Shown piece after piece: positions 1-64,000 of a DNA stretch of 64,000 nt. This DNA comes from Streptococcus oralis (GTDB lineage Bacteria; Bacillota; Bacilli; Lactobacillales; Streptococcaceae): the NCBI RefSeq assembly GCF_001983955.1, contig NZ_CP019562.1, positions 1,178,001-1,242,000 of the forward strand. Reading direction: 5' to 3'. Position 1 is the first letter of the stretch. Each line of letters starts with the position of its first letter. The notes below the pieces were generated by a model that ran no database searches, had not been told where the DNA came from, and worked only from the letters and a program-made list of their open reading frames with translations. Made by a program: the position numbers and the translations under genes.

Positions 1-650
1 TAGATGATGATATTGCCATTTTAAGACTTATTCAAAATGTTCTAGAGAATAAAAACTTTGTCGTCGATACGCGGACTGCTATTCCAGAAATTGATATCTG
101 TCATTTTATCGGCTATGATTTAATTATTTTAGATATTATGATGCCCCACGATGGAATTGAAATCTGTAAGTATATCCGAGAATTTATTTCTGTTCCAATC
201 ATATTTTTAACATCCAAAAATTTAGAAGAGGATATTGTATATGGTATACAGTCCGGTGCAGATGACTATATTACAAAACCATTTAGCATACCTGAACTAG
301 TAGCTAGAGTACAGATGCATATCCGTCGAGAAGTGCGCAATAATCATTCTAGTGAGATTCTACAATTTGGACCTCTGGCAATTGATAAAACTAAAGAAGA
401 ACTTAGAATTTCGGATATACATATTCCAACTACAAAAAGAGAATTCCAATTAATTTTGTTGCTTTCCAGCAATCCAAATAGAATATTTTCAAATGACGAA
501 CTCTTTGATTATCTTTACCCTCATGATTCTGAAACACTGGGAAGGTCTATTACAGAGTATGTATACCAAATCAGGCAAAAATTAAAACCTTATGAAATTA
601 ATCCAATTAAAACAATCTGGGGAGGTGGTTATCAGTGGATAACGCTCTGA
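1..650 (+). CDS. OmpR-family response regulator, 5' end cut by window edge
   Basis: Cytoplasmic DNA-binding regulator of a two-component system. The frame is open from position 3 and begins with three aspartates (DDD), the acidic pocket that normally lies about 8 residues from the start, so only the first few codons are missing. The phospho-acceptor Asp is in LIILDIMMP, and the conserved switch Thr and Lys are in FLTS and ITKPF. The C-terminal winged helix (about residues 130-215) has the OmpR ending TIWGGGYQW. It overlaps the kinase gene by 16 bp. The style resembles NisR/SpaR-type lantibiotic regulators; target genes would be left of the window. Confidence 0.9.
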   Translation, partial: DDDIAILRLIQNVLENKNFVVDTRTAIPEIDICHFIGYDLIILDIMMPHDGIEICKYIREFISVPIIFLTSKNLEEDIVYGIQSGADDYITKPFSIPELVARVQMHIRREVRNNHSSEILQFGPLAIDKTKEELRISDIHIPTTKREFQLILLLSSNPNRIFSNDELFDYLYPHDSETLGRSITEYVYQIRQKLKPYEINPIKTIWGGGYQWITL

Positions 651-1711
651 CTTTTAACCAACTGATTAAACAAACATATTTTAAGATTTTAAGACAATTT
701 CTTATTAGTCTTTTTCTATTTTATTTGCTACCATTGTTATTTACTGCTTTTACTAATATTACTGAAAAAAATGCAGGTGCATTTACTATCTATTTCAGCA
801 CAATTTCTTGGATTTATATTAGTCTAATTTTATTTTCTATTATTGCTAAAAATATTAGCAACCTTCTAGAAAAGATAAAGCAAGAAACAAATATTGTTTA
901 TAATCAAAGTCTATTGGTTGATATAAATGAACAAGCCCCAGCTAAATTAACTTTGATTGAACTGATTGAAACAAGACAAAAAATTCAGGAAATGCAGTCA
1001 ACGATTAAAAAAATGATTCAATCTGAAAAACAGCAAAAAAAGGAATTGATGTTTCAAGTCTCAGCTGCAGCACATGATTTGAAGACACCTTTAACAATTA
1101 TTCAAGGAAATGCTCAATTTTTACAATCTATAGATATTACTGGAAATATTGGTCAATGTTTAGGAGATATCGAAATTGCTAGCCAACAACTTAATAGATA
1201 CTTTAATCAGCTAATTAATTACTCTAAAACATTCTATAATGATAGTTCTAATTGGGAGAGTTTCTCTTCGGATTACTTACTTGAATTATTTGAACAAGAA
1301 ATTAAGTTAATTACTGATAAAAAGGCTAAAATCCAATTTTCAAATAATCTACCAATCACTATTAATTTAACACTTAATTTAAACTTATTCCTACGAGCAA
1401 TCCTAAATATTATTAATAATGCAATTGACCATTCCAAAAGTAATTATCCATTAATAAGAGTAGACTATAAGTTAATAGATAATAAATTTTATATTTCCAT
1501 ATGGAATAGCGATTCTTCATTTTCTGAGAATATACTCGAGAAATATGAGTTACTATACTATCAAGACAAACAGGCAACAAATTCAGAGCAAGGAAGTCAT
1601 TTCGGAATTGGATTAGCATTTGTTAATCGGGTAGCGAAAATTCATGGCGGAGAAGTAAATTTGAGTAATTTTGAGAACGGTGCTCTTGTCACTATTTATA
1701 TACCAGTCTAG
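635..1711 (+). CDS. Sensor histidine kinase, NisK/SpaK-like
   Basis: Membrane sensor kinase paired with the preceding regulator; GTG start at 635 overlaps it, indicating translational coupling. Two hydrophobic segments occupy about residues 18-42 and 53-72 with almost no extracellular loop sensor. The H-box is AAAHDLKTPLTIIQGN, typical of lantibiotic-immunity kinases, followed by an N-box (NIINNAIDHS) and a G-box (FGIGLAFVNRVAKIHGG). At 358 aa it is somewhat short for NisK. No precursor peptide or lan genes are visible downstream, so the cluster it serves is to the left or has been lost. It converges with the relaxase gene. Confidence 0.88.
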   Translation: MDNALTFNQLIKQTYFKILRQFLISLFLFYLLPLLFTAFTNITEKNAGAFTIYFSTISWIYISLILFSIIAKNISNLLEKIKQETNIVYNQSLLVDINEQAPAKLTLIELIETRQKIQEMQSTIKKMIQSEKQQKKELMFQVSAAAHDLKTPLTIIQGNAQFLQSIDITGNIGQCLGDIEIASQQLNRYFNQLINYSKTFYNDSSNWESFSSDYLLELFEQEIKLITDKKAKIQFSNNLPITINLTLNLNLFLRAILNIINNAIDHSKSNYPLIRVDYKLIDNKFYISIWNSDSSFSENILEKYELLYYQDKQATNSEQGSHFGIGLAFVNRVAKIHGGEVNLSNFENGALVTIYIPV

Positions 1712-1756
1712 TCTTTAGTTATCAAATATTTTATACCACTATGTCAATTAGAGAGA

Positions 1757-3625
1757 TTAGTCCATCAAAATATTCTCTTGAAATTTTGGATTAGGATTAT
1801 TAGTAGTAATATTTAACATTTTTACAAATTCTTCCAATATTCTAATCAGTCTTTCATACTCATAAAGATAATGACCTAGCTCCTCTTGAAACACTCTTAT
1901 TTCTTCGGTTACTTGTTCGACTGTAATTGATTCTGGCAAATTTAATTTTGAAAAGTCATATCTTGCAAGCTTTCGACTGCTCACATCTTCACTCTTCAAA
2001 TTGATAAGCACTTCCGCCATCTTGTTTAAGGTGGCGATTTTTTCATTTGTTTGAGTCAGTTTGATGTCTAGCTCTGCTATTTCTGCAACCAGTTCGTCTT
2101 TGATGTCCTGGTATTTTTTGTCTCTCTCTGTTAACTCAATCAAGAGGTTAATCTCAGAAATCTTTTCTTGAAGTCGATCAACAGTCGGTCTTCTGTATGG
2201 TATTACTCGATTATCGTTGGTTAACTGTCTAATCAAGGTTCGCCCTTTAATATACTGATTCTTATCCGAATGTTCTTTGTTATAGACAAAATATGAGGTT
2301 GACTCTCGGATATAGACTTTATATTTTTTCTGATTGTCTTCTTCGATAATATCTAGCTGATAATTGGGAATGAAAATGAGACCACTCTGCTTAATACCAA
2401 AAGACACTTTGATATAAATACCCTCATCAACTAGCTCATCTATTTGGTTCTCTGCAAGTTCCACTTCAAATTCATGAACGGTATCTCGTTTTTCCTTAAA
2501 TGTCTCAAAGACTTCCTCAATCTCTTCAGTGGATACTTTATCCTTATCTCGCTCTTTTTGGAAAGCATGGTACTGTTCCTGTAAATTCTCTAATTCTTCT
2601 GAAGCACCGACTTCCTTATTTTTAAAATAATCTTGAAAAAATTTGACATCATATAATTTCTTATCACTTATTTTTTGATGACCCAAACTTATCTTTTGAT
2701 TATCTTCTTCCAGAATAAAAGTTACATTTTTTTGTTTTAAGTTAATGGTTAGATTCAATTCTTTTACTTTTGTTTTTAACTCTTCTAAAGAATTGACACG
2801 GTTCAACAAAAATTCTAAACGACTTTCAATCTCTTGCTTAGCAAAATGCGTTCTAAAAAATTCTTCATCATATAGATCTCGTTTGCTGAGTTGGCGTCCT
2901 CGAATTGGTTTTATCATCGTTCTATCTGTCATCAAAAAACGGCTATGCTTTTGACTAAAATCAATCTGAACATGCAACTGCTTTGCTTTCTCTAAAAAAT
3001 CATCAAACGATTTAGATTGCTGCAGCAAAAAATAAAGACGTTGTTTCAATTCAAACTTATGACTAGATTCCCTATATTTTTTATAATCTCGATAGGAATA
3101 ACGTTTCTCAATAATTTTTGCACCAGCCACTTTAGAAATACGGTCTGAAATCATACGGAGGTTTCGTTCCAAGGCATAGTTCCATATCAACTTTTTATCT
3201 GAATTGCGGTCAATAGCGTTGATTAGGATGTGATTATGAACATGATCTTTGTCTGTGTGAGTTGCTACGATAAACTTAAAACGACCTCCTGTCAATTCCA
3301 TCATGGTCTCATAACCAATGCGGTTAATTTTTTCAGGTGTCAGACTATCTTCAGGAGAAAATGATTGAATGAGGTGATGAGCATGAATAGTTTGTTGGTG
3401 TTTTTCTTGTCGGTCGTTTCTGGATTCGTACAACTTGTCATTATTGCTGAAGTTGACATTGTACATCTCTACCATTTCTGCATGACTAGGGAAGTCCAAG
3501 TAATTGCTCATGCCAAAATCAGATACCAATTTCAAATTGTCCGTTTTATCAGGGTTGAGAATATACTTGATTAAACGCCTACGATATTTTTTCCCGTGCG
3601 TCGCAAAGTGTTTAGTAACTACCAT
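1757..3625 (-). CDS. Relaxase, MOBP type (Tn5252-like)
   Basis: Nicks oriT and pilots the single strand of the ICE during conjugation. The N-terminal relaxase domain (about residues 1-230) carries the His triad motif in THTDKDHVHNHILIN (HxDxxHxHNH) and an early Tyr-rich region (KYRRRLIKYIL) that may hold the nicking Tyr. The remaining 400 residues are charged and coiled-coil-rich. Length 622 aa fits Tn5252-type relaxases. Its start overlaps the MobC gene by 14 bp, and oriT-like repeats lie upstream of the three-gene unit. Confidence 0.93.
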   Translation of the reverse strand: MVVTKHFATHGKKYRRRLIKYILNPDKTDNLKLVSDFGMSNYLDFPSHAEMVEMYNVNFSNNDKLYESRNDRQEKHQQTIHAHHLIQSFSPEDSLTPEKINRIGYETMMELTGGRFKFIVATHTDKDHVHNHILINAIDRNSDKKLIWNYALERNLRMISDRISKVAGAKIIEKRYSYRDYKKYRESSHKFELKQRLYFLLQQSKSFDDFLEKAKQLHVQIDFSQKHSRFLMTDRTMIKPIRGRQLSKRDLYDEEFFRTHFAKQEIESRLEFLLNRVNSLEELKTKVKELNLTINLKQKNVTFILEEDNQKISLGHQKISDKKLYDVKFFQDYFKNKEVGASEELENLQEQYHAFQKERDKDKVSTEEIEEVFETFKEKRDTVHEFEVELAENQIDELVDEGIYIKVSFGIKQSGLIFIPNYQLDIIEEDNQKKYKVYIRESTSYFVYNKEHSDKNQYIKGRTLIRQLTNDNRVIPYRRPTVDRLQEKISEINLLIELTERDKKYQDIKDELVAEIAELDIKLTQTNEKIATLNKMAEVLINLKSEDVSSRKLARYDFSKLNLPESITVEQVTEEIRVFQEELGHYLYEYERLIRILEEFVKMLNITTNNPNPKFQENILMD

Positions 3626-3977
3626 GAAACTCCTTCAGTCTTTTCACCTCAACTTGAAATTCTTTGTCCACTTCCTTAATTAACTCTCCAACTCCTTTAC
3701 TCAATTCTTGTAATTGGTCCTGAGAAATCAGATGGCTTTGATTAATCGCACGCGCAATTTGATTGATGTTATTTCCAATCCGTCTCAATTCAAAAACTAA
3801 CTGGTCATAAGTATCAGTGTTAATCGTGACAAATGACATATTGGGATTAAGTAAAACTTTTCTGGCATAGACTGAGAAATTTTGACAATTGCTCTTAGCA
3901 ATCCGTTCATTCAATTGGTGTAATTCTGGATCAGTTAGAAATACTTTTTTGAGATTGGTACGATAGCGATAAACCAT
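3612..3977 (-). CDS. MobC-like relaxosome accessory protein
   Basis: Small DNA-binding partner of the relaxase, 121 aa. The N-terminus looks like a ribbon-helix-helix (KKVFLTDPELHQLNERIAK), and the C-terminal half carries the MobC signature RRIGNNINQIARAIN. In this family the protein opens oriT DNA and recruits the relaxase. It overlaps the relaxase start and follows the 119-aa protein after a 9-bp gap. Confidence 0.9.
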   Translation of the reverse strand: MVYRYRTNLKKVFLTDPELHQLNERIAKSNCQNFSVYARKVLLNPNMSFVTINTDTYDQLVFELRRIGNNINQIARAINQSHLISQDQLQELSKGVGELIKEVDKEFQVEVKRLKEFHGSY

Positions 3978-3986
3978 AGCAGTCTC

Positions 3987-4346
3987 CTATCCCATATATT
4001 TTTCACAGAATTCACGACTGAGTGGCTGAGCTTGATTGATTTCTACAATTAATTCTTGAACACAAGTCAATAAGATTGAGACGTGCTCTTGAGTCACTTG
4101 ATGATTTTCTCTTGCAACAACCAGAACTTCATACACATCTCGACTAATCTGTTCTAACTTCTGAGAGTTCCAAAGAGAGAACCAACTTTCAAAAATTCTA
4201 TCCTGATAATTCTTTTTCAATAAATTCTGACGAAGAAATTCTGAGAAACTTTCCATTTTTTGTTCCCTCATCATTTCTTTTATCTGTTTTTCTTCTTGTC
4301 TCGTGATTCTAAATTGCTTTCGGATTGACTTAATTTCTTGTCCCAT
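3987..4346 (-). CDS. Small oriT-region accessory protein
   Basis: First gene of the mobilisation unit, 119 aa. The N-terminus (RKQFRITRQEEKQIKEMMREQ, then FSEFLRQNLL) has the pattern of a ribbon-helix-helix DNA-binding domain, followed by a helical C-terminus. Such paired small proteins are common before MOBP relaxases in streptococcal ICEs. It is the closest gene to oriT and may bind there or autoregulate; that role is inferred. Confidence 0.75.
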   Translation of the reverse strand: MGQEIKSIRKQFRITRQEEKQIKEMMREQKMESFSEFLRQNLLKKNYQDRIFESWFSLWNSQKLEQISRDVYEVLVVARENHQVTQEHVSILLTCVQELIVEINQAQPLSREFCEKYMG

Positions 4347-4600
4347 TCTGATATCCCTTCAACATTCTACTTGTATGACAGTGTAAGTCTACCTCACATT
4401 GTCAGTACGCTTCCTAAAGACCTCACTTGCTTCTTGTTCGGTCTTTGCGAGCTCAGATATTGTGTCCACAATATCCCAAAAATCATATCGCCAGCCGACC
4501 AAAACCTTCTAGTTTTGATAGCCAACGATAAGATAACTTGGTGGCTTCGCCCCCAAACCCCCAGAGAAAAATCTTAGTTGGATTTTTACAAGTTGAGAAA
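4347..4600. other. Probable oriT region with nested dyads
   Basis: A gene-free stretch upstream of the relaxase operon with several inverted repeats: TGACAGTGT paired imperfectly with ACATTGTCA (4377-4406); AAAGACC/GGTCTTT (about 4418-4446); a 9-bp perfect dyad GATATTGTG-TC-CACAATATC (about 4457-4476); CAAAAC-N6-GTTTTG (about 4500-4517); and a GC-rich GGTGGCTTCGCCCCC motif at about 4541-4555, which stands out in AT-rich DNA and is a nic-site candidate. Position and structure suit an origin of transfer; the exact nick cannot be assigned. Confidence 0.65.
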
Positions 4601-4634
4601 AGTATAACAAAGGAAAGTTGGAAATTTTATCACA
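4601..4634 (-). promoter_or_regulatory. Promoter of mobilisation operon, shared ICE type
   Basis: On the minus strand TGTGATAAAA (4634-4625) is followed after exactly 18 bp by TATACT (4606-4601), preceded by TG for an extended -10. The same layout precedes the operons at 21759 and 45930. There is no good TTGACA, so the TGTGATAAAA block may be an activator site in the -35 position. Confidence 0.6.
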
Positions 4635-4719
4635 GGAGAATGAGAGGATGAAAAAAGAGCCTTTCGACTCTTAAAATTGAACTTATCTCAATAGCAGAAT
4701 TATCTACAAGAAGTGTTTA

Positions 4720-5340
4720 TTACATCCTCTTAGCTATATTGAACTCATCTAATCGTTCTCTTTTGTCTTTTGCATTCTGAATATATCGACTATAATCTTC
4801 TTTGAAATCGTTCAAACTCACTAAAGAAATATAAGAATCGTGTTCATTATCATAAAGATCATTACATGGATTTTTCTTATAAGCCGACTTAATATTTAAC
4901 ATGTTCTCTCTAGCTAAATTATCAAAATATTTCAAAGACCTACACGACTTAGTTTGCTGACAATGTTGACAATAATGAGTACTATCGTCTAGTACCTTAT
5001 CTTTAGCTTCATCAGTATAGATAGCTATCACACCATTTGTTCTATTATTTTCCCTATTCTCTAAAGAATATCTAAGTTCATCATAAAGCCAATCATCGTA
5101 GTTCCCTCGCAAATCTTTTTTGTAAGAAATTGCTTCTGGTGTCAATAATACAATTGTAACAGAGGTATCTTTCAATTTATCGTATAAATAATCCTGAATT
5201 GTTTCTTCGCTCATTTGACTTCTATCTTTATCTTCAGATCTATTTATTACCTCGGTAGAACCATCAAATAAATCAACTAATTCATCTTTAATCTTTTTTC
5301 CATCACTAAAACGGAACGAAATAAATACTTTGGTCGCCAT
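4720..5340 (-). CDS. thsB: Thoeris-like TIR-domain protein (ThsB-type)
   Basis: 206 aa beginning KVFISFRFSDGKKIKDEL, the start of a MTH538/DUF1863-type TIR-like fold, with a hydrophobic strand TIVLLTPEAIS and a conserved DDWLYDELRYSL segment containing the probable catalytic Glu. In Thoeris systems this protein detects phage infection and makes a cyclic ADP-ribose-type signal. It is the last gene of the unit, with its start overlapping the ThsA stop by 1 nt. The four Cys/His residues around CQHCQQTKSC (about 120-130) could bind zinc, a feature I do not associate with ThsB. Confidence 0.85.
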   Translation of the reverse strand: MATKVFISFRFSDGKKIKDELVDLFDGSTEVINRSEDKDRSQMSEETIQDYLYDKLKDTSVTIVLLTPEAISYKKDLRGNYDDWLYDELRYSLENRENNRTNGVIAIYTDEAKDKVLDDSTHYCQHCQQTKSCRSLKYFDNLARENMLNIKSAYKKNPCNDLYDNEHDSYISLVSLNDFKEDYSRYIQNAKDKRERLDEFNIAKRM

Positions 5341-6752
5341 TATCGTACCTCATTGATAATTTTATCAATCGTGGAAAATACTTTAGCGAAATCCTTTTCA
5401 GTCTCCAAAGTTTCCCAGTAATTATCTAAATAACTATATTCTCCTGATTGTTTCATCTCATCAAAAATTTCTTTTGCAGCAAATCCAGTAGAAGCAATCG
5501 GAATGATTATCTTTTCTTTTGCTTTAGCTATTTGAAATTCCTCCATCATGCCTGAAGCAATTTTGACTTTACCATCGACAAGTTTATTACCAAATAAAAA
5601 AATACACACACCTGACTCACTAATCATTTGTTCACGATTCTCTGTCCAACGCTCTTTTAACGATTTCTTTCCATTGTCATTTTGTGGAAAAGGAAACAAA
5701 CCAAGGTGTTCAGCCACATGTCTATATTTAGTTTTATAAATTTGATCCAGCGCACCGTTAATAACACTGCTTCCTATCCCCAGTCCAAACCCTGATATTA
5801 TTTTATAATCTTTTGAAATAAGAAAACTAGATAAATCATAGCAGTATTGATTTACCTTTTCTTCACTCCAATTCTCATTATAATCTGATATACTACCTGA
5901 AATGAAGATTGTATTTTTTAAGTACTCCTCCTCAATTTTTTGTATTAAGTCAGATATTTCAGAATAATCATCTACTAGAACGGTCTCTATTCCATATCTC
6001 TGTAAATCTTTGATTTTTAAATCTTGTTTTATTTTAGCGTAATTATATCCTTCGATATCTGCGTCATAGTCTCTCTCTAACACTTGTTTTTGAATACAAT
6101 AATGTTCTCTCTTATTATCTCCCAGCAAGACATTTACCTTCCCCAGAATAGATTCTAAATTAGGATCTTCAAAACCAAAACCTACAAATAAAAATGTTTT
6201 AGAAACTAAGTCACCTCGTAAAGCTGTTACAAATAAAGAGTTTTTATCACTATATCTTTCATAATCATCTTTTGAAATAACTGCATCATTAGGCGAATCT
6301 ACATCACCATGCATCTTATAAACAATGGCATCGCTATCACGAATACTAATTGCTAAATCATCTATCTTTCTCTTTATATCTCCTCTACGATTGTTTTTCT
6401 TTAAACCGTTTTCAATTACGTTATCATAGTTTGTCGTCCAATATGTAGAAATGGGTAGTCGTGTTAGTAAATTCGTTACTTTTGTTTCTGCTTCTTGACT
6501 AGAAAATTGATAAACTATTTCCTGATTTACAGAACCTCGATTTCCCATTTTAGAATTGATATAATATTGAGTCAATCCCACTAAATCTGACTCTTTATCA
6601 ATATCTAAATCAATCTCATCCGCAAATGGCTTTACGAGCTTTTTCCAGTTAACAAATCCTGCGTCAACTGATGTTCCTGCGCCAGCAAAAACTGCCGCAT
6701 TGCTATCTTGAACAGCTTTCGTAAATTTTTTAATAAATTGCTCTTTCCTCAT
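5340..6752 (-). CDS. thsA: Thoeris effector ThsA (SIR2-SLOG NADase)
   Basis: 470 aa. The N-terminal SIR2 domain (about 1-285) shows GAGTSVDAG, TTNYDNVIE and the catalytic-His segment YKMHGD. The C-terminal SLOG domain (about 290-465) shows FISGSI, ISGFGLGIGSSVINGA and a late FLFGN strand. In Thoeris the SLOG pocket binds the TIR-made nucleotide and switches on NAD hydrolysis, stopping phage growth by killing or arresting the cell. The length matches known ThsA. It is flanked on both sides by TIR genes in one transcription unit. Confidence 0.92.
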   Translation of the reverse strand: MRKEQFIKKFTKAVQDSNAAVFAGAGTSVDAGFVNWKKLVKPFADEIDLDIDKESDLVGLTQYYINSKMGNRGSVNQEIVYQFSSQEAETKVTNLLTRLPISTYWTTNYDNVIENGLKKNNRRGDIKRKIDDLAISIRDSDAIVYKMHGDVDSPNDAVISKDDYERYSDKNSLFVTALRGDLVSKTFLFVGFGFEDPNLESILGKVNVLLGDNKREHYCIQKQVLERDYDADIEGYNYAKIKQDLKIKDLQRYGIETVLVDDYSEISDLIQKIEEEYLKNTIFISGSISDYNENWSEEKVNQYCYDLSSFLISKDYKIISGFGLGIGSSVINGALDQIYKTKYRHVAEHLGLFPFPQNDNGKKSLKERWTENREQMISESGVCIFLFGNKLVDGKVKIASGMMEEFQIAKAKEKIIIPIASTGFAAKEIFDEMKQSGEYSYLDNYWETLETEKDFAKVFSTIDKIINEVR

Positions 6753-6766
6753 CTTGAATCCTTCTA

Positions 6767-7933
6767 TTATTTTTTATTCTCTTTCCATTTAGTAAATGGA
6801 ATATCTGACTGTCCATGATTTTTAACTATAAAATCTTCAGAAAAAAGTAATTTTGGATATTTAAAGTAGAACTTTGGAATAATTGTTCTATCTATTTTTT
6901 CTGAAAAATAGATACATATTTTCTTTCCAATTGCATCTGCATATCCCAATTCCCAAGCACACCACTGAGAATTAAGTGTCTTACTTGAAAAGTACAAAAC
7001 AAATACATCCGATTGTTTTATACGCTCTTTGATAATATCGACTGTTGAAGTATTACACCATTCTCGTTTCAGATCGTATTTATCATTAACCCAGTCAATA
7101 TATACGACTTGGCCATTTTTGTTTAGTTTTTTATAAAAGGTTATAATTTTTTCTTCATCTTTAGAGTTATGTGAAAGAAAGATATCAAATTTTTTTATCT
7201 TTTCTAGATCATCAATGTATAACCTCTTCTTCAACTCTTCTGGTCCTTTCCTATTTGTTACTATTTCATTATCAATAAAATTTGTTTTTCCTTTCTTTTT
7301 TCTACTCAATCTAAACGGTAGAGATAATCTTTGAAAGTACGACTGAACTTCTTTTTTTAGCGATTGATTTCTTACATGACCATTTATTGCATAGAAAAAA
7401 TTATGAACTTCCTTTGAATCATACTTCGAAAGTTCTCTAATGATTTCTAATCTTTCATGTAAATCATGTGTTTTAAAAAATCTTTTGCGATAATGTTCCA
7501 GATAAGAGGGATTTATTTCTTGAATATAATCTAATGATTTTTTTCTTTTTATAGTTTGTAGCTTTAATTTTGCTAAAGATTTTTTTCGAATTTCATCTGC
7601 CTGAGTTTTTCTCTCTTCAATACACAAAATATTTTTTCTTACTCGTCTTCTTATATATTTAGATGTTTCAAGAATAAAATCATTAGTTTCTAAAGACATC
7701 CTTTTACTCTGAATTTTAACTAAATTCTTTTTAATAATACGTTTACCATACCAATAATTTCTTTCCTTTTCCAGCTTAGAAATTTTGTCAGGAAACATAT
7801 AAGTAAATTTATCAACATAGTCCTTGTTAGAAAATTTCTCTGGCATAGTCTCTATGACCATATTATGAGCTGGTTTAAACTCTTTTTGTAGTTTTATGTA
7901 AAACTCATTGTATTGTCTCATAACAATCCCCAT
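6767..7933 (-). CDS. Second TIR protein of the Thoeris-like locus, long N-terminus
   Basis: 388 aa. The first 240 residues are strongly basic and helical with no domain I recognise. The C-terminal 140 residues form a classical TIR domain: FDIFLSHNSKDE, VYIDW, ADVF-like SDVFVLYFSS and WCAWELG, whose Glu is the expected catalytic residue. Thoeris loci often carry several TIR proteins that feed one ThsA, giving different phage triggers. It ends 14 bp before thsA. An alternative start is Met5. Confidence 0.8.
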   Translation of the reverse strand: MGIVMRQYNEFYIKLQKEFKPAHNMVIETMPEKFSNKDYVDKFTYMFPDKISKLEKERNYWYGKRIIKKNLVKIQSKRMSLETNDFILETSKYIRRRVRKNILCIEERKTQADEIRKKSLAKLKLQTIKRKKSLDYIQEINPSYLEHYRKRFFKTHDLHERLEIIRELSKYDSKEVHNFFYAINGHVRNQSLKKEVQSYFQRLSLPFRLSRKKKGKTNFIDNEIVTNRKGPEELKKRLYIDDLEKIKKFDIFLSHNSKDEEKIITFYKKLNKNGQVVYIDWVNDKYDLKREWCNTSTVDIIKERIKQSDVFVLYFSSKTLNSQWCAWELGYADAIGKKICIYFSEKIDRTIIPKFYFKYPKLLFSEDFIVKNHGQSDIPFTKWKENKK

Positions 7934-7990
7934 ATAAATAGTTCCCTCATAATAAATATTTGCAGTTTTATAGCTCCTATACGAAAATTA

Positions 7991-8284
7991 TTACATATTT
8001 CCTTTTCTAATTTGATACTTTTCTGCAACAAAAGAAGCCAGTTGATAATCGTATCTTTCACTATCGTAATAGAAAAAATAAGGAGCCTGATAACCATAAC
8101 CATACCACACGTTTAATCCTGTTTCCTCTTCCAATAATTGGAGTAGCTCATGTGAATATTGCTTACAAAACATTGAAGTCATTACTTTAAATTGATCTTC
8201 AAATATTATTCCTCTATTTTGAAACTCTGTAACAATCTCTTCAATTTCTTTGCCTATTATTTCTCTTAATTCTCTTAATTCCAT
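7991..8284 (-). CDS. Small protein of unknown function upstream of Thoeris
   Basis: 97 aa from the ATG at 8284, which has an AGGTGA ribosome site; a GTG at 8291-8293 in the same frame is possible. The N-terminal half is acidic and helical (ELREIIGKEIEEIVTEF). The C-terminal half is aromatic, with WYGYGYQAPYFFYYDSERYDY. I do not recognise it. It shares strand with the TIR gene 58 bp downstream and is probably co-transcribed, so it may be a Thoeris accessory or a separate cargo gene. Confidence 0.5.
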   Translation of the reverse strand: MELRELREIIGKEIEEIVTEFQNRGIIFEDQFKVMTSMFCKQYSHELLQLLEEETGLNVWYGYGYQAPYFFYYDSERYDYQLASFVAEKYQIRKGNM

Positions 8285-8439
8285 AGTTTTCACCTATTCT
8301 TGCTATTTGATATTAACATAAAACATGACTGATTAAAATTTTCTCAATTTATTTTCCCCAGTCTCAACATTTACTTCTTACCTTACTCCACTCACCGAAC
8401 AGAAACTCTTTGAGCTTGATACAATTGATAATTGTCTTT

Positions 8440-8569
8440 CTAGTTCGCTTTTTCCATGGAGAAAGATAGCTATTGGATTTTGGCTCATTCACTTTCCTTT
8501 CGTCAGTGTGCAAACATTTCGACCTAAGGCACAGGCAAACTCATTCTCACTAGAATCATATAAACTCAT
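8440..8569 (-). pseudogene. pezT remnant, 5' fragment
   Basis: Reading from an ATG at 8569, the translation YDSSENEFACALGRNV, then after a frameshift NPIAIFLHG, aligns with YTDSEFKQALARNL and QPIAILLGG at the start of the intact PezT at 15027. The Walker A motif is lost and nothing further of zeta toxin follows. Its start overlaps the pezA relic stop in the same TAATG arrangement as the intact pair. Confidence 0.75.
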
Positions 8570-9046
8570 TAAACTACCATTCACATTTCTGATGTTTTTA
8601 GTATGTACTCAATACCATCCAAGTAGCACCTGTAACGCTCAAGCTCTTCAAAAGTAGTCACTAGATAAATGTTGGTATTCACCATATCAGATAAGGCGCC
8701 ACTCATTACAATCCAGTGATTGCTCTCATCATTAAAGACGAGGTTCTGGCTATCTTGATAACAATAGTGATGAGTTAGGAGATTTGTTCAACGTTTCTTA
8801 ACAATCTCCATTTTTAAAGTCAGTTTATTATCTTCCCACTAGATTTAATATTTTTTCTTTCCCAACAATATTCACATACGATACATTGAATTTTTGGCAG
8901 ATTGTGTCTATTAATTCTTTTGAAATTATACTTGTTCCCTTTTCATAACGGCTAAGGCTATTGGGTGAAATGCTTATAATTCGTGCAAATTCTGGACATG
9001 TCAGGCCATGTGCCTTTCGTATAAATTTTATATTGTTTCCAATCAT
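8566..9046 (-). pseudogene. Decayed pezA antitoxin copy
   Basis: The first 70 codons (8828-9046) encode an HTH with LTCPEFARIISISPNSLSRYE, about 75 percent alike by eye to the intact PezA at 15027-15503. The frame then breaks near 8828. The remaining DNA to 8566 still resembles the C-terminal part of pezA at nucleotide level (the NPWILMSDDL and ERYSGYLDGIE regions are recognisable in other frames). This is a second, dead epsilon/zeta-type module, truncated next to the Thoeris cargo. Confidence 0.8.
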
Positions 9047-9362
9047 GGCATGCTTCTTTTACTCGATAATACTATTATAACATTTAGAAATTAAAAAACA
9101 GATTCTAAATCAATAGAACGTATAATTCTAAAATTAGAATTTTTAGTGATAATTCTATAAAATGTTGCTTTTCTAATAAATTTGTACTTGTTTTCTTCAA
9201 ACTATACAAATACCACGTTGTTGTAAGTTTGTAATTAACTCAAAAGTATTAGATATAATTTTAAAACAGTATTTTAAGCCATAGTTGGCCAATACTATAG
9301 TTTGCTATTTAATTCTAACTAAAAAAATCATTATACGAATCAAACAACTAAAAATGAATTTA
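9047..9362. other. AT-rich intergenic region with palindromes
   Basis: No gene seen. It contains the perfect dyad AATTCTAA-AA-TTAGAATT at 9124-9141 and further ATTCTA-type half sites (around 9103 and 9150), upstream of the decayed pezA and likely an old operator for its HTH protein. The right half leads to the promoter of the invertible module. Confidence 0.5.
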
Positions 9363-9371
9363 TGGTATACT
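9363..9371 (+). promoter_or_regulatory. Extended -10 promoter facing the invertible segment
   Basis: TGGTATACT fits the extended -10 pattern (TG-N-TATAAT). It lies outside the left inverted repeat except for its last base, so it would stay in place when the segment flips and would drive whichever gene is then next to it. No clear -35 is visible. Confidence 0.55.
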
Positions 9372-9401
9372 AGTGATAATAAATTGTTATCGGTAGGAGA
9401 A
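9371..9401 (+). repeat. Left 31-bp inverted repeat, putative recombination site
   Basis: Perfectly identical, in inverted orientation, to 12916-12946. Inside it is the dyad GATAA-TAAATTG-TTATC (9375-9391): two 5-bp arms around a 7-bp asymmetric spacer, the geometry of a tyrosine recombinase crossover site. Its inner end supplies the AGGAGA ribosome site of the adjacent gene. Confidence 0.85.
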
Positions 9402-9406
9402 TGTTT

Positions 9407-11686
9407 ATGTACTATGGACGCAACAATGAAATAGAACAGCTAAAACACCATTTTAAGTATTCTAGCAATGATAAAAATAGTTTATTCATTATAAATGGTT
9501 TTAGTGGCAGTGGCAAGACTGAATTAGTTAAAGAAGTTAGTCAACAAATATATAGAAATAATAAAGAAATTTTTATTTTATATGTTGATGTTGCAAATGA
9601 TGGATTTGAAAGTAATAAATTTTTTGAAAATTTATTAAAAGGAGCTTATATAGCCACTCAATTCAGGAGAAATCTTTGTTTATCTATACCACATAAATAT
9701 TCGTTCTCAAATTATTTAAGAAAACAAAAACTAACTAATTTAACATTGAAGCATAGTTTTAAACTTATCAAATCATTAATTTCATTAAACGTTCCGTATA
9801 AGAAAATTATTGACTATCCTTGGGAGGAAGTTATTTCTGAAATAAAAGAAGAAATTTTCGAAAGTGATCTATATTTACGTTACTTCTATAATATTTCAAA
9901 AAAAGTCAGAGTTAACATAATTATTGATAATTATCAATTTTTACCTGATAATATAAAAATAAAATTTGAAGATGACTTCAACACACTTCAAAAAGGAATT
10001 TCTTTAACCATAATACATCGAACTGATGAAGATGTCAGTTTAGTTGATAGATTAGATACACTAGATAATTATACTTCTAATGTATTAAATTTATCTTATC
10101 TGACAGAAGAAGAGTGTAAATTATTAATAAATAATCAGATTGATTTTCTAGATAATACCATGTTAAATCAAATTTGGCAGTTAACTAAAGGAAATTATAA
10201 AGAAATTGAATTAATTATTAATAAACTGGCAGACAACCCTAATTCAGAACTACTTAGTATTTCTGATATTTATAATAAACTTTCAGACACCCAAAAAAAT
10301 ATTTTGATTATATCATCAATTTTTCCAGCTGGTATGAGTAAAGAAATAGTTTTTAACTACATAAAATCTATTATAGAGGACACTACTGAAGTATCTAATT
10401 CGTTAAATGCTCTTATTAATGCAGGCTTTGTATACATTAATGGAGATACAAATGATAAGATAAAAATATCACATGAATCAATTGTTAATAGTATATTAAA
10501 TCAAACTACTGATTCTGATCTTAAATTAGTCACAAAGAATCTTAAAATATATTTGGAACAGACTATCTTATCCATAGGAATAGGTGGTGAATTAGCTTAC
10601 TTAATTCACTGCTTAATACATATCAGTAGTCTTGAAGAGTTAAGACAAAATATAGAATACATTAAAAAATTACTCGAAATAGAGTATAGAAAAAATTCTT
10701 ATTTTTATATCGTATCTTTGAGTAAAAAGATATTTAATTTAATAGAATTATTACCAGAGAAATATATACATTATATTTTGAATTCACATCAATGGACTTC
10801 AAATTTTAATGATGGTTTAACAATTCTTAGAAATCTTAAAATTGAGTATTATTCGGAACATATAAATTTATATTATCCTAGATTTTTAATTCAACTATAT
10901 GAATTTAATGAAGCGTTAAATTTACTTGAAAAATTAGAAAACAACTCAGGAAATTTACTCTATAAATTAAACGCTTATGGACATCTAGGTAAAGATAAAG
11001 AAGCAATAAAACTTCTTAATGAAAATCTTAATTCAGTAGAAAAAGATGATTTTTATTATATTATTTTACGAAATTCTGCCCATTATTTTCCAATTGAACA
11101 AGCTACTAGAAATCTCAAATTAGCATTAGAGTATTTTCAAGTGAATGAGCAGTATATTCCTGTTGCAACTGTATATAATAATTTAGGAGTCATTTATACA
11201 TGGAATAGAGAATATGATTTAGCTTTAGAAAATCTCAACAAAGCAGAAAAAATACTAAAAAAATATGATTCAAATGAAATTTTTGAATCATATTGTAATA
11301 AATCAGTTTTATTTCTAATGAAGAAAGATTATCAACAATCTCTAGAATATATCAATAAATCACTTCAAATGTGTCCTAAATCTTTAACTTTAGATGTTCG
11401 TATGCTTAAACTAAATAAATTAGTTGTTGAATTGGTGTCTGAAAATATTTCTCTTATAGATTTTCAGAATTCTTTAAGATACTTTGAGGCAGAAATTCCA
11501 CTAATAGATGATCCTTGGTATAAATTTCAAGTTGTATATAATCTAAAACAGATTAGTGATATTCCTTCTGTTTATGATCAATCATATATTGAAAATTATA
11601 AGGATGGATTAACTAAATACTATATACTAATTTCATATAAAAATTATAATTTTTGTCTTGGTCTATCTCCTAATTGGAGATATTAA
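9407..11686 (+). CDS. STAND-like AAA ATPase with TPR repeats
   Basis: 759 aa from the ATG at 9407, which sits 6 nt after AGGAGA; an ATG at 9401 is too close. The N-terminal NTPase begins YYGRNNEIEQL and carries Walker A GFSGSGKTE and a Walker B-like strand VNIIIDNYQ, then a winged-helix-like region. The C-terminal half is helical with TPR-like units (for example YNNLGVIYTWNREYDLALEN). This is the layout of STAND sensors used in signalling and phage defence; the ligand is unknown. The gene is much more AT-rich than the ICE backbone. Its end overlaps the convergent SHMT-like gene by 17 bp. Confidence 0.75.
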   Translation: MYYGRNNEIEQLKHHFKYSSNDKNSLFIINGFSGSGKTELVKEVSQQIYRNNKEIFILYVDVANDGFESNKFFENLLKGAYIATQFRRNLCLSIPHKYSFSNYLRKQKLTNLTLKHSFKLIKSLISLNVPYKKIIDYPWEEVISEIKEEIFESDLYLRYFYNISKKVRVNIIIDNYQFLPDNIKIKFEDDFNTLQKGISLTIIHRTDEDVSLVDRLDTLDNYTSNVLNLSYLTEEECKLLINNQIDFLDNTMLNQIWQLTKGNYKEIELIINKLADNPNSELLSISDIYNKLSDTQKNILIISSIFPAGMSKEIVFNYIKSIIEDTTEVSNSLNALINAGFVYINGDTNDKIKISHESIVNSILNQTTDSDLKLVTKNLKIYLEQTILSIGIGGELAYLIHCLIHISSLEELRQNIEYIKKLLEIEYRKNSYFYIVSLSKKIFNLIELLPEKYIHYILNSHQWTSNFNDGLTILRNLKIEYYSEHINLYYPRFLIQLYEFNEALNLLEKLENNSGNLLYKLNAYGHLGKDKEAIKLLNENLNSVEKDDFYYIILRNSAHYFPIEQATRNLKLALEYFQVNEQYIPVATVYNNLGVIYTWNREYDLALENLNKAEKILKKYDSNEIFESYCNKSVLFLMKKDYQQSLEYINKSLQMCPKSLTLDVRMLKLNKLVVELVSENISLIDFQNSLRYFEAEIPLIDDPWYKFQVVYNLKQISDIPSVYDQSYIENYKDGLTKYYILISYKNYNFCLGLSPNWRY

Positions 11687-12911
11687 TCTGTTTGTGATAT
11701 TTGCTAATGAGTTCAGAGTGTATAGAGTAGTTGAACTGTTTATATTTTAGTAAATTAGCTACTAGTTCAGCTAATTTCTGTATATCAGCCTCTGTGTATC
11801 CTAGATTTGTAATACCAACTGTTCCTAACCTAATTCCTGAAGTAGTCATCGGACCATATATATCATTCGGAATTTGATTACGATTAACCAATATTCTATG
11901 CTCGAAAAGTAACTCCTCTGCTTCCTTACCATTAAAGTTTAGATTTGATAAGTTGATTAAAACAACATGAGTTTTTGACTGTTTATAGATGACATCGATT
12001 CCATAGCTAGTTAAGCAATCTATTAACAGTTGAGTATTTTTAAGGACTTCTTTAGCATAACTTTGAATATCTATTGACAATAATTTAATTAAACATATAC
12101 ATTTAGCAAATAATGCAGATTGTGTCGGCCCACCTTGAGTTCTAGGAAAAATAGAATAACTTATTTCTCTTTCAAAAGAGCTACGATAAACTAGCACACC
12201 TCCTTGAGGTCCACGTAAACACTTATCCATTGTAAAAGTAGCAAAATCTACAAAAGGGAAAATTGCCTGATGAATATCTGCCATAATATACAAGACACTA
12301 TGGCAGATATCTGCCAATATGAGAGTGTCAGGACTAGTTTCTTTAACCGTCTTATAAATTTTTTTATAATTAAACTCATTTCCATACGATGAAGCACCGA
12401 CAACAATTAGTTTGGGTTTATATAGCTCTAATAATTCCCTTAGTTCAGTAAAATCTACTTTTAAATTATTATCTAAATGATAATATATAACCTTACCTCT
12501 ACCTGTGTAAGTGTGTGAAATATGCCCCCCGTCTTTTGGTGATAATGATAGAATAAAATCATCTCTTTCTAAAATTCCATTATAAACAATTTGATTAGCC
12601 TGAGTTCCAGAATTTGGTTGTAAACTAACTCGATAATCATTGGATCTTAAATTAAAGAGTTTGCAGCACAATTCCTCAGCATATACTTCAATATCATCTA
12701 ATGAAGTACAATGAGGAAAATAACGTTTTTCAACAACGCCTTCAGTTGGAAGTGTAGAAAGTGGAAAGCTTTGTATTTTTAATACTTCATTGAATGGATA
12801 GCTAATACAAGCAGCAAGATTTATGATACTATTTTGATCTTGATTATATGATTCAAGAATTTTATTCAATCTCTGATAAATTTTTCCTTCAAACTTATTA
12901 GTTATATACAC
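11670..12911 (-). CDS. SHMT-like PLP-dependent protein
   Basis: 413 aa, GTG start at 12911, ribosome site inside the right inverted repeat. It follows serine hydroxymethyltransferase layout: QPNSGTQAN, DGGHISHT, IVVGASSYG, ADICHSVLYIMAD and TMDKCLRGPQGG, with the PLP lysine in the last motif. Several SHMT positions differ: DMAHIAGL becomes DICHSVLY and THKTLRGPRGG becomes MDKCLRGPQGG. It is therefore likely a specialised PLP enzyme rather than housekeeping GlyA. It is convergent with the STAND gene and uses the same 31-bp upstream sequence. Confidence 0.78.
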   Translation of the reverse strand: MYITNKFEGKIYQRLNKILESYNQDQNSIINLAACISYPFNEVLKIQSFPLSTLPTEGVVEKRYFPHCTSLDDIEVYAEELCCKLFNLRSNDYRVSLQPNSGTQANQIVYNGILERDDFILSLSPKDGGHISHTYTGRGKVIYYHLDNNLKVDFTELRELLELYKPKLIVVGASSYGNEFNYKKIYKTVKETSPDTLILADICHSVLYIMADIHQAIFPFVDFATFTMDKCLRGPQGGVLVYRSSFEREISYSIFPRTQGGPTQSALFAKCICLIKLLSIDIQSYAKEVLKNTQLLIDCLTSYGIDVIYKQSKTHVVLINLSNLNFNGKEAEELLFEHRILVNRNQIPNDIYGPMTTSGIRLGTVGITNLGYTEADIQKLAELVANLLKYKQFNYSIHSELISKYHKQINISN

Positions 12912-12915
12912 TTAT

Positions 12916-12946
12916 TTCTCCTACCGATAACAATTTATTATCACTA
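12916..12946 (-). repeat. Right 31-bp inverted repeat, putative recombination site
   Basis: Exact inverted copy of 9371-9401, with the dyad GATAA-CAATTTA-TTATC at 12926-12942. The 7-bp spacers at the two sites are in opposite orientation, which predicts inversion, not excision, of the 3.5 kb between them. On the minus strand TATAGT spans its outer edge (12948-12943) as a weak -10. Confidence 0.85.
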
Positions 12947-13001
12947 TACAAAGCACCCAAATAGGTTTATAATAGCATGATTATTGATAAAGGAGATTTT
13001 T

Positions 13002-13898
13002 ATGGATTATAAACTTATTTCTACTTACTTAGATTATTGCAAAACTCATAAGCGTTTGAGTTCACACACGATTCGCGCTTATAAGAATGATCTTATGCAA
13101 TTTTATAACTCAGACTATGATAATGTCGAATCCTATATAGAACAGTTGACACGATCTAACATAAAAACGAATACATTAAGAAGAAAAATTGCTTGTATGA
13201 AGGTATTTTATAACTATCTAAAATACCAGAACATAATTGAAGAGAATCCCTTCAATCAATTGCGCTTTCAATTTAGAACTGAAAAAGTATTGCCTAAAAC
13301 GATTCCGTATGACATGCTGAAAAGCATTTTTATATATTTAGAACAGAAAGTAATTGTATCTAAAACTGACTATCAAAAACAACACGCTGAAAGAAATCTA
13401 CTAATTATTTCACTTTTACTTTCAACAGGCATCAGAATTTCTGAACTTTGCCACATTCATCTCAAAGACATTAATCTGTCCAATAAGACACTCCATATTA
13501 TAGGAAAGGGTAAGAAAGAACGTATCCTATTTTTAGGAGATCAAAAAACATTCAATTTATTAGAAACATATATAAATAAAACAAGAAATGAATCCAATGA
13601 TTTCTTGTTCCCAGGGAAACATTCACTTAAACCATTGTCAGAGCAAAGTGTACGTTTAGTAATAAAGAGAATCGTTGAACAAAATAACTTTTCTAGAACT
13701 ATTACACCACATATGTTTAGACATAGCTTTGCGACAATGCTTCTAGATAGTGATGTAGATATTCGATATATTCAACAAATTCTTGGACACAGTTCTATAT
13801 CAATCACACAAATCTATACTCACGTATCTCATTCAAAACAAAAAGAAATACTTAGTTCTTTTAATCCTGTATCAGCGATTCATTCTGAAATCGAGTAA
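13002..13898 (+). CDS. Tyrosine recombinase (XerC/D-like)
   Basis: 298 aa from the ATG at 13002, which has AAGGAG upstream; an in-frame TTG at 12984 lies before the ribosome site. The N-terminal SAM-like core-binding domain is about residues 1-95. The catalytic domain carries Arg in STGIRISELCHI, Lys in GKGKKERI, HMFRHSFAT (H-x-x-R), LGHSSI and the nucleophile Tyr in ITQIYTH. All catalytic residues are present. A TATAAT lies at 12968-12973. It starts 56 bp outside the right inverted repeat, so it is the obvious candidate to invert the neighbouring segment. Confidence 0.93.
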   Translation: MDYKLISTYLDYCKTHKRLSSHTIRAYKNDLMQFYNSDYDNVESYIEQLTRSNIKTNTLRRKIACMKVFYNYLKYQNIIEENPFNQLRFQFRTEKVLPKTIPYDMLKSIFIYLEQKVIVSKTDYQKQHAERNLLIISLLLSTGIRISELCHIHLKDINLSNKTLHIIGKGKKERILFLGDQKTFNLLETYINKTRNESNDFLFPGKHSLKPLSEQSVRLVIKRIVEQNNFSRTITPHMFRHSFATMLLDSDVDIRYIQQILGHSSISITQIYTHVSHSKQKEILSSFNPVSAIHSEIE

Positions 13899-14154
13899 GA
13901 GACATTTCCAAAGTCTACAATTCACTTCATCTTAAATTAATTTTTGTAGTTCGACTTTAGTTAATAGATTTTATACTCAACAAAAGCAAAAACCATATAA
14001 AGCTTCACTTTGAATTAGCATTTATACTATATTCCGTATTAAGAACTCCATAATTGTTTTTCTAAAATACATCTTTCAAATATCCTTAAATATAATAAAA
14101 AGAGATAGGCAAAATCTCAATTCCTGAAGAAAATGGAGTAAATCTTCCCACAAG
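13899..14154. other. AT-rich gene-free spacer
   Basis: No open frame, repeat or recognisable RNA seen between the recombinase stop and the shared terminator; only AT-rich sequence. Confidence 0.6.
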
Positions 14155-14203
14155 AAAACGCATAGTTTCAAGTTCTTCAACACCTGAGACTATGCGTTTT
14201 TCT
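14155..14203. terminator. Bidirectional terminator between recombinase and pezT
   Basis: AAAACGCATAGTTTCA at 14155-14170 pairs with TGAGACTATGCGTTTT at 14185-14200 (one mismatch near the loop), with T-runs on both sides. It serves the convergent recombinase and pezAT transcripts. Confidence 0.85.
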
Positions 14204-14256
14204 GATTTTAAAGACTTTTTTCAATCCTAAATAGACTATATTATAAAATTTGTGTT

Positions 14257-15027
14257 CTAACAACCATTTCGATTAGTTAAATCTTTCAATCTTTCTTCTC
14301 CAAATTTAAGCATCTCTTTCTCAACTTGATTCCATTCTACAAATAGTAAATCATGAAGAACGGTTGCTGCTGATGTTGTATTTTCTTTTGAATCATATAC
14401 ACAACTTCTATCTCGTTGGTAAATTTGGATTTTTTCAAAGATAGCTAGTTCTTCCAATTGCCGTGTACTATCAACTAGATGATTTACAATGAAATCATGA
14501 TGTTCTTTTGGTGTTGCGCGAGCTTGATTTGGATTAATAGCGTACAGTTCTTCATATCGGATAAGGGTACTCAGATAGGATAGCTTAGGCTTTGTCGCAA
14601 TCAAGGCTAATTGTACTTCATATCCCTTATTTTTCAAGAGTTGTGCTGTTTTCTTTGGAACATCAATTGTTCGTAAAGTTCCCTCTATCAAAAGATTGTA
14701 TCCCAAATGACTCAATTCGGTTACTAAAGACTCTACCATTTTCCCTGCAAAATCTTTGGTGTATTCTACACTATCTTTGCCATATTCTTGCTGCAGTTCT
14801 AAATAGTGTGGATGCTGGGAACGAAAACTATCGCCATCTATGATAACAATATTTCCTTGAAATTCTTTCTGTTTAATACGATGAATTGTAGTCTTACCAG
14901 CACCACTTTGTCCCCCAAGCAAAATCGCTATAGGCTGCTTACTGGACTTTTTTCCTCTTGTCAGTGAACGAAGATTCCGTGCTAAAGCCTGTTTGAATTC
15001 ACTATCGGTATAATCTTGGATTTCCAT
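14257..15027 (-). CDS. pezT: Zeta-family toxin PezT
   Basis: 256 aa, the usual PezT length. Walker A is GGQSGAGKTT (about residues 38-47), followed by IIDGDSFRSQHPHY, the substrate-binding region of zeta toxins. Members phosphorylate UDP-N-acetylglucosamine and so block peptidoglycan synthesis. Its start overlaps the pezA stop (TAATG), giving coupled translation. It lies in the ICE and would help retain it by post-segregational killing. Confidence 0.95.
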   Translation of the reverse strand: MEIQDYTDSEFKQALARNLRSLTRGKKSSKQPIAILLGGQSGAGKTTIHRIKQKEFQGNIVIIDGDSFRSQHPHYLELQQEYGKDSVEYTKDFAGKMVESLVTELSHLGYNLLIEGTLRTIDVPKKTAQLLKNKGYEVQLALIATKPKLSYLSTLIRYEELYAINPNQARATPKEHHDFIVNHLVDSTRQLEELAIFEKIQIYQRDRSCVYDSKENTTSAATVLHDLLFVEWNQVEKEMLKFGEERLKDLTNRNGC

Positions 15028-15503
15028 TAGGCTACCATCCGTTTTTCAGATATCTCTAACATACGTTCAATTCCATCCAAATAACCGCTATATCTCTCTA
15101 TTTCATCAAAAGTATCCACTAAATAGATATTCGTATGAATCAAGTCAGATAGATCATCACTCATTAAAATCCAAGGATTAGATTCATCATCAATGCTAAT
15201 TCCCTGGCTATCTTGATAACGATAGAGTCGAGATAGTAGATTAGCACCTCTTTCTTTCACAATTTCAATTTTTAAAGTCAATTCATAATCTTCAACAGGA
15301 TTGAGCATTTTATCTTCTCCTACAATATCGACATAAGATACATTAAACTTCTGGCAGATGATGTCTATTAGTTCCGTAGAAACTGAACTAGTGCCATTTT
15401 CATAACGACTCAAGCTATTTCGAGAAATTCCTATAATTCGGGCAAATTCGAGTTGTGTTAAGTCATGTGTTTTACGTAGGGATTTTATGTTCTTTCCAAT
15501 CAT
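15027..15503 (-). CDS. pezA: PezA antitoxin and autorepressor
   Basis: 158 aa. The N-terminal HTH (LTQLEFARIIGISRNSLSRYENG, residues about 15-37) is the operator-binding domain; the C-terminal acidic helical part neutralises PezT. It is directly upstream of pezT and is intact, unlike the copy at 8566-9046. Confidence 0.95.
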   Translation of the reverse strand: MIGKNIKSLRKTHDLTQLEFARIIGISRNSLSRYENGTSSVSTELIDIICQKFNVSYVDIVGEDKMLNPVEDYELTLKIEIVKERGANLLSRLYRYQDSQGISIDDESNPWILMSDDLSDLIHTNIYLVDTFDEIERYSGYLDGIERMLEISEKRMVA

Positions 15504-15530
15504 GGCAAACTCCTTTTATTTGATAACACC

Positions 15531-15572
15531 ATTATAACATTTAGAAAAAAAGAAATGCACCATTTTTGGTGC
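15531..15572 (-). promoter_or_regulatory. pezAT promoter and palindromic operator
   Basis: Extended -10 TGTTATAAT on the minus strand (TATAAT at 15536-15531). The perfect dyad GCACCA-TTTT-TGGTGC at 15557-15572 lies at about the -35 position, suitable for PezA autorepression. Confidence 0.65.
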
Positions 15573-15657
15573 GTTGTTTCTTGTTTTTCTAGCCTAAACT
15601 TTACTTCTAAAAAAGCCACCTTAAAGAGTCATTCTTTTTCGGTGGCTGTTCAAAATA

Positions 15658-15885
15658 CTATACATTAAAATACTCTTGTTTAATTTTTGTAAGCAGATTA
15701 TTAGCAACCGAAGTTACACCAACATGCATCAGTTCAGGATCAGAATAATCTAGATTACGAGCATAGCCTTCTGCAACAGTCTGAACAATATGCTCATCCA
15801 ATTTATAATTGGAGGCTTTTAATAATGCATGAAATAATTCTGAACTATATAGTTTTATATTATTTTCCAATGATACTACTGCCAT
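15658..15885 (-). CDS. Small conserved-type ICE protein, unknown function
   Basis: 75 aa from the ATG at 15885 (MAVVSLENN), preceded by AGGAG; longer in-frame starts lack a ribosome site. It is helical and soluble with no domain I recognise. Removing the cassette at 15999-18516 would make this gene overlap the restored 3' end of the DUF3990-like gene by 10 bp, so it was probably the next gene of the 21759-18477 operon before the insertion. Confidence 0.6.
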   Translation of the reverse strand: MAVVSLENNIKLYSSELFHALLKASNYKLDEHIVQTVAEGYARNLDYSDPELMHVGVTSVANNLLTKIKQEYFNV

Positions 15886-15984
15886 TTTTGTAACTCCTCT
15901 CCTTTTTTTGATTGATAAATCTTCTCTATTTTCATTATATCGCAAAAAGATTGGTTGTGAATGGATAATTTTTTAAAAGAATAG

Positions 15985-15998
15985 GGTTTTCTAAACTC
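15985..15998 (+). repeat. 14-bp direct repeat, left flank of cassette copy 1
   Basis: GGTTTTCTAAACTC, identical to 18517-18530. Together they bracket the peptide/ABC cassette exactly, like a target-site duplication. Confidence 0.8.
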
Positions 15999-16040
15999 TT
16001 TTTGAAAAGTTTGTGTTTGTATTTTGGCTTGGTTTTCGAA

Positions 16041-16073
16041 TCAAAAAGAGAGAATCAAGTTGATTCCCTCTCT
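16041..16073 (-). terminator. Terminator after the ABC permease
   Basis: On the minus strand AGAGAGGGAATCAA pairs with TTGATTCTCTCT (one bulge), followed by TTTTTG. The same hairpin is present in cassette copy 2. Confidence 0.8.
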
Positions 16074-16107
16074 ATGTTAGTTTTTACTTATTTTCCCTAT
16101 AGGAAAG

Positions 16108-17292
16108 CTAGGATCTATTAAAAAATTCTTTTTTCTGTGAACTTCCCCATCTTTCAATAAATAGAATCCCCACTAACAAAAGGATAATCAGGCAAGGAAG
16201 TAAGATCATCCCCATGCTCCAATTTAGATTGACATTATCAATTTGCTTAGGTAGTCTTCCAGATAAAATCTCTACTGAACGCAAGTAAGTAAAGGGAATT
16301 AGATGGGCAATACTCTGAAGAGGCTGGATCGTTTGGATACCAAACAACAAGCCAACAATCCCAATGAGTGAAAGAAAGAGGACAGGCATTTTTTGCTTGA
16401 AAAAGTAAGCAATCAAGTAGACGACTTCCACAATGACGATAAAGGCTAAGAAAGCTAATAACAAGCCAGGAAATAATACATCTTGTATCTTTCCAATAGT
16501 TACCTCTTGATTCACTAAGCTATAAATCGGGTAGGGATAATCTAACTGTCCAAAGCCACTTATCAGACTTCCCACTAGAAAAGAAAATCCGCTGATTCCG
16601 ATAAACAGCACAGTTACATAGCCCACTCCAACTCCAAGAGAGGACATTGCAAATGTCACTTTTGAAAAAGGATATAACTGAGCTGTGTCCAGATGATTTT
16701 GATATCTTTCTGCAAATAGTTGCGTTAGCATAAAAATAATAGCAATCACAAACAAGCTTGGGATGATAGCCTCTAAAATCCAGACAATCTGATCAATCCC
16801 GTGGGTCGGATAATCTAAATTGTGTGCTTTTATATTCAAGGGATATAGGGCTTGGTAAATCTTCCGTTCGCGGTCAACCGCCATTATTAAGTCAGAGCTA
16901 GAAGTTGGGTCATTTGATACAAATTCATAATTCTTCTCTTCATCTTGCCACTGCAAATAGTAGGCTTCTTTCCAGTGCCCTTCTTTTAATAAAGTCAGAA
17001 TTTCTGTCTTTCGCGTCAAAAGATTTTTTTGCACGTCTAAATCACTTTTAGCAATTTGGTATTTCTCCGAGCTGGTGTCAGAGATTTGGGAGAGCTTCTC
17101 TTCATTTTCATTGATAGCTCTCTCGTTGGCTGTAATACGACTTTCCAACCTGCTCTCCAAGCTGACTGAGTTTGCAGTCTGGCTATTAAAATAAAAGGTA
17201 ACACCGAGTACAGATACAAATAAAGCTAAGACAATCCAATTTAAGCGACTTTTAAAAACTTTTTTCAATAAAAATAGACTAACATCTTTCAT
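16108..17292 (-). CDS. ABC-2 type transporter permease
   Basis: 394 aa. One N-terminal membrane segment (about 16-32) is followed by an extracytoplasmic coiled-coil stretch of about 130 residues (SLESRLESRITANERAI and after), then five or six membrane helices from about residue 175 to 385. This is the layout of ABC-2 permeases tied to bacteriocin export or immunity. It lies 3 bp after the ATPase. The whole gene is missing from cassette copy 2, where deletion occurred between short CATCTTTC repeats. Confidence 0.8.
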   Translation of the reverse strand: MKDVSLFLLKKVFKSRLNWIVLALFVSVLGVTFYFNSQTANSVSLESRLESRITANERAINENEEKLSQISDTSSEKYQIAKSDLDVQKNLLTRKTEILTLLKEGHWKEAYYLQWQDEEKNYEFVSNDPTSSSDLIMAVDRERKIYQALYPLNIKAHNLDYPTHGIDQIVWILEAIIPSLFVIAIIFMLTQLFAERYQNHLDTAQLYPFSKVTFAMSSLGVGVGYVTVLFIGISGFSFLVGSLISGFGQLDYPYPIYSLVNQEVTIGKIQDVLFPGLLLAFLAFIVIVEVVYLIAYFFKQKMPVLFLSLIGIVGLLFGIQTIQPLQSIAHLIPFTYLRSVEILSGRLPKQIDNVNLNWSMGMILLPCLIILLLVGILFIERWGSSQKKEFFNRS

Positions 17293-17295
17293 AAA

Positions 17296-17883
17296 CTAAA
17301 CCTCTTCTATCTGTCCCTGACGAATGGTTACTATTCTATCGCAGATATCAACCAACTCTTCCTTATAGTGGGAACTTAAAAGAACCAGCTGCTCTTGTCT
17401 ATCGATTTGTGCCAGTCTATCAAAAAATTTCTGTCGATAATACTCATCTAAGCCATTTGTAATCTCATCCATGAGCCAACATTTCGCCTGACTAAGAAAA
17501 TACATGGCAATAACCAAGCGTTGCTTCATCCCTAAGGAATACTTGCGGATGGGAAGACTGATATAGTCAGCCATTTCCCAGTAGGCGATTTCATCCCTCA
17601 AGTTTAGGTCTGACTTCCAGATGTTTTTTATGAGACGAAGGTAGTCCATCCCACTTAAGTTTCCATCCAGCCATTCAACGCTCTCATAATAAAATAAAGA
17701 AGGAGGAACTGCGATGTGTCCACTACTAAGGGGAAGCAACTTGCTCATAGCTCGGAATAGTGTCGTCTTTCCCGAGCCATTGATAGCAAGAAGGCCATAA
17801 ATCCTACCCTTTTTAAAGGTGAAATCAACATCTTGCAAGATGACTTGTCGCGTTTTTAAGGTAACATGAGTAAGAGTTATCAT
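17296..17883 (-). CDS. ABC transporter ATPase
   Basis: 195 aa from the ATG at 17883 with GGAGGGC upstream. Walker A is AINGSGKTT, the signature is KYSLGMKQR, Walker B is CWLMDE and the H-loop is LLSSHYKEEL. It is short for an ABC ATPase but has all motifs. It partners the permease downstream and probably exports, or protects against, the small peptide encoded upstream. Confidence 0.9.
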   Translation of the reverse strand: MITLTHVTLKTRQVILQDVDFTFKKGRIYGLLAINGSGKTTLFRAMSKLLPLSSGHIAVPPSLFYYESVEWLDGNLSGMDYLRLIKNIWKSDLNLRDEIAYWEMADYISLPIRKYSLGMKQRLVIAMYFLSQAKCWLMDEITNGLDEYYRQKFFDRLAQIDRQEQLVLLSSHYKEELVDICDRIVTIRQGQIEEV

Positions 17884-17914
17884 ATACAGCCCTCCTTTTC
17901 TCACTCTTTATCGA

Positions 17915-18178
17915 TTAATAGCCTCCGCTGTAGTAGTTTATGACCTCATAACGATTGTAATTCCATCCTCCGCCAATTTTATACTCAGAATAGCTGTAAT
18001 AACGAGACCATTCCGGAATGACCGTATATCTATATGCATGGTAATTCATTCTAGACTCATAGAAGGTATTCCAGTCATAGCGATAATTTTTAAGAACGGT
18101 CTTAGCAGATACACTAGACTGAAAAAGACCAATAGATAACAAACTAGCTAATAAAACAACTTTTGCTGATTTTTTCAT
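17915..18178 (-). CDS. Secreted tyrosine-rich peptide, bacteriocin-like
   Basis: 87 aa from the ATG at 18178 (GAGGTG ribosome site). Residues 1-26 are a Sec signal peptide (KKSAKVVLLASLL, then VSAKT). The mature part of about 60 residues is rich in Tyr, Trp, Arg and Gly (EWSRYYSYSEY, GGGWNYNRYE, ending YYSGGY) and has no Cys. Together with a dedicated ABC transporter this suggests a secreted bacteriocin or signal. The layout resembles lactococcin-972-type loci, but I see no clear sequence match. Confidence 0.65.
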   Translation of the reverse strand: MKKSAKVVLLASLLSIGLFQSSVSAKTVLKNYRYDWNTFYESRMNYHAYRYTVIPEWSRYYSYSEYKIGGGWNYNRYEVINYYSGGY

Positions 18179-18200
18179 GGTTTTCACCTCACTAATTTAT

Positions 18201-18250
18201 TTACTTCCGAAAGCGCTTTAATTATATCATTTTTTTATTTGTTATGCAAT
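18201..18250 (-). promoter_or_regulatory. Promoter with CcpA (cre) site for the peptide cassette
   Basis: TTGCAT (18249-18244), 17 bp, then TATAAT (18226-18221) with an extended TG. A cre-like dyad AAAGCGCTTT follows at about 18209-18219, over the start of transcription, which predicts repression by CcpA on glucose. The same arrangement precedes copy 2. Confidence 0.7.
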
Positions 18251-18274
18251 AGTTTTTTATTTGTTATGCAATAG
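18231..18274 (-). repeat. 22-bp perfect tandem duplication over the promoter -35
   Basis: Units 18231-18252 and 18253-18274 are identical and each contains the TTGCAT -35 box; copy 2 has one unit only. The downstream unit pairs with the -10; the second adds a spare -35. Confidence 0.85.
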
Positions 18275-18414
18275 TTTTTTTGATCCGAAAAGTCTCACAC
18301 TAAACGCTAGCAACTGGAATTTACTCTAAGACGACTCTGTTTTAGGGCTATTTGTCGTGCACTTTTTTCTGAGTCTTTTCGCTTTTGAACCCTTATATAT
18401 CAAGAAAAAGAAAA

Positions 18415-18450
18415 CCAGTGGAAGTTAGTGTAAAAAGAATTTCCACTGAT
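18415..18450 (-). terminator. Possible terminator inside cassette right end
   Basis: CAGTGGAA (18416-18423) pairs with TTCCACTG (18441-18448), followed on the minus strand by a T-rich tract. It would end the operon that finishes at 18477. Confidence 0.5.
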
Positions 18451-18476
18451 TTCACGCGTTTTTCTCATACTAAAAG

Positions 18477-19040
18477 CTAGGTTGTGGGAAACTGGAAGTT
18501 AGTTTTAGAAGTTACCGGTTTTCTAAACTCATCAAGCATTTCTTCTTTTGTAATTTCATTCTGACGAAAACGAGCTAAAACTTGGGTTGGATTGTCATCA
18601 GTCTGAACACCATAGATAAAATCAAAATGGTGTTGTAATTCATCTGGATTTTCCCGATTTTGAATTACAAATTCCGCAAAATCTAAATCTGACTCTGACT
18701 TTTTATGTTTTGCAAAATAGTGACAATGAGAGTCAGTGCTCTTAAAAATTTCTATAAAATTTGAAATACGAAATTCTACTATAATAACTACTTCTTCTTC
18801 AGAGTCAAAAATATTATTATTAGAGGTGCTTCGATTTAATACTTCAACCTGCTTGTTAATAAATTTTCTAGCTTGTTCAAAGTCCGGCGTGATATAGAAA
18901 CCAGGTCCAAAGTCTAGCTCACTTCCTAAATTAAATTGAACATCGATTCCTTTTTTTAAGGATTCTAAATATCTCAATAATGTAGCATGAAACCACTGCA
19001 TCTGACCTAGTTGCTTTTCCTGCTTGGTAGTCAACTCCAA
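18477..19040 (-). CDS. DUF3990-like protein, C-terminus replaced by cassette
   Basis: 187 aa. The pattern WFHATLLRYLESLKKG then LDFGPGFYITPDFEQARKF is that of DUF3990, a family with an ADP-ribosyltransferase-like fold; activity is not proven. The cassette junction at 18516/18517 lies inside the gene: the last residues after EFRKP come from cassette DNA. Joining across the 14-bp repeat restores about 40 different C-terminal residues that run to the start of the next ICE gene. It is the last gene of the Toprim operon. Confidence 0.65.
   Translation of the reverse strand: MELTTKQEKQLGQMQWFHATLLRYLESLKKGIDVQFNLGSELDFGPGFYITPDFEQARKFINKQVEVLNRSTSNNNIFDSEEEVVIIVEFRISNFIEIFKSTDSHCHYFAKHKKSESDLDFAEFVIQNRENPDELQHHFDFIYGVQTDDNPTQVLARFRQNEITKEEMLDEFRKPVTSKTNFQFPTT
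18517..18530 (+). repeat. 14-bp direct repeat, right flank of cassette copy 1
   Basis: GGTTTTCTAAACTC, identical to 15985-15998; this copy is in the frame of the interrupted gene. Confidence 0.8.
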
Positions 19041-19045
19041 AATAT

Positions 19046-19321
19046 TTACTTCCTTCCGTCTTTCCTAAATCTCTCTAAATTCTTCTCCAATTGTTCCTTA
19101 TGAAGTTGATTTTTAGCTTCCTTTAATGTGTCGTCTAAAGTTTCTTCTCTATAAATCGATTCTGTTTTTACTTGTTCTGATCCTTGGTCTGGAGTGAAAA
19201 TGATATCTAACAGTCGATCTATTTTTTCAAGATCTTGGACAGACATATCAGATAGTCTATGAATTAGCTTCTTAAATATATCACTATTGTCTTGGTTTTC
19301 CTTAAAAAATGTTGTAAACAT
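19046..19321 (-). CDS. Small ICE protein, unknown function
   Basis: 91 aa, highly charged and helical (KKLIHRLSDMSVQDLEKIDRLL, ending RFRKDGRK). I recognise no domain. It lies between two other small ICE proteins, 5 bp before the DUF3990-like gene, in the Toprim operon. Confidence 0.6.
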   Translation of the reverse strand: MFTTFFKENQDNSDIFKKLIHRLSDMSVQDLEKIDRLLDIIFTPDQGSEQVKTESIYREETLDDTLKEAKNQLHKEQLEKNLERFRKDGRK

Positions 19322-19358
19322 CTATAACCTCTCAAAAAAAGCAGCCTATCAGGACTGC

Positions 19359-19742
19359 TTAGTGTAATTCGGAAATCGCATCATAAATTGACTGCAATTT
19401 CTTATTATCTTTATTCTTTGTGTCAATCAACGTATGTAGCTCTTCAATTTTCTTTTGACTGCTTTGAATATCGCTATTGTTATCCTCAATAAGTCTTTTA
19501 AGATGTTGCTGATAACTTGTAGTGATATCTGTCTCTTTTCCTGTTCTAACCTCTGTAACTTTGGGTTTAGAGCTAGGATTTGATTCCGTTACAGGTGCTT
19601 GTTTTCTCTTTTGAAAAGCTGCTTCATAATTTACATCATTACCTCCTTGATGATTTCCAAATAAGGCCGCAATTTTATCTGGATCTTCTTGATTTTCTGA
19701 TTTACTTTCTAATGGTTGATTAAAATTCCAATCTTTTGTCAT
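19359..19742 (-). CDS. Small hydrophilic ICE protein, unknown function
   Basis: 127 aa, low-complexity and probably disordered for the first 75 residues. It ends in a coiled coil (SSQKKIEELHTLIDTKNKDNKKL). It overlaps the upstream 77-aa gene by 4 nt (ATGA). Similar proteins accompany the Toprim protein in streptococcal ICEs, but the role is unknown. Confidence 0.6.
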   Translation of the reverse strand: MTKDWNFNQPLESKSENQEDPDKIAALFGNHQGGNDVNYEAAFQKRKQAPVTESNPSSKPKVTEVRTGKETDITTSYQQHLKRLIEDNNSDIQSSQKKIEELHTLIDTKNKDNKKLQSIYDAISELH

Positions 19743-19972
19743 TCACTCATTTCATCCTTTCTAAATTCAGAATCATCGAATTGTCTTTCTTTACCAAAGG
19801 CATGGTCAAGAGCTTCTTCAAAACTCATGTGACTGATGCTGTGACGTCTTTTGAACGTCGCAAACATCGCTGTCTCCAGTTGCTCTTTGTAAGCAGCTAG
19901 TTTTTCTGTCTCTCTTGCTACCTTGCTTTCTTGCCTAGTGACCTTTTCTTCTAAGCGTTCAATTATGGTCAT
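19739..19972 (-). CDS. Small coiled-coil ICE protein
   Basis: 77 aa. The N-terminal coiled coil (IERLEEKVTRQESKVARETEKL) is followed by a conserved-looking FKRRHSISHMSFEEALDHAFG. It is coupled by overlap to the 127-aa gene. No known function; part of the accessory DNA-processing operon. Confidence 0.6.
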   Translation of the reverse strand: MTIIERLEEKVTRQESKVARETEKLAAYKEQLETAMFATFKRRHSISHMSFEEALDHAFGKERQFDDSEFRKDEMSE

Positions 19973-20022
19973 ATACGATCCCCCTTCATACTAATTTTAG
20001 CTAGAACATCTTGATTTTGTTA

Positions 20023-21108
20023 TCACAATTCTAAACATTTAGATGATTGTCTTACTAATGGATTTCCAAACATCTCTTTTGCAGTCTCAATCATAGATTG
20101 AAAATCTGATTTGTTTTCTCGAAGAATATCGTTCCAGTCTATTTTTTCTTTCCCAAATTCATTATTAGGTAAATCCAGTGAAACAGGCAATCCTTCTTGA
20201 GATAACTTATCAGAAAAATCTTTTCCTGCATCATCACAATCTACCGCAAGTGTCAATAAATCAGGATGATTATCGAAATAGGTAGTGGTATCACGAATTG
20301 TATTGATTAAGGGCAATAACTTTGAAGGTGTTACTGTATCTAAAAATTCCAACTTCTGATTTTCTTCAGTTATCAGTCGTAAAGTTTGATAAGCGACAAC
20401 AGACCTTTTTAATCCCTCCATAGATACCAAACGAACATCAAATAGACTTTGTTGATGAAGTTCGTAATAGCTCATCAAGTCGATAAACGATTCACAAAAG
20501 ACCAGTCTATTTGGTTTACCAATATCAAAGGATATTCCAACATGTCCATGGCTTCCTTTTAGAATCGTTTTTAACCTCTCTCTAGGAAGAGAGTGATTCT
20601 TATAAATCCCTTGTAAGCTTGCTGCCTGTAGTATGTGACGATGATCAAAGCTTTTAAAAACGATAACAGGTTCAACTGTTTCATTTGTTTTCCAACTAGC
20701 TTGTGCTATCAAACCTTGTTGGATCATCTTTTGTATGATTTCTTCTGAGATTCCTCTACATTCTGTTAAATAATATCTAGCCAGACTGCAGTTAGAGTCC
20801 TCTACTCTCTTTAAAGGATAATAAAATGGTCTCTCTCTTTTTTCTTGAACAGCTTCTTTTTGAAAAGGTTCTTTAGAAAGAAAGGCTAGAGCTTCTTTAA
20901 AGGAAATTCCCTTAACAATTCGAACAAAATCAATGACATCACCTTGAATATCTCTTGAAAACCATTTAAAAGTATTGGTAGTTGAAAAAATCCGAAATGA
21001 ATCGTGTTCAGAATGCTCATAGACACTGCTCGAAACTTGTTTAAAGGAGATACCTAAACGATTGGCTACATCAAGAATTGAAATTTGCTTACATTCCTCT
21101 ATATTCAT
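20023..21108 (-). CDS. Toprim/DUF3991-type primase-like protein
   Basis: 361 aa. The N-terminus resembles the CHC2-type primase zinc domain without its cysteines (SILDVANRLGISF and FKWFSRDIQGDVIDFV). From about residue 190 a Toprim domain follows, with VFCESFIDLMSYY (the Glu motif) and VDCDDAGKDFSDKL (the DxD motif). Such proteins are thought to act in replication of the transferred strand of ICEs. It sits 9 bp after the 213-aa membrane protein. Confidence 0.8.
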   Translation of the reverse strand: MNIEECKQISILDVANRLGISFKQVSSSVYEHSEHDSFRIFSTTNTFKWFSRDIQGDVIDFVRIVKGISFKEALAFLSKEPFQKEAVQEKRERPFYYPLKRVEDSNCSLARYYLTECRGISEEIIQKMIQQGLIAQASWKTNETVEPVIVFKSFDHRHILQAASLQGIYKNHSLPRERLKTILKGSHGHVGISFDIGKPNRLVFCESFIDLMSYYELHQQSLFDVRLVSMEGLKRSVVAYQTLRLITEENQKLEFLDTVTPSKLLPLINTIRDTTTYFDNHPDLLTLAVDCDDAGKDFSDKLSQEGLPVSLDLPNNEFGKEKIDWNDILRENKSDFQSMIETAKEMFGNPLVRQSSKCLEL

Positions 21109-21117
21109 AAAACATCA

Positions 21118-21759
21118 TCATTTTGTCGTAGTATTTGGCAGTGATGGAACAGATGAAGATTCTTCTAAAGTTTTAGGAGTGGCCTTATCCAAATCATCCA
21201 ACCCAGATTTCCAAACCTGCACTTGATTGACCAATAACTTACCTGGTAGTTTCGAATAAGACAACTTAACCGTTCTGGTTTCTGTCTGACTGGTCTTTGA
21301 TTGGTTGGCATTCTTTAAATCAGATACATAGGTTACATTATAAGAGACCATGGCAATGGCTTGATTCGTAGTCTGATTGACAAAGATATCAGCTTTTTCA
21401 AAATGATAATCCAAAATATAGTCCTTATAAACTTGGTTCATGGCATCATTTTGACTTGACAATTCTTGAGAATAAGCTGATTCAGTCATATAAGGTTGAA
21501 TACGTGTATTATTTTCCCCTAGTTTTTCTTTCGTATAGTACTGTGTCAAAAATTCTTTTACAGTATCTGATGACAAAATACTTGCTTTATCTTCTGCTTG
21601 TTTGTCCTCTACAAGTTTAGATGCAGCCAATTCGATTTCTTTGCGACTTTGTTTAGCAGTAGAATGTTGGCCAGCAGTATATCCCATCATGAGAATAAAG
21701 CTAGTTGCGGCTACTGCTCCAACACTAATTAAGGCTTTAGTTTTGACTTTATTTAACAT
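21118..21759 (-). CDS. Membrane-anchored conjugation protein
   Basis: 213 aa with an N-terminal membrane anchor (KALISVGAVAATSFILMMGYTAG). The soluble domain of about 150 residues (VKEFLTQYYTKEKL, AMVSYNVTYVSD, KLSYSKL) has the rhythm of the NTF2-like VirB8/TcpC fold. It could therefore be the VirB8 component missing from the main operon, although I cannot prove this from motifs. It is the first gene of the unit, directly after the shared-type promoter. Confidence 0.6.
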   Translation of the reverse strand: MLNKVKTKALISVGAVAATSFILMMGYTAGQHSTAKQSRKEIELAASKLVEDKQAEDKASILSSDTVKEFLTQYYTKEKLGENNTRIQPYMTESAYSQELSSQNDAMNQVYKDYILDYHFEKADIFVNQTTNQAIAMVSYNVTYVSDLKNANQSKTSQTETRTVKLSYSKLPGKLLVNQVQVWKSGLDDLDKATPKTLEESSSVPSLPNTTTK

Positions 21760-21790
21760 CTTAGACCTTCTTTCTATAAAAACTAGGTCA

Positions 21791-21824
21791 AGAATAACAA
21801 AAAGAACTTGTAAGTTTTATCACA
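21791..21824 (-). promoter_or_regulatory. Promoter of Toprim operon, shared ICE type
   Basis: TGTGATAAAA (21824-21815), 18 bp, TATTCT (21796-21791) preceded by TGT. Spacing is identical to the copies at 4601-4634 and 46118-46151. Confidence 0.6.
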
Positions 21825-21986
21825 TCACAACGAAAGGTAATTCCTACATTTCAGGCGCAAAATCGTACAGTTCAGAGAAAAAAATAAAACTAGCTGTCTT
21901 TGGAGTATAATAGACTTATTGGAAAAAAATAAAATGCATACTGTACTATGCTATACTATAGTTAAGAAAACTATTTACAAAAGATC

Positions 21987-22703
21987 ATGCAACTAACTTC
22001 TGAGAACTTTAAATTATTTATTAGTGTAAAAAAGGACACCTTCCCAACAAAGATATCCTGTCTAAATAAAGCTTATAAAGCCAAACACTATAAAGGAGGA
22101 CGTCCAAAAACGCTAAGTCTATAAAAACAGTTGATGCTAAACTTGCGTTATTTATTCTATTGACCAACTCTACGTCTCCTAGCTTTTGATTTTGGTCTTG
22201 GATTAGCGACAGTCACCGAACGATAATATTGGTAGAAGATACTCTTCGTTCTTCAGGTCTATTTGCCTTAGACAACTTAAAAGCAGCAAGTGTCACTATA
22301 GCTATTGATGTCATAGAAAGTCCTATTTCAACGTCCTAAAAGAAACCAAAGTAAAATTATTCAGGAAAAAAGAGACACACCATGAAGACACAAATCATAC
22401 TCGATTTAACACCACTTCATGCCTGCTAATTAGTTTTTTAAGAAGGTCATACACATGATTTTACTCTTTTTAAGAAAGGATAGGTCAAGTTTGCCAGAGC
22501 AATCACTTGATTTTCTGTATTTGGATTATTTATGCATTATGAATATTCATAATATAACCTTCATTCCTGCTAAAAATTCTAAAAAGCATCTATTGACTGA
22601 AGAGGATAAGAAGTTTAATAGAGATACTTGTAATACGTATTAAAATTGAGCATTTTAATGCTAAGTATAAAACTTTTCAATTTATAGAATCATCAACTAT
22701 GAG
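21987..22703 (+). pseudogene. Degenerate IS5-family transposase
   Basis: Broken frames read in series as KAYKAKHYKGGRPKTL, ATVTER, IDVIESPI, KRHT-like KTQIILDLT, HDFTLFKK, KNSKKHLLTEEDKKFNRDT and INYELK. These match the order of motifs in small IS5-type DDE transposases (GGRK, ATE/D, HDFRLFK, LTKEDK). Many stops and shifts show an old relic. It separates the ICE Toprim operon from the RiPP cluster. Confidence 0.7.
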
Positions 22704-22772
22704 TTAAAATAATTTTCGAACAAAGGCTGTCCAAAAACTTGATATAATGCGTTTTATTGTGGGAATATTCAT
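22704..22772 (-). CDS. Candidate 22-aa signal peptide next to rgg
   Basis: ATG at 22772 preceded by AGGAGAA; the peptide is short, cationic and hydrophobic at its end (SSFWTAFVRKLF). A possible promoter TTGATA-N17-TTATAT lies upstream on the same strand. It is divergent from the Rgg gene, as many streptococcal Rgg pheromone genes are. The composition differs from classical SHP peptides and the frame runs into the IS relic, so chance is possible. Confidence 0.35.
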   Translation of the reverse strand: MNIPTIKRIISSFWTAFVRKLF

Positions 22773-22932
22773 TTCATTTTCTCCTGAAATTGAGTTTTTA
22801 CCCAAACTCATTAATGTTATTGATATAATCCAATAATAATGATAATATCAAATAGTAATAAAAAAATTTGATAGTATTTTTTCATAATCTGTCACGCTTT
22901 CTAATGATTTTTTATGGTAAATGGAGATAAAT

Positions 22933-23817
22933 ATGATTATAGGTGAAACTTATAGAAAAATACGAGAAGGAAAAGGTATTTCTATTTCTTCATTAGCAGG
23001 TGCAGAAATTTCAAAGTCTCAAATATCTAGATTTGAATTAGGAGAGACAGAAATCTCATTTTTTAAATTATTATATCTACTTGAAAAAATAGGTGTAACA
23101 CTAGAAGAGTTTTTGCTTTCATGTAATGATTACCAGCCTTCAGACTTCAATACCTTGATACGCTTAGTTCAACAGGCTGCATACAATCAAGAAATCAAAT
23201 CATTACTTAATATGGTAAGCAAAGAGATGGAACTGTTTAGAGAAACCAAATCTCATTATCATAAGTTAAACGCTATTTTCATTGAAAGTATTATCTATGG
23301 AATTGATAATACTCATCAATTGAGTAATCAAGACACCTCTTATCTTACTAATTATTTATTTTCTGTTGAAAACTGGGGATATTACGAAATTCTTATTCTT
23401 GGAAATTGTTGTCGAGCAATATTACCAAATTTATTATTTAGATATGCCAAAGAGGCGCTTAAAAAAGGAAAGTTGTATAGTTCTATACCTAGAAATAAAC
23501 AAGCTCTCGTTCAATTACTTCTTAATTCACTTCTTATTATGATTGAAAACAGCTTATATGAGGAAGCTTTATTTTTAGAACAAGCTACTAAGAATATATT
23601 ATCTAATTCCACAGATTTTTTTGAACAAACTATTCTTTTGTATTTAGAAGGATTTTTTGAACTTAAATTTCATCATAATCAAAAATCAATTTTAAAAATA
23701 GAAGATGCTTTAAAAATTTTTGAATTATTCAATAAAACATTATACAAAAATTATAAAGAATACTACAAAAAAAATATTATCAATTTATTACAATGTGGTA
23801 ATTCCTATTTTGAATAA
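22933..23817 (+). CDS. Rgg/MutR-family transcription regulator
   Basis: 294 aa from the ATG at 22933 with GGAGA upstream; the ATG at 22921 is part of that ribosome site. The N-terminal XRE HTH reads YRKIREGKGISISSLAGAEISKSQISRFELG. The rest is the all-helical, TPR-like Rgg domain that binds a peptide pheromone. Length is typical of Rgg. It converges with the M16 gene, overlapping it by 38 bp, and is the likely controller of the RiPP cluster. Confidence 0.9.
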   Translation: MIIGETYRKIREGKGISISSLAGAEISKSQISRFELGETEISFFKLLYLLEKIGVTLEEFLLSCNDYQPSDFNTLIRLVQQAAYNQEIKSLLNMVSKEMELFRETKSHYHKLNAIFIESIIYGIDNTHQLSNQDTSYLTNYLFSVENWGYYEILILGNCCRAILPNLLFRYAKEALKKGKLYSSIPRNKQALVQLLLNSLLIMIENSLYEEALFLEQATKNILSNSTDFFEQTILLYLEGFFELKFHHNQKSILKIEDALKIFELFNKTLYKNYKEYYKKNIINLLQCGNSYFE

Positions 23818-24946
23818 TTGCTTTTTTTGAAAAACTTTTTAATTCATCTAAAGAAATCAATTCCAGCTCTTCAGCAATACTATCCCAACTTGGAATATCA
23901 AATAATTTTTCTCTACAAATTGTTTTTAAATATTCATTTTTATTAACTTCACAATTTATGTACAATTCATTGATTACTCTTTTTTTAGCCTTATAAAATA
24001 ATATTTCATCAGATAAATCGGATTCATTAACAAGATTGTTCTCCAGTGTTTTAATCAATTTTTTCTTATAGATTGTAGGTGTTATAGTTACTATTTTTAG
24101 TAAAGTCATATTACTATAAAATATTGGGTATGATACAATATTATATATCCATTGCTTTTGTGTCCTTAACTTATGGCCTAATAATGAATCTTTAATACCA
24201 GTTAACATCGAGTTTAAGATACTTAACATTGCCATTTCATGAGATGATGCTACCATACCAGATATATCTAGATACATAGAAATTTCAGAAAGTTCTTGTT
24301 GCTTATCTAATTCCGTTAAACCAGTTGAAAAAGCCGGAAAGTTAATTTCTACAGATGATTCACTTAAAGGTAACATATTTTCAATACTTATGATTTCACT
24401 TTGTAGAAAACTTGGACCAGCAATAGCAATCTGGAATTCTCCTGCTTGAATATTTTTTATATAAAATTTATATATAGTTTCTAAACTAACATACTCAATA
24501 TTACCTCTAGTACCAATAATATCTATTGACCAAGAACTATTTTTAAAAATTACTCGATTATCATTAATAGATTTCTTACTATTTTCATACTGATTTAATT
24601 CAATTAAGACTATTTTCTTTTCCCTCAATAGTTCATCTTCAGTAATGGAAAGATTGAAAATCCTACTTATCAGTATTTTAAAAATTTTATTGAAATCTTC
24701 AGCTAGACAGTAACCACTTAAATTAATATAATCTCTAGATGTCTCTCCTTTAATAGCTGCACCATTCATATCAAACAATTCATTTAGTGATTGTTCATTC
24801 CCTGCTCGTATTAGTAAATGTTCAATAAGATGTGAAAATCCTAATTCATTTACTTGCTCAATACTAGTACCTGCAACAAACATCAATGAAAAATATGCAA
24901 ATTTACTTGCTTGATTTTTTTTAAATATAATTCTCTTATTCATCAA
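23780..24946 (-). CDS. M16-family zinc protease of the RiPP cluster
   Basis: 388 aa, a single two-lobe-half M16 protein. The inverted zinc motif HxxEH is present as SHLIEHLL (about residue 40), and the third ligand Glu is in REKKIVLIELNQYEN about 75 residues on, so it should be active. M16 proteases such as PqqF cut RiPP leaders; here the natural substrate would be the 27-aa precursor. The start overlaps the ThiF-like gene by 11 nt, showing coupling. No signal peptide, so it acts in the cytoplasm. Confidence 0.85.
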   Translation of the reverse strand: MMNKRIIFKKNQASKFAYFSLMFVAGTSIEQVNELGFSHLIEHLLIRAGNEQSLNELFDMNGAAIKGETSRDYINLSGYCLAEDFNKIFKILISRIFNLSITEDELLREKKIVLIELNQYENSKKSINDNRVIFKNSSWSIDIIGTRGNIEYVSLETIYKFYIKNIQAGEFQIAIAGPSFLQSEIISIENMLPLSESSVEINFPAFSTGLTELDKQQELSEISMYLDISGMVASSHEMAMLSILNSMLTGIKDSLLGHKLRTQKQWIYNIVSYPIFYSNMTLLKIVTITPTIYKKKLIKTLENNLVNESDLSDEILFYKAKKRVINELYINCEVNKNEYLKTICREKLFDIPSWDSIAEELELISLDELKSFSKKAIIQNRNYHIVIN

Positions 24947-26057
24947 TTTTTAGAATCTCCCAGAGTTTACTTTTATTGAAATCATGACCACATGTAGGAC
25001 AATGAGATTGCTTAGAGAAGTGCTTGAATTCATCTTCCCTAAAACTATAAAAATCAAATCTAAATAAAGTATTCCAAACATTACTATTTTTCTCTGTTAC
25101 ACAATCTAACCATTTCTTCACAACCCATGATGACAATAATAGAATATTAGTTAAAATATTTGCAGTTATTAATTTTCCATCATAGTTTGAAAATTTTTTA
25201 ACTAAATTTTGAAAGTTATCACTATCTTGTTCATAAAGTAAACAATCAACACAGCCTATATTTTGAATATTAGGATTACAAAATAAGAGTTTACCTGCGC
25301 TACGTTGGCTAAAACAGTATATACTAGGGATATTAAATAAATAGCATGCTCTATTTACTAATCTTTGTGCTATATAAGGAGGTTCATCCATACAACAAAA
25401 TACCCAGTCACTTTCAGAAATTTCTTTTTTTACAGCATCAACAGTGCTCATTTTTAATTTTCTTTTTGTGACTACACACTGATAATTACGTTTTAGAATA
25501 CAATCTTTTACACAGTCAACTTTATATTTACCAATATCGTTAAAGGTAAACATAGATTGCCTATTTATATTATTTTCTTTAACAATATCATCATCGACTA
25601 AATGAAGTCGCCCTACCCCTAATTGGGCTAATTGTAATGCGATATGAGAACCACCGGCTCCACATCCTAGTATGGTAACTTTTAAATTACTCAATTTTTC
25701 AAGTAATTTAATCCCGCCAATACCTTCACTAGAATAATAAGTTTCTAGTGATTCATTAATTAAATAGTGATCAATTTGATTTACAGGTCTATCTAATATT
25801 TCTAATAAATTACGATCAGAAAATTTAGATATATATTTTTCTATAATATTTTCGGATATATCATATTTTTTTCTTAATAAATCTTTAATTTCTTCAAAGC
25901 TATTAATTCCATTGCAACAAGAAATTAAATCTGACCAAAAATCTGAGTATCCTGTAATTTCTAATACATCAACATCGTCAGCTCCAATTCTTAATCTGTC
26001 GTTCTTCCATTGGTAAACGATTCTATCCTGGTTCCATTTTGGGAAATAATTATCCAT
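24936..26057 (-). CDS. ThiF/E1-like adenylating enzyme with PqqD-like N-domain
   Basis: 373 aa. Residues about 1-95 resemble a PqqD-type RiPP recognition element (VDVLEITGYSDFWSDLISCC, FEEIKDLLRKKYDIS). The E1 core follows: LGCGAGGSHIALQLAQLGVG (nucleotide loop), LVDDD, NINRQ (the Arg that contacts ATP) and CCMDEPP. Two zinc-type CxxC pairs are present, GCVDCLL and HCPTCGH. Relatives include MccB (microcin C7) and PaaA (pantocin A), which activate carboxyl groups in a short precursor. No YcaO partner is present. The product is not predictable from sequence. Confidence 0.88.
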   Translation of the reverse strand: MDNYFPKWNQDRIVYQWKNDRLRIGADDVDVLEITGYSDFWSDLISCCNGINSFEEIKDLLRKKYDISENIIEKYISKFSDRNLLEILDRPVNQIDHYLINESLETYYSSEGIGGIKLLEKLSNLKVTILGCGAGGSHIALQLAQLGVGRLHLVDDDIVKENNINRQSMFTFNDIGKYKVDCVKDCILKRNYQCVVTKRKLKMSTVDAVKKEISESDWVFCCMDEPPYIAQRLVNRACYLFNIPSIYCFSQRSAGKLLFCNPNIQNIGCVDCLLYEQDSDNFQNLVKKFSNYDGKLITANILTNILLLSSWVVKKWLDCVTEKNSNVWNTLFRFDFYSFREDEFKHFSKQSHCPTCGHDFNKSKLWEILKIDE

Positions 26058-26081
26058 TTTATATCCTCAACTATTTGATAA

Positions 26082-26108
26082 AAGCATGCAAGATTAACAT
26101 GCATGCTT
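26082..26108 (-). terminator. Hairpin before the ThiF-like gene, possible attenuator
   Basis: AAGCATGC at 26108-26101 pairs perfectly with GCATGCTT at 26089-26082 on the minus strand, followed by a short T-tract. It lies 25 nt upstream of the ThiF-like start and may limit readthrough from the precursor gene. Confidence 0.5.
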
Positions 26109-26167
26109 CTGTTATACACGAGAAGTCGATTAATATTATTGACTTCTTTTTTATTAATACAAACTAA

Positions 26168-26194
26168 TTTAAACTCTCTTTTTAAGAGTTTAAA
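26168..26194 (-). promoter_or_regulatory. 10-bp perfect stem-loop after the precursor gene
   Basis: TTTAAACTCT and AGAGTTTAAA form a perfect 10-bp stem around a 7-nt loop, 22 nt after the precursor stop. It probably protects the short precursor mRNA or acts as a partial terminator. Confidence 0.55.
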
Positions 26195-26215
26195 TTAACT
26201 AAATCTAAAATTATC

Positions 26216-26299
26216 TTAGATAAAGTACCAATTAGTTGTATCTTCTTCACGAATTTCTTCAAATTCTAACTCCAAAATGTTGAAATCTTCCATAATCAT
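26216..26299 (-). CDS. Candidate RiPP precursor peptide, 27 aa
   Basis: Not annotated by length-based gene finding. The ATG at 26299 is 8 nt after a perfect AGGAGG; two further in-frame ATGs (26305, 26293) flank it. The peptide is very acidic in the middle (ELEFEEIREED) and ends TTNWYFI. It lies between the exporter and the ThiF-like gene and starts 20 bp after the exporter stop. Two EE pairs are present; PaaA of pantocin A modifies an adjacent Glu pair, so FEE or REE could be the modified site, or the aromatic C-terminus could be the core. Both are inference. Confidence 0.7.
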   Translation of the reverse strand: MIMEDFNILELEFEEIREEDTTNWYFI

Positions 26300-26318
26300 G
26301 ATCATCACCTCCTTTCTA

Positions 26319-27902
26319 TTATAAAACAATAATCTGATCAAACTCTTCCAATATTTCTGGATTTTGATCATGAGTAATGACAATAACAATTGCATCTTTA
26401 ATGGATAGAATGTAATCCATTATTTCTTTTGCTTTTATTGGATCAAGGTTACTTGTAGGTTCGTCAAATATATAAACTGAATATGTTTTGACTAAAAACC
26501 TAGCTAAATCAATTCGTTGCTTTTCTCCTTCTGAAATGATTTGGTTTGATTGAGCTAGGTTTTTACGAAGAAAGTCTTCATTAAAACCTAAGGATTTTCT
26601 TAATTTTTCAGTTAAATGAAGGTTTCTAGCCAATTTGATATTCTCTAGAATATTGCCTTCAATAAGAAAGTCATTTTTTTGCACAAACGCAATATCTTTA
26701 TATAACTCGTCTGAGGGAATATCAATATTCTGTTTTCCGTTGATTTTTATTTCTCCATCATAAAGATTTTTGGGATAATAATTTAGTATTAATTTTACTA
26801 AAGTTGTTTTCCCAGCTCCTGAAGCACCTATAATTGCATAGCGCTTGCCTTTTTTAAATTCATAGGAAAAATGATCAAATAATATTTTATTTTCAATTTC
26901 ATAATGTAATTGGCTAATAGAAATGGTCGAAATGTTATCACAATCAATTGTACTTGTTTTATGGGAAGTTCCATGATTTGTCTCATATAGATTTTCTTGG
27001 ATATTATCAATAATGGACTTGCTACTGCTGATTAAATTTTTATTGTAAAGAATAGATTGTAATGGAGCAAAAACACCGTTTAATAATTGAATACTTGCTA
27101 CTAGTAATCCAATAGTCAGTAAGTTATTTCTTACAAAAAAGATACCAGCGACCATACAGGATAGTTGAGAGCCAAAACTTAGTAAAATTCCAGTAGTTGA
27201 AGCTAAGTCTTTTAAGAATTGATATGTTTTTCTGGACTCTTCAAATTCTAAACTGATTCCCTGAATTTTTTCTTGGGTCCAGCTTTGAATATTTAATAAC
27301 TTAATTTGTTCAAAACCATTAATAAAGTTTGTCATTTTTGACAAATAGTGATTATTTTGTAGAGAATAATTATTTGTTGATTTAGTCATTAACTTTCCAG
27401 GAATTTGTGATAGGAAAACCGTTATACTCGACAATAAAAGGAAGACTAATGCTAATCGCCATTCTATATAAATAATAGCAACCACACTCATGATAAGGCT
27501 CCCTAAATTTGCAATTAGAGAGATTTTAGGGATTAATAAATTTTCTTGAATAAGGTCACTGTTTTTGGTGATATTATTTAAGAAATCTGAATGGTTACGG
27601 TTGTCAATTTGGTTAAATTCACGCGATAAATAATGTAATAAGAGACGCCTTTTTAGATCTAAAATAACTTTTTTTACATATTCGTTTTTAAGATAGGAAT
27701 AGGAAGAAGAAATCAAGAACCACAGTAAAATCGAACCTACAGAAATAGTGATATGAAAGAGTAATCCACTATTTGAATTAGATATACTATCAAGTATTCT
27801 TCCTAATTGCAGAGAGAAGAATGTCATTAAAAGAGCACTTGTCAAACTTAATAAAATAATCAAGAAGTATAGTAATTTATATTGTTTCATAATCTGGTTC
27901 AT
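26319..27902 (-). CDS. ABC exporter (fused membrane and ATPase domains)
   Basis: 527 aa. Residues 1-300 hold about six membrane helices; the ATPase domain has Walker A GASGAGKTT, signature ISEGEKQR, Walker B VYIFDEPTSNLD and H-loop ITHDQ. There is no N-terminal C39 peptidase, consistent with leader removal by the separate M16 protease. ATG at 27902 has AAGGAG. It is the first gene of the RiPP transcription unit and probably exports the finished product. Confidence 0.9.
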   Translation of the reverse strand: MNQIMKQYKLLYFLIILLSLTSALLMTFFSLQLGRILDSISNSNSGLLFHITISVGSILLWFLISSSYSYLKNEYVKKVILDLKRRLLLHYLSREFNQIDNRNHSDFLNNITKNSDLIQENLLIPKISLIANLGSLIMSVVAIIYIEWRLALVFLLLSSITVFLSQIPGKLMTKSTNNYSLQNNHYLSKMTNFINGFEQIKLLNIQSWTQEKIQGISLEFEESRKTYQFLKDLASTTGILLSFGSQLSCMVAGIFFVRNNLLTIGLLVASIQLLNGVFAPLQSILYNKNLISSSKSIIDNIQENLYETNHGTSHKTSTIDCDNISTISISQLHYEIENKILFDHFSYEFKKGKRYAIIGASGAGKTTLVKLILNYYPKNLYDGEIKINGKQNIDIPSDELYKDIAFVQKNDFLIEGNILENIKLARNLHLTEKLRKSLGFNEDFLRKNLAQSNQIISEGEKQRIDLARFLVKTYSVYIFDEPTSNLDPIKAKEIMDYILSIKDAIVIVITHDQNPEILEEFDQIIVL

Positions 27903-28232
27903 ATCTTACTCCTTAAGTAACTCTGATGAGAATATTATAATCCAAATATGAAAATCAGAAACAAACTTCCCGTATTTGGGACGCAATGAATAGTTTACAC
28001 TAAATATAAAAAAATTATAAAATAATTATTTTTTAAAATAAGAGGAGAACTCATATTTTTATTTAACAATGAATATATCACACTAAACCAGATAGAATAT
28101 ACAAGTTAATTTGTACCGAAATTACTATATATTATAAGAAAAATAGAAACTCTAAAGCATTCTGTACACTTTAATTTTAATTCATCTCTTTTTGTTTCTA
28201 ATACAGAGTATTGAGACTGGATTATAAGCACA
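27903..28232 (-). promoter_or_regulatory. Upstream region of the RiPP operon
   Basis: No gene seen. A TATAAT lies at 27939-27934 on the minus strand with a poor -35 (TTTCTG), so activation is likely needed. A TTCCCGTATTTGGGA dyad at about 27968-27982 just upstream is a candidate Rgg site. The rest is AT-rich. Confidence 0.45.
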
Positions 28233-28235
28233 TCA

Positions 28236-28272
28236 ACAAAAAACTCTATTCAAACCTACCTTTGAATAAAGT
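28236..28272 (-). terminator. Terminator of the conjugation operon
   Basis: ACTTTATTCAAA pairs with TTTGAATAGAGT (one G-T) around a 6-nt loop and is followed by TTTTTTG on the minus strand, just after the last gene at 28293. Confidence 0.88.
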
Positions 28273-28292
28273 CTTTTGACAATCTAAAAAGT

Positions 28293-28589
28293 TCACATTT
28301 TTTTCTTATTTATGGAGTTAATGAAGCGCCAACTGAATCCTAGAACCAACATCAGATTGATGAAAAGGTACACAGCCGTATAACTAGTTAAACCATGTTG
28401 TCTGATATCATCAAAATATAAACTAGGTTCAGTAAAGAACAAATAAATTCCATAGACCTCTACGAAAATAAGAAAACTGACAAAACCAATAAGGAAAAGT
28501 CCACTTGCAATAAGAAAGAGTCTCCATAAAAGAATGAGAATTCCTCCTACTGCTAGAAAAATTACTGGGATAAGGAGTAAATCATTCAT
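28293..28589 (-). CDS. Small membrane protein, end of conjugation operon
   Basis: 98 aa from the ATG at 28589 (AAGGAG upstream). Three hydrophobic segments: about 4-24, 29-52 and 72-90. I recognise no family. It is the last gene of the conjugation operon, followed by a strong terminator. Confidence 0.65.
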   Translation of the reverse strand: MNDLLLIPVIFLAVGGILILLWRLFLIASGLFLIGFVSFLIFVEVYGIYLFFTEPSLYFDDIRQHGLTSYTAVYLFINLMLVLGFSWRFINSINKKKM

Positions 28590-28602
28590 GACTTTCTCCT
28601 TC

Positions 28603-28887
28603 CTAATCAATCAACTGACGATAATGGGTGGCAAGAGAATAATCAAACTCTTCTAATTTTTGAACTAAGTCCAAATACTCCTCTTTCTCATGTTCTTCAA
28701 AGTCCACATCTCGATGATTCTGAAGAGCGATTTCCAATTGGCTAGTGAGTTCTCGTATAGAAAAGCTGTAATCGCCTGTCACCTCCTCATAATGTTCCTT
28801 TAATTCCTTGTAGGCATTGTATTCTTCAGGTGTTTGAAATCCCTGTACCAAGGCCTCTTCTAATTGATAATAGGTATCTTCCATCAT
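28603..28887 (-). CDS. Small acidic ICE protein, unknown function
   Basis: 94 aa, acidic and helical (YQLEEALVQGFQTPEEYNAYKELKEHYEEVTGDYSF), no known domain. It lies between the methylase-helicase and the small membrane protein in the conjugation operon. Confidence 0.65.
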   Translation of the reverse strand: MMEDTYYQLEEALVQGFQTPEEYNAYKELKEHYEEVTGDYSFSIRELTSQLEIALQNHRDVDFEEHEKEEYLDLVQKLEEFDYSLATHYRQLID

Positions 28888-28961
28888 AATCGTTACCTCA
28901 TTTCTTTCTATCTTTATTTTACCGCGCTTTTCTTTTCTTGTCCGCTATTTATATATATTTT

Positions 28962-31900
28962 TTAATCTAATTCAAAAGAAAGTTGTTCTTGCTTTTCTTT
29001 TCCTTTTTCGTAGAATTGTCTTAAGGCCTGATCAATAATATCTAAATCCGTTTCTGTTTCAATCAATGGCGCGAGTACATCGTATTCGGCCTTTTTAGTT
29101 TGATACTCCTCTTCCTTTGGAAAATTTTTCTCAATTTCTACTTTAGCAGTAGTCCATTTATCCTTTAATTCATCCAATAGGTTCTGTGTTTTTACTTGGT
29201 CCTCTTTAATGTGATCAATCGTATGCTGAAGCCTTTGAATTGTCCCCAAAGGAGAATACAAATCTAAACTGACAGAATACTGATTTTCTCCTACAATCTT
29301 AACAGAGAAGGTTTCAGGAAGAGGTTGATTTGTTGGAAGACTAAGCATTTTAATGTCAAATCCTCGATAGCTTGCTAGGGTTCGAAATTCTTTGCTGTCA
29401 GCTTGATTATGACGGATAAGACGGTGTAGGGATTCCCCTGCTTCAGATCGTTGATCAAAAGCTTGCTTACCTACCGTCATAGAAAATGCCTGGTCTTTCG
29501 ACATTTCAGACTGTTGAATGTCGCCTTCATACTTGCTTAATCGTTTCTCAAGAATGGGCATATTTTCTTCACAGTAGGAGATTGTATGACGATAGTGATC
29601 CTTGCTGCGCTGAAAGGCGCGTCTTTGATTTTCTAATAGAGTTAGATCATTCTCTAGTTCCATCTTATATTTGAGATAAGGATTACCTGTTGCTAGTGCC
29701 TTAAAATCAGAAGCTGTCATGGTCTGCTCATCAATATCTTCTGCAGCACGAATCGGCTCCTTAGAAGTCATAATCTGCTTAATATAACGGAGTTTGTTCT
29801 CCTGAGTTGCCCATAGATAATTATCAAACGAACCTTTGGTAATATAGTGGTAAATATCCACTTCCTTGTTTTCATTTCCCTGTCGGATAATCCGTCCATT
29901 GCGTTGCTGAATATCACTTGGTCTCCACGGTACATCCAGGTGATGAACTGCTTTCATCTTGCTCTGAACATTTAAACCTGTTCCTCCTTTTTCAGTTGAA
30001 GCAAGGAGAATCCGCACCTCTCCTGCATTGACTTTTCGAGACAAACTATTCTTCTTTTCATCACTATTGGCATCATGTACAAAGGCAATTTCTTTACTAG
30101 GGACTCCTCTATCAACTAATAAAGCCTTTATTTCAGAATAGACATCAAAGCCATTATCCTTTTTCTTAGGTGTGCCAATATCTGAAAAAATCATCTGAGT
30201 AGCCTTATTTTCCATTCCCTCACGATAAATTCTCTCAACATTATCCACTACCTGAAGCAGTTTATGATTGTCTGCTAGACTATAGCTAGAGTCCAATAAA
30301 CGCATATCAATAGCTAGTTTTCGTGCCTCACCCGTAATTTTTAACATGTTATCCTGGCTTGGATCAACTGTTCCACATTTAACCGCATCTGACCTCATAA
30401 CTAATTCTTCTAAATAGAGTTTCTGGTTTTCAGTTAACTCACTCTCAATAGGGATAATATGAGCTTCTGGAACAGGTAAATCCAACATATCTTGTGTTTG
30501 AATGTCGGCTGTTTCTTTATAGATTTTCATCAACTCAGGAAGATTGACAAATTTTTTAAATCGCTTCTTAGGTTGGTACTTATCCCCTGTAGGAGCTAAT
30601 TCCATAGAGTTTTGAATTTCTCCAAAAGCACCTACCCAAGAGTCAAAATAATCAACTTGATAACGTTTTAAGATATCTGGTTGAATATAGTTCATCATAG
30701 TATATAACTCACTAATAGAATTGGAAACAGGTGTTCCTGTCGCAAAGACAATATTTTTAAAATCATGTTCTTCCTGAATCTGTCGAACCTTCATTTCCAT
30801 ATCCACATTCTTCTTAGACGTTGTATTGGTAATCCCTGCTACATTCCCAAGTCCAGTAATTGGACGAATATTTTTAAAGTGATGTGCTTCATCCACAAAG
30901 AGAAAATCAATTCCTAGATTTTCAAAATCAATAAAGCTATCACGATTGAAGCGTTGGAGTTCTTCCAATTGTTTCTCTAGACCACTTATTGATTGCTCTG
31001 CTTCTTTAACGGTATACTTATTTTCAGAATGTGTTTTAATCTCTCGTAGTTCATTAAGTTTATCCTCTATATAGTTCATCTGTCTTTCCTTACTGACAGG
31101 GATTTTTTCAAATTGAGAATCCCCAATGACAATGGCATCGTAATCTCCTGTAATAATACGGGACACAAATTGTTTTCTTCTCGCCTTCACAAAATCTTTC
31201 TTAGTGGTCACAAAGACTTTTTTAGTCGGGAAAAATTTCATGATTTCTTGGCCAAACTGAGCAGACAAACTAGAGGGCACCACATACAAGGGCTTATGAA
31301 CCATCCCCAACTCCTTTAATTTAAACCCAGCACCAAGCATTGTCAAGGTCTTTCCTGAACCTACCTCATGAGCTAATAAGGCTCTTTTTTCTTCTACGAT
31401 TCTTTGAATAGCATTCTCTTTGTGAGGACGAAGACTGATGTTTTGTGCTAAGCCATCAATGACTAGATGGCTACCGTCATACTCTCGACTAACCGTTCGA
31501 TTATAAAGACGATTATAACTTTCTTCGATAACTTGTTGGACTTCTGGATACCGTGAGACAAAGTCTTGAAAGTGCTCTTGTAAATGCTGCTCTTTTGCTC
31601 TTAGAACAGAGGTTTTTTCCAAATCTGTGATGGTCTTTTTCTTTTCTCCTTCCGTAACAGTCATAGTAATCGTCGGTTGGTTTGAATTTAGTAAATTCTC
31701 AAAAACCTTTCTTCCTGTATCATAACGTGACCCACTGACTCCAAGACTACTATCTTTGGCACTTGGATAGCGATAAGCAAATGATGTCCTTAAATGAACC
31801 TGGCCATCGACAGGATTCACTTCAATGACTTGTTCAACATCTGGCGAAGACAATTCAAATTCACGATTGGTAAAACATTCAAAGGCAAATTTACCATAAA

Positions 31901-34900
31901 CGGATTGAGGAATCCAACGTGACCCTATTTTAAACTCAATATCTGCCAGATGAATCCGTGGAGGGCGAACAGATTCTAACAAATCTAAAGCATGGTTCCA
32001 ATCATATTCTTGGTTGTTTTCCTCTACTAATAGTTGAACTACTTCTATCTTGTTGAGAATATCTCCTGATAAAAACTGGTTCTTAGAAAGATATTTTCTT
32101 TCTCCTCTTAAATAGCTTTCTGGATCCATTAAAATCTGGTCACCTAACTCATCTAAAATAGCAGCTTGGCTATGTTCAGGGTAAATTGATACCATATAGT
32201 CTAAATCAACCCCTCTACCATCCGATAAACTAGAGTTTAAGGCATCTAGAGCCGTTGAAACTCTTGCAATCACTCTCTCTGGTCTAACCAATGCTTTCTC
32301 AAAAGCTAAAGATTTTTTATATTTCACTTTCTGGTCTTTAGAATCAATATACTCATCTTCCAAACTAGCTAGTAAGGAATACTTATCGTCACTATCAAAT
32401 AAGTTCCGATTGATTGAGGCATTCAAGTATCCAAATTGACTTACAAAGCGGTCATAGTCATGATTGAGTTTACTAAGTAATACCTGAAAATCTGTCCGAC
32501 TATAATCTTGATGACGTTGAATTTTAATTAAGGATTGATAGGTCTCTCTCAAATCAACCATGCCCTTAATACGACTAATATCCTTATCCGATAAGGGGCT
32601 TTCATAAAAGACAGTTTTTTTGAACAGTCCCTTATATTTCCCTCTTTTACTCGCTTCTTCTGACTTGTAAACATCTAGTGCTTCCTCATCTGTCAAATGA
32701 AGTTGAACGAATCGGTCTATTTTATGTTCAGACAAAGAACTGTCCCATGCTTTAAAATCTCCCTTCTCATCTACATAATAACTAATTTCGTCTACTTTTG
32801 AACTTTTCCGAATGCCATGCGTATCTCGGTAATAAATTTGATTTCCCTCATATCCAAAAGAATAGAGCGCTAAGTTCTCACGTATACGACTTGGGATAGA
32901 ATTATCCACTTCTTCTTGGATAAAAACAGGTGCTTTCAAAGAATTGTCAATTGGTTTAGGTGCTTCCACATTCTCTAATGATTCCATAATGTCAGTAGCT
33001 AATGTTTCTGATACCCCCTTAACATTGAGGGTTCCTCCATTAAAATTACGTACTTCATATTCACCCAAAACTTGTGTGTTGTATTTCCCATCAAAATAAG
33101 GATTGATCCAGACACGCTTATCCTCCTCAAACGGAATAGAACCACTAAAAACAAGTTCCTCTTCATTAAGATTCTTTGCTTGATCCTTTTGAAAGAAGAG
33201 GAGGTCTGTGGTCACTCGAGTACCTGCAATCTTTTTAAAAGCTGTATCCGGCAAACGAACTCCCCCTAAAAAATGAGTATTGGTTTTAATCTCTTGTAAA
33301 ACATTATCTGTCCGTTTATCCATTGTCCCGATAGATGAGATAATCGACACTTGTCCTCCGTCTCTTACTAAATCAAGTGAGTGTTTGACAAAGTAATCAT
33401 GAATCATATAAGGTTTATCATAGTTTTTATCGGCAATGCGAAAATTTCCAAAAGGAACATTCGTTAAGACTAAATCAAAACTATTATTTTGATAGGGAAC
33501 TTCTTCAAATCCTCGCACTTCAATATGGGTATTGGGATGTAGTTGTTTTGCGATTGCGCCTGTCACACTGTCTAATTCAACCCCATAGAGTTCTGATTTA
33601 TCTCGTATACTTCTAGGCATAGCCGCAAAGAAGTTCCCAGTACCCATAGAAGGATCTAAAATCCTTCCTCCCTCAAAGCCGTCGTCCACTAATTTTTGCC
33701 AAATCTGGCGAATAATCATTGGGTCTGTATAATAGGCTGTGAGAGAACTTTGTTTCATAGTGGAGTACTCTGATTTACTTACTAAACTCTTAAGAGTTAA
33801 ACGTTCTGTTTCATACTTTGGATTGAGTTCATCGAAAAATTCATTGGCAAGACCACCCCATCCAACATACTTAGCTAGTAGTTCTTGTTCTTCTGGATTC
33901 GCTTGTCGTCCCTCTTTTTCTAATCTTTTAACAAGGTCAATTGCGGCGATATTCGTTTCAATTTTTTCTCGATTTGTCTTAGGGTAAAAGTCCTCTAAAT
34001 CATCTGGAAAAACAAAATCTAGAACAGGGACATCCGTCTCTTCTATGCCTACAATAAGCGTTTCTGTTTCCTTATCCTTTTCATTTTCTTCTTCCAGATA
34101 GGAAAACAAATCTATTTCCTGACTTTCACTTGATGAATCAATCTCAATCTCTGAATCTTCTTTTTCAAGTTCTACGAGAGATAAGGCTTGTTCAATCTCT
34201 TCCAAACTGTTCAAGTATAAGATAGGGTTCTCTTCAAATAACTGGTTGGAATCATTGAATAGCTCTAGGCGAACTAAGTCATTTAACTGTGCATTTTCAA
34301 TCGAAACCAACTGAAATACTTGTCCTTTATAACTTACTTGTGAACCGATTGGATATTCCCTCAAAGCTTCTTCTACAATTTTATCGACATTAGAAAAGGA
34401 GTTCGTTTCTTCCGTTTCCTGTTCAATATCACTTGAAGGAGATAAGGATTCCTCTACTTGCTTAGACTTTTCTCTTATAGCCTTTACTTCATCAAAATGA
34501 GTAATAATCTTCAGCTTTTGTGTCAGTGGAAGTTGTTGGTAGTTTTCTTCATGATGGACAAGATTCGTAACGGTATCTAAAGTAGCCATCAATTCTGAAC
34601 CCAAATAGGCTAGAACCTCTCCTTCTTTTTCTTCAAAATGAATCTCAAGAATCTCTTTTTTTAGTTCTTTGGAATCAACCATTAGAAGAAACTCCTCTAT
34701 ATCTCTACTAATGCGGTCAGATAGATTATTCGCAACCCGATAGACATTGACTAAATTGACATCCTGTTTCTGATGACATACAAGCTCACTTAATGGTGTT
34801 AGCTTCTCTTTTTCAGATTGGATATAAAATCGAGTGGAAAGGTTATAGGTTGCGACTTCTAGCACCAAGTTTTTCTCAAAATTACTTAATTGAGATAATT

Positions 34901-35174
34901 TACTTAGACCTGCTTGTCCAAAATTTCTTGTGTAACTTTCTAAATCTTGGTCATTATTTTCAGAACTAGCCTCTAGGAAAGAAATAATATCTTGATGAAA
35001 CGAATAGACATGAGGTATCTCTTCTATCTTGCACTCTTCAGCCAAAAAACTCTCTACCAGGTCCTGCCATTTCTCATCAAAATGTTGCGCCTGATAGCGA
35101 AGAAATAGGTCCATTTTCTCCCTATCTTTTGGAATTGTTCCACGAAACATTGCCAATAATTGCATTACTTCCAT
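28962..35174 (-). CDS. Giant methylase/SNF2-like helicase of Tn5252-type ICEs
   Basis: 2070 aa from the ATG at 35174 (AAAGGAG upstream). In order: a helical N-terminal region; an N6-adenine methylase-like domain with LDPSMGTGNFFAAMP (SAM site) and LTNVPFGNF in place of NPPF; a long linker; an SF2/SNF2 helicase with HEVGSGKTLTM (Walker A), DEAHHF, ATGTPVSNS and the C-terminal GGTGLNVQ and QRNGRIIRQG motifs; and a coiled-coil tail. Such proteins are a hallmark of this ICE family and may protect incoming ICE DNA; the activity is not established. Confidence 0.9.
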   Translation of the reverse strand: MEVMQLLAMFRGTIPKDREKMDLFLRYQAQHFDEKWQDLVESFLAEECKIEEIPHVYSFHQDIISFLEASSENNDQDLESYTRNFGQAGLSKLSQLSNFEKNLVLEVATYNLSTRFYIQSEKEKLTPLSELVCHQKQDVNLVNVYRVANNLSDRISRDIEEFLLMVDSKELKKEILEIHFEEKEGEVLAYLGSELMATLDTVTNLVHHEENYQQLPLTQKLKIITHFDEVKAIREKSKQVEESLSPSSDIEQETEETNSFSNVDKIVEEALREYPIGSQVSYKGQVFQLVSIENAQLNDLVRLELFNDSNQLFEENPILYLNSLEEIEQALSLVELEKEDSEIEIDSSSESQEIDLFSYLEEENEKDKETETLIVGIEETDVPVLDFVFPDDLEDFYPKTNREKIETNIAAIDLVKRLEKEGRQANPEEQELLAKYVGWGGLANEFFDELNPKYETERLTLKSLVSKSEYSTMKQSSLTAYYTDPMIIRQIWQKLVDDGFEGGRILDPSMGTGNFFAAMPRSIRDKSELYGVELDSVTGAIAKQLHPNTHIEVRGFEEVPYQNNSFDLVLTNVPFGNFRIADKNYDKPYMIHDYFVKHSLDLVRDGGQVSIISSIGTMDKRTDNVLQEIKTNTHFLGGVRLPDTAFKKIAGTRVTTDLLFFQKDQAKNLNEEELVFSGSIPFEEDKRVWINPYFDGKYNTQVLGEYEVRNFNGGTLNVKGVSETLATDIMESLENVEAPKPIDNSLKAPVFIQEEVDNSIPSRIRENLALYSFGYEGNQIYYRDTHGIRKSSKVDEISYYVDEKGDFKAWDSSLSEHKIDRFVQLHLTDEEALDVYKSEEASKRGKYKGLFKKTVFYESPLSDKDISRIKGMVDLRETYQSLIKIQRHQDYSRTDFQVLLSKLNHDYDRFVSQFGYLNASINRNLFDSDDKYSLLASLEDEYIDSKDQKVKYKKSLAFEKALVRPERVIARVSTALDALNSSLSDGRGVDLDYMVSIYPEHSQAAILDELGDQILMDPESYLRGERKYLSKNQFLSGDILNKIEVVQLLVEENNQEYDWNHALDLLESVRPPRIHLADIEFKIGSRWIPQSVYGKFAFECFTNREFELSSPDVEQVIEVNPVDGQVHLRTSFAYRYPSAKDSSLGVSGSRYDTGRKVFENLLNSNQPTITMTVTEGEKKKTITDLEKTSVLRAKEQHLQEHFQDFVSRYPEVQQVIEESYNRLYNRTVSREYDGSHLVIDGLAQNISLRPHKENAIQRIVEEKRALLAHEVGSGKTLTMLGAGFKLKELGMVHKPLYVVPSSLSAQFGQEIMKFFPTKKVFVTTKKDFVKARRKQFVSRIITGDYDAIVIGDSQFEKIPVSKERQMNYIEDKLNELREIKTHSENKYTVKEAEQSISGLEKQLEELQRFNRDSFIDFENLGIDFLFVDEAHHFKNIRPITGLGNVAGITNTTSKKNVDMEMKVRQIQEEHDFKNIVFATGTPVSNSISELYTMMNYIQPDILKRYQVDYFDSWVGAFGEIQNSMELAPTGDKYQPKKRFKKFVNLPELMKIYKETADIQTQDMLDLPVPEAHIIPIESELTENQKLYLEELVMRSDAVKCGTVDPSQDNMLKITGEARKLAIDMRLLDSSYSLADNHKLLQVVDNVERIYREGMENKATQMIFSDIGTPKKKDNGFDVYSEIKALLVDRGVPSKEIAFVHDANSDEKKNSLSRKVNAGEVRILLASTEKGGTGLNVQSKMKAVHHLDVPWRPSDIQQRNGRIIRQGNENKEVDIYHYITKGSFDNYLWATQENKLRYIKQIMTSKEPIRAAEDIDEQTMTASDFKALATGNPYLKYKMELENDLTLLENQRRAFQRSKDHYRHTISYCEENMPILEKRLSKYEGDIQQSEMSKDQAFSMTVGKQAFDQRSEAGESLHRLIRHNQADSKEFRTLASYRGFDIKMLSLPTNQPLPETFSVKIVGENQYSVSLDLYSPLGTIQRLQHTIDHIKEDQVKTQNLLDELKDKWTTAKVEIEKNFPKEEEYQTKKAEYDVLAPLIETETDLDIIDQALRQFYEKGKEKQEQLSFELD

Positions 35175-35221
35175 ACTCGCTCCTTTCATCTATACGAAAA
35201 TAGGAGAATCACATGATTCCC

Positions 35222-35632
35222 CTACAACTCTATCTCCATTTCAACCTCTTGAGGACTGGTTTCTAAATCACTAGACAAAAGAGAAACGGCATCTGTTCTC
35301 ATGTAGTAAGTATATAAGTCTTCAAGGTCTTGTTGGTTTTCAATCCCTGTTTCAATACTAATCAGAGCCTGTATAAATTCCTTGTAGTGACTCTCCATCA
35401 TATCTGAAATCTTTTGTTTCATTTCCATAAATACTGAAGACGGTTCAGTTATACTTGTTTGGTCTATGTCTTGTAAATCCTTTTCTAAGGGATTGGTTCC
35501 TTCTTCTACTTCCACTAAGTCTGAACGACCATCACCATCAGAATCTGCGCTAAGAGGATTGGTTCCTAGCGCCAATTCTTGAGCATCAGTTAGTCCATCT
35601 TGATCCGAATCACGTTGATAAATGGCTTCCAT
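35222..35632 (-). CDS. Ca-binding-repeat protein (thrombospondin type 3-like)
   Basis: 136 aa. Two Asp-rich calcium loops close to the N-terminus (DSDQDGLTDAQELALGTNP and DSDGDGRSDLVEVEEGTNP) match thrombospondin type-3/dockerin-like repeats, normally found outside cells. There is no signal peptide or membrane segment. The C-terminal 80 residues are helical and acidic. It lies in the conjugation operon before the giant helicase. Confidence 0.75.
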   Translation of the reverse strand: MEAIYQRDSDQDGLTDAQELALGTNPLSADSDGDGRSDLVEVEEGTNPLEKDLQDIDQTSITEPSSVFMEMKQKISDMMESHYKEFIQALISIETGIENQQDLEDLYTYYMRTDAVSLLSSDLETSPQEVEMEIEL

Positions 35633-35782
35633 ATACTTCCTTCTTTCCTAGTTAATCTTTTTTCACTCCAATCCTACCAAATATTCCTTGAAAGAAGTAT
35701 CACAACAAAAAAGAGAACGAGCCAAAACTGCGTTCTCCTTAAAATGATAAAAATATATTTTATGCCACAAAAGATATGTAAA

Positions 35783-36358
35783 CTAATCTTTTAAATAATA
35801 AAAAAGTTCCGACGTTTGTAAATGTTTTGAGTAAATTGAAATTACTTTTTGACCTTTTGGAAATACGGTCTTTCTCTTCAAATCTAATAAAGATTGAGGA
35901 ACAATTTTCCTAGATGTCTCTTTCAATGTTAATGCTAGTATCTGTTTTCTTGTACGTAGAGCATAATCAAACTCCAAATACAAATAACGTCCTGAACCAG
36001 TTAGATGAACATGCTTTCCCAATAACTCCTCAATGGATCCTAAAACTTGTAACTTTTGCATCGTGGTTCCATCTTTTTTTATTTTCAACTCATCAATTAT
36101 GACATGTCTATTTAAACAATCATCAAAGAAACTGCCTGCACCTTTTCGGTAATCAACACCACATAGGTGCATGAAATTAGTAGGTGAAAAATGAAGTTCA
36201 ACACTTTCAATTTCCGTTTCATAATACATGATTTTGCCAACAAAGTGTTCTTTAAAAAAAGAAGCCGCAATTTGTAACTGTGTAAAAAAACGCTGAAGTT
36301 TTATTTTTTCGGTGTAATTAGGATTACGATAAACTTCAAAATTCTCCATATTTTCCAT
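35783..36358 (-). CDS. PBECR4-like nuclease-fold protein
   Basis: 191 aa from the ATG at 36358, which has GAGG five bases upstream; longer in-frame starts run through a terminator and an RNA repeat and are rejected. The central motif FSPTNFMHLCGV, followed by FFDDCLNRH and the C-terminal GQKVISIYSK, suggests the PBECR4 family (barnase/EndoU/colicin/RelE-like fold) typical of ICE and phage proteins. The gene stands behind its own promoter, a repeat-containing RNA and a terminator, which is type III toxin-antitoxin order. Confidence 0.6.
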   Translation of the reverse strand: MENMENFEVYRNPNYTEKIKLQRFFTQLQIAASFFKEHFVGKIMYYETEIESVELHFSPTNFMHLCGVDYRKGAGSFFDDCLNRHVIIDELKIKKDGTTMQKLQVLGSIEELLGKHVHLTGSGRYLYLEFDYALRTRKQILALTLKETSRKIVPQSLLDLKRKTVFPKGQKVISIYSKHLQTSELFYYLKD

Positions 36359-36369
36359 ATTTTCCTCAC

Positions 36370-36403
36370 AAAAAAGGTGGTTTACAGAGTCTGTAAGCCA
36401 CCT
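36370..36403 (-). terminator. Strong terminator before the PBECR4-like gene
   Basis: AGGTGGCTTACAGA and TGTAAACCACCT pair with one mismatch and are followed by TTTTTTG, just 11 nt before the downstream ATG. It also lies within the long conjugation operon. Confidence 0.82.
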
Positions 36404-36417
36404 AGTCAGTCGGTTTA

Positions 36418-36525
36418 TTCTGGTGTCTGCCACCGCTTGGCCCTTACGTCCAAGATTGCTATCGGATTTCGTTCTGGTGTCCGCCACCGCTTGGCCCTTA
36501 TGTCCAAGATTACTATCAGATTGAC
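36418..36525 (-). repeat. Two tandem 54-nt repeats
   Basis: Units 36418-36471 and 36472-36525 differ at about four positions. A few bases before 36418 resemble a third partial unit. The period is divisible by three, so a coding reading exists but lacks a ribosome site. Confidence 0.85.
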
Positions 36526-36554
36526 CATGAGCCGACCACTCATCTACACTATTT

Positions 36555-36583
36555 ATTTTACCTGAAAATAGCTAAAATTTCAA
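36555..36583 (-). promoter_or_regulatory. Internal promoter for the repeat RNA
   Basis: TTGAAA (36583-36578), exactly 17 bp, TAAAAT (36560-36555), beginning 13 bp after the stop of the VirB1-like gene. A near-consensus sigma-70 promoter. Confidence 0.65.
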
Positions 36584-36595
36584 GTGTAAACTCTT

Positions 36596-39409
36596 CTATT
36601 TCGTAGTATAGGCAAAACTAATGGCACTATCTGCTTGAGAGATTTTTCTAAAGGTATAGTTAGGGTTGCCACCATAGTTAGTTTCAGACACAAGGAAAGA
36701 ACCATCATCATAGACCTTCTCTACAAAAGCTACATGACCATAGTCTGCTGGTGTGCCATGTGTACCTCCCACAAAAGAAACAATAGCACCTGCTCTTGGT
36801 GTAGAGCCAGTTTCCCCACCAAGACTTGAAGCTGTCGCAACCCAGTCCTGACCATTTTCCATGGTATTAATGATTGGAATCTTCTCTCCATTGCTTCCTT
36901 TTAATTTCAAGCCTAATTGGTTCATACGAGCCGCAACACCCCATGTACATTGTCCATAGGCATAGGCCATACCATCTCCACCACCAGGAACAGAATGCTC
37001 ATACAAGTCTCCACGAACCCCTTCAAGGGATTGCGGATCACTCTTTGCCTGTCCTCCATTTGTTTGGCTGAAACCTTTTTCAATTTGGTAATACCATTCC
37101 GTTGCTCTGGTTTGTCTTTCCAGTAGTTTGTCACCAGAATTTCCCTCCCAATAGGTGAGGAAGAGTTGGGCGAGATTGGCTGCACTGCCCGTATTTTTAA
37201 AGAAATCCTTTAACCAACTTTGATAGTAAGGACTATCTCCATGAAGCATAAAATCAAGTTGGAGGTCTAAATCATACCACTTCTTATTTTTGATATTTGC
37301 ATAATTCAACAAGGCTGTATGACGTGTTGACCCATCTGCTGTATCTGTCCATTGCCCTAAACCTAGACCTCTATGAAGAATATTAGGATAAGCACCACTA
37401 TAAATGGCTGGACCTCCTATCGCTAACCAGTTTTCATCATCCCATGAGGAATCGGTAGCGCCAACAGGAGGAGATAAATAATCTCCCTCAGCTCGTTTAG
37501 GATTGATAGAAGACTCTACCGACCAATTTCCTAAAATAGCCGCAATGGCTTGGGGACTTGCCCCTTGAGATTTCAAAAACTCATAAATATGTTTCGCTCG
37601 TTCAAACTCATCCCCACCAAACTGACCAATGGCAGGTAAGATAGTGGTCTGAAGTTGAATGACTTTGGGAAAATAAAATTGCGGATTGACATACACCAAT
37701 TTTTCTTTCTTGTTTTTATACTTTTGATAGGAAACTTTCAAACCTGTATCGTCTGGTGTCTCACCAATAACATCACCCGTTAGGACTCTTGTCCCCTCAA
37801 TCGCACGGCCATTATGAATAGAATACAAGGTCAATCGACTCTCATTCTCTCCTTTTCCGTTAGTGAGAATAACATCATCTCCGTCTAGAGATACAACACC
37901 ATCCATTGGTGCGACAATTGTTTGGTGAGCCTTCGCTTCTAGTAGAATATACTCCTGAAGAGTAGGTTTTCCGTCTAAATCATAGTATCCATAACGATAA
38001 GTCATGGTTAGACTATCTTCGTTGCTTTTCCCCTCAAATGGATTGTCCAATTCCTGCATGGAAGTATAGATACCCTCTTCTTTTAGTTCCTTTATTTCCT
38101 CTTGATCGTCTTTCGATAGTTTATACTTAGGAGTTTCATAGAGGTCTTGCATGGATTTCAAATCATCCCCATCGTTTAAATCATGCCACAAAGTAGACAG
38201 ATAATCCTTGTAAGTTTCTGAACTAAATAAGTGAACTGGTTTGTGTAACTCATAGTCATGGAATTTAAAGTTCATATACCCCATCACATCATCAACTTTT
38301 GTGTAATAAGTAATTCCTTTGTCATTTGTGCGAGTATGTTCTGCATCTTCCCAAGTTAGGTGGGTATAAGCTTTTGTTAATTCAAATTCATCTTGTTGAA
38401 TCAAACTAGCAGATGAAAATCCTAAAAAGAAGCTCATTATAAGTAAAAGAAGAAAGACTATTCCTCCAACTATCCAGGTTACAGGATTTCCAGCCGCAAA
38501 TGTAAAGAAGGAAAAGGCTGCTTTTAGTTTTTGATAGATATTTCGGACACTTGTAAGACCTTGTTTCTTTAATTTTCGAAACCGATTTTTAAAGGAACTT
38601 GGGTTATCTTTCGCTAGTTTCCATCCTTTTCCATCCTTAAAATGATGGTATCGCTCTTTTGTGTTGGTCAGTCTTTTCTTGGTAAAACGACCTGTTGCTT
38701 GTCCTGTTTTGACACTAGCTTTTCCAAGGTTATAAGAAAGGCGACTGTAGCGTTTTCCTTTTCTAATTGTCTCTTGAAGTGTGCGATAGCCTTCTAAATC
38801 TTCATTTTCTGAAGCTAACTCTCCACCTTCACGTCCAAGGACATAAAGAAAAGTTTTGGCTTTCCTACTGACTTTTTTGGACTTATAGGCTTGTTTAGTA
38901 GATTTTAGATTCTCTTTTGCGGCCTTGACTTCTTTCTTAGCTTTTAATTCTTCTAAACTCTTTCCTTGAAAGAAAAAATTAGATTTATGTTTCGATTCCT
39001 GACCGTAGAAAAATTTTTGATTGGTTTTTCTTTCTTTACGACTCTCTTTTCTTTCTTCTTTTGCTTCTATCTTTGCTTCCTTAAATTGCTTCTTGGCTAT
39101 TTTCAATCGTTTCCTAGCATGAGGCAACCGTCTGTCTCTTAATTCTTTACGATTTAAAAGAGATGGAGGACTATTTTGAAGAATATGATTGTAGTCTTCA
39201 TTTGCTTGTTTTACTCTAGCCTTTGAAGCTTCTCTCATCTCCTCTAGCTTTTCCTTTATCTCTTTTTTCCATGCTTTTTCATCCAGTACAGCGGAATCTT
39301 TTTTCTGTTTCTTCACCTCCTCCTTTCCTTTTTTCAAGAATTTCTTCTCATCTTTTAGACTTCTTCTAAATGCCTTTCGGGCACGTATGATTTCTCTTTT
39401 ATCCTTCAT
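36596..39409 (-). CDS. Conjugation cell-wall hydrolase (VirB1-like, CHAP)
   Basis: 937 aa. Residues 1-250 are basic and coiled-coil; one membrane segment lies at about 308-335 (GNPVTWIVGGIVFLLLLIMSF). An extracellular part follows, with a lipoyl/M23-like barrel remnant (IVAPMDGVVSLDGDDVIL), a tail-lysozyme domain (AIAAILGNWSVESSINPKRAEG, HRGLGLGQWTD) and a C-terminal CHAP amidase (YGQCTWGVAARMNQ with Cys, GHVAFVEKV with His). It opens the peptidoglycan for the transfer channel. Confidence 0.92.
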   Translation of the reverse strand: MKDKREIIRARKAFRRSLKDEKKFLKKGKEEVKKQKKDSAVLDEKAWKKEIKEKLEEMREASKARVKQANEDYNHILQNSPPSLLNRKELRDRRLPHARKRLKIAKKQFKEAKIEAKEERKESRKERKTNQKFFYGQESKHKSNFFFQGKSLEELKAKKEVKAAKENLKSTKQAYKSKKVSRKAKTFLYVLGREGGELASENEDLEGYRTLQETIRKGKRYSRLSYNLGKASVKTGQATGRFTKKRLTNTKERYHHFKDGKGWKLAKDNPSSFKNRFRKLKKQGLTSVRNIYQKLKAAFSFFTFAAGNPVTWIVGGIVFLLLLIMSFFLGFSSASLIQQDEFELTKAYTHLTWEDAEHTRTNDKGITYYTKVDDVMGYMNFKFHDYELHKPVHLFSSETYKDYLSTLWHDLNDGDDLKSMQDLYETPKYKLSKDDQEEIKELKEEGIYTSMQELDNPFEGKSNEDSLTMTYRYGYYDLDGKPTLQEYILLEAKAHQTIVAPMDGVVSLDGDDVILTNGKGENESRLTLYSIHNGRAIEGTRVLTGDVIGETPDDTGLKVSYQKYKNKKEKLVYVNPQFYFPKVIQLQTTILPAIGQFGGDEFERAKHIYEFLKSQGASPQAIAAILGNWSVESSINPKRAEGDYLSPPVGATDSSWDDENWLAIGGPAIYSGAYPNILHRGLGLGQWTDTADGSTRHTALLNYANIKNKKWYDLDLQLDFMLHGDSPYYQSWLKDFFKNTGSAANLAQLFLTYWEGNSGDKLLERQTRATEWYYQIEKGFSQTNGGQAKSDPQSLEGVRGDLYEHSVPGGGDGMAYAYGQCTWGVAARMNQLGLKLKGSNGEKIPIINTMENGQDWVATASSLGGETGSTPRAGAIVSFVGGTHGTPADYGHVAFVEKVYDDGSFLVSETNYGGNPNYTFRKISQADSAISFAYTTK

Positions 39410-39420
39410 TTACCTTCCCC

Positions 39421-41778
39421 TTAATTAGAAGCCATTTTATCAGGATCTGTACTCATGATATCAAACAATTGAGTACCTTGAGGAATCTTATTTTTAAATG
39501 GAACGACAACGGAACCAGCTTTTATCAGTCCTGCACCTTTTTCTGGATTGACTAGGTATTTTTCAAGTTCTTTTGACAATCCTAAGAGTTGAACCAATTC
39601 TTCTCGGTCATTTTTTGCTTGCTTGAGAAGAATCATAAATTCACTATTTGCAATAATCCGTCTACCATTGGGATCTAACAATAAGGTTTCGACATTTTGG
39701 GTTATCCCAGTCGGACTGGCTCCATATTTTCTGACACGACTCCACAATTTAAAGAAGAAATCACTAGCATATTTATCTAATAAGAGAAGCTGCATTTCAT
39801 CAAAATAAATCCAGGTCTTCTTCCCTAATTTTTGATTCCGAACGACACGATTCCATATCTGATCAAAAACAACCATAAGAGCAATTTGTTTCAGCTCATC
39901 TCCTAACTTTTTAACATTATAGATTAAGAAATTAGATCCTGTCTGAATATTGGTCTTATGAGAAAAAATATCAAGAGAACCTTCGACATACAGTTCCATA
40001 TCAAGTGCCAAATTCTGCGCTTCTTCTTCTGGTTGTTGGCTCAAGACAAAGACCCATTCTTCCAAAGAAGGCTCTTTAAATGACTGATAGGTGAGTCTGG
40101 TGACTCTGTCGATAATCGATTTTTCTCTTCCGTCCATTTTTCTATCCAATAACTTACCGATAAAGGATAAAAGAAATTCTGATTTTACCTTTACAGGATC
40201 CTCATCCATATTTTCCTCAGACAAGTCAAGGACATTGAGATAAGTTTGGGAATCGGGCGCAATATCAATCATTTCTCCACCAAAAGCCCGTCCAATGACA
40301 CTGTACTCCGCTTCTGGATCAACGATGATAATTTCTGTATTTTCACCAGATTCCTTGATTTTGGTCGTGATAATTTCATGCTTGGTTGCCATCCCTTTCC
40401 CAGCTCCAGATGTTCCTAAAATCAGACCAGACGGTGTATTTAATAGGCTGCGATCAATGGTAATAATATTACTTGATATTTGATTGATACCATAATATTT
40501 CCCACTACGGTCTTGTAAGTCTACTGAAGTCCAAGGTGAGTTCACTGCTATATTGGACGTTAATAAACTCCGTGATACTCCCTCTAAAAAATCACAACCA
40601 AATGGCAGCAAACTATTAAAGGCTGCTTCTTGCATATATGGAAGTTTATCAATCATTAGGTCATTTGAGCCGGCCACTTGTTGGATAGTGTCTAGGGCTT
40701 GTTTGAGTTCTACTTCATCCTGACCAAAGACCCCAATCAAGAAGACCGTTTGAAACAGTTTATCACCTGTCTCGGTCATGGTTTTTAAAAGTTCTTCAGC
40801 TTCATCGATATTACTTTCTAATACATGACCTACTTTTTCCAAATAGATACCTGTACGAGCTAGTTTTTGTTGTTCCCCAATCTTTTGGGATTCCATCAAG
40901 GTCTTCTTTGTTCGTAGTTTCTTCATCGCATCCGCCTTAGTCGAACTTTGAGCATAAAGGCTTACAATCAATTCCAAATCTCCTTGCATGAGGTCTCGAA
41001 TAAACTGATCGCCTAATTCCATGCCGTAGTCTCTGACATAGACAATCTGTAATAAGCGGTCATTGATTTGTAGGTAATTCTTGTTTTTAAAATCCAAGAG
41101 ATTAGGCGCTATGAAGTGACGAGTTGTCTGACCAGATCTCGTTAAATCACGATAAGAAAAAGGAAGATGGTGTTCTCCTCTAAGCATATCCGCCAACAAG
41201 TTCACCCGTTCTTCTCCAGCCAAGGATTCAAATCGAGCATCAATTTCTGAGAAACCACTCTTGAAATATTCTCCAATTTGAGACAAGGAACGATAGGCTT
41301 GTTTAGGATTAGAATCCTTTCTACCAAAGCTAATCAGTTTCACAGCCGAAAAGTTATTTTCCCCACTGTCTAAATTTTGATTCATCATCCGATTCAATTC
41401 TTTACGATAGCTATCATACCCATCTTCTTTTTCCTCATACAGAACACTCTGTCTAAACTTTTCTAAATTCAATCTTTTATTAAAGATGGTCAATTGGAAG
41501 TTGGTTTGGTCATCTAAAGAGTTAATCAAATCAGAATACTTCTCAATGATTGCGCCCTTATCTTCTAAACCAACAGTTTGGTAATTGACGTCCCCAAGTA
41601 AGTAGCTTTGTGAGAAATAATCTTCTTTTACCTGCATTAGACCATTTTGGTACAGGGCTTGATAGGCAAGGCTATTCGCTGTAGAGGGTAACACTTCCTC
41701 TTTTTTTCCTTTAATTTCTTCCTTTTTATTAGTCATTGAAGTTTTTGGTTTCTTTAATGTATTTGATTTTCTTTTCAT
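39421..41778 (-). CDS. virB4: VirB4-like conjugation ATPase
   Basis: 785 aa. The C-terminal ATPase domain has Walker A GTSGAGKGMATK, Walker B WIYFDEMQLLL and an ITQNVETLL sensor; the N-terminal 400 residues are the VirB4/TraE-type domain. It powers substrate transfer and channel assembly at the membrane. Its start overlaps the PrgI gene by 50 bp, typical of this gene pair. Confidence 0.95.
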   Translation of the reverse strand: MKRKSNTLKKPKTSMTNKKEEIKGKKEEVLPSTANSLAYQALYQNGLMQVKEDYFSQSYLLGDVNYQTVGLEDKGAIIEKYSDLINSLDDQTNFQLTIFNKRLNLEKFRQSVLYEEKEDGYDSYRKELNRMMNQNLDSGENNFSAVKLISFGRKDSNPKQAYRSLSQIGEYFKSGFSEIDARFESLAGEERVNLLADMLRGEHHLPFSYRDLTRSGQTTRHFIAPNLLDFKNKNYLQINDRLLQIVYVRDYGMELGDQFIRDLMQGDLELIVSLYAQSSTKADAMKKLRTKKTLMESQKIGEQQKLARTGIYLEKVGHVLESNIDEAEELLKTMTETGDKLFQTVFLIGVFGQDEVELKQALDTIQQVAGSNDLMIDKLPYMQEAAFNSLLPFGCDFLEGVSRSLLTSNIAVNSPWTSVDLQDRSGKYYGINQISSNIITIDRSLLNTPSGLILGTSGAGKGMATKHEIITTKIKESGENTEIIIVDPEAEYSVIGRAFGGEMIDIAPDSQTYLNVLDLSEENMDEDPVKVKSEFLLSFIGKLLDRKMDGREKSIIDRVTRLTYQSFKEPSLEEWVFVLSQQPEEEAQNLALDMELYVEGSLDIFSHKTNIQTGSNFLIYNVKKLGDELKQIALMVVFDQIWNRVVRNQKLGKKTWIYFDEMQLLLLDKYASDFFFKLWSRVRKYGASPTGITQNVETLLLDPNGRRIIANSEFMILLKQAKNDREELVQLLGLSKELEKYLVNPEKGAGLIKAGSVVVPFKNKIPQGTQLFDIMSTDPDKMASN

Positions 41779-42088
41779 GTTCAGGTCCTTTCTTTCCTGT
41801 AATTGTGCGTAGGGGAACCGTTAATTCAAAATGAAGACGGTATTTCAAATAATGTTCAAAATATAAATCATTGGGTTTATAGACTCCAAAAAGCATGAGG
41901 GGGATGGTAAAGGCAAACACAAAACCGTAAACAAACCAATCTCCAAATTGCCAGAAAAAGAGATTCAAGCCCAAAACAATAATTGTGACAATAAAGGCTG
42001 GTAAAACAAAGATGATTTGCCTTGTGGTGAAACCTAACCAAGCCCTGTGTTGGTATTTTGAGATGTCTTTAAAGACTCGTGTATTCAT
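41729..42088 (-). CDS. PrgI-family membrane protein
   Basis: 119 aa with two adjacent membrane segments (FVLPAFIVTIIVLGLNLFFW and FVYGFVFAFTIPLMLFGVY), then a short cytoplasmic tail with KGPEHEKKIKYI. This is the layout of PrgI/VirB3-like proteins, always next to VirB4 in Gram-positive conjugation systems. Confidence 0.9.
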   Translation of the reverse strand: MNTRVFKDISKYQHRAWLGFTTRQIIFVLPAFIVTIIVLGLNLFFWQFGDWFVYGFVFAFTIPLMLFGVYKPNDLYFEHYLKYRLHFELTVPLRTITGKKGPEHEKKIKYIKETKNFND

Positions 42089-42141
42089 GACTTTCCTTTC
42101 TAAAAAGGCTAAGAAGCAATCACTTCCTAGCCTTTATCTAA

Positions 42142-42996
42142 TTACATACCTAAGATTGAGCGAGCCGTACGTTGAGAACCAACGAGAGCAATAATCAGTA
42201 AGATAGCTTGTATCAAACTACCAAACATAATCGCAAGTGATTGCAAGACTCCCGCACCATTTGAAACAGCTATTTTCCCAGCAGATTCAAACAAAGGGAC
42301 AAGAGAAACAATCAGAAAAATAAGAACCCCTTGTACCGCATAGACCATAATATTTTTTAAATAGCCAATACCAATAGACTTCCACTCATCACTTAAAAAT
42401 GTTGGAATCGTAAGAGGGGCAAATGGAATCATAAGGTAGAGTTGAATAAATCGAATAGATATCAAAAGATTAACCATGGCTGCACTTACTATCCGAACAA
42501 GCCAAATTAGGAGGGCGAAAAAGCCCACAATCATACGGCCAATAAATCCTGAACCTTTTAATCCAGAGATGGTATCATACTTTGCCCCACCGTGAGCCAC
42601 AATCGAGGCCACTTGTTCAATGGCATGACTCGCAATCCCGATGATGGCTTCTACAATGACGGTAGTGTTGGTAATTACAACTGCGACCATAATATAACTA
42701 ATCAACATCGGCGCTAATGCTTCAAAGGTCATCGCTCCTCCTGAGTTAGCAATTTTCTTTGCCATCTTTGAAAATTCTAAGATGAGAACAACTGATAAAA
42801 TCGCAACTCCAAGAGGCTGCATGACACTTTTGGTGATACTAGACATGTAAGTCCAAACTGTTGGATTGTAGCTAGATAGAGATTTAATCAGATCTACAGT
42901 AGATTGTAAATCCACATTAAATCCTTCAAATAAATTTTCAGCTGATATTTTTTCAGATGCAAGGTAAACAAAGGGTGAGACTAAACTAAGATTCAT
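42142..42996 (-). CDS. VirB6/TrbL-like channel protein
   Basis: 284 aa, a short N-terminal extracytoplasmic part then six or seven membrane helices (for example MQPLGVAILSVVLILEF, MIVGFFALLIWLVRIVSAAM, LAIMFGSLIQAILLIIALVG). It corresponds to the polytopic VirB6-type component of Gram-positive type IV secretion and lies at its usual place before prgI. Confidence 0.88.
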   Translation of the reverse strand: MNLSLVSPFVYLASEKISAENLFEGFNVDLQSTVDLIKSLSSYNPTVWTYMSSITKSVMQPLGVAILSVVLILEFSKMAKKIANSGGAMTFEALAPMLISYIMVAVVITNTTVIVEAIIGIASHAIEQVASIVAHGGAKYDTISGLKGSGFIGRMIVGFFALLIWLVRIVSAAMVNLLISIRFIQLYLMIPFAPLTIPTFLSDEWKSIGIGYLKNIMVYAVQGVLIFLIVSLVPLFESAGKIAVSNGAGVLQSLAIMFGSLIQAILLIIALVGSQRTARSILGM

Positions 42997-43012
42997 GTCA
43001 TTGTTTATCCTC

Positions 43013-43255
43013 CTAAATTGAAATCTGAGTTACAAAGGCTCCAGCAGCCCCGACCATAACTCCACCGACAATTTCAAGAATGGCATTCCGAACACCTGGT
43101 CCACCATCTTTAATGTTGGTTGCAAGGTTGACAATCCCCACAACAACGAGAAAGGCACCAACCGCAATCAATCCCTTCTGTAACAAAGACATAGCTTGTG
43201 CAAACATGGCACTTGCGTCTACTCCATAAACAAAACCTTTAAAATGCGTAATCAT
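43013..43255 (-). CDS. Small pilin-like (TrbC/VirB2-like) membrane protein
   Basis: 80 aa with two hydrophobic helices (GLIAVGAFLVVVGIVNLATN and ILEIVGGVMVGAAGAFVTQI) separated by a Gly/Pro turn. Size and topology match the VirB2/TrbC or Maff2-type protein in this position of ICE operons. Confidence 0.8.
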   Translation of the reverse strand: MITHFKGFVYGVDASAMFAQAMSLLQKGLIAVGAFLVVVGIVNLATNIKDGGPGVRNAILEIVGGVMVGAAGAFVTQISI

Positions 43256-43275
43256 CTATTTCCTCTTTTCTATTT

Positions 43276-45156
43276 TTATTTTAAACTAGATTCAAAAGTT
43301 AAATCACGAATTCTAAGGCCTTCAAGATGGTTTTCTTGTCTTTGATTCAAAGGATTGATTTGATAGTTCCACCACCGTTCATCAGTTTCTTGATTGGCTA
43401 GGTACTTCCAGTTTGGATGCTTGATAGAATTGTATTTTTTGCTTTTAAAGACTGGCATATTAGCAATTCGAACCAAGCATTCATGCCGTTTCATATTTCC
43501 GACTTCATCAGGTGTCATTAAATCACGAGCAATCTTTTGATGAGAAAGGGATCCTGAACCTGTCTGACCAAAGGAACGACTAGTATTTCGAACATCAATG
43601 GTTTGTTTACCGAGTAAGCCACTCATAAATTTAAAGGTATCTTCATCATTCCCACCTAAGTAGACTAAGCTATCACAGTTCCCAAGAATGGTTTTCCAAG
43701 CTTCTTTTTCTTTATAGAGCCCTTGAAGTTGGGCAATATTTTGTAGAATAGGAACGAGACTCATATTACGAGAACGAACTGTTGAGGTTTGTTCAGCAAA
43801 ATCTGGGATTTCTCCGATATTTGCGAACTCATCTAAGTAAACTCTCACATGAAGAGGCAATTGACCCTTAAAATCAATATCTGCTTGTCTTGTTAGGGTT
43901 TGAAATACGGTTGAAAAAAAGAGGGCTGAAAGAAAGCGAAAGGTACTATCGTTATCTGGGATAACTAAGTAAACCATTGATTTTTCCTTACCCCATGTCT
44001 TCATATCAAGGGTATCTCTTTTGGTCAAATCCATGACACTTTGAATATTGAAGAGGGCAAATTTAGCAGTGGTTACAGCTATAACAGAATCCAGAGTCTT
44101 ATCCTTATAATTTTGGAAATCTGCCCAGTTTCGCATGGTAAAATTTTCAGTCCCATACTTTTTAGCATAATTTCCAAATAGAATTTCTAAGACACTTTTT
44201 TCTTGGTTTTCACCCTTGGATAAGTGTTTAATGAGTTTTGAGATTTCAGCAAAACTTGGATAACGCCCTCGTTTTTTCCGCTCTTCCACTTCTTTTTTTT
44301 GAAGTTTCAACAAGTTTTGGTATTCTGCTTGACTTAAACGACTTTCTTCTATGAGCTGTTCTCTTGTTTTAGGTGGGTTATAGAAATCGACCAAGTAAGA
44401 GGCTAAAGCTCGAACCAAAGTCATAGAAGCTTCATCCCAAAATGGATCACTACGAGAGCCAGAGCCTTTGGTATTATTAAAATATACCGTCAGTAAGCGA
44501 TTCAAATCGTTTTCTGTCTCTATATAGCGAAAAGGATTGAAGCCATCTGAGTTCTTCATATTGACTAAATCTAACACCTTTACTTGATAGCCATTTTCTA
44601 AAAAGAGTTTGCCTGTTTTTTCGGCCAAGTGATCTTTAGGATCCACGACAATATTTGAACTATTCATCTGAATCAGATTGGGTTTCACAAAGCGAAATGT
44701 CTTCCCACTTCCTGAACCTCCAATCACCGCAATATTCTTATTTCTATCATATTGTGGTGGCTTTTTATCTAACAAAGTTAGACGAACATCTTTGGCTAAG
44801 ATTGTATCATGAGAAAATTCCTTACCGTAAAAAAACTTCTTTTCTTTTAGAGTTCCAAAACGGGCGCTCCCGTATTCTACCCCTTCTCGATATTGTTTTT
44901 TACCAGTCTCTAGATAGAGATAAACCAGCAACATCATCACAAAGCCTAGTAGAAAAAAAGCACTTGATTTTCCAGTAAAAGAAACATTCCATGGCGACTG
45001 AAGAACTTCATCTTGACCTTCCATTAGAAGATGAGTCCATTTATCTAATGTATTTCCAGTATAGGAATCATACAAAAGCGTCAAACGATGAAAAAGATAG
45101 CCTAGTAAGACGCCTAACAGTGAGAATAGTAGGAATTTCTTTCCACTGTACATCAT
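43276..45156 (-). CDS. virD4: VirD4-like coupling protein (TraG/PcfC)
   Basis: 626 aa. Two N-terminal membrane segments (about 8-25 and 65-82), then the hexameric ATPase with Walker A GGSGSGKTFRFV, the strand SNIVVDPKDHLAE, Walker B VRVYLDEFANIG and the QNIAQL sensor. It brings the relaxosome to the secretion channel. Its start overlaps the PcfB-like gene by 4 nt. Confidence 0.95.
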   Translation of the reverse strand: MMYSGKKFLLFSLLGVLLGYLFHRLTLLYDSYTGNTLDKWTHLLMEGQDEVLQSPWNVSFTGKSSAFFLLGFVMMLLVYLYLETGKKQYREGVEYGSARFGTLKEKKFFYGKEFSHDTILAKDVRLTLLDKKPPQYDRNKNIAVIGGSGSGKTFRFVKPNLIQMNSSNIVVDPKDHLAEKTGKLFLENGYQVKVLDLVNMKNSDGFNPFRYIETENDLNRLLTVYFNNTKGSGSRSDPFWDEASMTLVRALASYLVDFYNPPKTREQLIEESRLSQAEYQNLLKLQKKEVEERKKRGRYPSFAEISKLIKHLSKGENQEKSVLEILFGNYAKKYGTENFTMRNWADFQNYKDKTLDSVIAVTTAKFALFNIQSVMDLTKRDTLDMKTWGKEKSMVYLVIPDNDSTFRFLSALFFSTVFQTLTRQADIDFKGQLPLHVRVYLDEFANIGEIPDFAEQTSTVRSRNMSLVPILQNIAQLQGLYKEKEAWKTILGNCDSLVYLGGNDEDTFKFMSGLLGKQTIDVRNTSRSFGQTGSGSLSHQKIARDLMTPDEVGNMKRHECLVRIANMPVFKSKKYNSIKHPNWKYLANQETDERWWNYQINPLNQRQENHLEGLRIRDLTFESSLK

Positions 45157-45641
45157 CTCACCATCTCTTTCTGTTTGACGGCCCCTTCTTGTCTAAAGGT
45201 AATTTGGGATTTAGCTTCATCAATTGCATCGTCTAATGACTTATCCATGGTAAAATCAGCTAATTTCTTCGGATCATTAACCATTTTTTCTAACAGATGG
45301 TCTAAATGATTGTCTAGAATCGAACGATCTTTCGTGTAGAAATGTAGAGAATCTCCTTGCCAAGCGATAGCCAAAGGAATCTCTTCTTTTTCTAAAAAAG
45401 CTTTAAATTTCTCTATATCAATTGGGTTGTCTAAAAAATCTTTCTTCAGATTAATCGTATCAATCGCATAGGGAGATTGTAGCAATTCTTCTAATTTCTG
45501 TACCCCTATCTTATAGGCAGAGTCTTGTGCTAGAGCCTGACGTCTAGACCATTCTAGAATCTTTAAGAGACTTTTGACAGTAAATAAAAGACTACGCTCA
45601 GCATATTGAACTGCCATTCGTTCCTGTTGTTCAGAGGACAT
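45153..45641 (-). CDS. PcfB-like (DUF3801) conjugation protein
   Basis: 162 aa, helical and soluble: ERSLLFTVKSLLKILEWSRRQ, then FKAFLEKEEIPLAIAW and SLHFYTKD. This pattern is that of DUF3801/PcfB proteins, which accompany the coupling protein and process DNA in Gram-positive plasmids. It overlaps genes on both sides. Confidence 0.82.
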   Translation of the reverse strand: MSSEQQERMAVQYAERSLLFTVKSLLKILEWSRRQALAQDSAYKIGVQKLEELLQSPYAIDTINLKKDFLDNPIDIEKFKAFLEKEEIPLAIAWQGDSLHFYTKDRSILDNHLDHLLEKMVNDPKKLADFTMDKSLDDAIDEAKSQITFRQEGAVKQKEMVR

Positions 45642-45930
45642 CTGATGCCTCCTTCTTCACAAATAGCAGCTTTCCTTCTTTATAACGATAAGCTATCAAT
45701 TTCTGACGTTGCTTAATCGACTTGACAACCTGCAGTAGATCTCTCGAATAAGGTTCTCGAAGAGTAACTTCTACTGCTTTCCCATCAATGATACCAACAC
45801 GTTTAAATTCAATGTAGTCTTTTTTGAGATGTCCTAAGCCCATACCAAAGGGAAAGTGATGAATCAATTGGATGGTACAACCACCTTTATTTCCCATTTG
45901 TTTCAAATCATACAAGTTTACTACCTTCAT
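45631..45930 (-). CDS. First protein of the conjugation operon, unknown function
   Basis: 99 aa, mixed alpha/beta by pattern (GKAVEVTLREPYSRDLLQVVKSIKQRQKLIAYRYKEGKLLFV). No domain I can name. It overlaps the PcfB-like gene by 11 nt and follows the structured leader. Confidence 0.7.
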   Translation of the reverse strand: MKVVNLYDLKQMGNKGGCTIQLIHHFPFGMGLGHLKKDYIEFKRVGIIDGKAVEVTLREPYSRDLLQVVKSIKQRQKLIAYRYKEGKLLFVKKEASDVL

Positions 45931-45981
45931 GATTAACTCCTTTATCTAGTTTGTCGCATCGTTTAAGTCTGGTAACGATAA

Positions 45982-46087
45982 ACTCCGTGTCTGTTAGAAA
46001 ATTCTCACACACGTCTTGTGCCAGTTGCCCTTCACAGGGAAATACTCTCAGTCCCTACTTACACAGGCACGCTAATCAAGACGGAGT
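45982..46087 (-). ncRNA. Structured leader RNA of the conjugation operon
   Basis: A nested foldback about 106 nt long: ACTCCGT/ACGGAGT at the base (45982-45988 and 46081-46087), then TAG/CTA, GTGCC/GGCAC (46018-46022 and 46066-46070) and AGGGA/TCCCT near the tip (46036-46040 and 46052-46056). It lies in the 5' leader between the promoter and the first gene. Function unknown; an antitermination, riboregulator or DNA-hairpin role is possible. Confidence 0.55.
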
Positions 46088-46095
46088 GGATTCAA

Positions 46096-46108
46096 TTTTC
46101 AAAGAACA
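46096..46108 (-). promoter_or_regulatory. boxA-like antitermination element
   Basis: TGTTCTTTGAAAA on the minus strand, the form seen in rRNA operon leaders and spacers of Lactobacillales, about 5-10 nt after the predicted transcription start. Confidence 0.5.
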
Positions 46109-46117
46109 GGTAGCTTT

Positions 46118-46151
46118 ATTATAGATAAGAGTAGTTGAAATTTTTATCACA
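46118..46151 (-). promoter_or_regulatory. Promoter of conjugation operon, shared ICE type
   Basis: TGTGATAAAA (46151-46142), exactly 18 bp, TATAAT (46123-46118). Same architecture as at 4601-4634 and 21791-21824. Confidence 0.65.
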
Positions 46152-46212
46152 TTTTTGGAGTTATTGGAATAAAAAAAGCAACTCACTGCTTTACTAATGA
46201 GTTACTTTTGTA

Positions 46213-47049
46213 CTAAAATATTTGTTGCATAATTTCCCTAATAACCTGAACAGAGTTATCAAATGAGATATCTTTAGCATACTTAAATTGGCGTTGATAA
46301 CGAATCCATAGCTCTTTCTGATAATCAGAAATTTCAATTCCTCTCACTTGTTCTTCCCAATTATAAATAGTATCTTTACTTTTACGTTTTTCTGCCGTAT
46401 TCTCAAGTGCATTTTTTAATACTTCTAGATTAATCTCTTCTTTTCTAAGTTTATACAAGGTGAAAAGATCATATCGATCACGTGGGCGTGTCGAAGCCAA
46501 TCCCCTACTGATGATCGTTTCTAACTTTTCAGCAAGTACAGTCTCTAGATTATATGTCCATATCTTGATGCTTTCATTAGTAAAGATAGAACTCATTGAA
46601 TAAGTAATTTCTCTTGGTGTGATCTTATCACCAGTAGTAATATCAATAAAAACAAACTCCTTTAATGTATCGAAAGTTGCATTTAATTTTAATGAAAATC
46701 CTCCATATTCATCATCTTGGCGAATAGGTTCTAGCTTATCTACTGAAAATGAAAATCCATCAGTTTTAGAACAAAGAATCTCTTCAAAGATATGAATCAA
46801 ATGTTCTCTGCTCATTTCGGTTCCCTTCAGAGTGACATCTAAATCCATTGTGGTTCGCTTATCTAGTCCGATCATTTGACCTATTAGATACCCTCCTTTT
46901 ACAATGAAGGAATCTCTATAAGAACTAGTAGAAATCAGCTTTAACACTTGCTCAATTAAATAATGTTGTTGTACTTGTTGAGCTGGAATTCCCTTATCTT
47001 TTGAAATGTTTTTGATTTTTGCTTTAAAGCTATTCGCATTTGAAAACAT
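46213..47049 (-). CDS. abiEii: AbiEii nucleotidyltransferase toxin
   Basis: 278 aa, DUF1814 family. Motifs FIVKGGYLIGQMIG and KRTTMDLDVTLKG give the nucleotidyltransferase Gly-rich loop and metal-binding Asp-x-Asp; KLETIISRGLASTRPRDRYDLF is a later conserved motif. AbiEii is a GTP-dependent toxin of a type IV toxin-antitoxin system that also gives phage abortive infection. Its start overlaps the abiEi stop (TAATG). Confidence 0.93.
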   Translation of the reverse strand: MFSNANSFKAKIKNISKDKGIPAQQVQQHYLIEQVLKLISTSSYRDSFIVKGGYLIGQMIGLDKRTTMDLDVTLKGTEMSREHLIHIFEEILCSKTDGFSFSVDKLEPIRQDDEYGGFSLKLNATFDTLKEFVFIDITTGDKITPREITYSMSSIFTNESIKIWTYNLETVLAEKLETIISRGLASTRPRDRYDLFTLYKLRKEEINLEVLKNALENTAEKRKSKDTIYNWEEQVRGIEISDYQKELWIRYQRQFKYAKDISFDNSVQVIREIMQQIF

Positions 47050-47639
47050 TAAGATAGTACCTCCGTATAAGATTGTAACTTATCAGTTACTTTAAATAGC
47101 TGGGCATAATAAAATAATTTGTGTAAATGAATTTGATTCTGTTGAAAATATTTCTTAAACGCTGGTGCAATAATTTGAAGATCCACCTGATGAACTGGTC
47201 TTAGACACTCAACCAAAACTCGTTCAACTTCATAAACTTTAATAAATTGGCCAGGAAGACGCTCTATTTCAATAATTCCTTCACTATAGTGAGAGCGTAA
47301 AATAATAGGACGTATATCTGCTTCCTTAATGTTTTTGGTATTCGTACCATAAGGAAAACTCATCGTCATGTTAAAAGGGATAGTCAAAGATAAACCATGT
47401 AACCAAAGTGCTGTCTCCAAAGAAAAGATTCCCTTTGGAAATCGATACTGAAGAACAAACCACTCATCTAAATAAATATCAGGTAAGCGATATAAGCCTT
47501 TTTCTTCAGCATCGATTTTTCCTTCTGCAACCATTTTTAATAAGGTTTTGTAGTGTAAATTTTCATCTATCACTTGTTTAAAAGTTAAAAAACCATACTG
47601 ATTGAAAGAGTTCATCAGTTTCTCTCTTTTATCAACCAT
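47049..47639 (-). CDS. abiEi: AbiEi antitoxin/autorepressor
   Basis: 196 aa from the ATG at 47639, which has AAAGGAG; an upstream in-frame start would translate through the operator. The N-terminal winged helix (KLMNSFNQYGFLTFKQVIDENL) is followed by the AbiEi antitoxin domain (FPKGIFSLETALWLHGLS). It represses its own operon and protects against AbiEii. Confidence 0.92.
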   Translation of the reverse strand: MVDKREKLMNSFNQYGFLTFKQVIDENLHYKTLLKMVAEGKIDAEEKGLYRLPDIYLDEWFVLQYRFPKGIFSLETALWLHGLSLTIPFNMTMSFPYGTNTKNIKEADIRPIILRSHYSEGIIEIERLPGQFIKVYEVERVLVECLRPVHQVDLQIIAPAFKKYFQQNQIHLHKLFYYAQLFKVTDKLQSYTEVLS

Positions 47640-47655
47640 ATCATTCTCCTTTCTT

Positions 47656-47702
47656 AGAAATAAAATGCTAACATTTTCTATATATGTTAGCATTTTATTT
47701 CT
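47656..47702 (-). promoter_or_regulatory. abiE operator, perfect 19-bp inverted repeat
   Basis: Arms of 19 bp (47656-47674 and 47684-47702; core ATGCTAACAT and ATGTTAGCAT) around a 9-bp spacer that includes a TATATA-like -10. AbiEi proteins are known to bind inverted repeats in their promoter. Confidence 0.8.
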
Positions 47703-47789
47703 TTAAAATCAATTCATTTAGTTTTTTATTTCAAAATTAATCCATACGTAAGACAGACCAGCTATTATTAAAGAAAAAATAAGACATAG

Positions 47790-48062
47790 ACTGATAGGTT
47801 CCACACCAAATGTAACCCCATACTACCCCATACTACCCCATAAATCAGATTTATAGTGCACCATCCCTAAAAACATTCCAAGTGAAACATACAAACACCA
47901 AGCGAGAATGGTTCCTGGATGATGAGCTAATGCGAACAAAACACTTGTCAAAGAAACTCTGATATCTAATTTTCTGATTAACTTTCATAAAATTTCTCGA
48001 TACAGAAATTCTTCAAAAATACTCACATTTGTTAAGAAAAGAATAGTGATGTAATCATGATT
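47790..48062 (-). pseudogene. Truncated CAAX-protease paralogue
   Basis: DNA here resembles the 3' half of the intact gene at 50426 at about 85 percent by eye, but carries frameshifts, including a 10-bp tandem duplication (about 47820-47840), and stops abruptly after the EExxxR-coding region near 48040. It marks where the RNA/nuclease module and cassette copy 2 were inserted beside the ICE backbone. Confidence 0.75.
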
Positions 48063-48074
48063 TCAATTTTTAAA

Positions 48075-48710
48075 TCATGATGGCCATTTCACCTTTCTTG
48101 CCTTAACTGGCTTAAATCTAATCTTATTAATGAGTCTAAGCTCTATTTCTCTACAATCTGTAACGGAGGTATCATTGATTTTAAGGCTTCTTGGAAAGTA
48201 TTGATTACCTTGTTCACGTGATAGTTCTACTGTATAACTAATACCATTACTTAATTTAAAGACTACAAAATAAATATGATCTCTTCTAAATCGGCTACCA
48301 ACTCTTCTATTCAAAATGCCATCAGTTGTATAGAATTTACACTCTATTACATGTAACATTTGATAAAGCAACAAGGTTCCAACTATTTTGAATTTATTTT
48401 CGTTGAACCAACCATTATCAGCTTTATTCAGGCTTTCCAATGTCCAATCATCTTTTAATCCTTCAAAAATACTCCCAGCATTATTAGTTGGTAAATTAAC
48501 ATGATGTTCTCTAGATAATCCTAATAGATGAGGAATGGAGGAGTTTGGGACTGATAGAATAATTTCAGGACAGTTCTCCATATTTGTCTGATAAATATAT
48601 TTGTACTGAGAAACATTTTTCTCAATAGTATTGGCCAAGCAATTCATCTTAATATTGAGAATATCAATCTCTCCATCAAAAGTCTTTAGCCATTCCAAAG
48701 TATAAGTCAT
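48075..48710 (-). CDS. Nuclease-fold toxin candidate behind a structured RNA
   Basis: 211 aa, ATG at 48710 after AGGAGAAAA. Motifs SSIPHLLGLSREHHVNLP, IVGTLLLYQMLHVIECKF, YFVVFKLSNGISYTVELS and YFPRSLKI follow the order of PBECR4-type nuclease folds (compare NFMHLCGV in the gene at 35783). No signal peptide or membrane segment. It directly follows a strong terminator that ends a 200-nt RNA with a consensus promoter, so its own expression depends on readthrough, as for type III toxins. Family assignment is tentative. Confidence 0.55.
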   Translation of the reverse strand: MTYTLEWLKTFDGEIDILNIKMNCLANTIEKNVSQYKYIYQTNMENCPEIILSVPNSSIPHLLGLSREHHVNLPTNNAGSIFEGLKDDWTLESLNKADNGWFNENKFKIVGTLLLYQMLHVIECKFYTTDGILNRRVGSRFRRDHIYFVVFKLSNGISYTVELSREQGNQYFPRSLKINDTSVTDCREIELRLINKIRFKPVKARKVKWPS

Positions 48711-48724
48711 TTGAATTTTCTCCT

Positions 48725-48757
48725 AAAAAAGAGAAGGAAGCTCCTGCTTCCTTCTCT
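48725..48757 (-). terminator. Strong terminator between RNA and toxin candidate
   Basis: GAGAAGGAAGC pairs perfectly with GCTTCCTTCTC (11 bp) around a 5-nt loop, followed by TTTTTT; the ribosome site of the next gene follows immediately. Confidence 0.9.
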
Positions 48758-48921
48758 CCCACGTATTGAGTTTCACCTCACGCTAGATATGCCCTATCTA
48801 TTCCTCAAGGGTAGGCAGTCCTGCTATTCTTTTTCTCAACAAACAGTCTAAACTGAGAGCGGAGCCCACAGGCGGGTGCAGACCATATCCACTAGCCCAC
48901 AAGTAATTATATCATTTAATT
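48725..48921 (-). ncRNA. Structured RNA of about 200 nt, putative antitoxin RNA
   Basis: Predicted from the promoter at 48928-48956 to the terminator. Hairpins visible: GTAATTA/TAATTAC at the 5' end, TAGATA-GGGCA-TATCTA, and TGAG-GTGAAA-CTCA near the 3' end. The middle is GC-rich (GTGGGCT occurs twice) against AT-rich surroundings, typical of a structured RNA. No open frame with a ribosome site. Confidence 0.62.
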
Positions 48922-48927
48922 ACCTTC

Positions 48928-48956
48928 ATTATACGCAATTAGTCCATATTTGTCAA
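48928..48956 (-). promoter_or_regulatory. Perfect consensus sigma-70 promoter
   Basis: TTGACA (48956-48951), 17 bp, TATAAT (48933-48928). This is the strongest promoter in the window and fits high constitutive expression of an antitoxin-like RNA. Confidence 0.9.
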
Positions 48957-48978
48957 CAATTAAATTCATTATGAATAT

Positions 48979-48992
48979 CTAAAAATCAGGTC
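48979..48992 (+). repeat. 14-bp direct repeat, left flank of cassette copy 2
   Basis: CTAAAAATCAGGTC, repeated at 50405-50418. Different in sequence from the repeats flanking copy 1, as expected for target-site duplications. Confidence 0.7.
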
Positions 48993-49220
48993 CGTAACTT
49001 CTCAAAGTAACTTCCATCTCTCTCCCAAAACTGGAAGTTAGTTTTAGAAGTTACCTTTTTTTGAAAAGTTTGTGTTTGTATTTTGGCTTGGTTTTCGAAT
49101 CAAAAAGAGAGAATCAAGTTGATTCCCTCTCTATGTTAGTTTTTACTTATTTTCCCTATAGGAAAACTAGAATCTATTAAAAAATTCTTTTTTCTGTGAA
49201 CTTCCCCATCTTTCGATAAA

Positions 49221-49790
49221 CTAAACCTCTTCTATCTGTCCCTGACGAATGGTTACTATTCTATCGCAGACATCAACCAACTCTTCCTTATAGTGGGAAC
49301 TTAAAAGAACCAGCTGCTCTTGTCTATCGATTTGTGCCAGTCTATCAAAAAATTTCTGTCGATAATACTCATCTAAGCCATTTGTAATCTCATCCATGAG
49401 CCAACATTTCGCCTGACTAAGAAAATACATGGCAATAACCAAGCGTTGCTTCATCCCTAAGGAAGACTGATATAGTCAGCCATTTCCCAGTAGGCGATTT
49501 CATCCCTCAAGTTTAGGTCTGACTTCCAGATGTTTTTTATGAGACGAAGGTAGTCCATCCCACTTAAGTTTCCATCCAGCCATTCAACGCTCTCATAATA
49601 AAATAAAGAAGGAGGAACTACGATGTGTCCACTACTAAGGGGAAGCAACTTGCTCATAGCTCGGAATAGTGTCGTCTTTCCCGAGCCATTGATAGCAAGA
49701 ACGCCATAAATACTGCCCTTTTCAAATGTAAAATCAACATCTTGTAAGATGACTTATCGCGTTTTTAAGGTCACATGAGTAAGCTGCAAC
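49221..49790 (-). pseudogene. ABC ATPase pseudogene (cassette copy 2)
   Basis: Same sequence as the ATPase at 17296 with at least two lesions: a CAA to TAA stop near codon 12 (about 49757), and a 16-bp deletion between GGAA repeats at about 49463 that removes part of the signature region and shifts frame. The downstream permease was deleted between CATCTTTC repeats. Not functional. Confidence 0.9.
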
Positions 49791-49824
49791 ATATCTTGCC
49801 CTCCTTTTTATCACTCTTTAAGGA

Positions 49825-50088
49825 TTAATAGCCTCCTCTGTAACGGTTTACTACCTCATAACGATCGTAGTTCCAGCCTCCGCCAACTATATACTCGGAA
49901 TAGCTATAATAACGAGACCATTCCGGAATGACTTTATAACTATATGCATGGTAATTCATACTAGTCTTATAGTAGGTATTCCAATCATACCGATAACTTT
50001 TAAGAACAGTCTTAGCAGATACACTGGACTGAACAAGACCAACAGATAACAAACTAGCTAATAAAACAACTTTTGCTGATTTTTTCAT
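49825..50088 (-). CDS. Secreted tyrosine-rich peptide, second variant
   Basis: 87 aa from the ATG at 50088, with the same signal peptide and layout as 17915-18178. The mature part differs at scattered positions (YKTSMNYHAYSYKVIPEW, then RYEVVNRYRGGY), so it is a diverged allele. It keeps the promoter and cre-like site, but its own transporter is dead; export would rely on Sec and, if needed, copy 1 functions in trans. Confidence 0.65.
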   Translation of the reverse strand: MKKSAKVVLLASLLSVGLVQSSVSAKTVLKSYRYDWNTYYKTSMNYHAYSYKVIPEWSRYYSYSEYIVGGGWNYDRYEVVNRYRGGY

Positions 50089-50404
50089 GGCTTCCACCTC
50101 GCTAATATATTTACTTCCGAAAGCGCTTTAATTATATCATTTTTTTATTTGTTATGCAATAGTTTTTTTAATCCGAAAAGTCTCACACTAAACGCTAGGC
50201 AACTGGAATTTACTCTAAGACGACTCTGTTTTAGGGCTATTTGTCGTTCACTTTTTTCTGAGTCTTTTCGCTTTTGAACCCTTATATATCAAGAAAAAGA
50301 AAACCAGTGGAAGTTAGTGTAAAAAGAATTTCCACTGATTTCACGCGTTTTTCTCATACTAAAAACTAGGTTGTGGGAAACTGGAAGTTAGTTTTAGAAG
50401 TTAC

Positions 50405-50418
50405 CTAAAAATCAGGTC
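50405..50418 (+). repeat. 14-bp direct repeat, right flank of cassette copy 2
   Basis: CTAAAAATCAGGTC, the partner of 48979-48992; its first base coincides with the cassette end. Confidence 0.7.
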
Positions 50419-50425
50419 ACCTATT

Positions 50426-51013
50426 TTAAAAAAGCAGCAAACTATAAACTAGTAGGTTCCACACCAAATGTAGCCCCATACTGCCCCATAAGTCCGATAT
50501 GTAGCGTACAAGCCCTAAAAACATCCCAAGTGAAACATATAAACACCAAGCTAAAATGGTTCCTGGATGATGAGCTAAGGCAAATAAAACACTTGTCAAA
50601 CCAACTCGAATATCTAATTTTCTGACCAAGTTCCATAAAATTTCTCGATACAGAAATTCTTCAACCATACTCGCATTGATTAAGAACAATAAAAATGAAA
50701 ACCAAGGAACTTGATGTTGAAGGCCAATTAAGTTTGCTTGATTCGTACTTCCTTGAGCATGAATCAGACTAAAACATAGACTTATAATCAGTAGGCTAAC
50801 GAATCCAATACCAAGCCACTTTATCCTAATTTTCATATTGACCTTGACCACTTGTTTTCGTTGACCATACATCCATAAAAAAGAAATAAGCGACGCACCA
50901 TAGAGAATCTGTAGTATAGTTAACTCACCGATACAAAGCAATTTCAGTAAGTATAGGGATACCAATAGGACATTTACTTGTTGAAATATATAAACTGGAA
51001 TTATTCTTTTCAT
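50426..51013 (-). CDS. CAAX-type (CPBP) membrane protease
   Basis: 195 aa with about six membrane helices. Abi/CPBP motifs are present: EEFLYRE (EExxxR), LFALAHH (FxxxH) and HLVWN. Such proteins often protect bacteriocin producers or process lipid-linked proteins; substrate unknown. It lies 3 bp after the 79-aa gene in the ICE right-end operon. Confidence 0.85.
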   Translation of the reverse strand: MKRIIPVYIFQQVNVLLVSLYLLKLLCIGELTILQILYGASLISFLWMYGQRKQVVKVNMKIRIKWLGIGFVSLLIISLCFSLIHAQGSTNQANLIGLQHQVPWFSFLLFLINASMVEEFLYREILWNLVRKLDIRVGLTSVLFALAHHPGTILAWCLYVSLGMFLGLVRYISDLWGSMGLHLVWNLLVYSLLLF

Positions 51014-51015
51014 AG

Positions 51016-51255
51016 TTACCTCCGAAATAAATCTTCATAATCTAAATCTAATACCTGTACAATCCTTTCTACCCATGGACTTTGAGGCATTCGTTGTTCC
51101 ATCTTATAGTGGCGAATCTTTTGATACAAACGATTCAATTCACTTGGATAGTGAAATTCTCCCGCAAACATTTTTCTGGTTAACTCAATCCAGCTGATAT
51201 TTCTTTCAGCCAAAATAATGGACAAGTTCTCCCAAAATCGTTCAGCCATATTCAT
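51016..51255 (-). CDS. Small ICE protein with possible HTH
   Basis: 79 aa. The pattern LSIILAERNISWIELTRKM then ERIVQVLDLDYEDLFR resembles a degenerate XRE-type HTH. It lies in a tight cluster of ICE genes and may be regulatory. Confidence 0.6.
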   Translation of the reverse strand: MNMAERFWENLSIILAERNISWIELTRKMFAGEFHYPSELNRLYQKIRHYKMEQRMPQSPWVERIVQVLDLDYEDLFRR

Positions 51256-51261
51256 TCTCCT

Positions 51262-51642
51262 TTAGTTAGATAAATAATGTGTTTGTGCCATGTAAATCAA
51301 TTGTTTCGTATCTCTTGGCAATAAAGCTCTAGCCTCTTCCAAATTCAGATTTGGATAAACCCGCTTATTTGAAACCGCAAGAGGTAGTCTGATGCTTAGT
51401 TCAGGATTTTTTAAGATCATCTCAACGAAATCCGTTAATCTTAGATTGTCACGGTTCTTAAATCGTAATAAATTGGGAGATAAAAACTCAAAACAATCTG
51501 AAGAATAGCTCATCATCTCAATTAATTTATCCCTTGTCATTTCAGAAATCGAATGACAGGATACCTTAATGCCATAGTTTTGGAAGAAGTCTAAAAGAAG
51601 TTGATTTCTTTGGCTATTTTTACTTAGATAGAGATCAATCAT
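51262..51642 (-). CDS. Small ICE protein; Spx/ArsC-like pattern
   Basis: 126 aa. It begins IDLYLSKNSQRNQLLLDFFQNYGIKV with later RLPLAVSNKRVYPNLNLEEARALLP, which resembles the Spx/ArsC thioredoxin-like fold without the CxxC motif. A regulator role is possible but inferred. It overlaps the upstream gene by 8 nt. Confidence 0.6.
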   Translation of the reverse strand: MIDLYLSKNSQRNQLLLDFFQNYGIKVSCHSISEMTRDKLIEMMSYSSDCFEFLSPNLLRFKNRDNLRLTDFVEMILKNPELSIRLPLAVSNKRVYPNLNLEEARALLPRDTKQLIYMAQTHYLSN

Positions 51643-52084
51643 GGGAGACCTCCCAAAGATTCGGTTCCATTTGATATTCTGAGACGATTAAGGAATCTAA
51701 TAAATTTGCGAAGTTAATCGGTTTCTTGTCTTCATCATAAGCTTTTACAGTTACTTGGGTTGTAAGTATTCCCTCTTTTCCCTCGGCTCGATAGCCTTGT
51801 CCATATAAAACAAAAACAAGATTTTGATGATCATCTACAAAGGCATCAGCTCCGTTCTTTATATCCTGACTTTCAAGGAATTCCATAATGTTTTGAAGAT
51901 AGGATTCGTAAAATAGGGGGTAGTTGTGTTTTTTATGGTAATCATCTAAAAATGTCACCTCAAACTCACATGGATAATTGGGCATCAAAAATATTTGTTC
52001 ATCCAGCTGTTTGATTTCTGCGTCATGTAATTCTGTTTCTAATTCATCACAATCTAGTATTGACTCTTTATTTAAAGCTTTCAT
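51635..52084 (-). CDS. ICE protein of unknown function
   Basis: 149 aa, acidic and soluble, no domain I recognise (LMPNYPCEFEVTFLDDYHKKHNYPLFYESYLQN). It overlaps the methyltransferase gene by 17 bp, showing operon structure. Confidence 0.65.
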   Translation of the reverse strand: MKALNKESILDCDELETELHDAEIKQLDEQIFLMPNYPCEFEVTFLDDYHKKHNYPLFYESYLQNIMEFLESQDIKNGADAFVDDHQNLVFVLYGQGYRAEGKEGILTTQVTVKAYDEDKKPINFANLLDSLIVSEYQMEPNLWEVSHD

Positions 52085-53426
52085 CTTTTTCCTCTATTTC
52101 TTTTAATTTCTGTGCGATTGCGGCAATCACAGGAACAGTTACACTATTACCAGCTTGTTTATAGAGCTGACTATTACTAGAGACTTTTCTAGCAGCTTCA
52201 AAAGCCCAATCAGGAAATCCCTGTAGGCGAAAACACTCTTTAGGAGTGATTCGTCGTATTCTCAAACGGTAAAATTGTCCATCTATTAAGACACCGGCAA
52301 CATGGTAAACTTGCTTATCTTCTCCTTCATAGCTAGCAACTACTACTCCCATTTGACCACTAGTTGTTAACGTATTCGCTATACCTTTTCCAACTCTACC
52401 ACGCCGATACTGAGAACTTGGTCTCTCCAAATTGATTGAATCTCCCATTTCTGCTTGAGCATATCCTTTTTTAGTTGCCTCCCGGACTTTTAGAAATTGG
52501 ATTGGTTCTGGAATCAGTATTTTGGGGATTTTATCTCCACCTTGCATCGTAGTCAGTGTTGGAGATAACCCCTCACTTCCATAGACACGACCGGTCTCCT
52601 TAAAGCTAGTCGGTAAATCTCCAACAACGACAATGCCATGACGATCCTGAGTATTTAAAGTAAACATTGGCTCTTGGTTTTCCTTAAAGCGTCTACCATT
52701 TTGTCTATTGTCTAATCTATCTGGTGTCATACAAGGAATCGCAATTTTAAATCCTTCTCCTTTCCCACGAACTAAGGTTGGCGCAAGACCTTCTGAATAA
52801 TAAACTTTACCGCTCATTCCACTTTTTGATGGATTCAAATTCCCTAATGTTTTTAAAATCTCAGAGTTAGTTGCTTGACCTTCTCGTCTGAAAGGAAATA
52901 AGAGTCGGGTACCTTTCTTTCTAGAATGTCCGATAATAAACACCCTCTCTCTGTTTTGGGGAACGCCAAAATCCTTACTGTTAAGCACCTGCCACTCAAC
53001 ATCAAACCCCAACTCATCAAGTGTGGTAAGGATTGTGGTGAACGTCCGTCCCTTATCGTGATTGAGTAGGCCTTTAACATTTTCAAGAAAAAGAAAACGT
53101 GGTTGGATTTGTTTGGCCGCCCGAGCAATTTCAAAGAACAAAGTTCCTCTAGTATCTTCAAATCCCAATCGTCTTCCTGCGATTGAAAATGCTTGACAAG
53201 GGAATCCCCCACAGATGACATCGACTTTTCCTCTAAGTTTTTTAAATTCGTCATCTGAAATATCTCGTATGTCATGAAATTCAATTTCTCCTTCCGTTTG
53301 AAAAATGGACTTATAAGATTCTCTAGCAAATTTATCAATCTCACAAAATCCAATACACTCGTGTCCAACACTTTCCATTCCAAGTCGAAAACCACCGATA
53401 CCTGAAAATAAATCAATAAATCTCAT
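52068..53426 (-). CDS. C5-cytosine DNA methyltransferase (solitary)
   Basis: 452 aa from the ATG at 53426 (ATGA overlap with the small peptide gene; AAAGGG upstream). Motifs in order: I FIDLFSGIGGFRLG, IV GGFPCQAFSIAGRR (catalytic Cys), VI FLFLENVKGL, VIII QNRERVFIIG, IX/X FRLQGFPDW and YKQAGNSVTVPV. The target domain is large, with internal repeats of the Y-SEGL-PTL type. No restriction enzyme is nearby, so it probably protects the ICE against host restriction. Confidence 0.95.
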   Translation of the reverse strand: MRFIDLFSGIGGFRLGMESVGHECIGFCEIDKFARESYKSIFQTEGEIEFHDIRDISDDEFKKLRGKVDVICGGFPCQAFSIAGRRLGFEDTRGTLFFEIARAAKQIQPRFLFLENVKGLLNHDKGRTFTTILTTLDELGFDVEWQVLNSKDFGVPQNRERVFIIGHSRKKGTRLLFPFRREGQATNSEILKTLGNLNPSKSGMSGKVYYSEGLAPTLVRGKGEGFKIAIPCMTPDRLDNRQNGRRFKENQEPMFTLNTQDRHGIVVVGDLPTSFKETGRVYGSEGLSPTLTTMQGGDKIPKILIPEPIQFLKVREATKKGYAQAEMGDSINLERPSSQYRRGRVGKGIANTLTTSGQMGVVVASYEGEDKQVYHVAGVLIDGQFYRLRIRRITPKECFRLQGFPDWAFEAARKVSSNSQLYKQAGNSVTVPVIAAIAQKLKEIEEKDESFK

Positions 53427-53524
53427 TTCTTGATTATCCCTTTCTGATCGACTATCAATGTCCAAAGTGTCACACCACTTGAAATGATAATGAGCATAAC
53501 TAATACCCACTCGATTGGCGACAT
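53423..53524 (-). CDS. 33-aa membrane peptide
   Basis: ATG at 53524 has a strong GGAGGTGG ribosome site; the peptide is one membrane helix (VLVMLIIISSGVTLWTLIV) with a basic end. Its stop overlaps the methyltransferase start as ATGA. It may be a real small protein or mainly serve translational coupling. Confidence 0.6.
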   Translation of the reverse strand: MSPIEWVLVMLIIISSGVTLWTLIVDQKGIIKK

Positions 53525-53525
53525 T

Positions 53526-54305
53526 TTAACCACCTCCTTTTCTAACACGGTTATTCCAAACAGAATATAGGCCGTTAAACACAAATTCAGCAAGTACTTC
53601 TGCTCGTCGGACAAAGCGAACATTGTCAAGAGCATACTGATAGATTCTCTCAAAATCAGTCATAGCAATTTCACTAGCTGTTTCAGAAAAACCTTCTCGT
53701 CTAAATTGATCTTGTACCAATCCCCAAATATAATCTCGATCATATTTTGTGACCTTTTCTACTTTTCTTTTCAAGATAGGTTGAGTATTCCTATCCTCCT
53801 CATCCTCAATAAATAAAGAATCAGTCTCACTATATTTAGTCTCACTAACTTCAGTCTCACTAGGGGCTGAATATGAGACGGGGGGCTTTTCATTTTCAAC
53901 CTGCCCTAGTCTTTTTTTAACACTAGGCCTGTTTGAATTACCTACTGGGGTAGAAGACAATTCCCCTAAATAAATCTTATTAGCAAGTCTCCCTTTCTCA
54001 CTTGAAGACTGTTGAACTTCATCAATTAAGTCATATTCTTTAAGAGTTTTTTTGATGGACAGTAATTTTGACTTCGAACAACCTAACAACCTCATCAGTT
54101 TAGAATTAGAAAATACTAAATAGACTGCTCCTTCTTCATCTATCCAACCACGACTGAGAGATAATTCTAAACGATCTTTTAAAATAGAATAAGCCACCTT
54201 TACTTCTAGTTTCATATCCATATATTTCTCATCCTCAAAAAGAATTTTAGGTAATTTGTAATACCGTTCTGAAGTTTGGTATTGATTTGCGGTAATTCGT
54301 TTCAT
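53526..54305 (-). CDS. RepA_N-type replication initiator of the ICE
   Basis: 259 aa. The N-terminal domain (YYKLPKILFEDEKYMDMKLEVKVAYSILKDRLELS, then VFSNSKLMRLLGCSKSKLLSIKKTL) is the RepA_N winged-helix domain. The middle is a variable linker, and the C-terminal part contains DYIWGLVQDQF. Such proteins let ICEs of this family replicate after excision. It overlaps the upstream small gene by 4 nt (ATGA). Confidence 0.88.
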   Translation of the reverse strand: MKRITANQYQTSERYYKLPKILFEDEKYMDMKLEVKVAYSILKDRLELSLSRGWIDEEGAVYLVFSNSKLMRLLGCSKSKLLSIKKTLKEYDLIDEVQQSSSEKGRLANKIYLGELSSTPVGNSNRPSVKKRLGQVENEKPPVSYSAPSETEVSETKYSETDSLFIEDEEDRNTQPILKRKVEKVTKYDRDYIWGLVQDQFRREGFSETASEIAMTDFERIYQYALDNVRFVRRAEVLAEFVFNGLYSVWNNRVRKGGG

Positions 54306-54475
54306 AGCGCGCCTCCAAGTTCTTTGAGTATTAAATCTCCACTTGATTCCAAACGAACCAAGCCACTTTTTTCTAATTCAGCCATAAGAGAGATGGCTTC
54401 AACAATGTCAATTCCCATTTCACGTACTAAAAATGAAATGACAATATAGCGTGATGATTGTAGTTCTTTTGTCAT
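54302..54475 (-). CDS. Small ICE right-end protein
   Basis: 57 aa from the ATG at 54475 (AGGAGGG upstream). Helical: SRYIVISFLVREMGIDIVEAISLMAELEKSGLV, compatible with a small winged-helix-like regulator. It is the ICE gene nearest to the attachment site and precedes repA. Confidence 0.7.
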   Translation of the reverse strand: MTKELQSSRYIVISFLVREMGIDIVEAISLMAELEKSGLVRLESSGDLILKELGGAL

Positions 54476-54491
54476 TTTCCCTCCTGAAAAT

Positions 54492-54523
54492 AAAAAAAGG
54501 AGAACAATATACAATTGTTCTCC
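54492..54523 (-). terminator. Hairpin terminator before the ICE right-end operon
   Basis: GGAGAACAAT and ATTGTTCTCC form a 10-bp perfect stem (54499-54508 and 54514-54523) followed by TTTTTTT on the minus strand. It would insulate repA from rplL readthrough, or could act as a regulated attenuator. Confidence 0.8.
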
Positions 54524-54543
54524 ACGATAAATTTGTTAAAAAG

Positions 54544-54579
54544 AAAAACCCTGCCAAATTAATTTTTGGTAGGGTTTTT
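54544..54579. terminator. Bidirectional terminator in ICE end, downstream of rplL
   Basis: AAAACCCTGCCAAA pairs with TTTGGTAGGGTTTT (one G-T) with T-tracts both ways. After ICE integration it is the first terminator met by the rplJL transcript. Confidence 0.85.
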
Positions 54580-54676
54580 GGTAGGAAACTAAATTAATTT
54601 ATCAGTTTCTAAAATGTGTTCACGATTCTAAAAGGCTGATACTATAGTATTCCGAATTCTAATTGGTATATGCCTC

Positions 54677-54691
54677 TTATTTAAGAGTAAC
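54677..54691 (+). other. ICE attachment site core in rplL 3' end
   Basis: TTATTTAAGAGTAAC, the 15-bp core I know from ICESa2603-family elements inserted at rplL. It includes the rplL stop codon, so the gene stays intact. The second copy should lie beyond the left edge. Confidence 0.85.
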
Positions 54692-55045
54692 TGAAGCTCC
54701 AGCTTCTTCCAATTTAGCTTTGATTTCTTCAGCTTCTGCAGTTGGAACGCCTTCTTTGATGACACCTGGTGCACCATCAACAAGTTCTTTAGCTTCTTTA
54801 AGTCCAAGACCAGTGATTTCACGTACAACTTTGATAACGCCAACTTTTTTGTCACCAGCAGCTGTCAACTCAACGTCAAATGAGTCTTTAGCAGCACCAG
54901 CGTCAGCAGCACCAGCTGCAGCAACAGCTACAGGAGCAGCTGCAGTTACACCAAATTCTTCTTCGATAGCTTTTACAAGGTCGTTCAATTCAAGGATTGA
55001 AGCTTCTTTAATTTCAGCAATAATGTTTTCAATGTTCAATGCCAT
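54677..55045 (-). CDS. rplL: Ribosomal protein L7/L12
   Basis: 122 aa from the ATG at 55045 (GGAGG upstream). N-terminal dimer domain ([24 protein letters not shown]), Ala-rich hinge, and C-terminal factor-binding domain ([28 protein letters not shown]). The last codons are the ICE integration target and encode the normal ending ASVTLK. Confidence 0.98.
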
Positions 55046-55119
55046 TGTTATTTCCTCCAAATAAGTTTTTAATTTTATAATCGTTTTTTCGTAGCTAAGC
55101 TACGCTGCGTAGCTTAAGA

Positions 55120-55620
55120 TTAAGCTGCGTCTTCTTTGTTGTCTGCAACCGCTTTGACTGCAAGAGCAACGTTGCGCACTGGCGCTTGAAGTACAGAAAG
55201 GAGCATAGAAAGAAGTCCTTCGCGGTTTGGAAGAGTTGCAAGAGCAACGATTTCTTCTTTAGATGCGACAGCGCCTTCGATTGCACCACCTTTGATTTCA
55301 AGTGCTTCAGCGTTTTTAGCAAAGTCGTTCAAGATTTTCGCTGGTGCGATAACATCTTCGTTAGAAAATGCTACTGCAGATGGTCCAACAAATACTGATG
55401 CAAGATCTTCAAGACCAGCTTTTTCAGCTGCACGACGCAAGATTGAGTTTTTAATGACTTTATACTCAACTTCGCTTCCACGAAGCTCACGACGAAGAAC
55501 TGTATCTTGCTCAACTGTCAAACCACGAGCGTCTACAACGACGATAGATGCAGCAGCTTTCATTTTTTCAGCTACTACGTCAACTAGTTCCGCTTTTTTA
55601 GCAATAATTGCTTCACTCAT
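55120..55620 (-). CDS. rplJ: Ribosomal protein L10
   Basis: 166 aa from the ATG at 55620 (GGAGG upstream); upstream in-frame codons lie in the leader RNA. Anchors the L7/L12 stalk on the 50S subunit; motif [23 protein letters not shown] is typical. Forms the rplJL operon with autoregulation via the leader. Confidence 0.98.
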
Positions 55621-55639
55621 TAGTGTGTTCACCTCCGTA

Positions 55640-55792
55640 ATTATTTTGCTTGGGGAATTTTTCCAAAAGAAAAACGCGCCCAAACCTAGACACGAAAGTA
55701 CAATACGCTTCTTTTTACATGATACGTTTTGTCCTCGGTAGGATATTTACGAGTCAAGCTCCCCTACTGTCTTAGGCAGTTTTTTCAAACCG
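55640..55792 (-). ncRNA. L10 leader (autoregulatory RNA)
   Basis: The 5' untranslated region of rplJ contains paired segments (CTGCCTAAGACAGTAGGGGAG and GGTTTGGGCGCGTTT regions) characteristic of the L10 leader, where the L10-L7/L12 complex binds and limits expression. Confidence 0.7.
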
Positions 55793-55798
55793 TATATA

Positions 55799-55827
55799 AG
55801 TATAGCATAGACAAAAAAAGAATGCAA
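55799..55827 (-). promoter_or_regulatory. rplJL promoter
   Basis: TTGCAT (55827-55822), 17 bp, TATACT (55804-55799) with extended TG. Confidence 0.85.
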
Positions 55828-55855
55828 GATTTTTGCAAACTTTTTTTGAATTTTT

Positions 55856-57115
55856 TTAAATCTCTACTGTCAAAACTTTGCCTTGCTTAACCACCTGTTC
55901 TCCAGCGATATAAACATCGTCAACATCACTGGCTTTGACTGCATAAACCAGGTGAGAGAGCATATTTTTCTGAGGCTGAAGATGGATTTTTCCCTGTGGT
56001 TGAATGACCAGAAAATCTGCTTGCTTGCCAACTTCTAGGCTTCCTATCTGCTTTTCCATTCCTAGAATCTTAGCACCCTCTATCGTCAGAGCTTTGAGGG
56101 CTGTTTCAATAGGAAATTGGCTGGCATCTCCACTTTTCATCTTTTGAAGAAGGGCTGCTGTGCGTCCTTCCTCAAACATATCTAGATTGTTATTGGAAGC
56201 AACCGAGTCTGTCGCAATCCCCACTGCTACTCCTGCTTTTTGGAGTTGGATGATTGGAGCGATTCCAGAAGCCAGTTTGAGGTTACTGATAGGATTATGG
56301 GCGATTGCTACATGAGAAGTTGCCAAGCGTTCAATTTCTCTCTCGTTTAATTCGACCCCGTGAGCAAAGACAGACGGATGATCTAAGTAACCTAGTTCTT
56401 CTAGAAAGGCGAGAGGGCGTTTGCTATAGCGTTTCAAGATAATTCCTGATTCCTCCTTGGTCTCCGCCACATGGATATGGATAGGAATGGCCAGTTCTTT
56501 TGCCATTTCTATGCTTGCTTCCAGCAAGTCTCTACTACAGCTATAGGGAGAATGAGGAGCTACCATAACCTTGAAATTTGGATTTTCATATCCTAAGATT
56601 TCCTCTATGATGGCTCGTGTTCTGCTTATAGTCTCAGCAGTTGTTTCTGCCTCTGAAGAAAAGAGGGTCGGTGAGAAATAACAACGCATCTTAGATTCCT
56701 TAACTGCCTGATAAATTTGCTCAATATCCACACCATTAGGATTATACATATCGTTGAAGGTTGTTGTTCCTGACTGGAGCATCTCTGTCAGAGCTTCTTT
56801 GACTGCCTTGGTAGTCATATCGGGAGTAAATCCTGCTTCTGCTGGCCAGATATAGTCATTGAGCCATTCATGGAGATTACTATCATCCCGGATCCCTCGC
56901 AAACCTGTCATAGCAGAATGGGTATGGCAATTAACCAAACCAGGCATAATCCAGGCTCCCTGATAGTCTATAATCTGCTCAGCTTGCTCTAAAATCTCTG
57001 GCTCCTCTTGGCCGACATAGACGATTTGGGAATCCTTAACGGCTAAGATACCATCCAAATAAACATGGAAATCTTTGTCACAAGTCACGATATTTACATG
57101 CTGATAGACTTTCAT
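55856..57115 (-). CDS. mtaD: Amidohydrolase, SAH/MTA deaminase type (Atz/Trz)
   Basis: 419 aa. Zinc motif VNCHTHSAM, then HIHVAETKEE, FAHGVEL and IATDSVASNN (metal Asp) define the amidohydrolase superfamily; the overall pattern is that of 5-methylthioadenosine/S-adenosylhomocysteine deaminases. Chromosomal gene, same position as in pneumococcal genomes. Separated from rplJ by their divergent-free 100-bp gap on the same strand. Confidence 0.88.
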   Translation of the reverse strand: MKVYQHVNIVTCDKDFHVYLDGILAVKDSQIVYVGQEEPEILEQAEQIIDYQGAWIMPGLVNCHTHSAMTGLRGIRDDSNLHEWLNDYIWPAEAGFTPDMTTKAVKEALTEMLQSGTTTFNDMYNPNGVDIEQIYQAVKESKMRCYFSPTLFSSEAETTAETISRTRAIIEEILGYENPNFKVMVAPHSPYSCSRDLLEASIEMAKELAIPIHIHVAETKEESGIILKRYSKRPLAFLEELGYLDHPSVFAHGVELNEREIERLATSHVAIAHNPISNLKLASGIAPIIQLQKAGVAVGIATDSVASNNNLDMFEEGRTAALLQKMKSGDASQFPIETALKALTIEGAKILGMEKQIGSLEVGKQADFLVIQPQGKIHLQPQKNMLSHLVYAVKASDVDDVYIAGEQVVKQGKVLTVEI

Positions 57116-57160
57116 TGTTTTCTCCTTCTAAGACCCTGATTTTTTCTAGCTATTGTAACA

Positions 57161-57189
57161 AAAAAGTCACCCGAAGGCAACTTTTTTTG
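57161..57189 (-). terminator. Terminator after the ABC exporter pair
   Basis: AGTTGCC-TTCG-GGTGACT hairpin with a UUCG tetraloop, T-run on the minus strand. Confidence 0.75.
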
Positions 57190-57215
57190 TCCATAAGATT
57201 TCAAAATAGAAAGGA

Positions 57216-58964
57216 TTATTCAGAGCTAAAAGTTGCTGCTTTTTGCATTTGGTAATACTTGCCCTTTCTAGCCATGAGTTCCTGATGATTGCCGTATTCC
57301 ACGATGTTACCATCCACCAAGACTAGAATCAAATCCGCATCCTGAATGGTTGACAAACGGTGAGCAATGATAAAGCTTGTGCGATCCTTCATGAGTTTGG
57401 CAAAGGCATCCTGTACTAGCACTTCTGTCCGTGTATCGATGGAGGAGGTCGCCTCGTCTAAGATAAGAATCTTTGGAATAGCTAGAAATACTCGGGCGAT
57501 GGTCAAGAGCTGGGCTTGACCGACAGAGAGAGATTCACCTGCATTTTCCAAATTGGTATCATAGCCCTGTGGCAACTGTTGGATGAAAAAATCTACGTTG
57601 GCTGCTTTTGCAGCAGCAATCACTTGTTCCCGACTGGCTTCAGGATTTCCAAAGGCAATATTGTCATGAATGGTCCCTTGCTTGAGCCAGGTTTCTTGGA
57701 GCACCATGCCAAACTGCTGTCTCAATGATGCTCGGGTATAATCGTAAATAGAACGACCGTCTAACAAGATATCTCCTGAATTAATAGGATAAAAACGCAT
57801 GAGGAGATTGATAAGAGTTGACTTACCAGCACCTGTCGGACCAACGATGGCAACCTTGCTACCAGCAGGAATGTCAATGGATAAATCCTTAATCAGAACC
57901 TTCTCAGGATTGTAGCCAAAAGAAACATGCTTAAAGGAAATGGCTCCCTTAACTTGGTCACTGGTCAAGACTTCCTTACCTGTTTCAGCCACCTCTGGAC
58001 TTTCTAAGACAGCATAGACGCGCTCTGCGCAAGCAAGAGCACTTTGCAACTCGGCTAGAACAGAAGAAATATCGTTAAAGGGCTTAGTGTACTGTTGGAC
58101 GTAATTCAAAAAAGTCACTAAACGTCCGATGGTCAAGGTGGACCCCATCATAATACGATAAGCTCCTACCCCAGCCAGAAGGGCATAAATGAGCGCGTTG
58201 ACAAAGCGAGTCGAAGGATTAACCGTTGATGAATAAAAGATGGCTGACTGAGAATAGCCTGCGTAGTTGGCATTCGCCTCGTGCAGTCTTTGGATAAACT
58301 CTGTCTGAGCATTAAAGGACTGGATAATAGGCTGCTGGCTAAGAGACTCTTCAATCAACTGAGTCTGAATCCCCCTGGTCTCTGTTTGCTTCTGGAAGAG
58401 ATGATAGGAGCGTTTGGCAATAAAGCGTGAAATCACCATGGACAGCGGCGTCAACAGCAAAACCAAGAGGGTCATGAGAAGGTGAATTTGGAGCATGGCT
58501 AGAATACTAACCAAAATCATCAAGACTCCAATGAAAAATTGATTGAAAATCATGGTCAAGCCAGCTGCCAACTGTTCTATGTCTGTGGTCACACGACTGA
58601 CCATCTCTCCACTGCCCTGCCGATCCACAAAAGCAATCGGTAACCGATGGAGCTTATGAATGATTCGCTCTCGCAAGTCTTTAGTATAAGAGAAGATTAG
58701 ACGATTATAAAGAAGAGGATTGGCCCATTGTACCAATGTATTTCCTATGACCACCAAGATCATCTGGATGAAAATCTGCCAAAAAACTAGCGAAGAACCA
58801 GCCACTAGAACCTGGTCAATGACCTGCCCAATCAGAATAGGTAGGTAAATTGATAAGCCAACTTGGGCAATAGTTCCTAGAAAGGCAAGGAAAAGGAGGA
58901 AGGGATGGCTTGCTAAATCTATGGCCAAACGTTTGAGCGTCTGGTTTGCGGTTTGTCGTCTCAT
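57216..58964 (-). CDS. ABC exporter half-transporter, second of pair
   Basis: 582 aa from the ATG at 58964 (GGAGG upstream; earlier starts overlap the previous gene). Six N-terminal membrane helices, ATPase with GPTGAGKST, LSVGQAQL, LILDEATSSID and IAHRLSTI. The signature GQAQ differs from the usual GQKQ/GQRQ. Forms a heterodimer with the upstream gene; multidrug/lipid-type exporter by family. Confidence 0.92.
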   Translation of the reverse strand: MRRQTANQTLKRLAIDLASHPFLLFLAFLGTIAQVGLSIYLPILIGQVIDQVLVAGSSLVFWQIFIQMILVVIGNTLVQWANPLLYNRLIFSYTKDLRERIIHKLHRLPIAFVDRQGSGEMVSRVTTDIEQLAAGLTMIFNQFFIGVLMILVSILAMLQIHLLMTLLVLLLTPLSMVISRFIAKRSYHLFQKQTETRGIQTQLIEESLSQQPIIQSFNAQTEFIQRLHEANANYAGYSQSAIFYSSTVNPSTRFVNALIYALLAGVGAYRIMMGSTLTIGRLVTFLNYVQQYTKPFNDISSVLAELQSALACAERVYAVLESPEVAETGKEVLTSDQVKGAISFKHVSFGYNPEKVLIKDLSIDIPAGSKVAIVGPTGAGKSTLINLLMRFYPINSGDILLDGRSIYDYTRASLRQQFGMVLQETWLKQGTIHDNIAFGNPEASREQVIAAAKAANVDFFIQQLPQGYDTNLENAGESLSVGQAQLLTIARVFLAIPKILILDEATSSIDTRTEVLVQDAFAKLMKDRTSFIIAHRLSTIQDADLILVLVDGNIVEYGNHQELMARKGKYYQMQKAATFSSE

Positions 58965-58965
58965 G

Positions 58966-60690
58966 CTAGTCCTCCTTTCCATGTTGGGATGCATTGATTT
59001 CTCGATATACTTGGCTAGTTTTCATCAAGTCCTCGTGCTTGCCAACAGCTAGGAGCTCACCTTTTTCCAAAAGGAGAATCTGGTCTGCCATCTGTAAAGT
59101 CGAGGTTCGTTGAGAGATCAAGATTAAACTTGTATTTGGCAGATTTTCTCTAATAGCTTTCAAGAGCTTGGACTCGGTAATGGTGTCGAGAGCCGAGGTC
59201 GCATCATCTAGGATGAGAAATGGAGCTTGGCGCAAGACTGCTCGGGCAATAGATAGCCTTTGTTTTTGTCCGCCTGAGAAATTTCTCCCTCCTGCCTCAA
59301 CTAGGGCATCCAAAAGTCCTTCCTTTTCACTGACAAAATCCTTAGCTTGCGCAATCTCCAAGGCCTGCCAGAGTTTCTGGTCAGATACTTCTTGATTGAA
59401 ACCTAAAGTCAAGTTAGAACGAATAGTTCCCTTAAAGAGCTCGACTTTTTGAGGCACATAGGCAATCCAAGACCGCCACTGCTCAAGATTAAGAGGACTA
59501 CGACCATTTCGATAAAGGTCAATGCTCCCCTTGTCTACTGGATAAAGTCCAAGTAAGACTTGCACCAAGCTTGATTTACCTGAACCAGTTCCCCCGATGA
59601 TACCAAGGATTTGCCCTTGATTCATACCAAAGGAAATGTTTCTCAGAGAAGGCTGGGCGGCATCAGGATAGGTAAAGGTTAATTCTTGGACTTGTAAAAC
59701 ATTATCGCTGGTAGCTTGCTTTTGTTCTAACTCTGAATGGATATCCTCTGGAGCCTCGTCAAAGACTTCCTCAATTCGCTTGGCTGAGATATAGGATTGG
59801 TTGAGGGAATTGATCAGCATGGCGAGCTTAACCAATTCCACCAAAATCTGTAAGAGGTAGTTGATAAGAGCAATGAGAGCTCCTTGACTGAGTAAACCTC
59901 CTTGAATTGAAATATATCCCTGCCAGATAATGACGAGGAGAGTTCCATTAACAATCAGATAGGTCAGAGGTGTTAACAAACTTGACCAGAAACCCGTCTT
60001 TTCTTGCAATCTAGCATAAACTTGGTTAAGGTTTTGAAAAATCTGTAACTCTCGTTTTTCCTGACCAAAAGCACGAATAACTCGCATCCCTTGCAATTGC
60101 TGGCGCGTTTCCTGAACCAATTGGTCCGTTTTCTTTCTGAGACTGCTGTAGAGAGGATTGACCAGTCGAGAGAGACCGACAATGACAATCGTCAAAATGA
60201 CAACCATAACTAAGAACCAGAAAGTCAGCTCAGCCGAGATGCGATAGGCCATAAAAATGGCTCCAAAAACGATAATAGGCGCTCTCAAAAAGAGGCGCAG
60301 GAATTGATTAATCCCAGTCTGAATCTGGTAAGTATCCGAAGTCAAGCGGGTCACCAAGCTAGAAGTTGTCAAACGGTCTCTGCTGTCCTTAGGTAAAGAA
60401 AGAATATGACGATAGAGGTCGTTCGTCAATTCCTTGGCAAAACCTACCGCTGCCTTGGCTGAATAAAATTGAGCAATCAAGGCTACTAAAACGCCAATCA
60501 CTGCAAAGATAAGGAGCAGGCCAATCTGCATCCAGAGATGCCCTTGATCTCTCTGGGGCAAGGACTGGTCAACAATCCCAGCAATCACCATGGGAACCAA
60601 GAGTTCAAAAACAGCTTCAAGTAGCTTGAACAAGGGTGCTAAAATGGATTCTTTGATATAGGGTTTGAAGTAAGATAGTAAGTGTTTCAT
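58966..60690 (-). CDS. ABC exporter half-transporter, first of pair
   Basis: 574 aa, six membrane helices then ATPase with GGTGSGKSS, FSGGQKQR, LILDDATSALD and ISQRTSTL. The Asp after Walker B replaces the catalytic Glu (LDDATS), the mark of the degenerate site in heterodimeric exporters. It ends 1 bp before the partner gene start. Confidence 0.92.
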   Translation of the reverse strand: MKHLLSYFKPYIKESILAPLFKLLEAVFELLVPMVIAGIVDQSLPQRDQGHLWMQIGLLLIFAVIGVLVALIAQFYSAKAAVGFAKELTNDLYRHILSLPKDSRDRLTTSSLVTRLTSDTYQIQTGINQFLRLFLRAPIIVFGAIFMAYRISAELTFWFLVMVVILTIVIVGLSRLVNPLYSSLRKKTDQLVQETRQQLQGMRVIRAFGQEKRELQIFQNLNQVYARLQEKTGFWSSLLTPLTYLIVNGTLLVIIWQGYISIQGGLLSQGALIALINYLLQILVELVKLAMLINSLNQSYISAKRIEEVFDEAPEDIHSELEQKQATSDNVLQVQELTFTYPDAAQPSLRNISFGMNQGQILGIIGGTGSGKSSLVQVLLGLYPVDKGSIDLYRNGRSPLNLEQWRSWIAYVPQKVELFKGTIRSNLTLGFNQEVSDQKLWQALEIAQAKDFVSEKEGLLDALVEAGGRNFSGGQKQRLSIARAVLRQAPFLILDDATSALDTITESKLLKAIRENLPNTSLILISQRTSTLQMADQILLLEKGELLAVGKHEDLMKTSQVYREINASQHGKED

Positions 60691-60749
60691 AAATCCCTTC
60701 TATTCTTATTCTGGAAATGAAGAAAGTGGGAAGCCCCACCCTCTCAGTT

Positions 60750-61688
60750 TTATTTGTTTAAGTAAGGTAATAGATAGCCATATCCTGCTTTTTCCATCTC
60801 ATCCTTGGCTACAAAGCGTAAGGAAGCAGAATTAATACAGTAACGCAGGCCACCTAATTCCTGAGGTCCATCTGTGAAAACATGACCCAAGTGAGCATTT
60901 CCTGACCGAGAACGAACCTCGATTCGCTCCATTCCATGGCTCAAATCCTTGTAATAGTGAATTAGTTCCTTAGAAATCGGACGGCTAAAACTTGGCCAAC
61001 CACAACCTGAAGCAAACTTATCCTTGGCGAAAAAGAGCGGTTCACCCGTTGTGATGTCTACATAAATCCCTTCTTCAAAGGTTTGGTCATAGGCATTGGT
61101 AAATGGCGCCTCTGTAGCAGCTTCTTGAGTTACTCGGTAGGATTCTTCAGTTAGGCTTTCCTTCAGCACTTCTTGACTAGGCTTTTCATAGTTAGATGCG
61201 TCAATCAATGGCTTCTCAGCATCGGTTACATCGATATGACAATAACCGGAAGGATTTTTCTTGAGATAGTCTTGATGGTAGTCTTCAGCTAAAATGTAGT
61301 GGCGAAGTTTCTCCACTTCTACTGCAATCTTTCGACCAAGCATACGCTCCTGCTCCTGCACTACTGTGTAGATAGCTGGCAAGTCTGCTTCATCTTGGTA
61401 ATAAATACCAGTACGATATTGGCGACCACGGTCATTCCCTTGTTGATTAATCGATAAAGGATCGATGACTCGGAAATAATAAAGCAAAATTTCTCTGAGT
61501 GACACAGCTTTCTCATCATAAATCACTTGAACCGTCTCTGCATGGTCTGTTTCCTTGAGCAACTGGTAATTAGTTGTTTCGACTTGGCCATTAGCGTAGC
61601 CTACACTGGTTGCTAATACGCCTGAAATTCGTGAAAAATACTCCTCTAGGCCCCAAAAACAACCACCTGCTAGATAAATTTCTGACAT
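60750..61688 (-). CDS. msrAB: Methionine sulfoxide reductase MsrA-MsrB fusion
   Basis: 312 aa. MsrA domain (1-160) with catalytic [11 protein letters not shown] and YCHIDV; MsrB domain (170-312) with [23 protein letters not shown] and catalytic RYCINSASL. No signal peptide, so cytoplasmic. Repairs both sulfoxide epimers. Pneumococcal neighbourhood. Confidence 0.96.
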
Positions 61689-61719
61689 CTTTATTTCTCC
61701 TTTATCAAGTTTTTAACCA

Positions 61720-61879
61720 ATACTCTTCGAAAATCTCTTCAAAGCACGTCAGCTTACATCTGCAACCTCAAAACAGTATTTTGAGCTAACTTCGTCAGTT
61801 CTATCCACAACCTCAAAACCATGTTTTGAGCAACCTGCGGCTAGCTTCCTAGTTTGCTCTTTGATTTTCATTGAGTATA
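61720..61879. repeat. RUP-like pneumococcal intergenic repeat
   Basis: Ends ACTCTTCGAAAATC and GATTTTCATTGAGT are imperfect inverted repeats, with inner repeated CCTCAAAAC...TTTTGAG segments. This is the dispersed repeat seen all over pneumococcal and mitis-group intergenic regions; I believe it is RUP. Confidence 0.7.
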
Positions 61880-61892
61880 AACTTCTTTTCAA

Positions 61893-61942
61893 AAAAAGGA
61901 TAGGAAGTCCTCTGGTCGAGAATTTCCCCATCCTATCTTCTA
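61893..61942 (-). terminator. Terminator after thrB
   Basis: GATAGGATGGGGAA pairs imperfectly with TTCCTATCC across a 20-nt loop, followed by TTTTTTT on the minus strand. Confidence 0.6.
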
Positions 61943-61946
61943 TTCT

Positions 61947-62816
61947 TTATTTTGCTTCGACACGGACACCTTGCGTATCAACTTTCAAGTCATGCAGTTT
62001 GCCTTTGAAAGGTTGCTTTTGCAATTCTGCTTTAATCTTCGGCATCTTGTCATGAGAAGCCAAGACCATCACTGTCGGCCCTGCTCCAGAGAGGTAGGTC
62101 GCATAGGCTCCATTCTCTTTGGCTACTTGCTTAATCGTCGCAAATTCACGGACCAGACTTTGACGATAACGCTCGTGGAAGAGGTCCCCCTCGATTGCTT
62201 GTCCAGCTGTCACCATATCTCCTGCTAACAAGGCTGCAACGGCCACATTGGCGATAGAACTAGCCGCAACAGCTTCCTTGTAGGACAATTTCTTAGGAAG
62301 GACACCACGGCTGTCGCGAGTGCGCAATTCATAGTTAGGAATATAAGCTAGAAAATCACACTCGGGGAAGTCAGCCACGATTGCTGAAACGTGCCCTTCA
62401 ACGGAACTCGCAACAACAAGATTTCCATAGATAGCTGGAGCCACATTGTCAGGATGTCCTTCAATCTTGGTCGCCAGTTGTAATTTGTCGTGGTTAGATA
62501 AGTTGAGCTTGCCCAGCTGGTTAGCTAGTTCAATCCCAGCAACGATAACAGAGCTAGAAGAACCCAACCCACGCGCCAAGGGAACATCACTGGTCATTTT
62601 CAAGCGTCTCGGTTGCAAGTCAGGCGCAATTTGCAAGGCAATCTTAAGCAAAAGATTACGCTCGTCATGGGGAATCCATTTACCAATCTGGTGTTCAATC
62701 AACCACTCATCCCGTTCTTCACAGATTTCAATTTGAAGATACTTGGATACAGCTACACCGACCGAATCAAAACCTGGCCCGATATTGGCACTGGTTGCAG
62801 GTACAATAATCTTCAT
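61947..62816 (-). CDS. thrB: Homoserine kinase
   Basis: 289 aa, GHMP kinase: N-terminal [20 protein letters not shown] motif [12 protein letters not shown]-terminal LSGAGPTVM. Phosphorylates homoserine in threonine synthesis. It starts 1 bp after the hom stop, an operon. Confidence 0.97.
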
Positions 62817-62817
62817 C

Positions 62818-64000
62818 CTATTCTCCTAAAACCTTGAAGGTATTTAAGAGGTCAAATTCTGATACCTTGGTCAACTCAGCTGAAACCTTTTCAAGCTGTG
62901 CTTTATTGATCTTATGTGTAATGATGACCACACGCGCCTTGTCCCCCTCTTTTCCGTCTTGAAGGATTTGCTTAAAGGAAATATCTTGGGCATTGAAGAT
63001 TTCAGCCAATTTCAAGACCTGACCTTTTGAGTCTGGAGCCAATATTGAGAAGTAATAATTGGCTTTGACATCCTCAGGCTTTGCCAAGACCAAGTCACGG
63101 CTATATTCGTTGAAGTCTTTACCGATAGTACCATCATTCAAGCGACGAACGATACGGACAATATCTGCTACCACACTTGTTGCAGTTGGTTTTTGACCCG
63201 CACCTGGTCCGTAGTACATAGACTCACCGATACCAATAGATTCTACAAAAACAGCGTTCATTACACCATTCACACTGGCAAGTGGATGTGCTTTAGGAAG
63301 GAAGGTTGGGGTCACTTCTGCAGCAATCCCTGAAGGAGTTTCCTCGATAGAACCAACCAATTTCACTACATAGCCGAGGTTTTGGGCAACAGCTACGTCT
63401 TCTGGTGTGATGTTGCGGATTCCCTTGTGGGCTACATCGTCAAAGGCAACCTTCATACCAAAAGCAAACTGGCTCAAAATCACCATCTTGTAGGCTGCAT
63501 CAATCCCATCCACGTCATTTGTAGGATCGCTTTCTGCAAATCCAAGTCTTTGTGCTTCAGCCAAAGCATCATCATAAGACCAGCCTTCTTCCACCATCTT
63601 GGTCATCATGAAGTTAGAAGTTCCGTTAACGACACCAAGAACGCGCGTGATTTTATCAGAAGCCAATGAATTTGCTAGAGTGCGAAGAATTGGAATCCCA
63701 CCAGCAACTGCTGCTTCATAGTATAGTGCTACATTATGCTCTTTAGCAATTTCTAACAATTCTGCGCCATGGACAGCCAAAAGGTCCTTGTTAGCAGTAA
63801 CAACGTGTTTCCCAGCTTCCAAGGCACGCGTGATAAAGGTTTTAGCTGGTTCGATACGCCCCATCAATTCCACTACGATAGTAATGTCCTTGTCTGCTAA
63901 AATATCCTCTACATTGGTCACAAAGTTAAAGTCATTCCCTGCTGCAAGCAAGCGGTTCTTTTCATCTTCATCCTTGACCAATACCTTGGCTACTTCAATC
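62818..64000 (-). CDS. hom: Homoserine dehydrogenase, 5' end beyond window
   Basis: The frame stays open to the right edge, so the N-terminal NAD-binding start is missing. Visible: [43 protein letters not shown], the catalytic region [15 protein letters not shown], and a C-terminal ACT domain ([23 protein letters not shown]). Converts aspartate semialdehyde to homoserine. Confidence 0.97.

Follow-up and report, generated by a model that had tools for sequence, protein, structure and literature searches.

Why should a bacterial chromosome hold two unrelated, convergent genes between perfect inverted repeats, with a recombinase gene just outside them? This arrangement occurs in the 64,000-nt stretch of Streptococcus oralis DNA analyzed here (contig NZ_CP019562.1, positions 1,178,001 to 1,242,000; hereafter the window), where the enclosed genes encode a STAND-like ATPase and an SHMT-like PLP enzyme. 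From the sequence alone, it had been predicted that inversion of the segment swaps which gene is expressed. We followed up this prediction by computational comparison with related loci.

Anatomy of the module

As originally described, inverted repeats of 31 bp, 100% complementary and separated by 3514 nt, surround the convergent ATPase and SHMT-like genes. Each holds, in opposite orientation, the tyrosine-recombinase-type core GATAA-TAAATTG-TTATC (17 bp), and each supplies the ribosome site of the gene that it faces (Table 1). Within the 64-kb window, GATAA-N7-TTATC occurs only at these two cores, against a mean of 0.2 in 50 mononucleotide shuffles; a chance origin of the repeats was rejected on the perfect 31-bp match and on this shuffle comparison. 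No known RNA element reached gathering scores in 9000-14200.

Table 1. Features of the module, in window coordinates
Feature	Position	Strand	Remarks
Extended −10 promoter TTATGG TATACT, reading in	9360..9371	+	Outside invertible segment; no clear −35
Left inverted repeat	9371..9401	+	Complementary to 12916-12946
Left recombination core GATAA-7-TTATC	9375..9391	+	Crossover placed here by G047/G219
Ribosome site GGTAGGAGA	9392..9400	+	Within repeat; would serve whichever gene is at left
Putative STAND-type ATPase (P-loop, TPR repeats), 759 aa	9407..11686	+	Start picked by ribosome-site spacing; relatives 759 aa
SHMT-like PLP enzyme, 413 aa	11670..12911	-	Convergent with ATPase; 17-nt overlap at ATPase 3′ end
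Right inverted repeat	12916..12946	-	Holds ribosome site of SHMT-like gene, 12917-12925
Right recombination core	12926..12942	-	Same core as left
Putative outward recombinase promoter TATACA-17-TATAAT	12945..12973	+	10/12 consensus matches; −35 touches right repeat
Xer-like tyrosine recombinase, likely invertase	13002..13898	+	Domain match and catalytic residues

In the window genome, the ATPase is the gene facing the promoter. Its open reading frame spans 9401-11686 on the + strand, and ATG 9407 is the likelier start because the frame of its relatives is 759 aa long and TAGGAG followed by 7 nt lies upstream. Three TPR models of Pfam score above gathering, whereas AAA_16 and nSTAND6 match below it; PADLOC defence models gave weak partial matches only (best 19.7 bits). 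The SHMT-like protein matches PF00464 (SHMT) in Pfam at 7e-72, and its K230, at the PLP-lysine position, is invariant among 17 aligned sequences including the window's and aligns with the lysine of a solved SHMT. The protein falls under the NCBIfam SHMT subfamily cut-off (279 versus 335 bits) and has zero matches to PADLOC defence models. Scans of genome contigs and viral contigs with this protein found no relative. When 299 genomes from the window's phylum were scanned with the SHMT-like relative P0030, a single one matched, namely the window's own.

The recombinase frame is listed from TTG 12984; the likely start, ATG 13002, lies 56 nt from the repeat, in agreement with the original prediction. 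The protein matches Phage_integrase (PF00589) in Pfam at 2e-43, and R151, K175, H243, R246, H269 and Y278, which we take to be the R-K-H-R-H-Y catalytic set of tyrosine recombinases, are invariant in all nine aligned sequences including the window's. Its closest solved structure by sequence is XerD (1a0p), and by NCBIfam cut-offs it is neither XerC (220 versus 335 bits) nor XerD (208 versus 330 bits) proper. We considered and rejected a phage-borne integrase: all 804 matching phage records are below 60% identity, and none of the 15 viral-contig loci exceeds 43%. Alignment of the recombinase across 97 genomes from the family gave just four weak matches (E of 4e-47 to 2e-42) beyond the genus. 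Both boxes of the putative recombinase promoter are conserved among the modules described below, in a region where promoter-like matches overall are at chance level (36 versus 33.6 expected), and the right core stands 42 or 45 nt from the first aligned recombinase codon in 50/53 modules. This enzyme presumably performs the inversion.

Both orientations among relatives

Comparable modules, 53 in 49 genomes, carry about ten families of cargo. Thus, the notion of a single STAND/SHMT toggle was too narrow: a widespread switch that swaps its cargo carries this pair as one among many. A search of 284 genomes from the genus found the ATPase itself in eight. In these modules (family A), the two orientations stand at 5:3 with junctions at the repeats, so that the predicted inverted form exists. 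Homologues lacking the repeats and recombinase did not turn up; all eight genomes have both, including one (G200) whose recombinase region contains a run of N and a repeated part. Across families, 49 of the 100 same-family module pairs that passed length filters, out of 146 possible, are inverted relative to each other.

With one genome per species compared, inversion is seen between close relatives. When G047 is set against G219, both 1500-bp flanks are 100% identical and the segment is inverted with 2 mismatches in 3534, while the bases bordering the cores on the outside, a T at left and a C at right, do not move with it. The segment is also inverted between G077 and G144, with 1 mismatch in 3288 and flank identities of 95.9% at left and 100% at right; the pair G178 and G063 has 7 mismatches in 3534 and flanks at 99.7%. 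Left and right cores are identical within 53/53 modules, and five core versions occur among them; L117, with a truncated recombinase and unequal cores, was left out of the 53, and counting it would bring matching cores to 53/54. No switching was seen in two families: ThsA is at left in all five modules of family G, and a glycosyltransferase in both modules of family I.

A conserved promoter sequence on one side

The sequence TGGTATACT, with its −10 at 9366-9371, adjoins the left repeat, where the original prediction had placed an extended −10 promoter. Comparison bears this placement out: TGnTATACTnnn directly precedes the left core in 51/53 modules, whereas TGnTAnnnT inward of the right core is absent in 53/53. 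Left flanks further upstream of the extended −10 are poorly conserved across modules. The ribosome site GGTAGGAGA or a close variant recurs in the modules. A lone fixed promoter in this position would transcribe the adjoining gene, which would use the ribosome site borne by the repeat, and the convergent right-hand partner would be off or weakly expressed. The SHMT-like gene would occupy the silent position in the window orientation. Of the predicted swap of expressed genes, then, the inversion stands, and the change in expression is made plausible by a conserved promoter sequence found on one side.

It is also conceivable, although unlikely, that both genes are always expressed by way of a weaker right-flank promoter, and that inversion shifts their ratio or is neutral. 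TTTGTATAGT shows strong conservation on the inner side of the right core and could be a weak promoter; moreover, a cell with only ThsA or only the TIR protein of family G would seem undefended. However, this block is also the putative recombinase −35, which would equally explain its conservation, and the extended −10 stands at left only. In addition, 3′ ends of the convergent cargo genes overlap in several families, so that transcription running past one gene would yield antisense RNA of the other.

Median dN/dS is 0.07-0.32 for both genes in eight cargo families (subset of members). Both cargo genes therefore appear to be used, and the comparison points to purifying selection on both. A cargo gene is broken in 7/53 modules, five times at left and twice at right; decay of the supposedly silent right-hand gene is thus unsupported, the counts being rather the reverse.

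Exchange of cargo at the repeats

Modules with different cargo in like flanks are found on chromosomes and plasmids. Their gene pairs include STAND/SHMT-like, STAND/ATP-grasp and polyprenyl synthase/membrane protein, and one cargo unit has TIR and caspase-like genes. Plasmids L210 and L212 have flanks 99% identical around cargo of families E and A, respectively, and their homology stops about 10 nt inside the cores. Of 1097 aligned different-cargo pairs, 96 share at least 96% identity on the recombinase side; in 31/100 same-family pairs, the identity of the cargo exceeds that of the recombinase side by over 10 points, with a maximum of 26. As judged from these alignments, cargo appears to be replaced at the repeats, with different pairs coming to sit between like flanks. 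The exchange would be the work of the recombinase rather than of other recombination; the cores would also allow one gene pair to be replaced by another, making the module a platform.

One could go further and regard the recombinase as mainly a cassette-exchange enzyme, an integrase-like collector of pairs whose inversions are a by-product without regulatory use. The different cargo between like flanks fits such an enzyme, as do the differing histories of recombinase and cargo, but the sites are not in direct orientation but inverted, the cargo genes are convergent, the repeat itself contains a ribosome site and the extended −10 stands on one side; we consider this reading improbable. Finally, it is most improbable that the inverted copies came from homologous recombination or transformation between strains instead of site-specific inversion: streptococci are naturally transformable and movement of the modules among species and plasmids is evident, but the flanks stay put, orientation changes at repeats whose 18-31 bp are not long enough for homologous recombination to be efficient, and the cores stay matched within modules.

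Discussion

Comparison of modules demonstrates the anatomy, the two orientations, crossover at the cores and a one-sided conserved promoter sequence; that the partner gene is silent is our inference. Taken together, the locus is likely to be a self-contained DNA-inversion switch, whose invertase and fixed promoter would let the cell express one gene of the pair. The recombinase beside the right repeat would act on the two inverted 17-bp cores and flip the segment between them.

A defence role is suggested for the switch cargo, several kinds of which have links to bacterial immunity. The cargo of family G is a Thoeris pair, with ThsA opposed to a TIR protein. In the one representative scanned, the SIR2-STALD ThsA scores 509.6 bits to a PADLOC model and has the TIR protein alongside; L103, one of the five modules, has a frameshift in ThsA right behind the start. 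According to PMC12847820, the TIR product of known Thoeris systems activates the effector and both genes lie in one operon. Family G resembles type I Thoeris (ThsA/ThsB) in its SIR2-STALD ThsA and TIR protein. Its genes, in contrast, are convergent within an invertible segment, and convergence rather than a single operon is found in 6/6 modules of families G and G2. We tentatively raise the possibility that the module serves as a switch for immune systems of two parts in general. Their halves would be deliberately kept mutually exclusive by orientation, the cell would normally be harmless to itself, and full immunity would arise only while both orientations or products coexist (after a flip or on sister chromosomes). 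If so, the platform's interchangeable, mostly undescribed gene pairs would be new defence systems.

The switch may be useful in two further ways. First, core, promoter and recombinase together provide a search handle for new defence-like pairs. Second, it makes alternation versus co-expression of partner genes a directly testable question. We found no published account of it in titles and abstract beginnings, a search with most subscription journals and bioRxiv outside its scope.

Two-gene inversion switches are classical, and the familiar cases act on genes for surface proteins, tail fibres or specificity. The streptococcal switch carries about ten unrelated pairs, and in one of them it sets apart the two halves of an established immune system. 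As described in PMC7096588 and PMC6620402, the pneumococcal cod/ivr (spnIII) hsdS inversion by PsrA/CreX also has a streptococcal tyrosine recombinase beside its short inverted repeats (PsrA compared by description only). However, cod/ivr exchanges parts of hsdS genes, whereas the present switch alternates whole unrelated genes; no hsdS family match occurred among the cargo proteins scanned. PinQ inversion, which blocks phage T2, shares the tie between inversion and phage inhibition, but, according to PMC12529663, it involves a serine recombinase and a new protein hindering adsorption, unlike the streptococcal switch. The invertible segments of Salmonella (Hin), Mu and P1 (PMC8987985) resemble the proposed switch in linking alternative genes to one promoter. 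These rely on serine recombinases and concern flagellin or tail-fibre genes, whereas the switch described here pairs a tyrosine recombinase with immune-like, exchangeable gene pairs.

Inversion of the segment between the repeats

We judge from the comparison of genomes that the segment between the repeats inverts. The original prediction had described a phase-variable switch in which an ATPase gene and an SHMT-like gene exchange places under the action of their own recombinase. Its positions for repeats, cores, genes, and recombinase were borne out by our sequence check, and the inversion that it had inferred is found here between closely related genomes. The source genome of the window is a single contig of 1.97 Mb. 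Its ATPase is present in eight of 284 genomes of the genus (its own counted; at most three candidates scored per genome), and all eight also carry the SHMT-like gene, the recombinase, and paired cores. On the left, the side of the predicted fixed promoter, the flank is adjoined by the ATPase in five genomes (G000, G063, G131, G219, and G200) and by the SHMT-like gene in three (G178, G098, and G047). The ATPase of G200 is frameshifted, and the recombinase region of this genome contains an N run and a partial repeat, which may reflect a gap in the assembly.

Features of the switch and its surroundings within the window
Feature	Position	Strand
Thoeris set	4720-7933	-
PezA-like stretch (257 nt)	8842-9098	
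Left repeat	9371-9401	
ATPase, most likely start	9407	
Right repeat	12916-12946	
Recombinase, most likely start	13002	
PezT/PezA genes	14257-15503	-
PezA part and start region	15299-15555	

In 21 chosen pairs we compared the core-to-core segment and the 1500 bp adjoining it at either end; for three of them, mismatches were counted after reversal. Genomes G047 and G219 are 100% identical in both flanks, and their segments are inverted with 2 mismatches in 3534 positions. In G178 and G063 the flanks are 99.7% identical and the inverted segments differ at 7 of 3534 positions. A pair with cargo other than that of the window (G077 and G144; left flank 95.9%, right flank 100%) differs at 1 of 3288. 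The differing bases just outside the cores of G047 and G219 (T at left, C at right) stay put when the segment flips; since they do not travel with it, the exchange is located at the core. For P0003 and P0013 the longest contig is listed at 3568 bases, the core-to-core size of modules with the window's cargo, and such a contig might have been broken at both repeats.

A widespread module with varied cargo

The recombinase subfamily (E ≤1e-40) occurs in 54 of the 284 genomes, with at most eight candidates scored per genome. Of 62 loci collected that contain a recombinase, 53, in 49 genomes, have a core pair; one of these (L019) was included by hand because a gap made it fail the automatic rule. 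Among the other nine, four lie at contig starts and have no counted core pair (L128, L131, L132, and L134), and three have a truncated recombinase (L126 and L129, which lack cores, and L117, whose cores are unequal). The recombinase of L091 is cut off by a contig end and this locus has one core, and L118 is a remnant with half an SHMT-like gene. To the left of the single core of L091 (genome G169) lie unrelated genes, some mobilization-like by eye. A Granulicatella contig also holds a module, with the same cores, cargo C, and a recombinase 56% identical.

Several features point to active recombination. Five core versions occur across modules, but within each of the 53 the left and right cores are the same (53 of 54 with L117 counted), modules having been chosen by ≤2 mismatches to one reference core, a rule that does not make the two agree. 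Among same-family pairs, 100 of 146 possible passed length filters, and these divide into 51 with the same and 49 with the opposite orientation. Several draft contigs (G101, G122 twice, G172, L175, and L180) break off about 40 nt or less from a core, as would be expected if reads held both orientations; short repeats alone can also break assembly. From its position and co-conservation, we judge the local recombinase to be the agent of inversion.

Cargo families from clustering, with modules counted by the gene at left, first-named gene first
Family	Cargo	Modules
A (window)	STAND/SHMT-like	5:3
B	membrane-anchored STAND/SHMT-like	2:2
C	STAND/ATP-grasp	2:5
D	large protein/ATP-grasp	3:1
E	membrane protein/polyprenyl synthase	5:4
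F	methyltransferase-like/acetyltransferase-like membrane protein	3:2
G	ThsA (SIR2-STALD)/TIR	5:0
G2	diverged version of G	0:1
H	TPR-S protein/192-aa protein	6:2
I	glycosyltransferase/large nuclease-like STAND	2:0

Cargo names come from scanning a single representative per family against Pfam and PADLOC; the labels STAND (B, C, and I), membrane (B, E, and F), nuclease (I), and acetyltransferase (F) derive wholly or partly from sequence reading, and the methyltransferase and TPR-S matches fall under their gathering scores. By profile comparison, the ATPase of family A is linked to that of family C (E 5e-6, probability 86%). Modules also appear to exchange their cargo. On two S. salivarius-type megaplasmids, like flanks (left 281 bp, 99.3%; right >5 kb, 99.1%) enclose cargo E in one (L210) and cargo A in the other (L212), homology ending about 10 nt inside the cores. 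The pattern recurs on chromosomes, where the recombinase sides of modules from families C, G, and B are 99.8-99.9% identical and the left flanks are related (90-95%) up to the core. Conversely, G271 and G160 share cargo F at 96.7% identity, with recombinase sides at 70.6%.

Cargo G and H suggest a role in defense, as do neighboring genes. TIR and caspase-like genes stand beside the 192-aa gene in five of eight family H modules. Just upstream of the window's switch lies a Thoeris set of ThsA and two ThsB-type TIR proteins, and its recombinase is followed by PezT/PezA toxin-antitoxin genes. In 11 of 53 modules PezT is found no more than 3 kb downstream, some flanks being too short to tell. Five plasmid records of S. 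salivarius type carry it as well, and two of these are identical over the stretch. The window's own pair gave no defense-model match except weak partial hits. Left of the switch, the PezA-like stretch is 77% identical to the PezA part and start region and is perhaps a remnant.

Probable promoter selection and apparent maintenance of both genes

Inversion likely selects which gene faces the promoter. Flanks upstream of the left core vary by lineage, save for TATGnTATACT right at the core. TGnTATACT is found there in 51 of 53 modules, the two others being L089, whose contig ends there, and L130, in which recombinase and promoter are both altered; no such element lies inward of the right core in any of the 53. 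L130 (genome G246) looks dead, with its recombinase broken and right-hand gene frameshifted, and its left gene is intact. The cargo genes are convergent and begin near the cores; the distance to the first core base is 26-40 nt in most cases. Their 3' ends overlap in several families, and a transcript running past the end of one gene would thus be antisense to its presumably silent partner. The conserved right flank holds a predicted recombinase promoter, and because its -35 abuts the repeat, recombinase bound at its site could repress its own gene.

Median dN/dS is 0.07-0.32 for both genes in eight cargo families (single pairs up to 0.44; calculated from 3 to 7 members of each family after removal of pairs that were saturated or very close), and by these values both seem to be maintained in working form. 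Seven of 53 modules have a broken cargo gene, the left in five (L019, L085, L103, L119, and L127) and the right in two (L095 and L130); L084, masked near gene starts, was left unjudged. The family E membrane protein is frameshifted at one A-tract in L085, L119, and L127, all promoter-side, which gives three of six left copies (one of the six being L117, outside the 53) versus none of four right copies. This may hint that expressed copies can be costly, in numbers too small to conclude. In L103 (genome G127, family G), ThsA is frameshifted at an A-run just past its start, and its relatives are intact.

Relation to known systems

The cited portions of the literature on inversion, hsdS, restriction-locus, and Thoeris systems contain no description of this module that we could find. 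They do describe related switches. Inversion by serine recombinases is known to bring alternative genes under a single promoter: Hin does so, and Mu and P1 undergo equivalent events (PMC8987985). At hsdS, a streptococcal tyrosine recombinase is described as inverting DNA via short repeats (PMC7096588), and a genome-wide survey reports that inversion between hsdS genes is highly prevalent (PMC5903667). At a pneumococcal phase-variable restriction locus, another tyrosine recombinase acts by excision and reintegration (PMC6265443). In known Thoeris systems, ThsA and TIR genes lie in one operon (PMC12847820), whereas in family G these partners occupy mutually exclusive positions.
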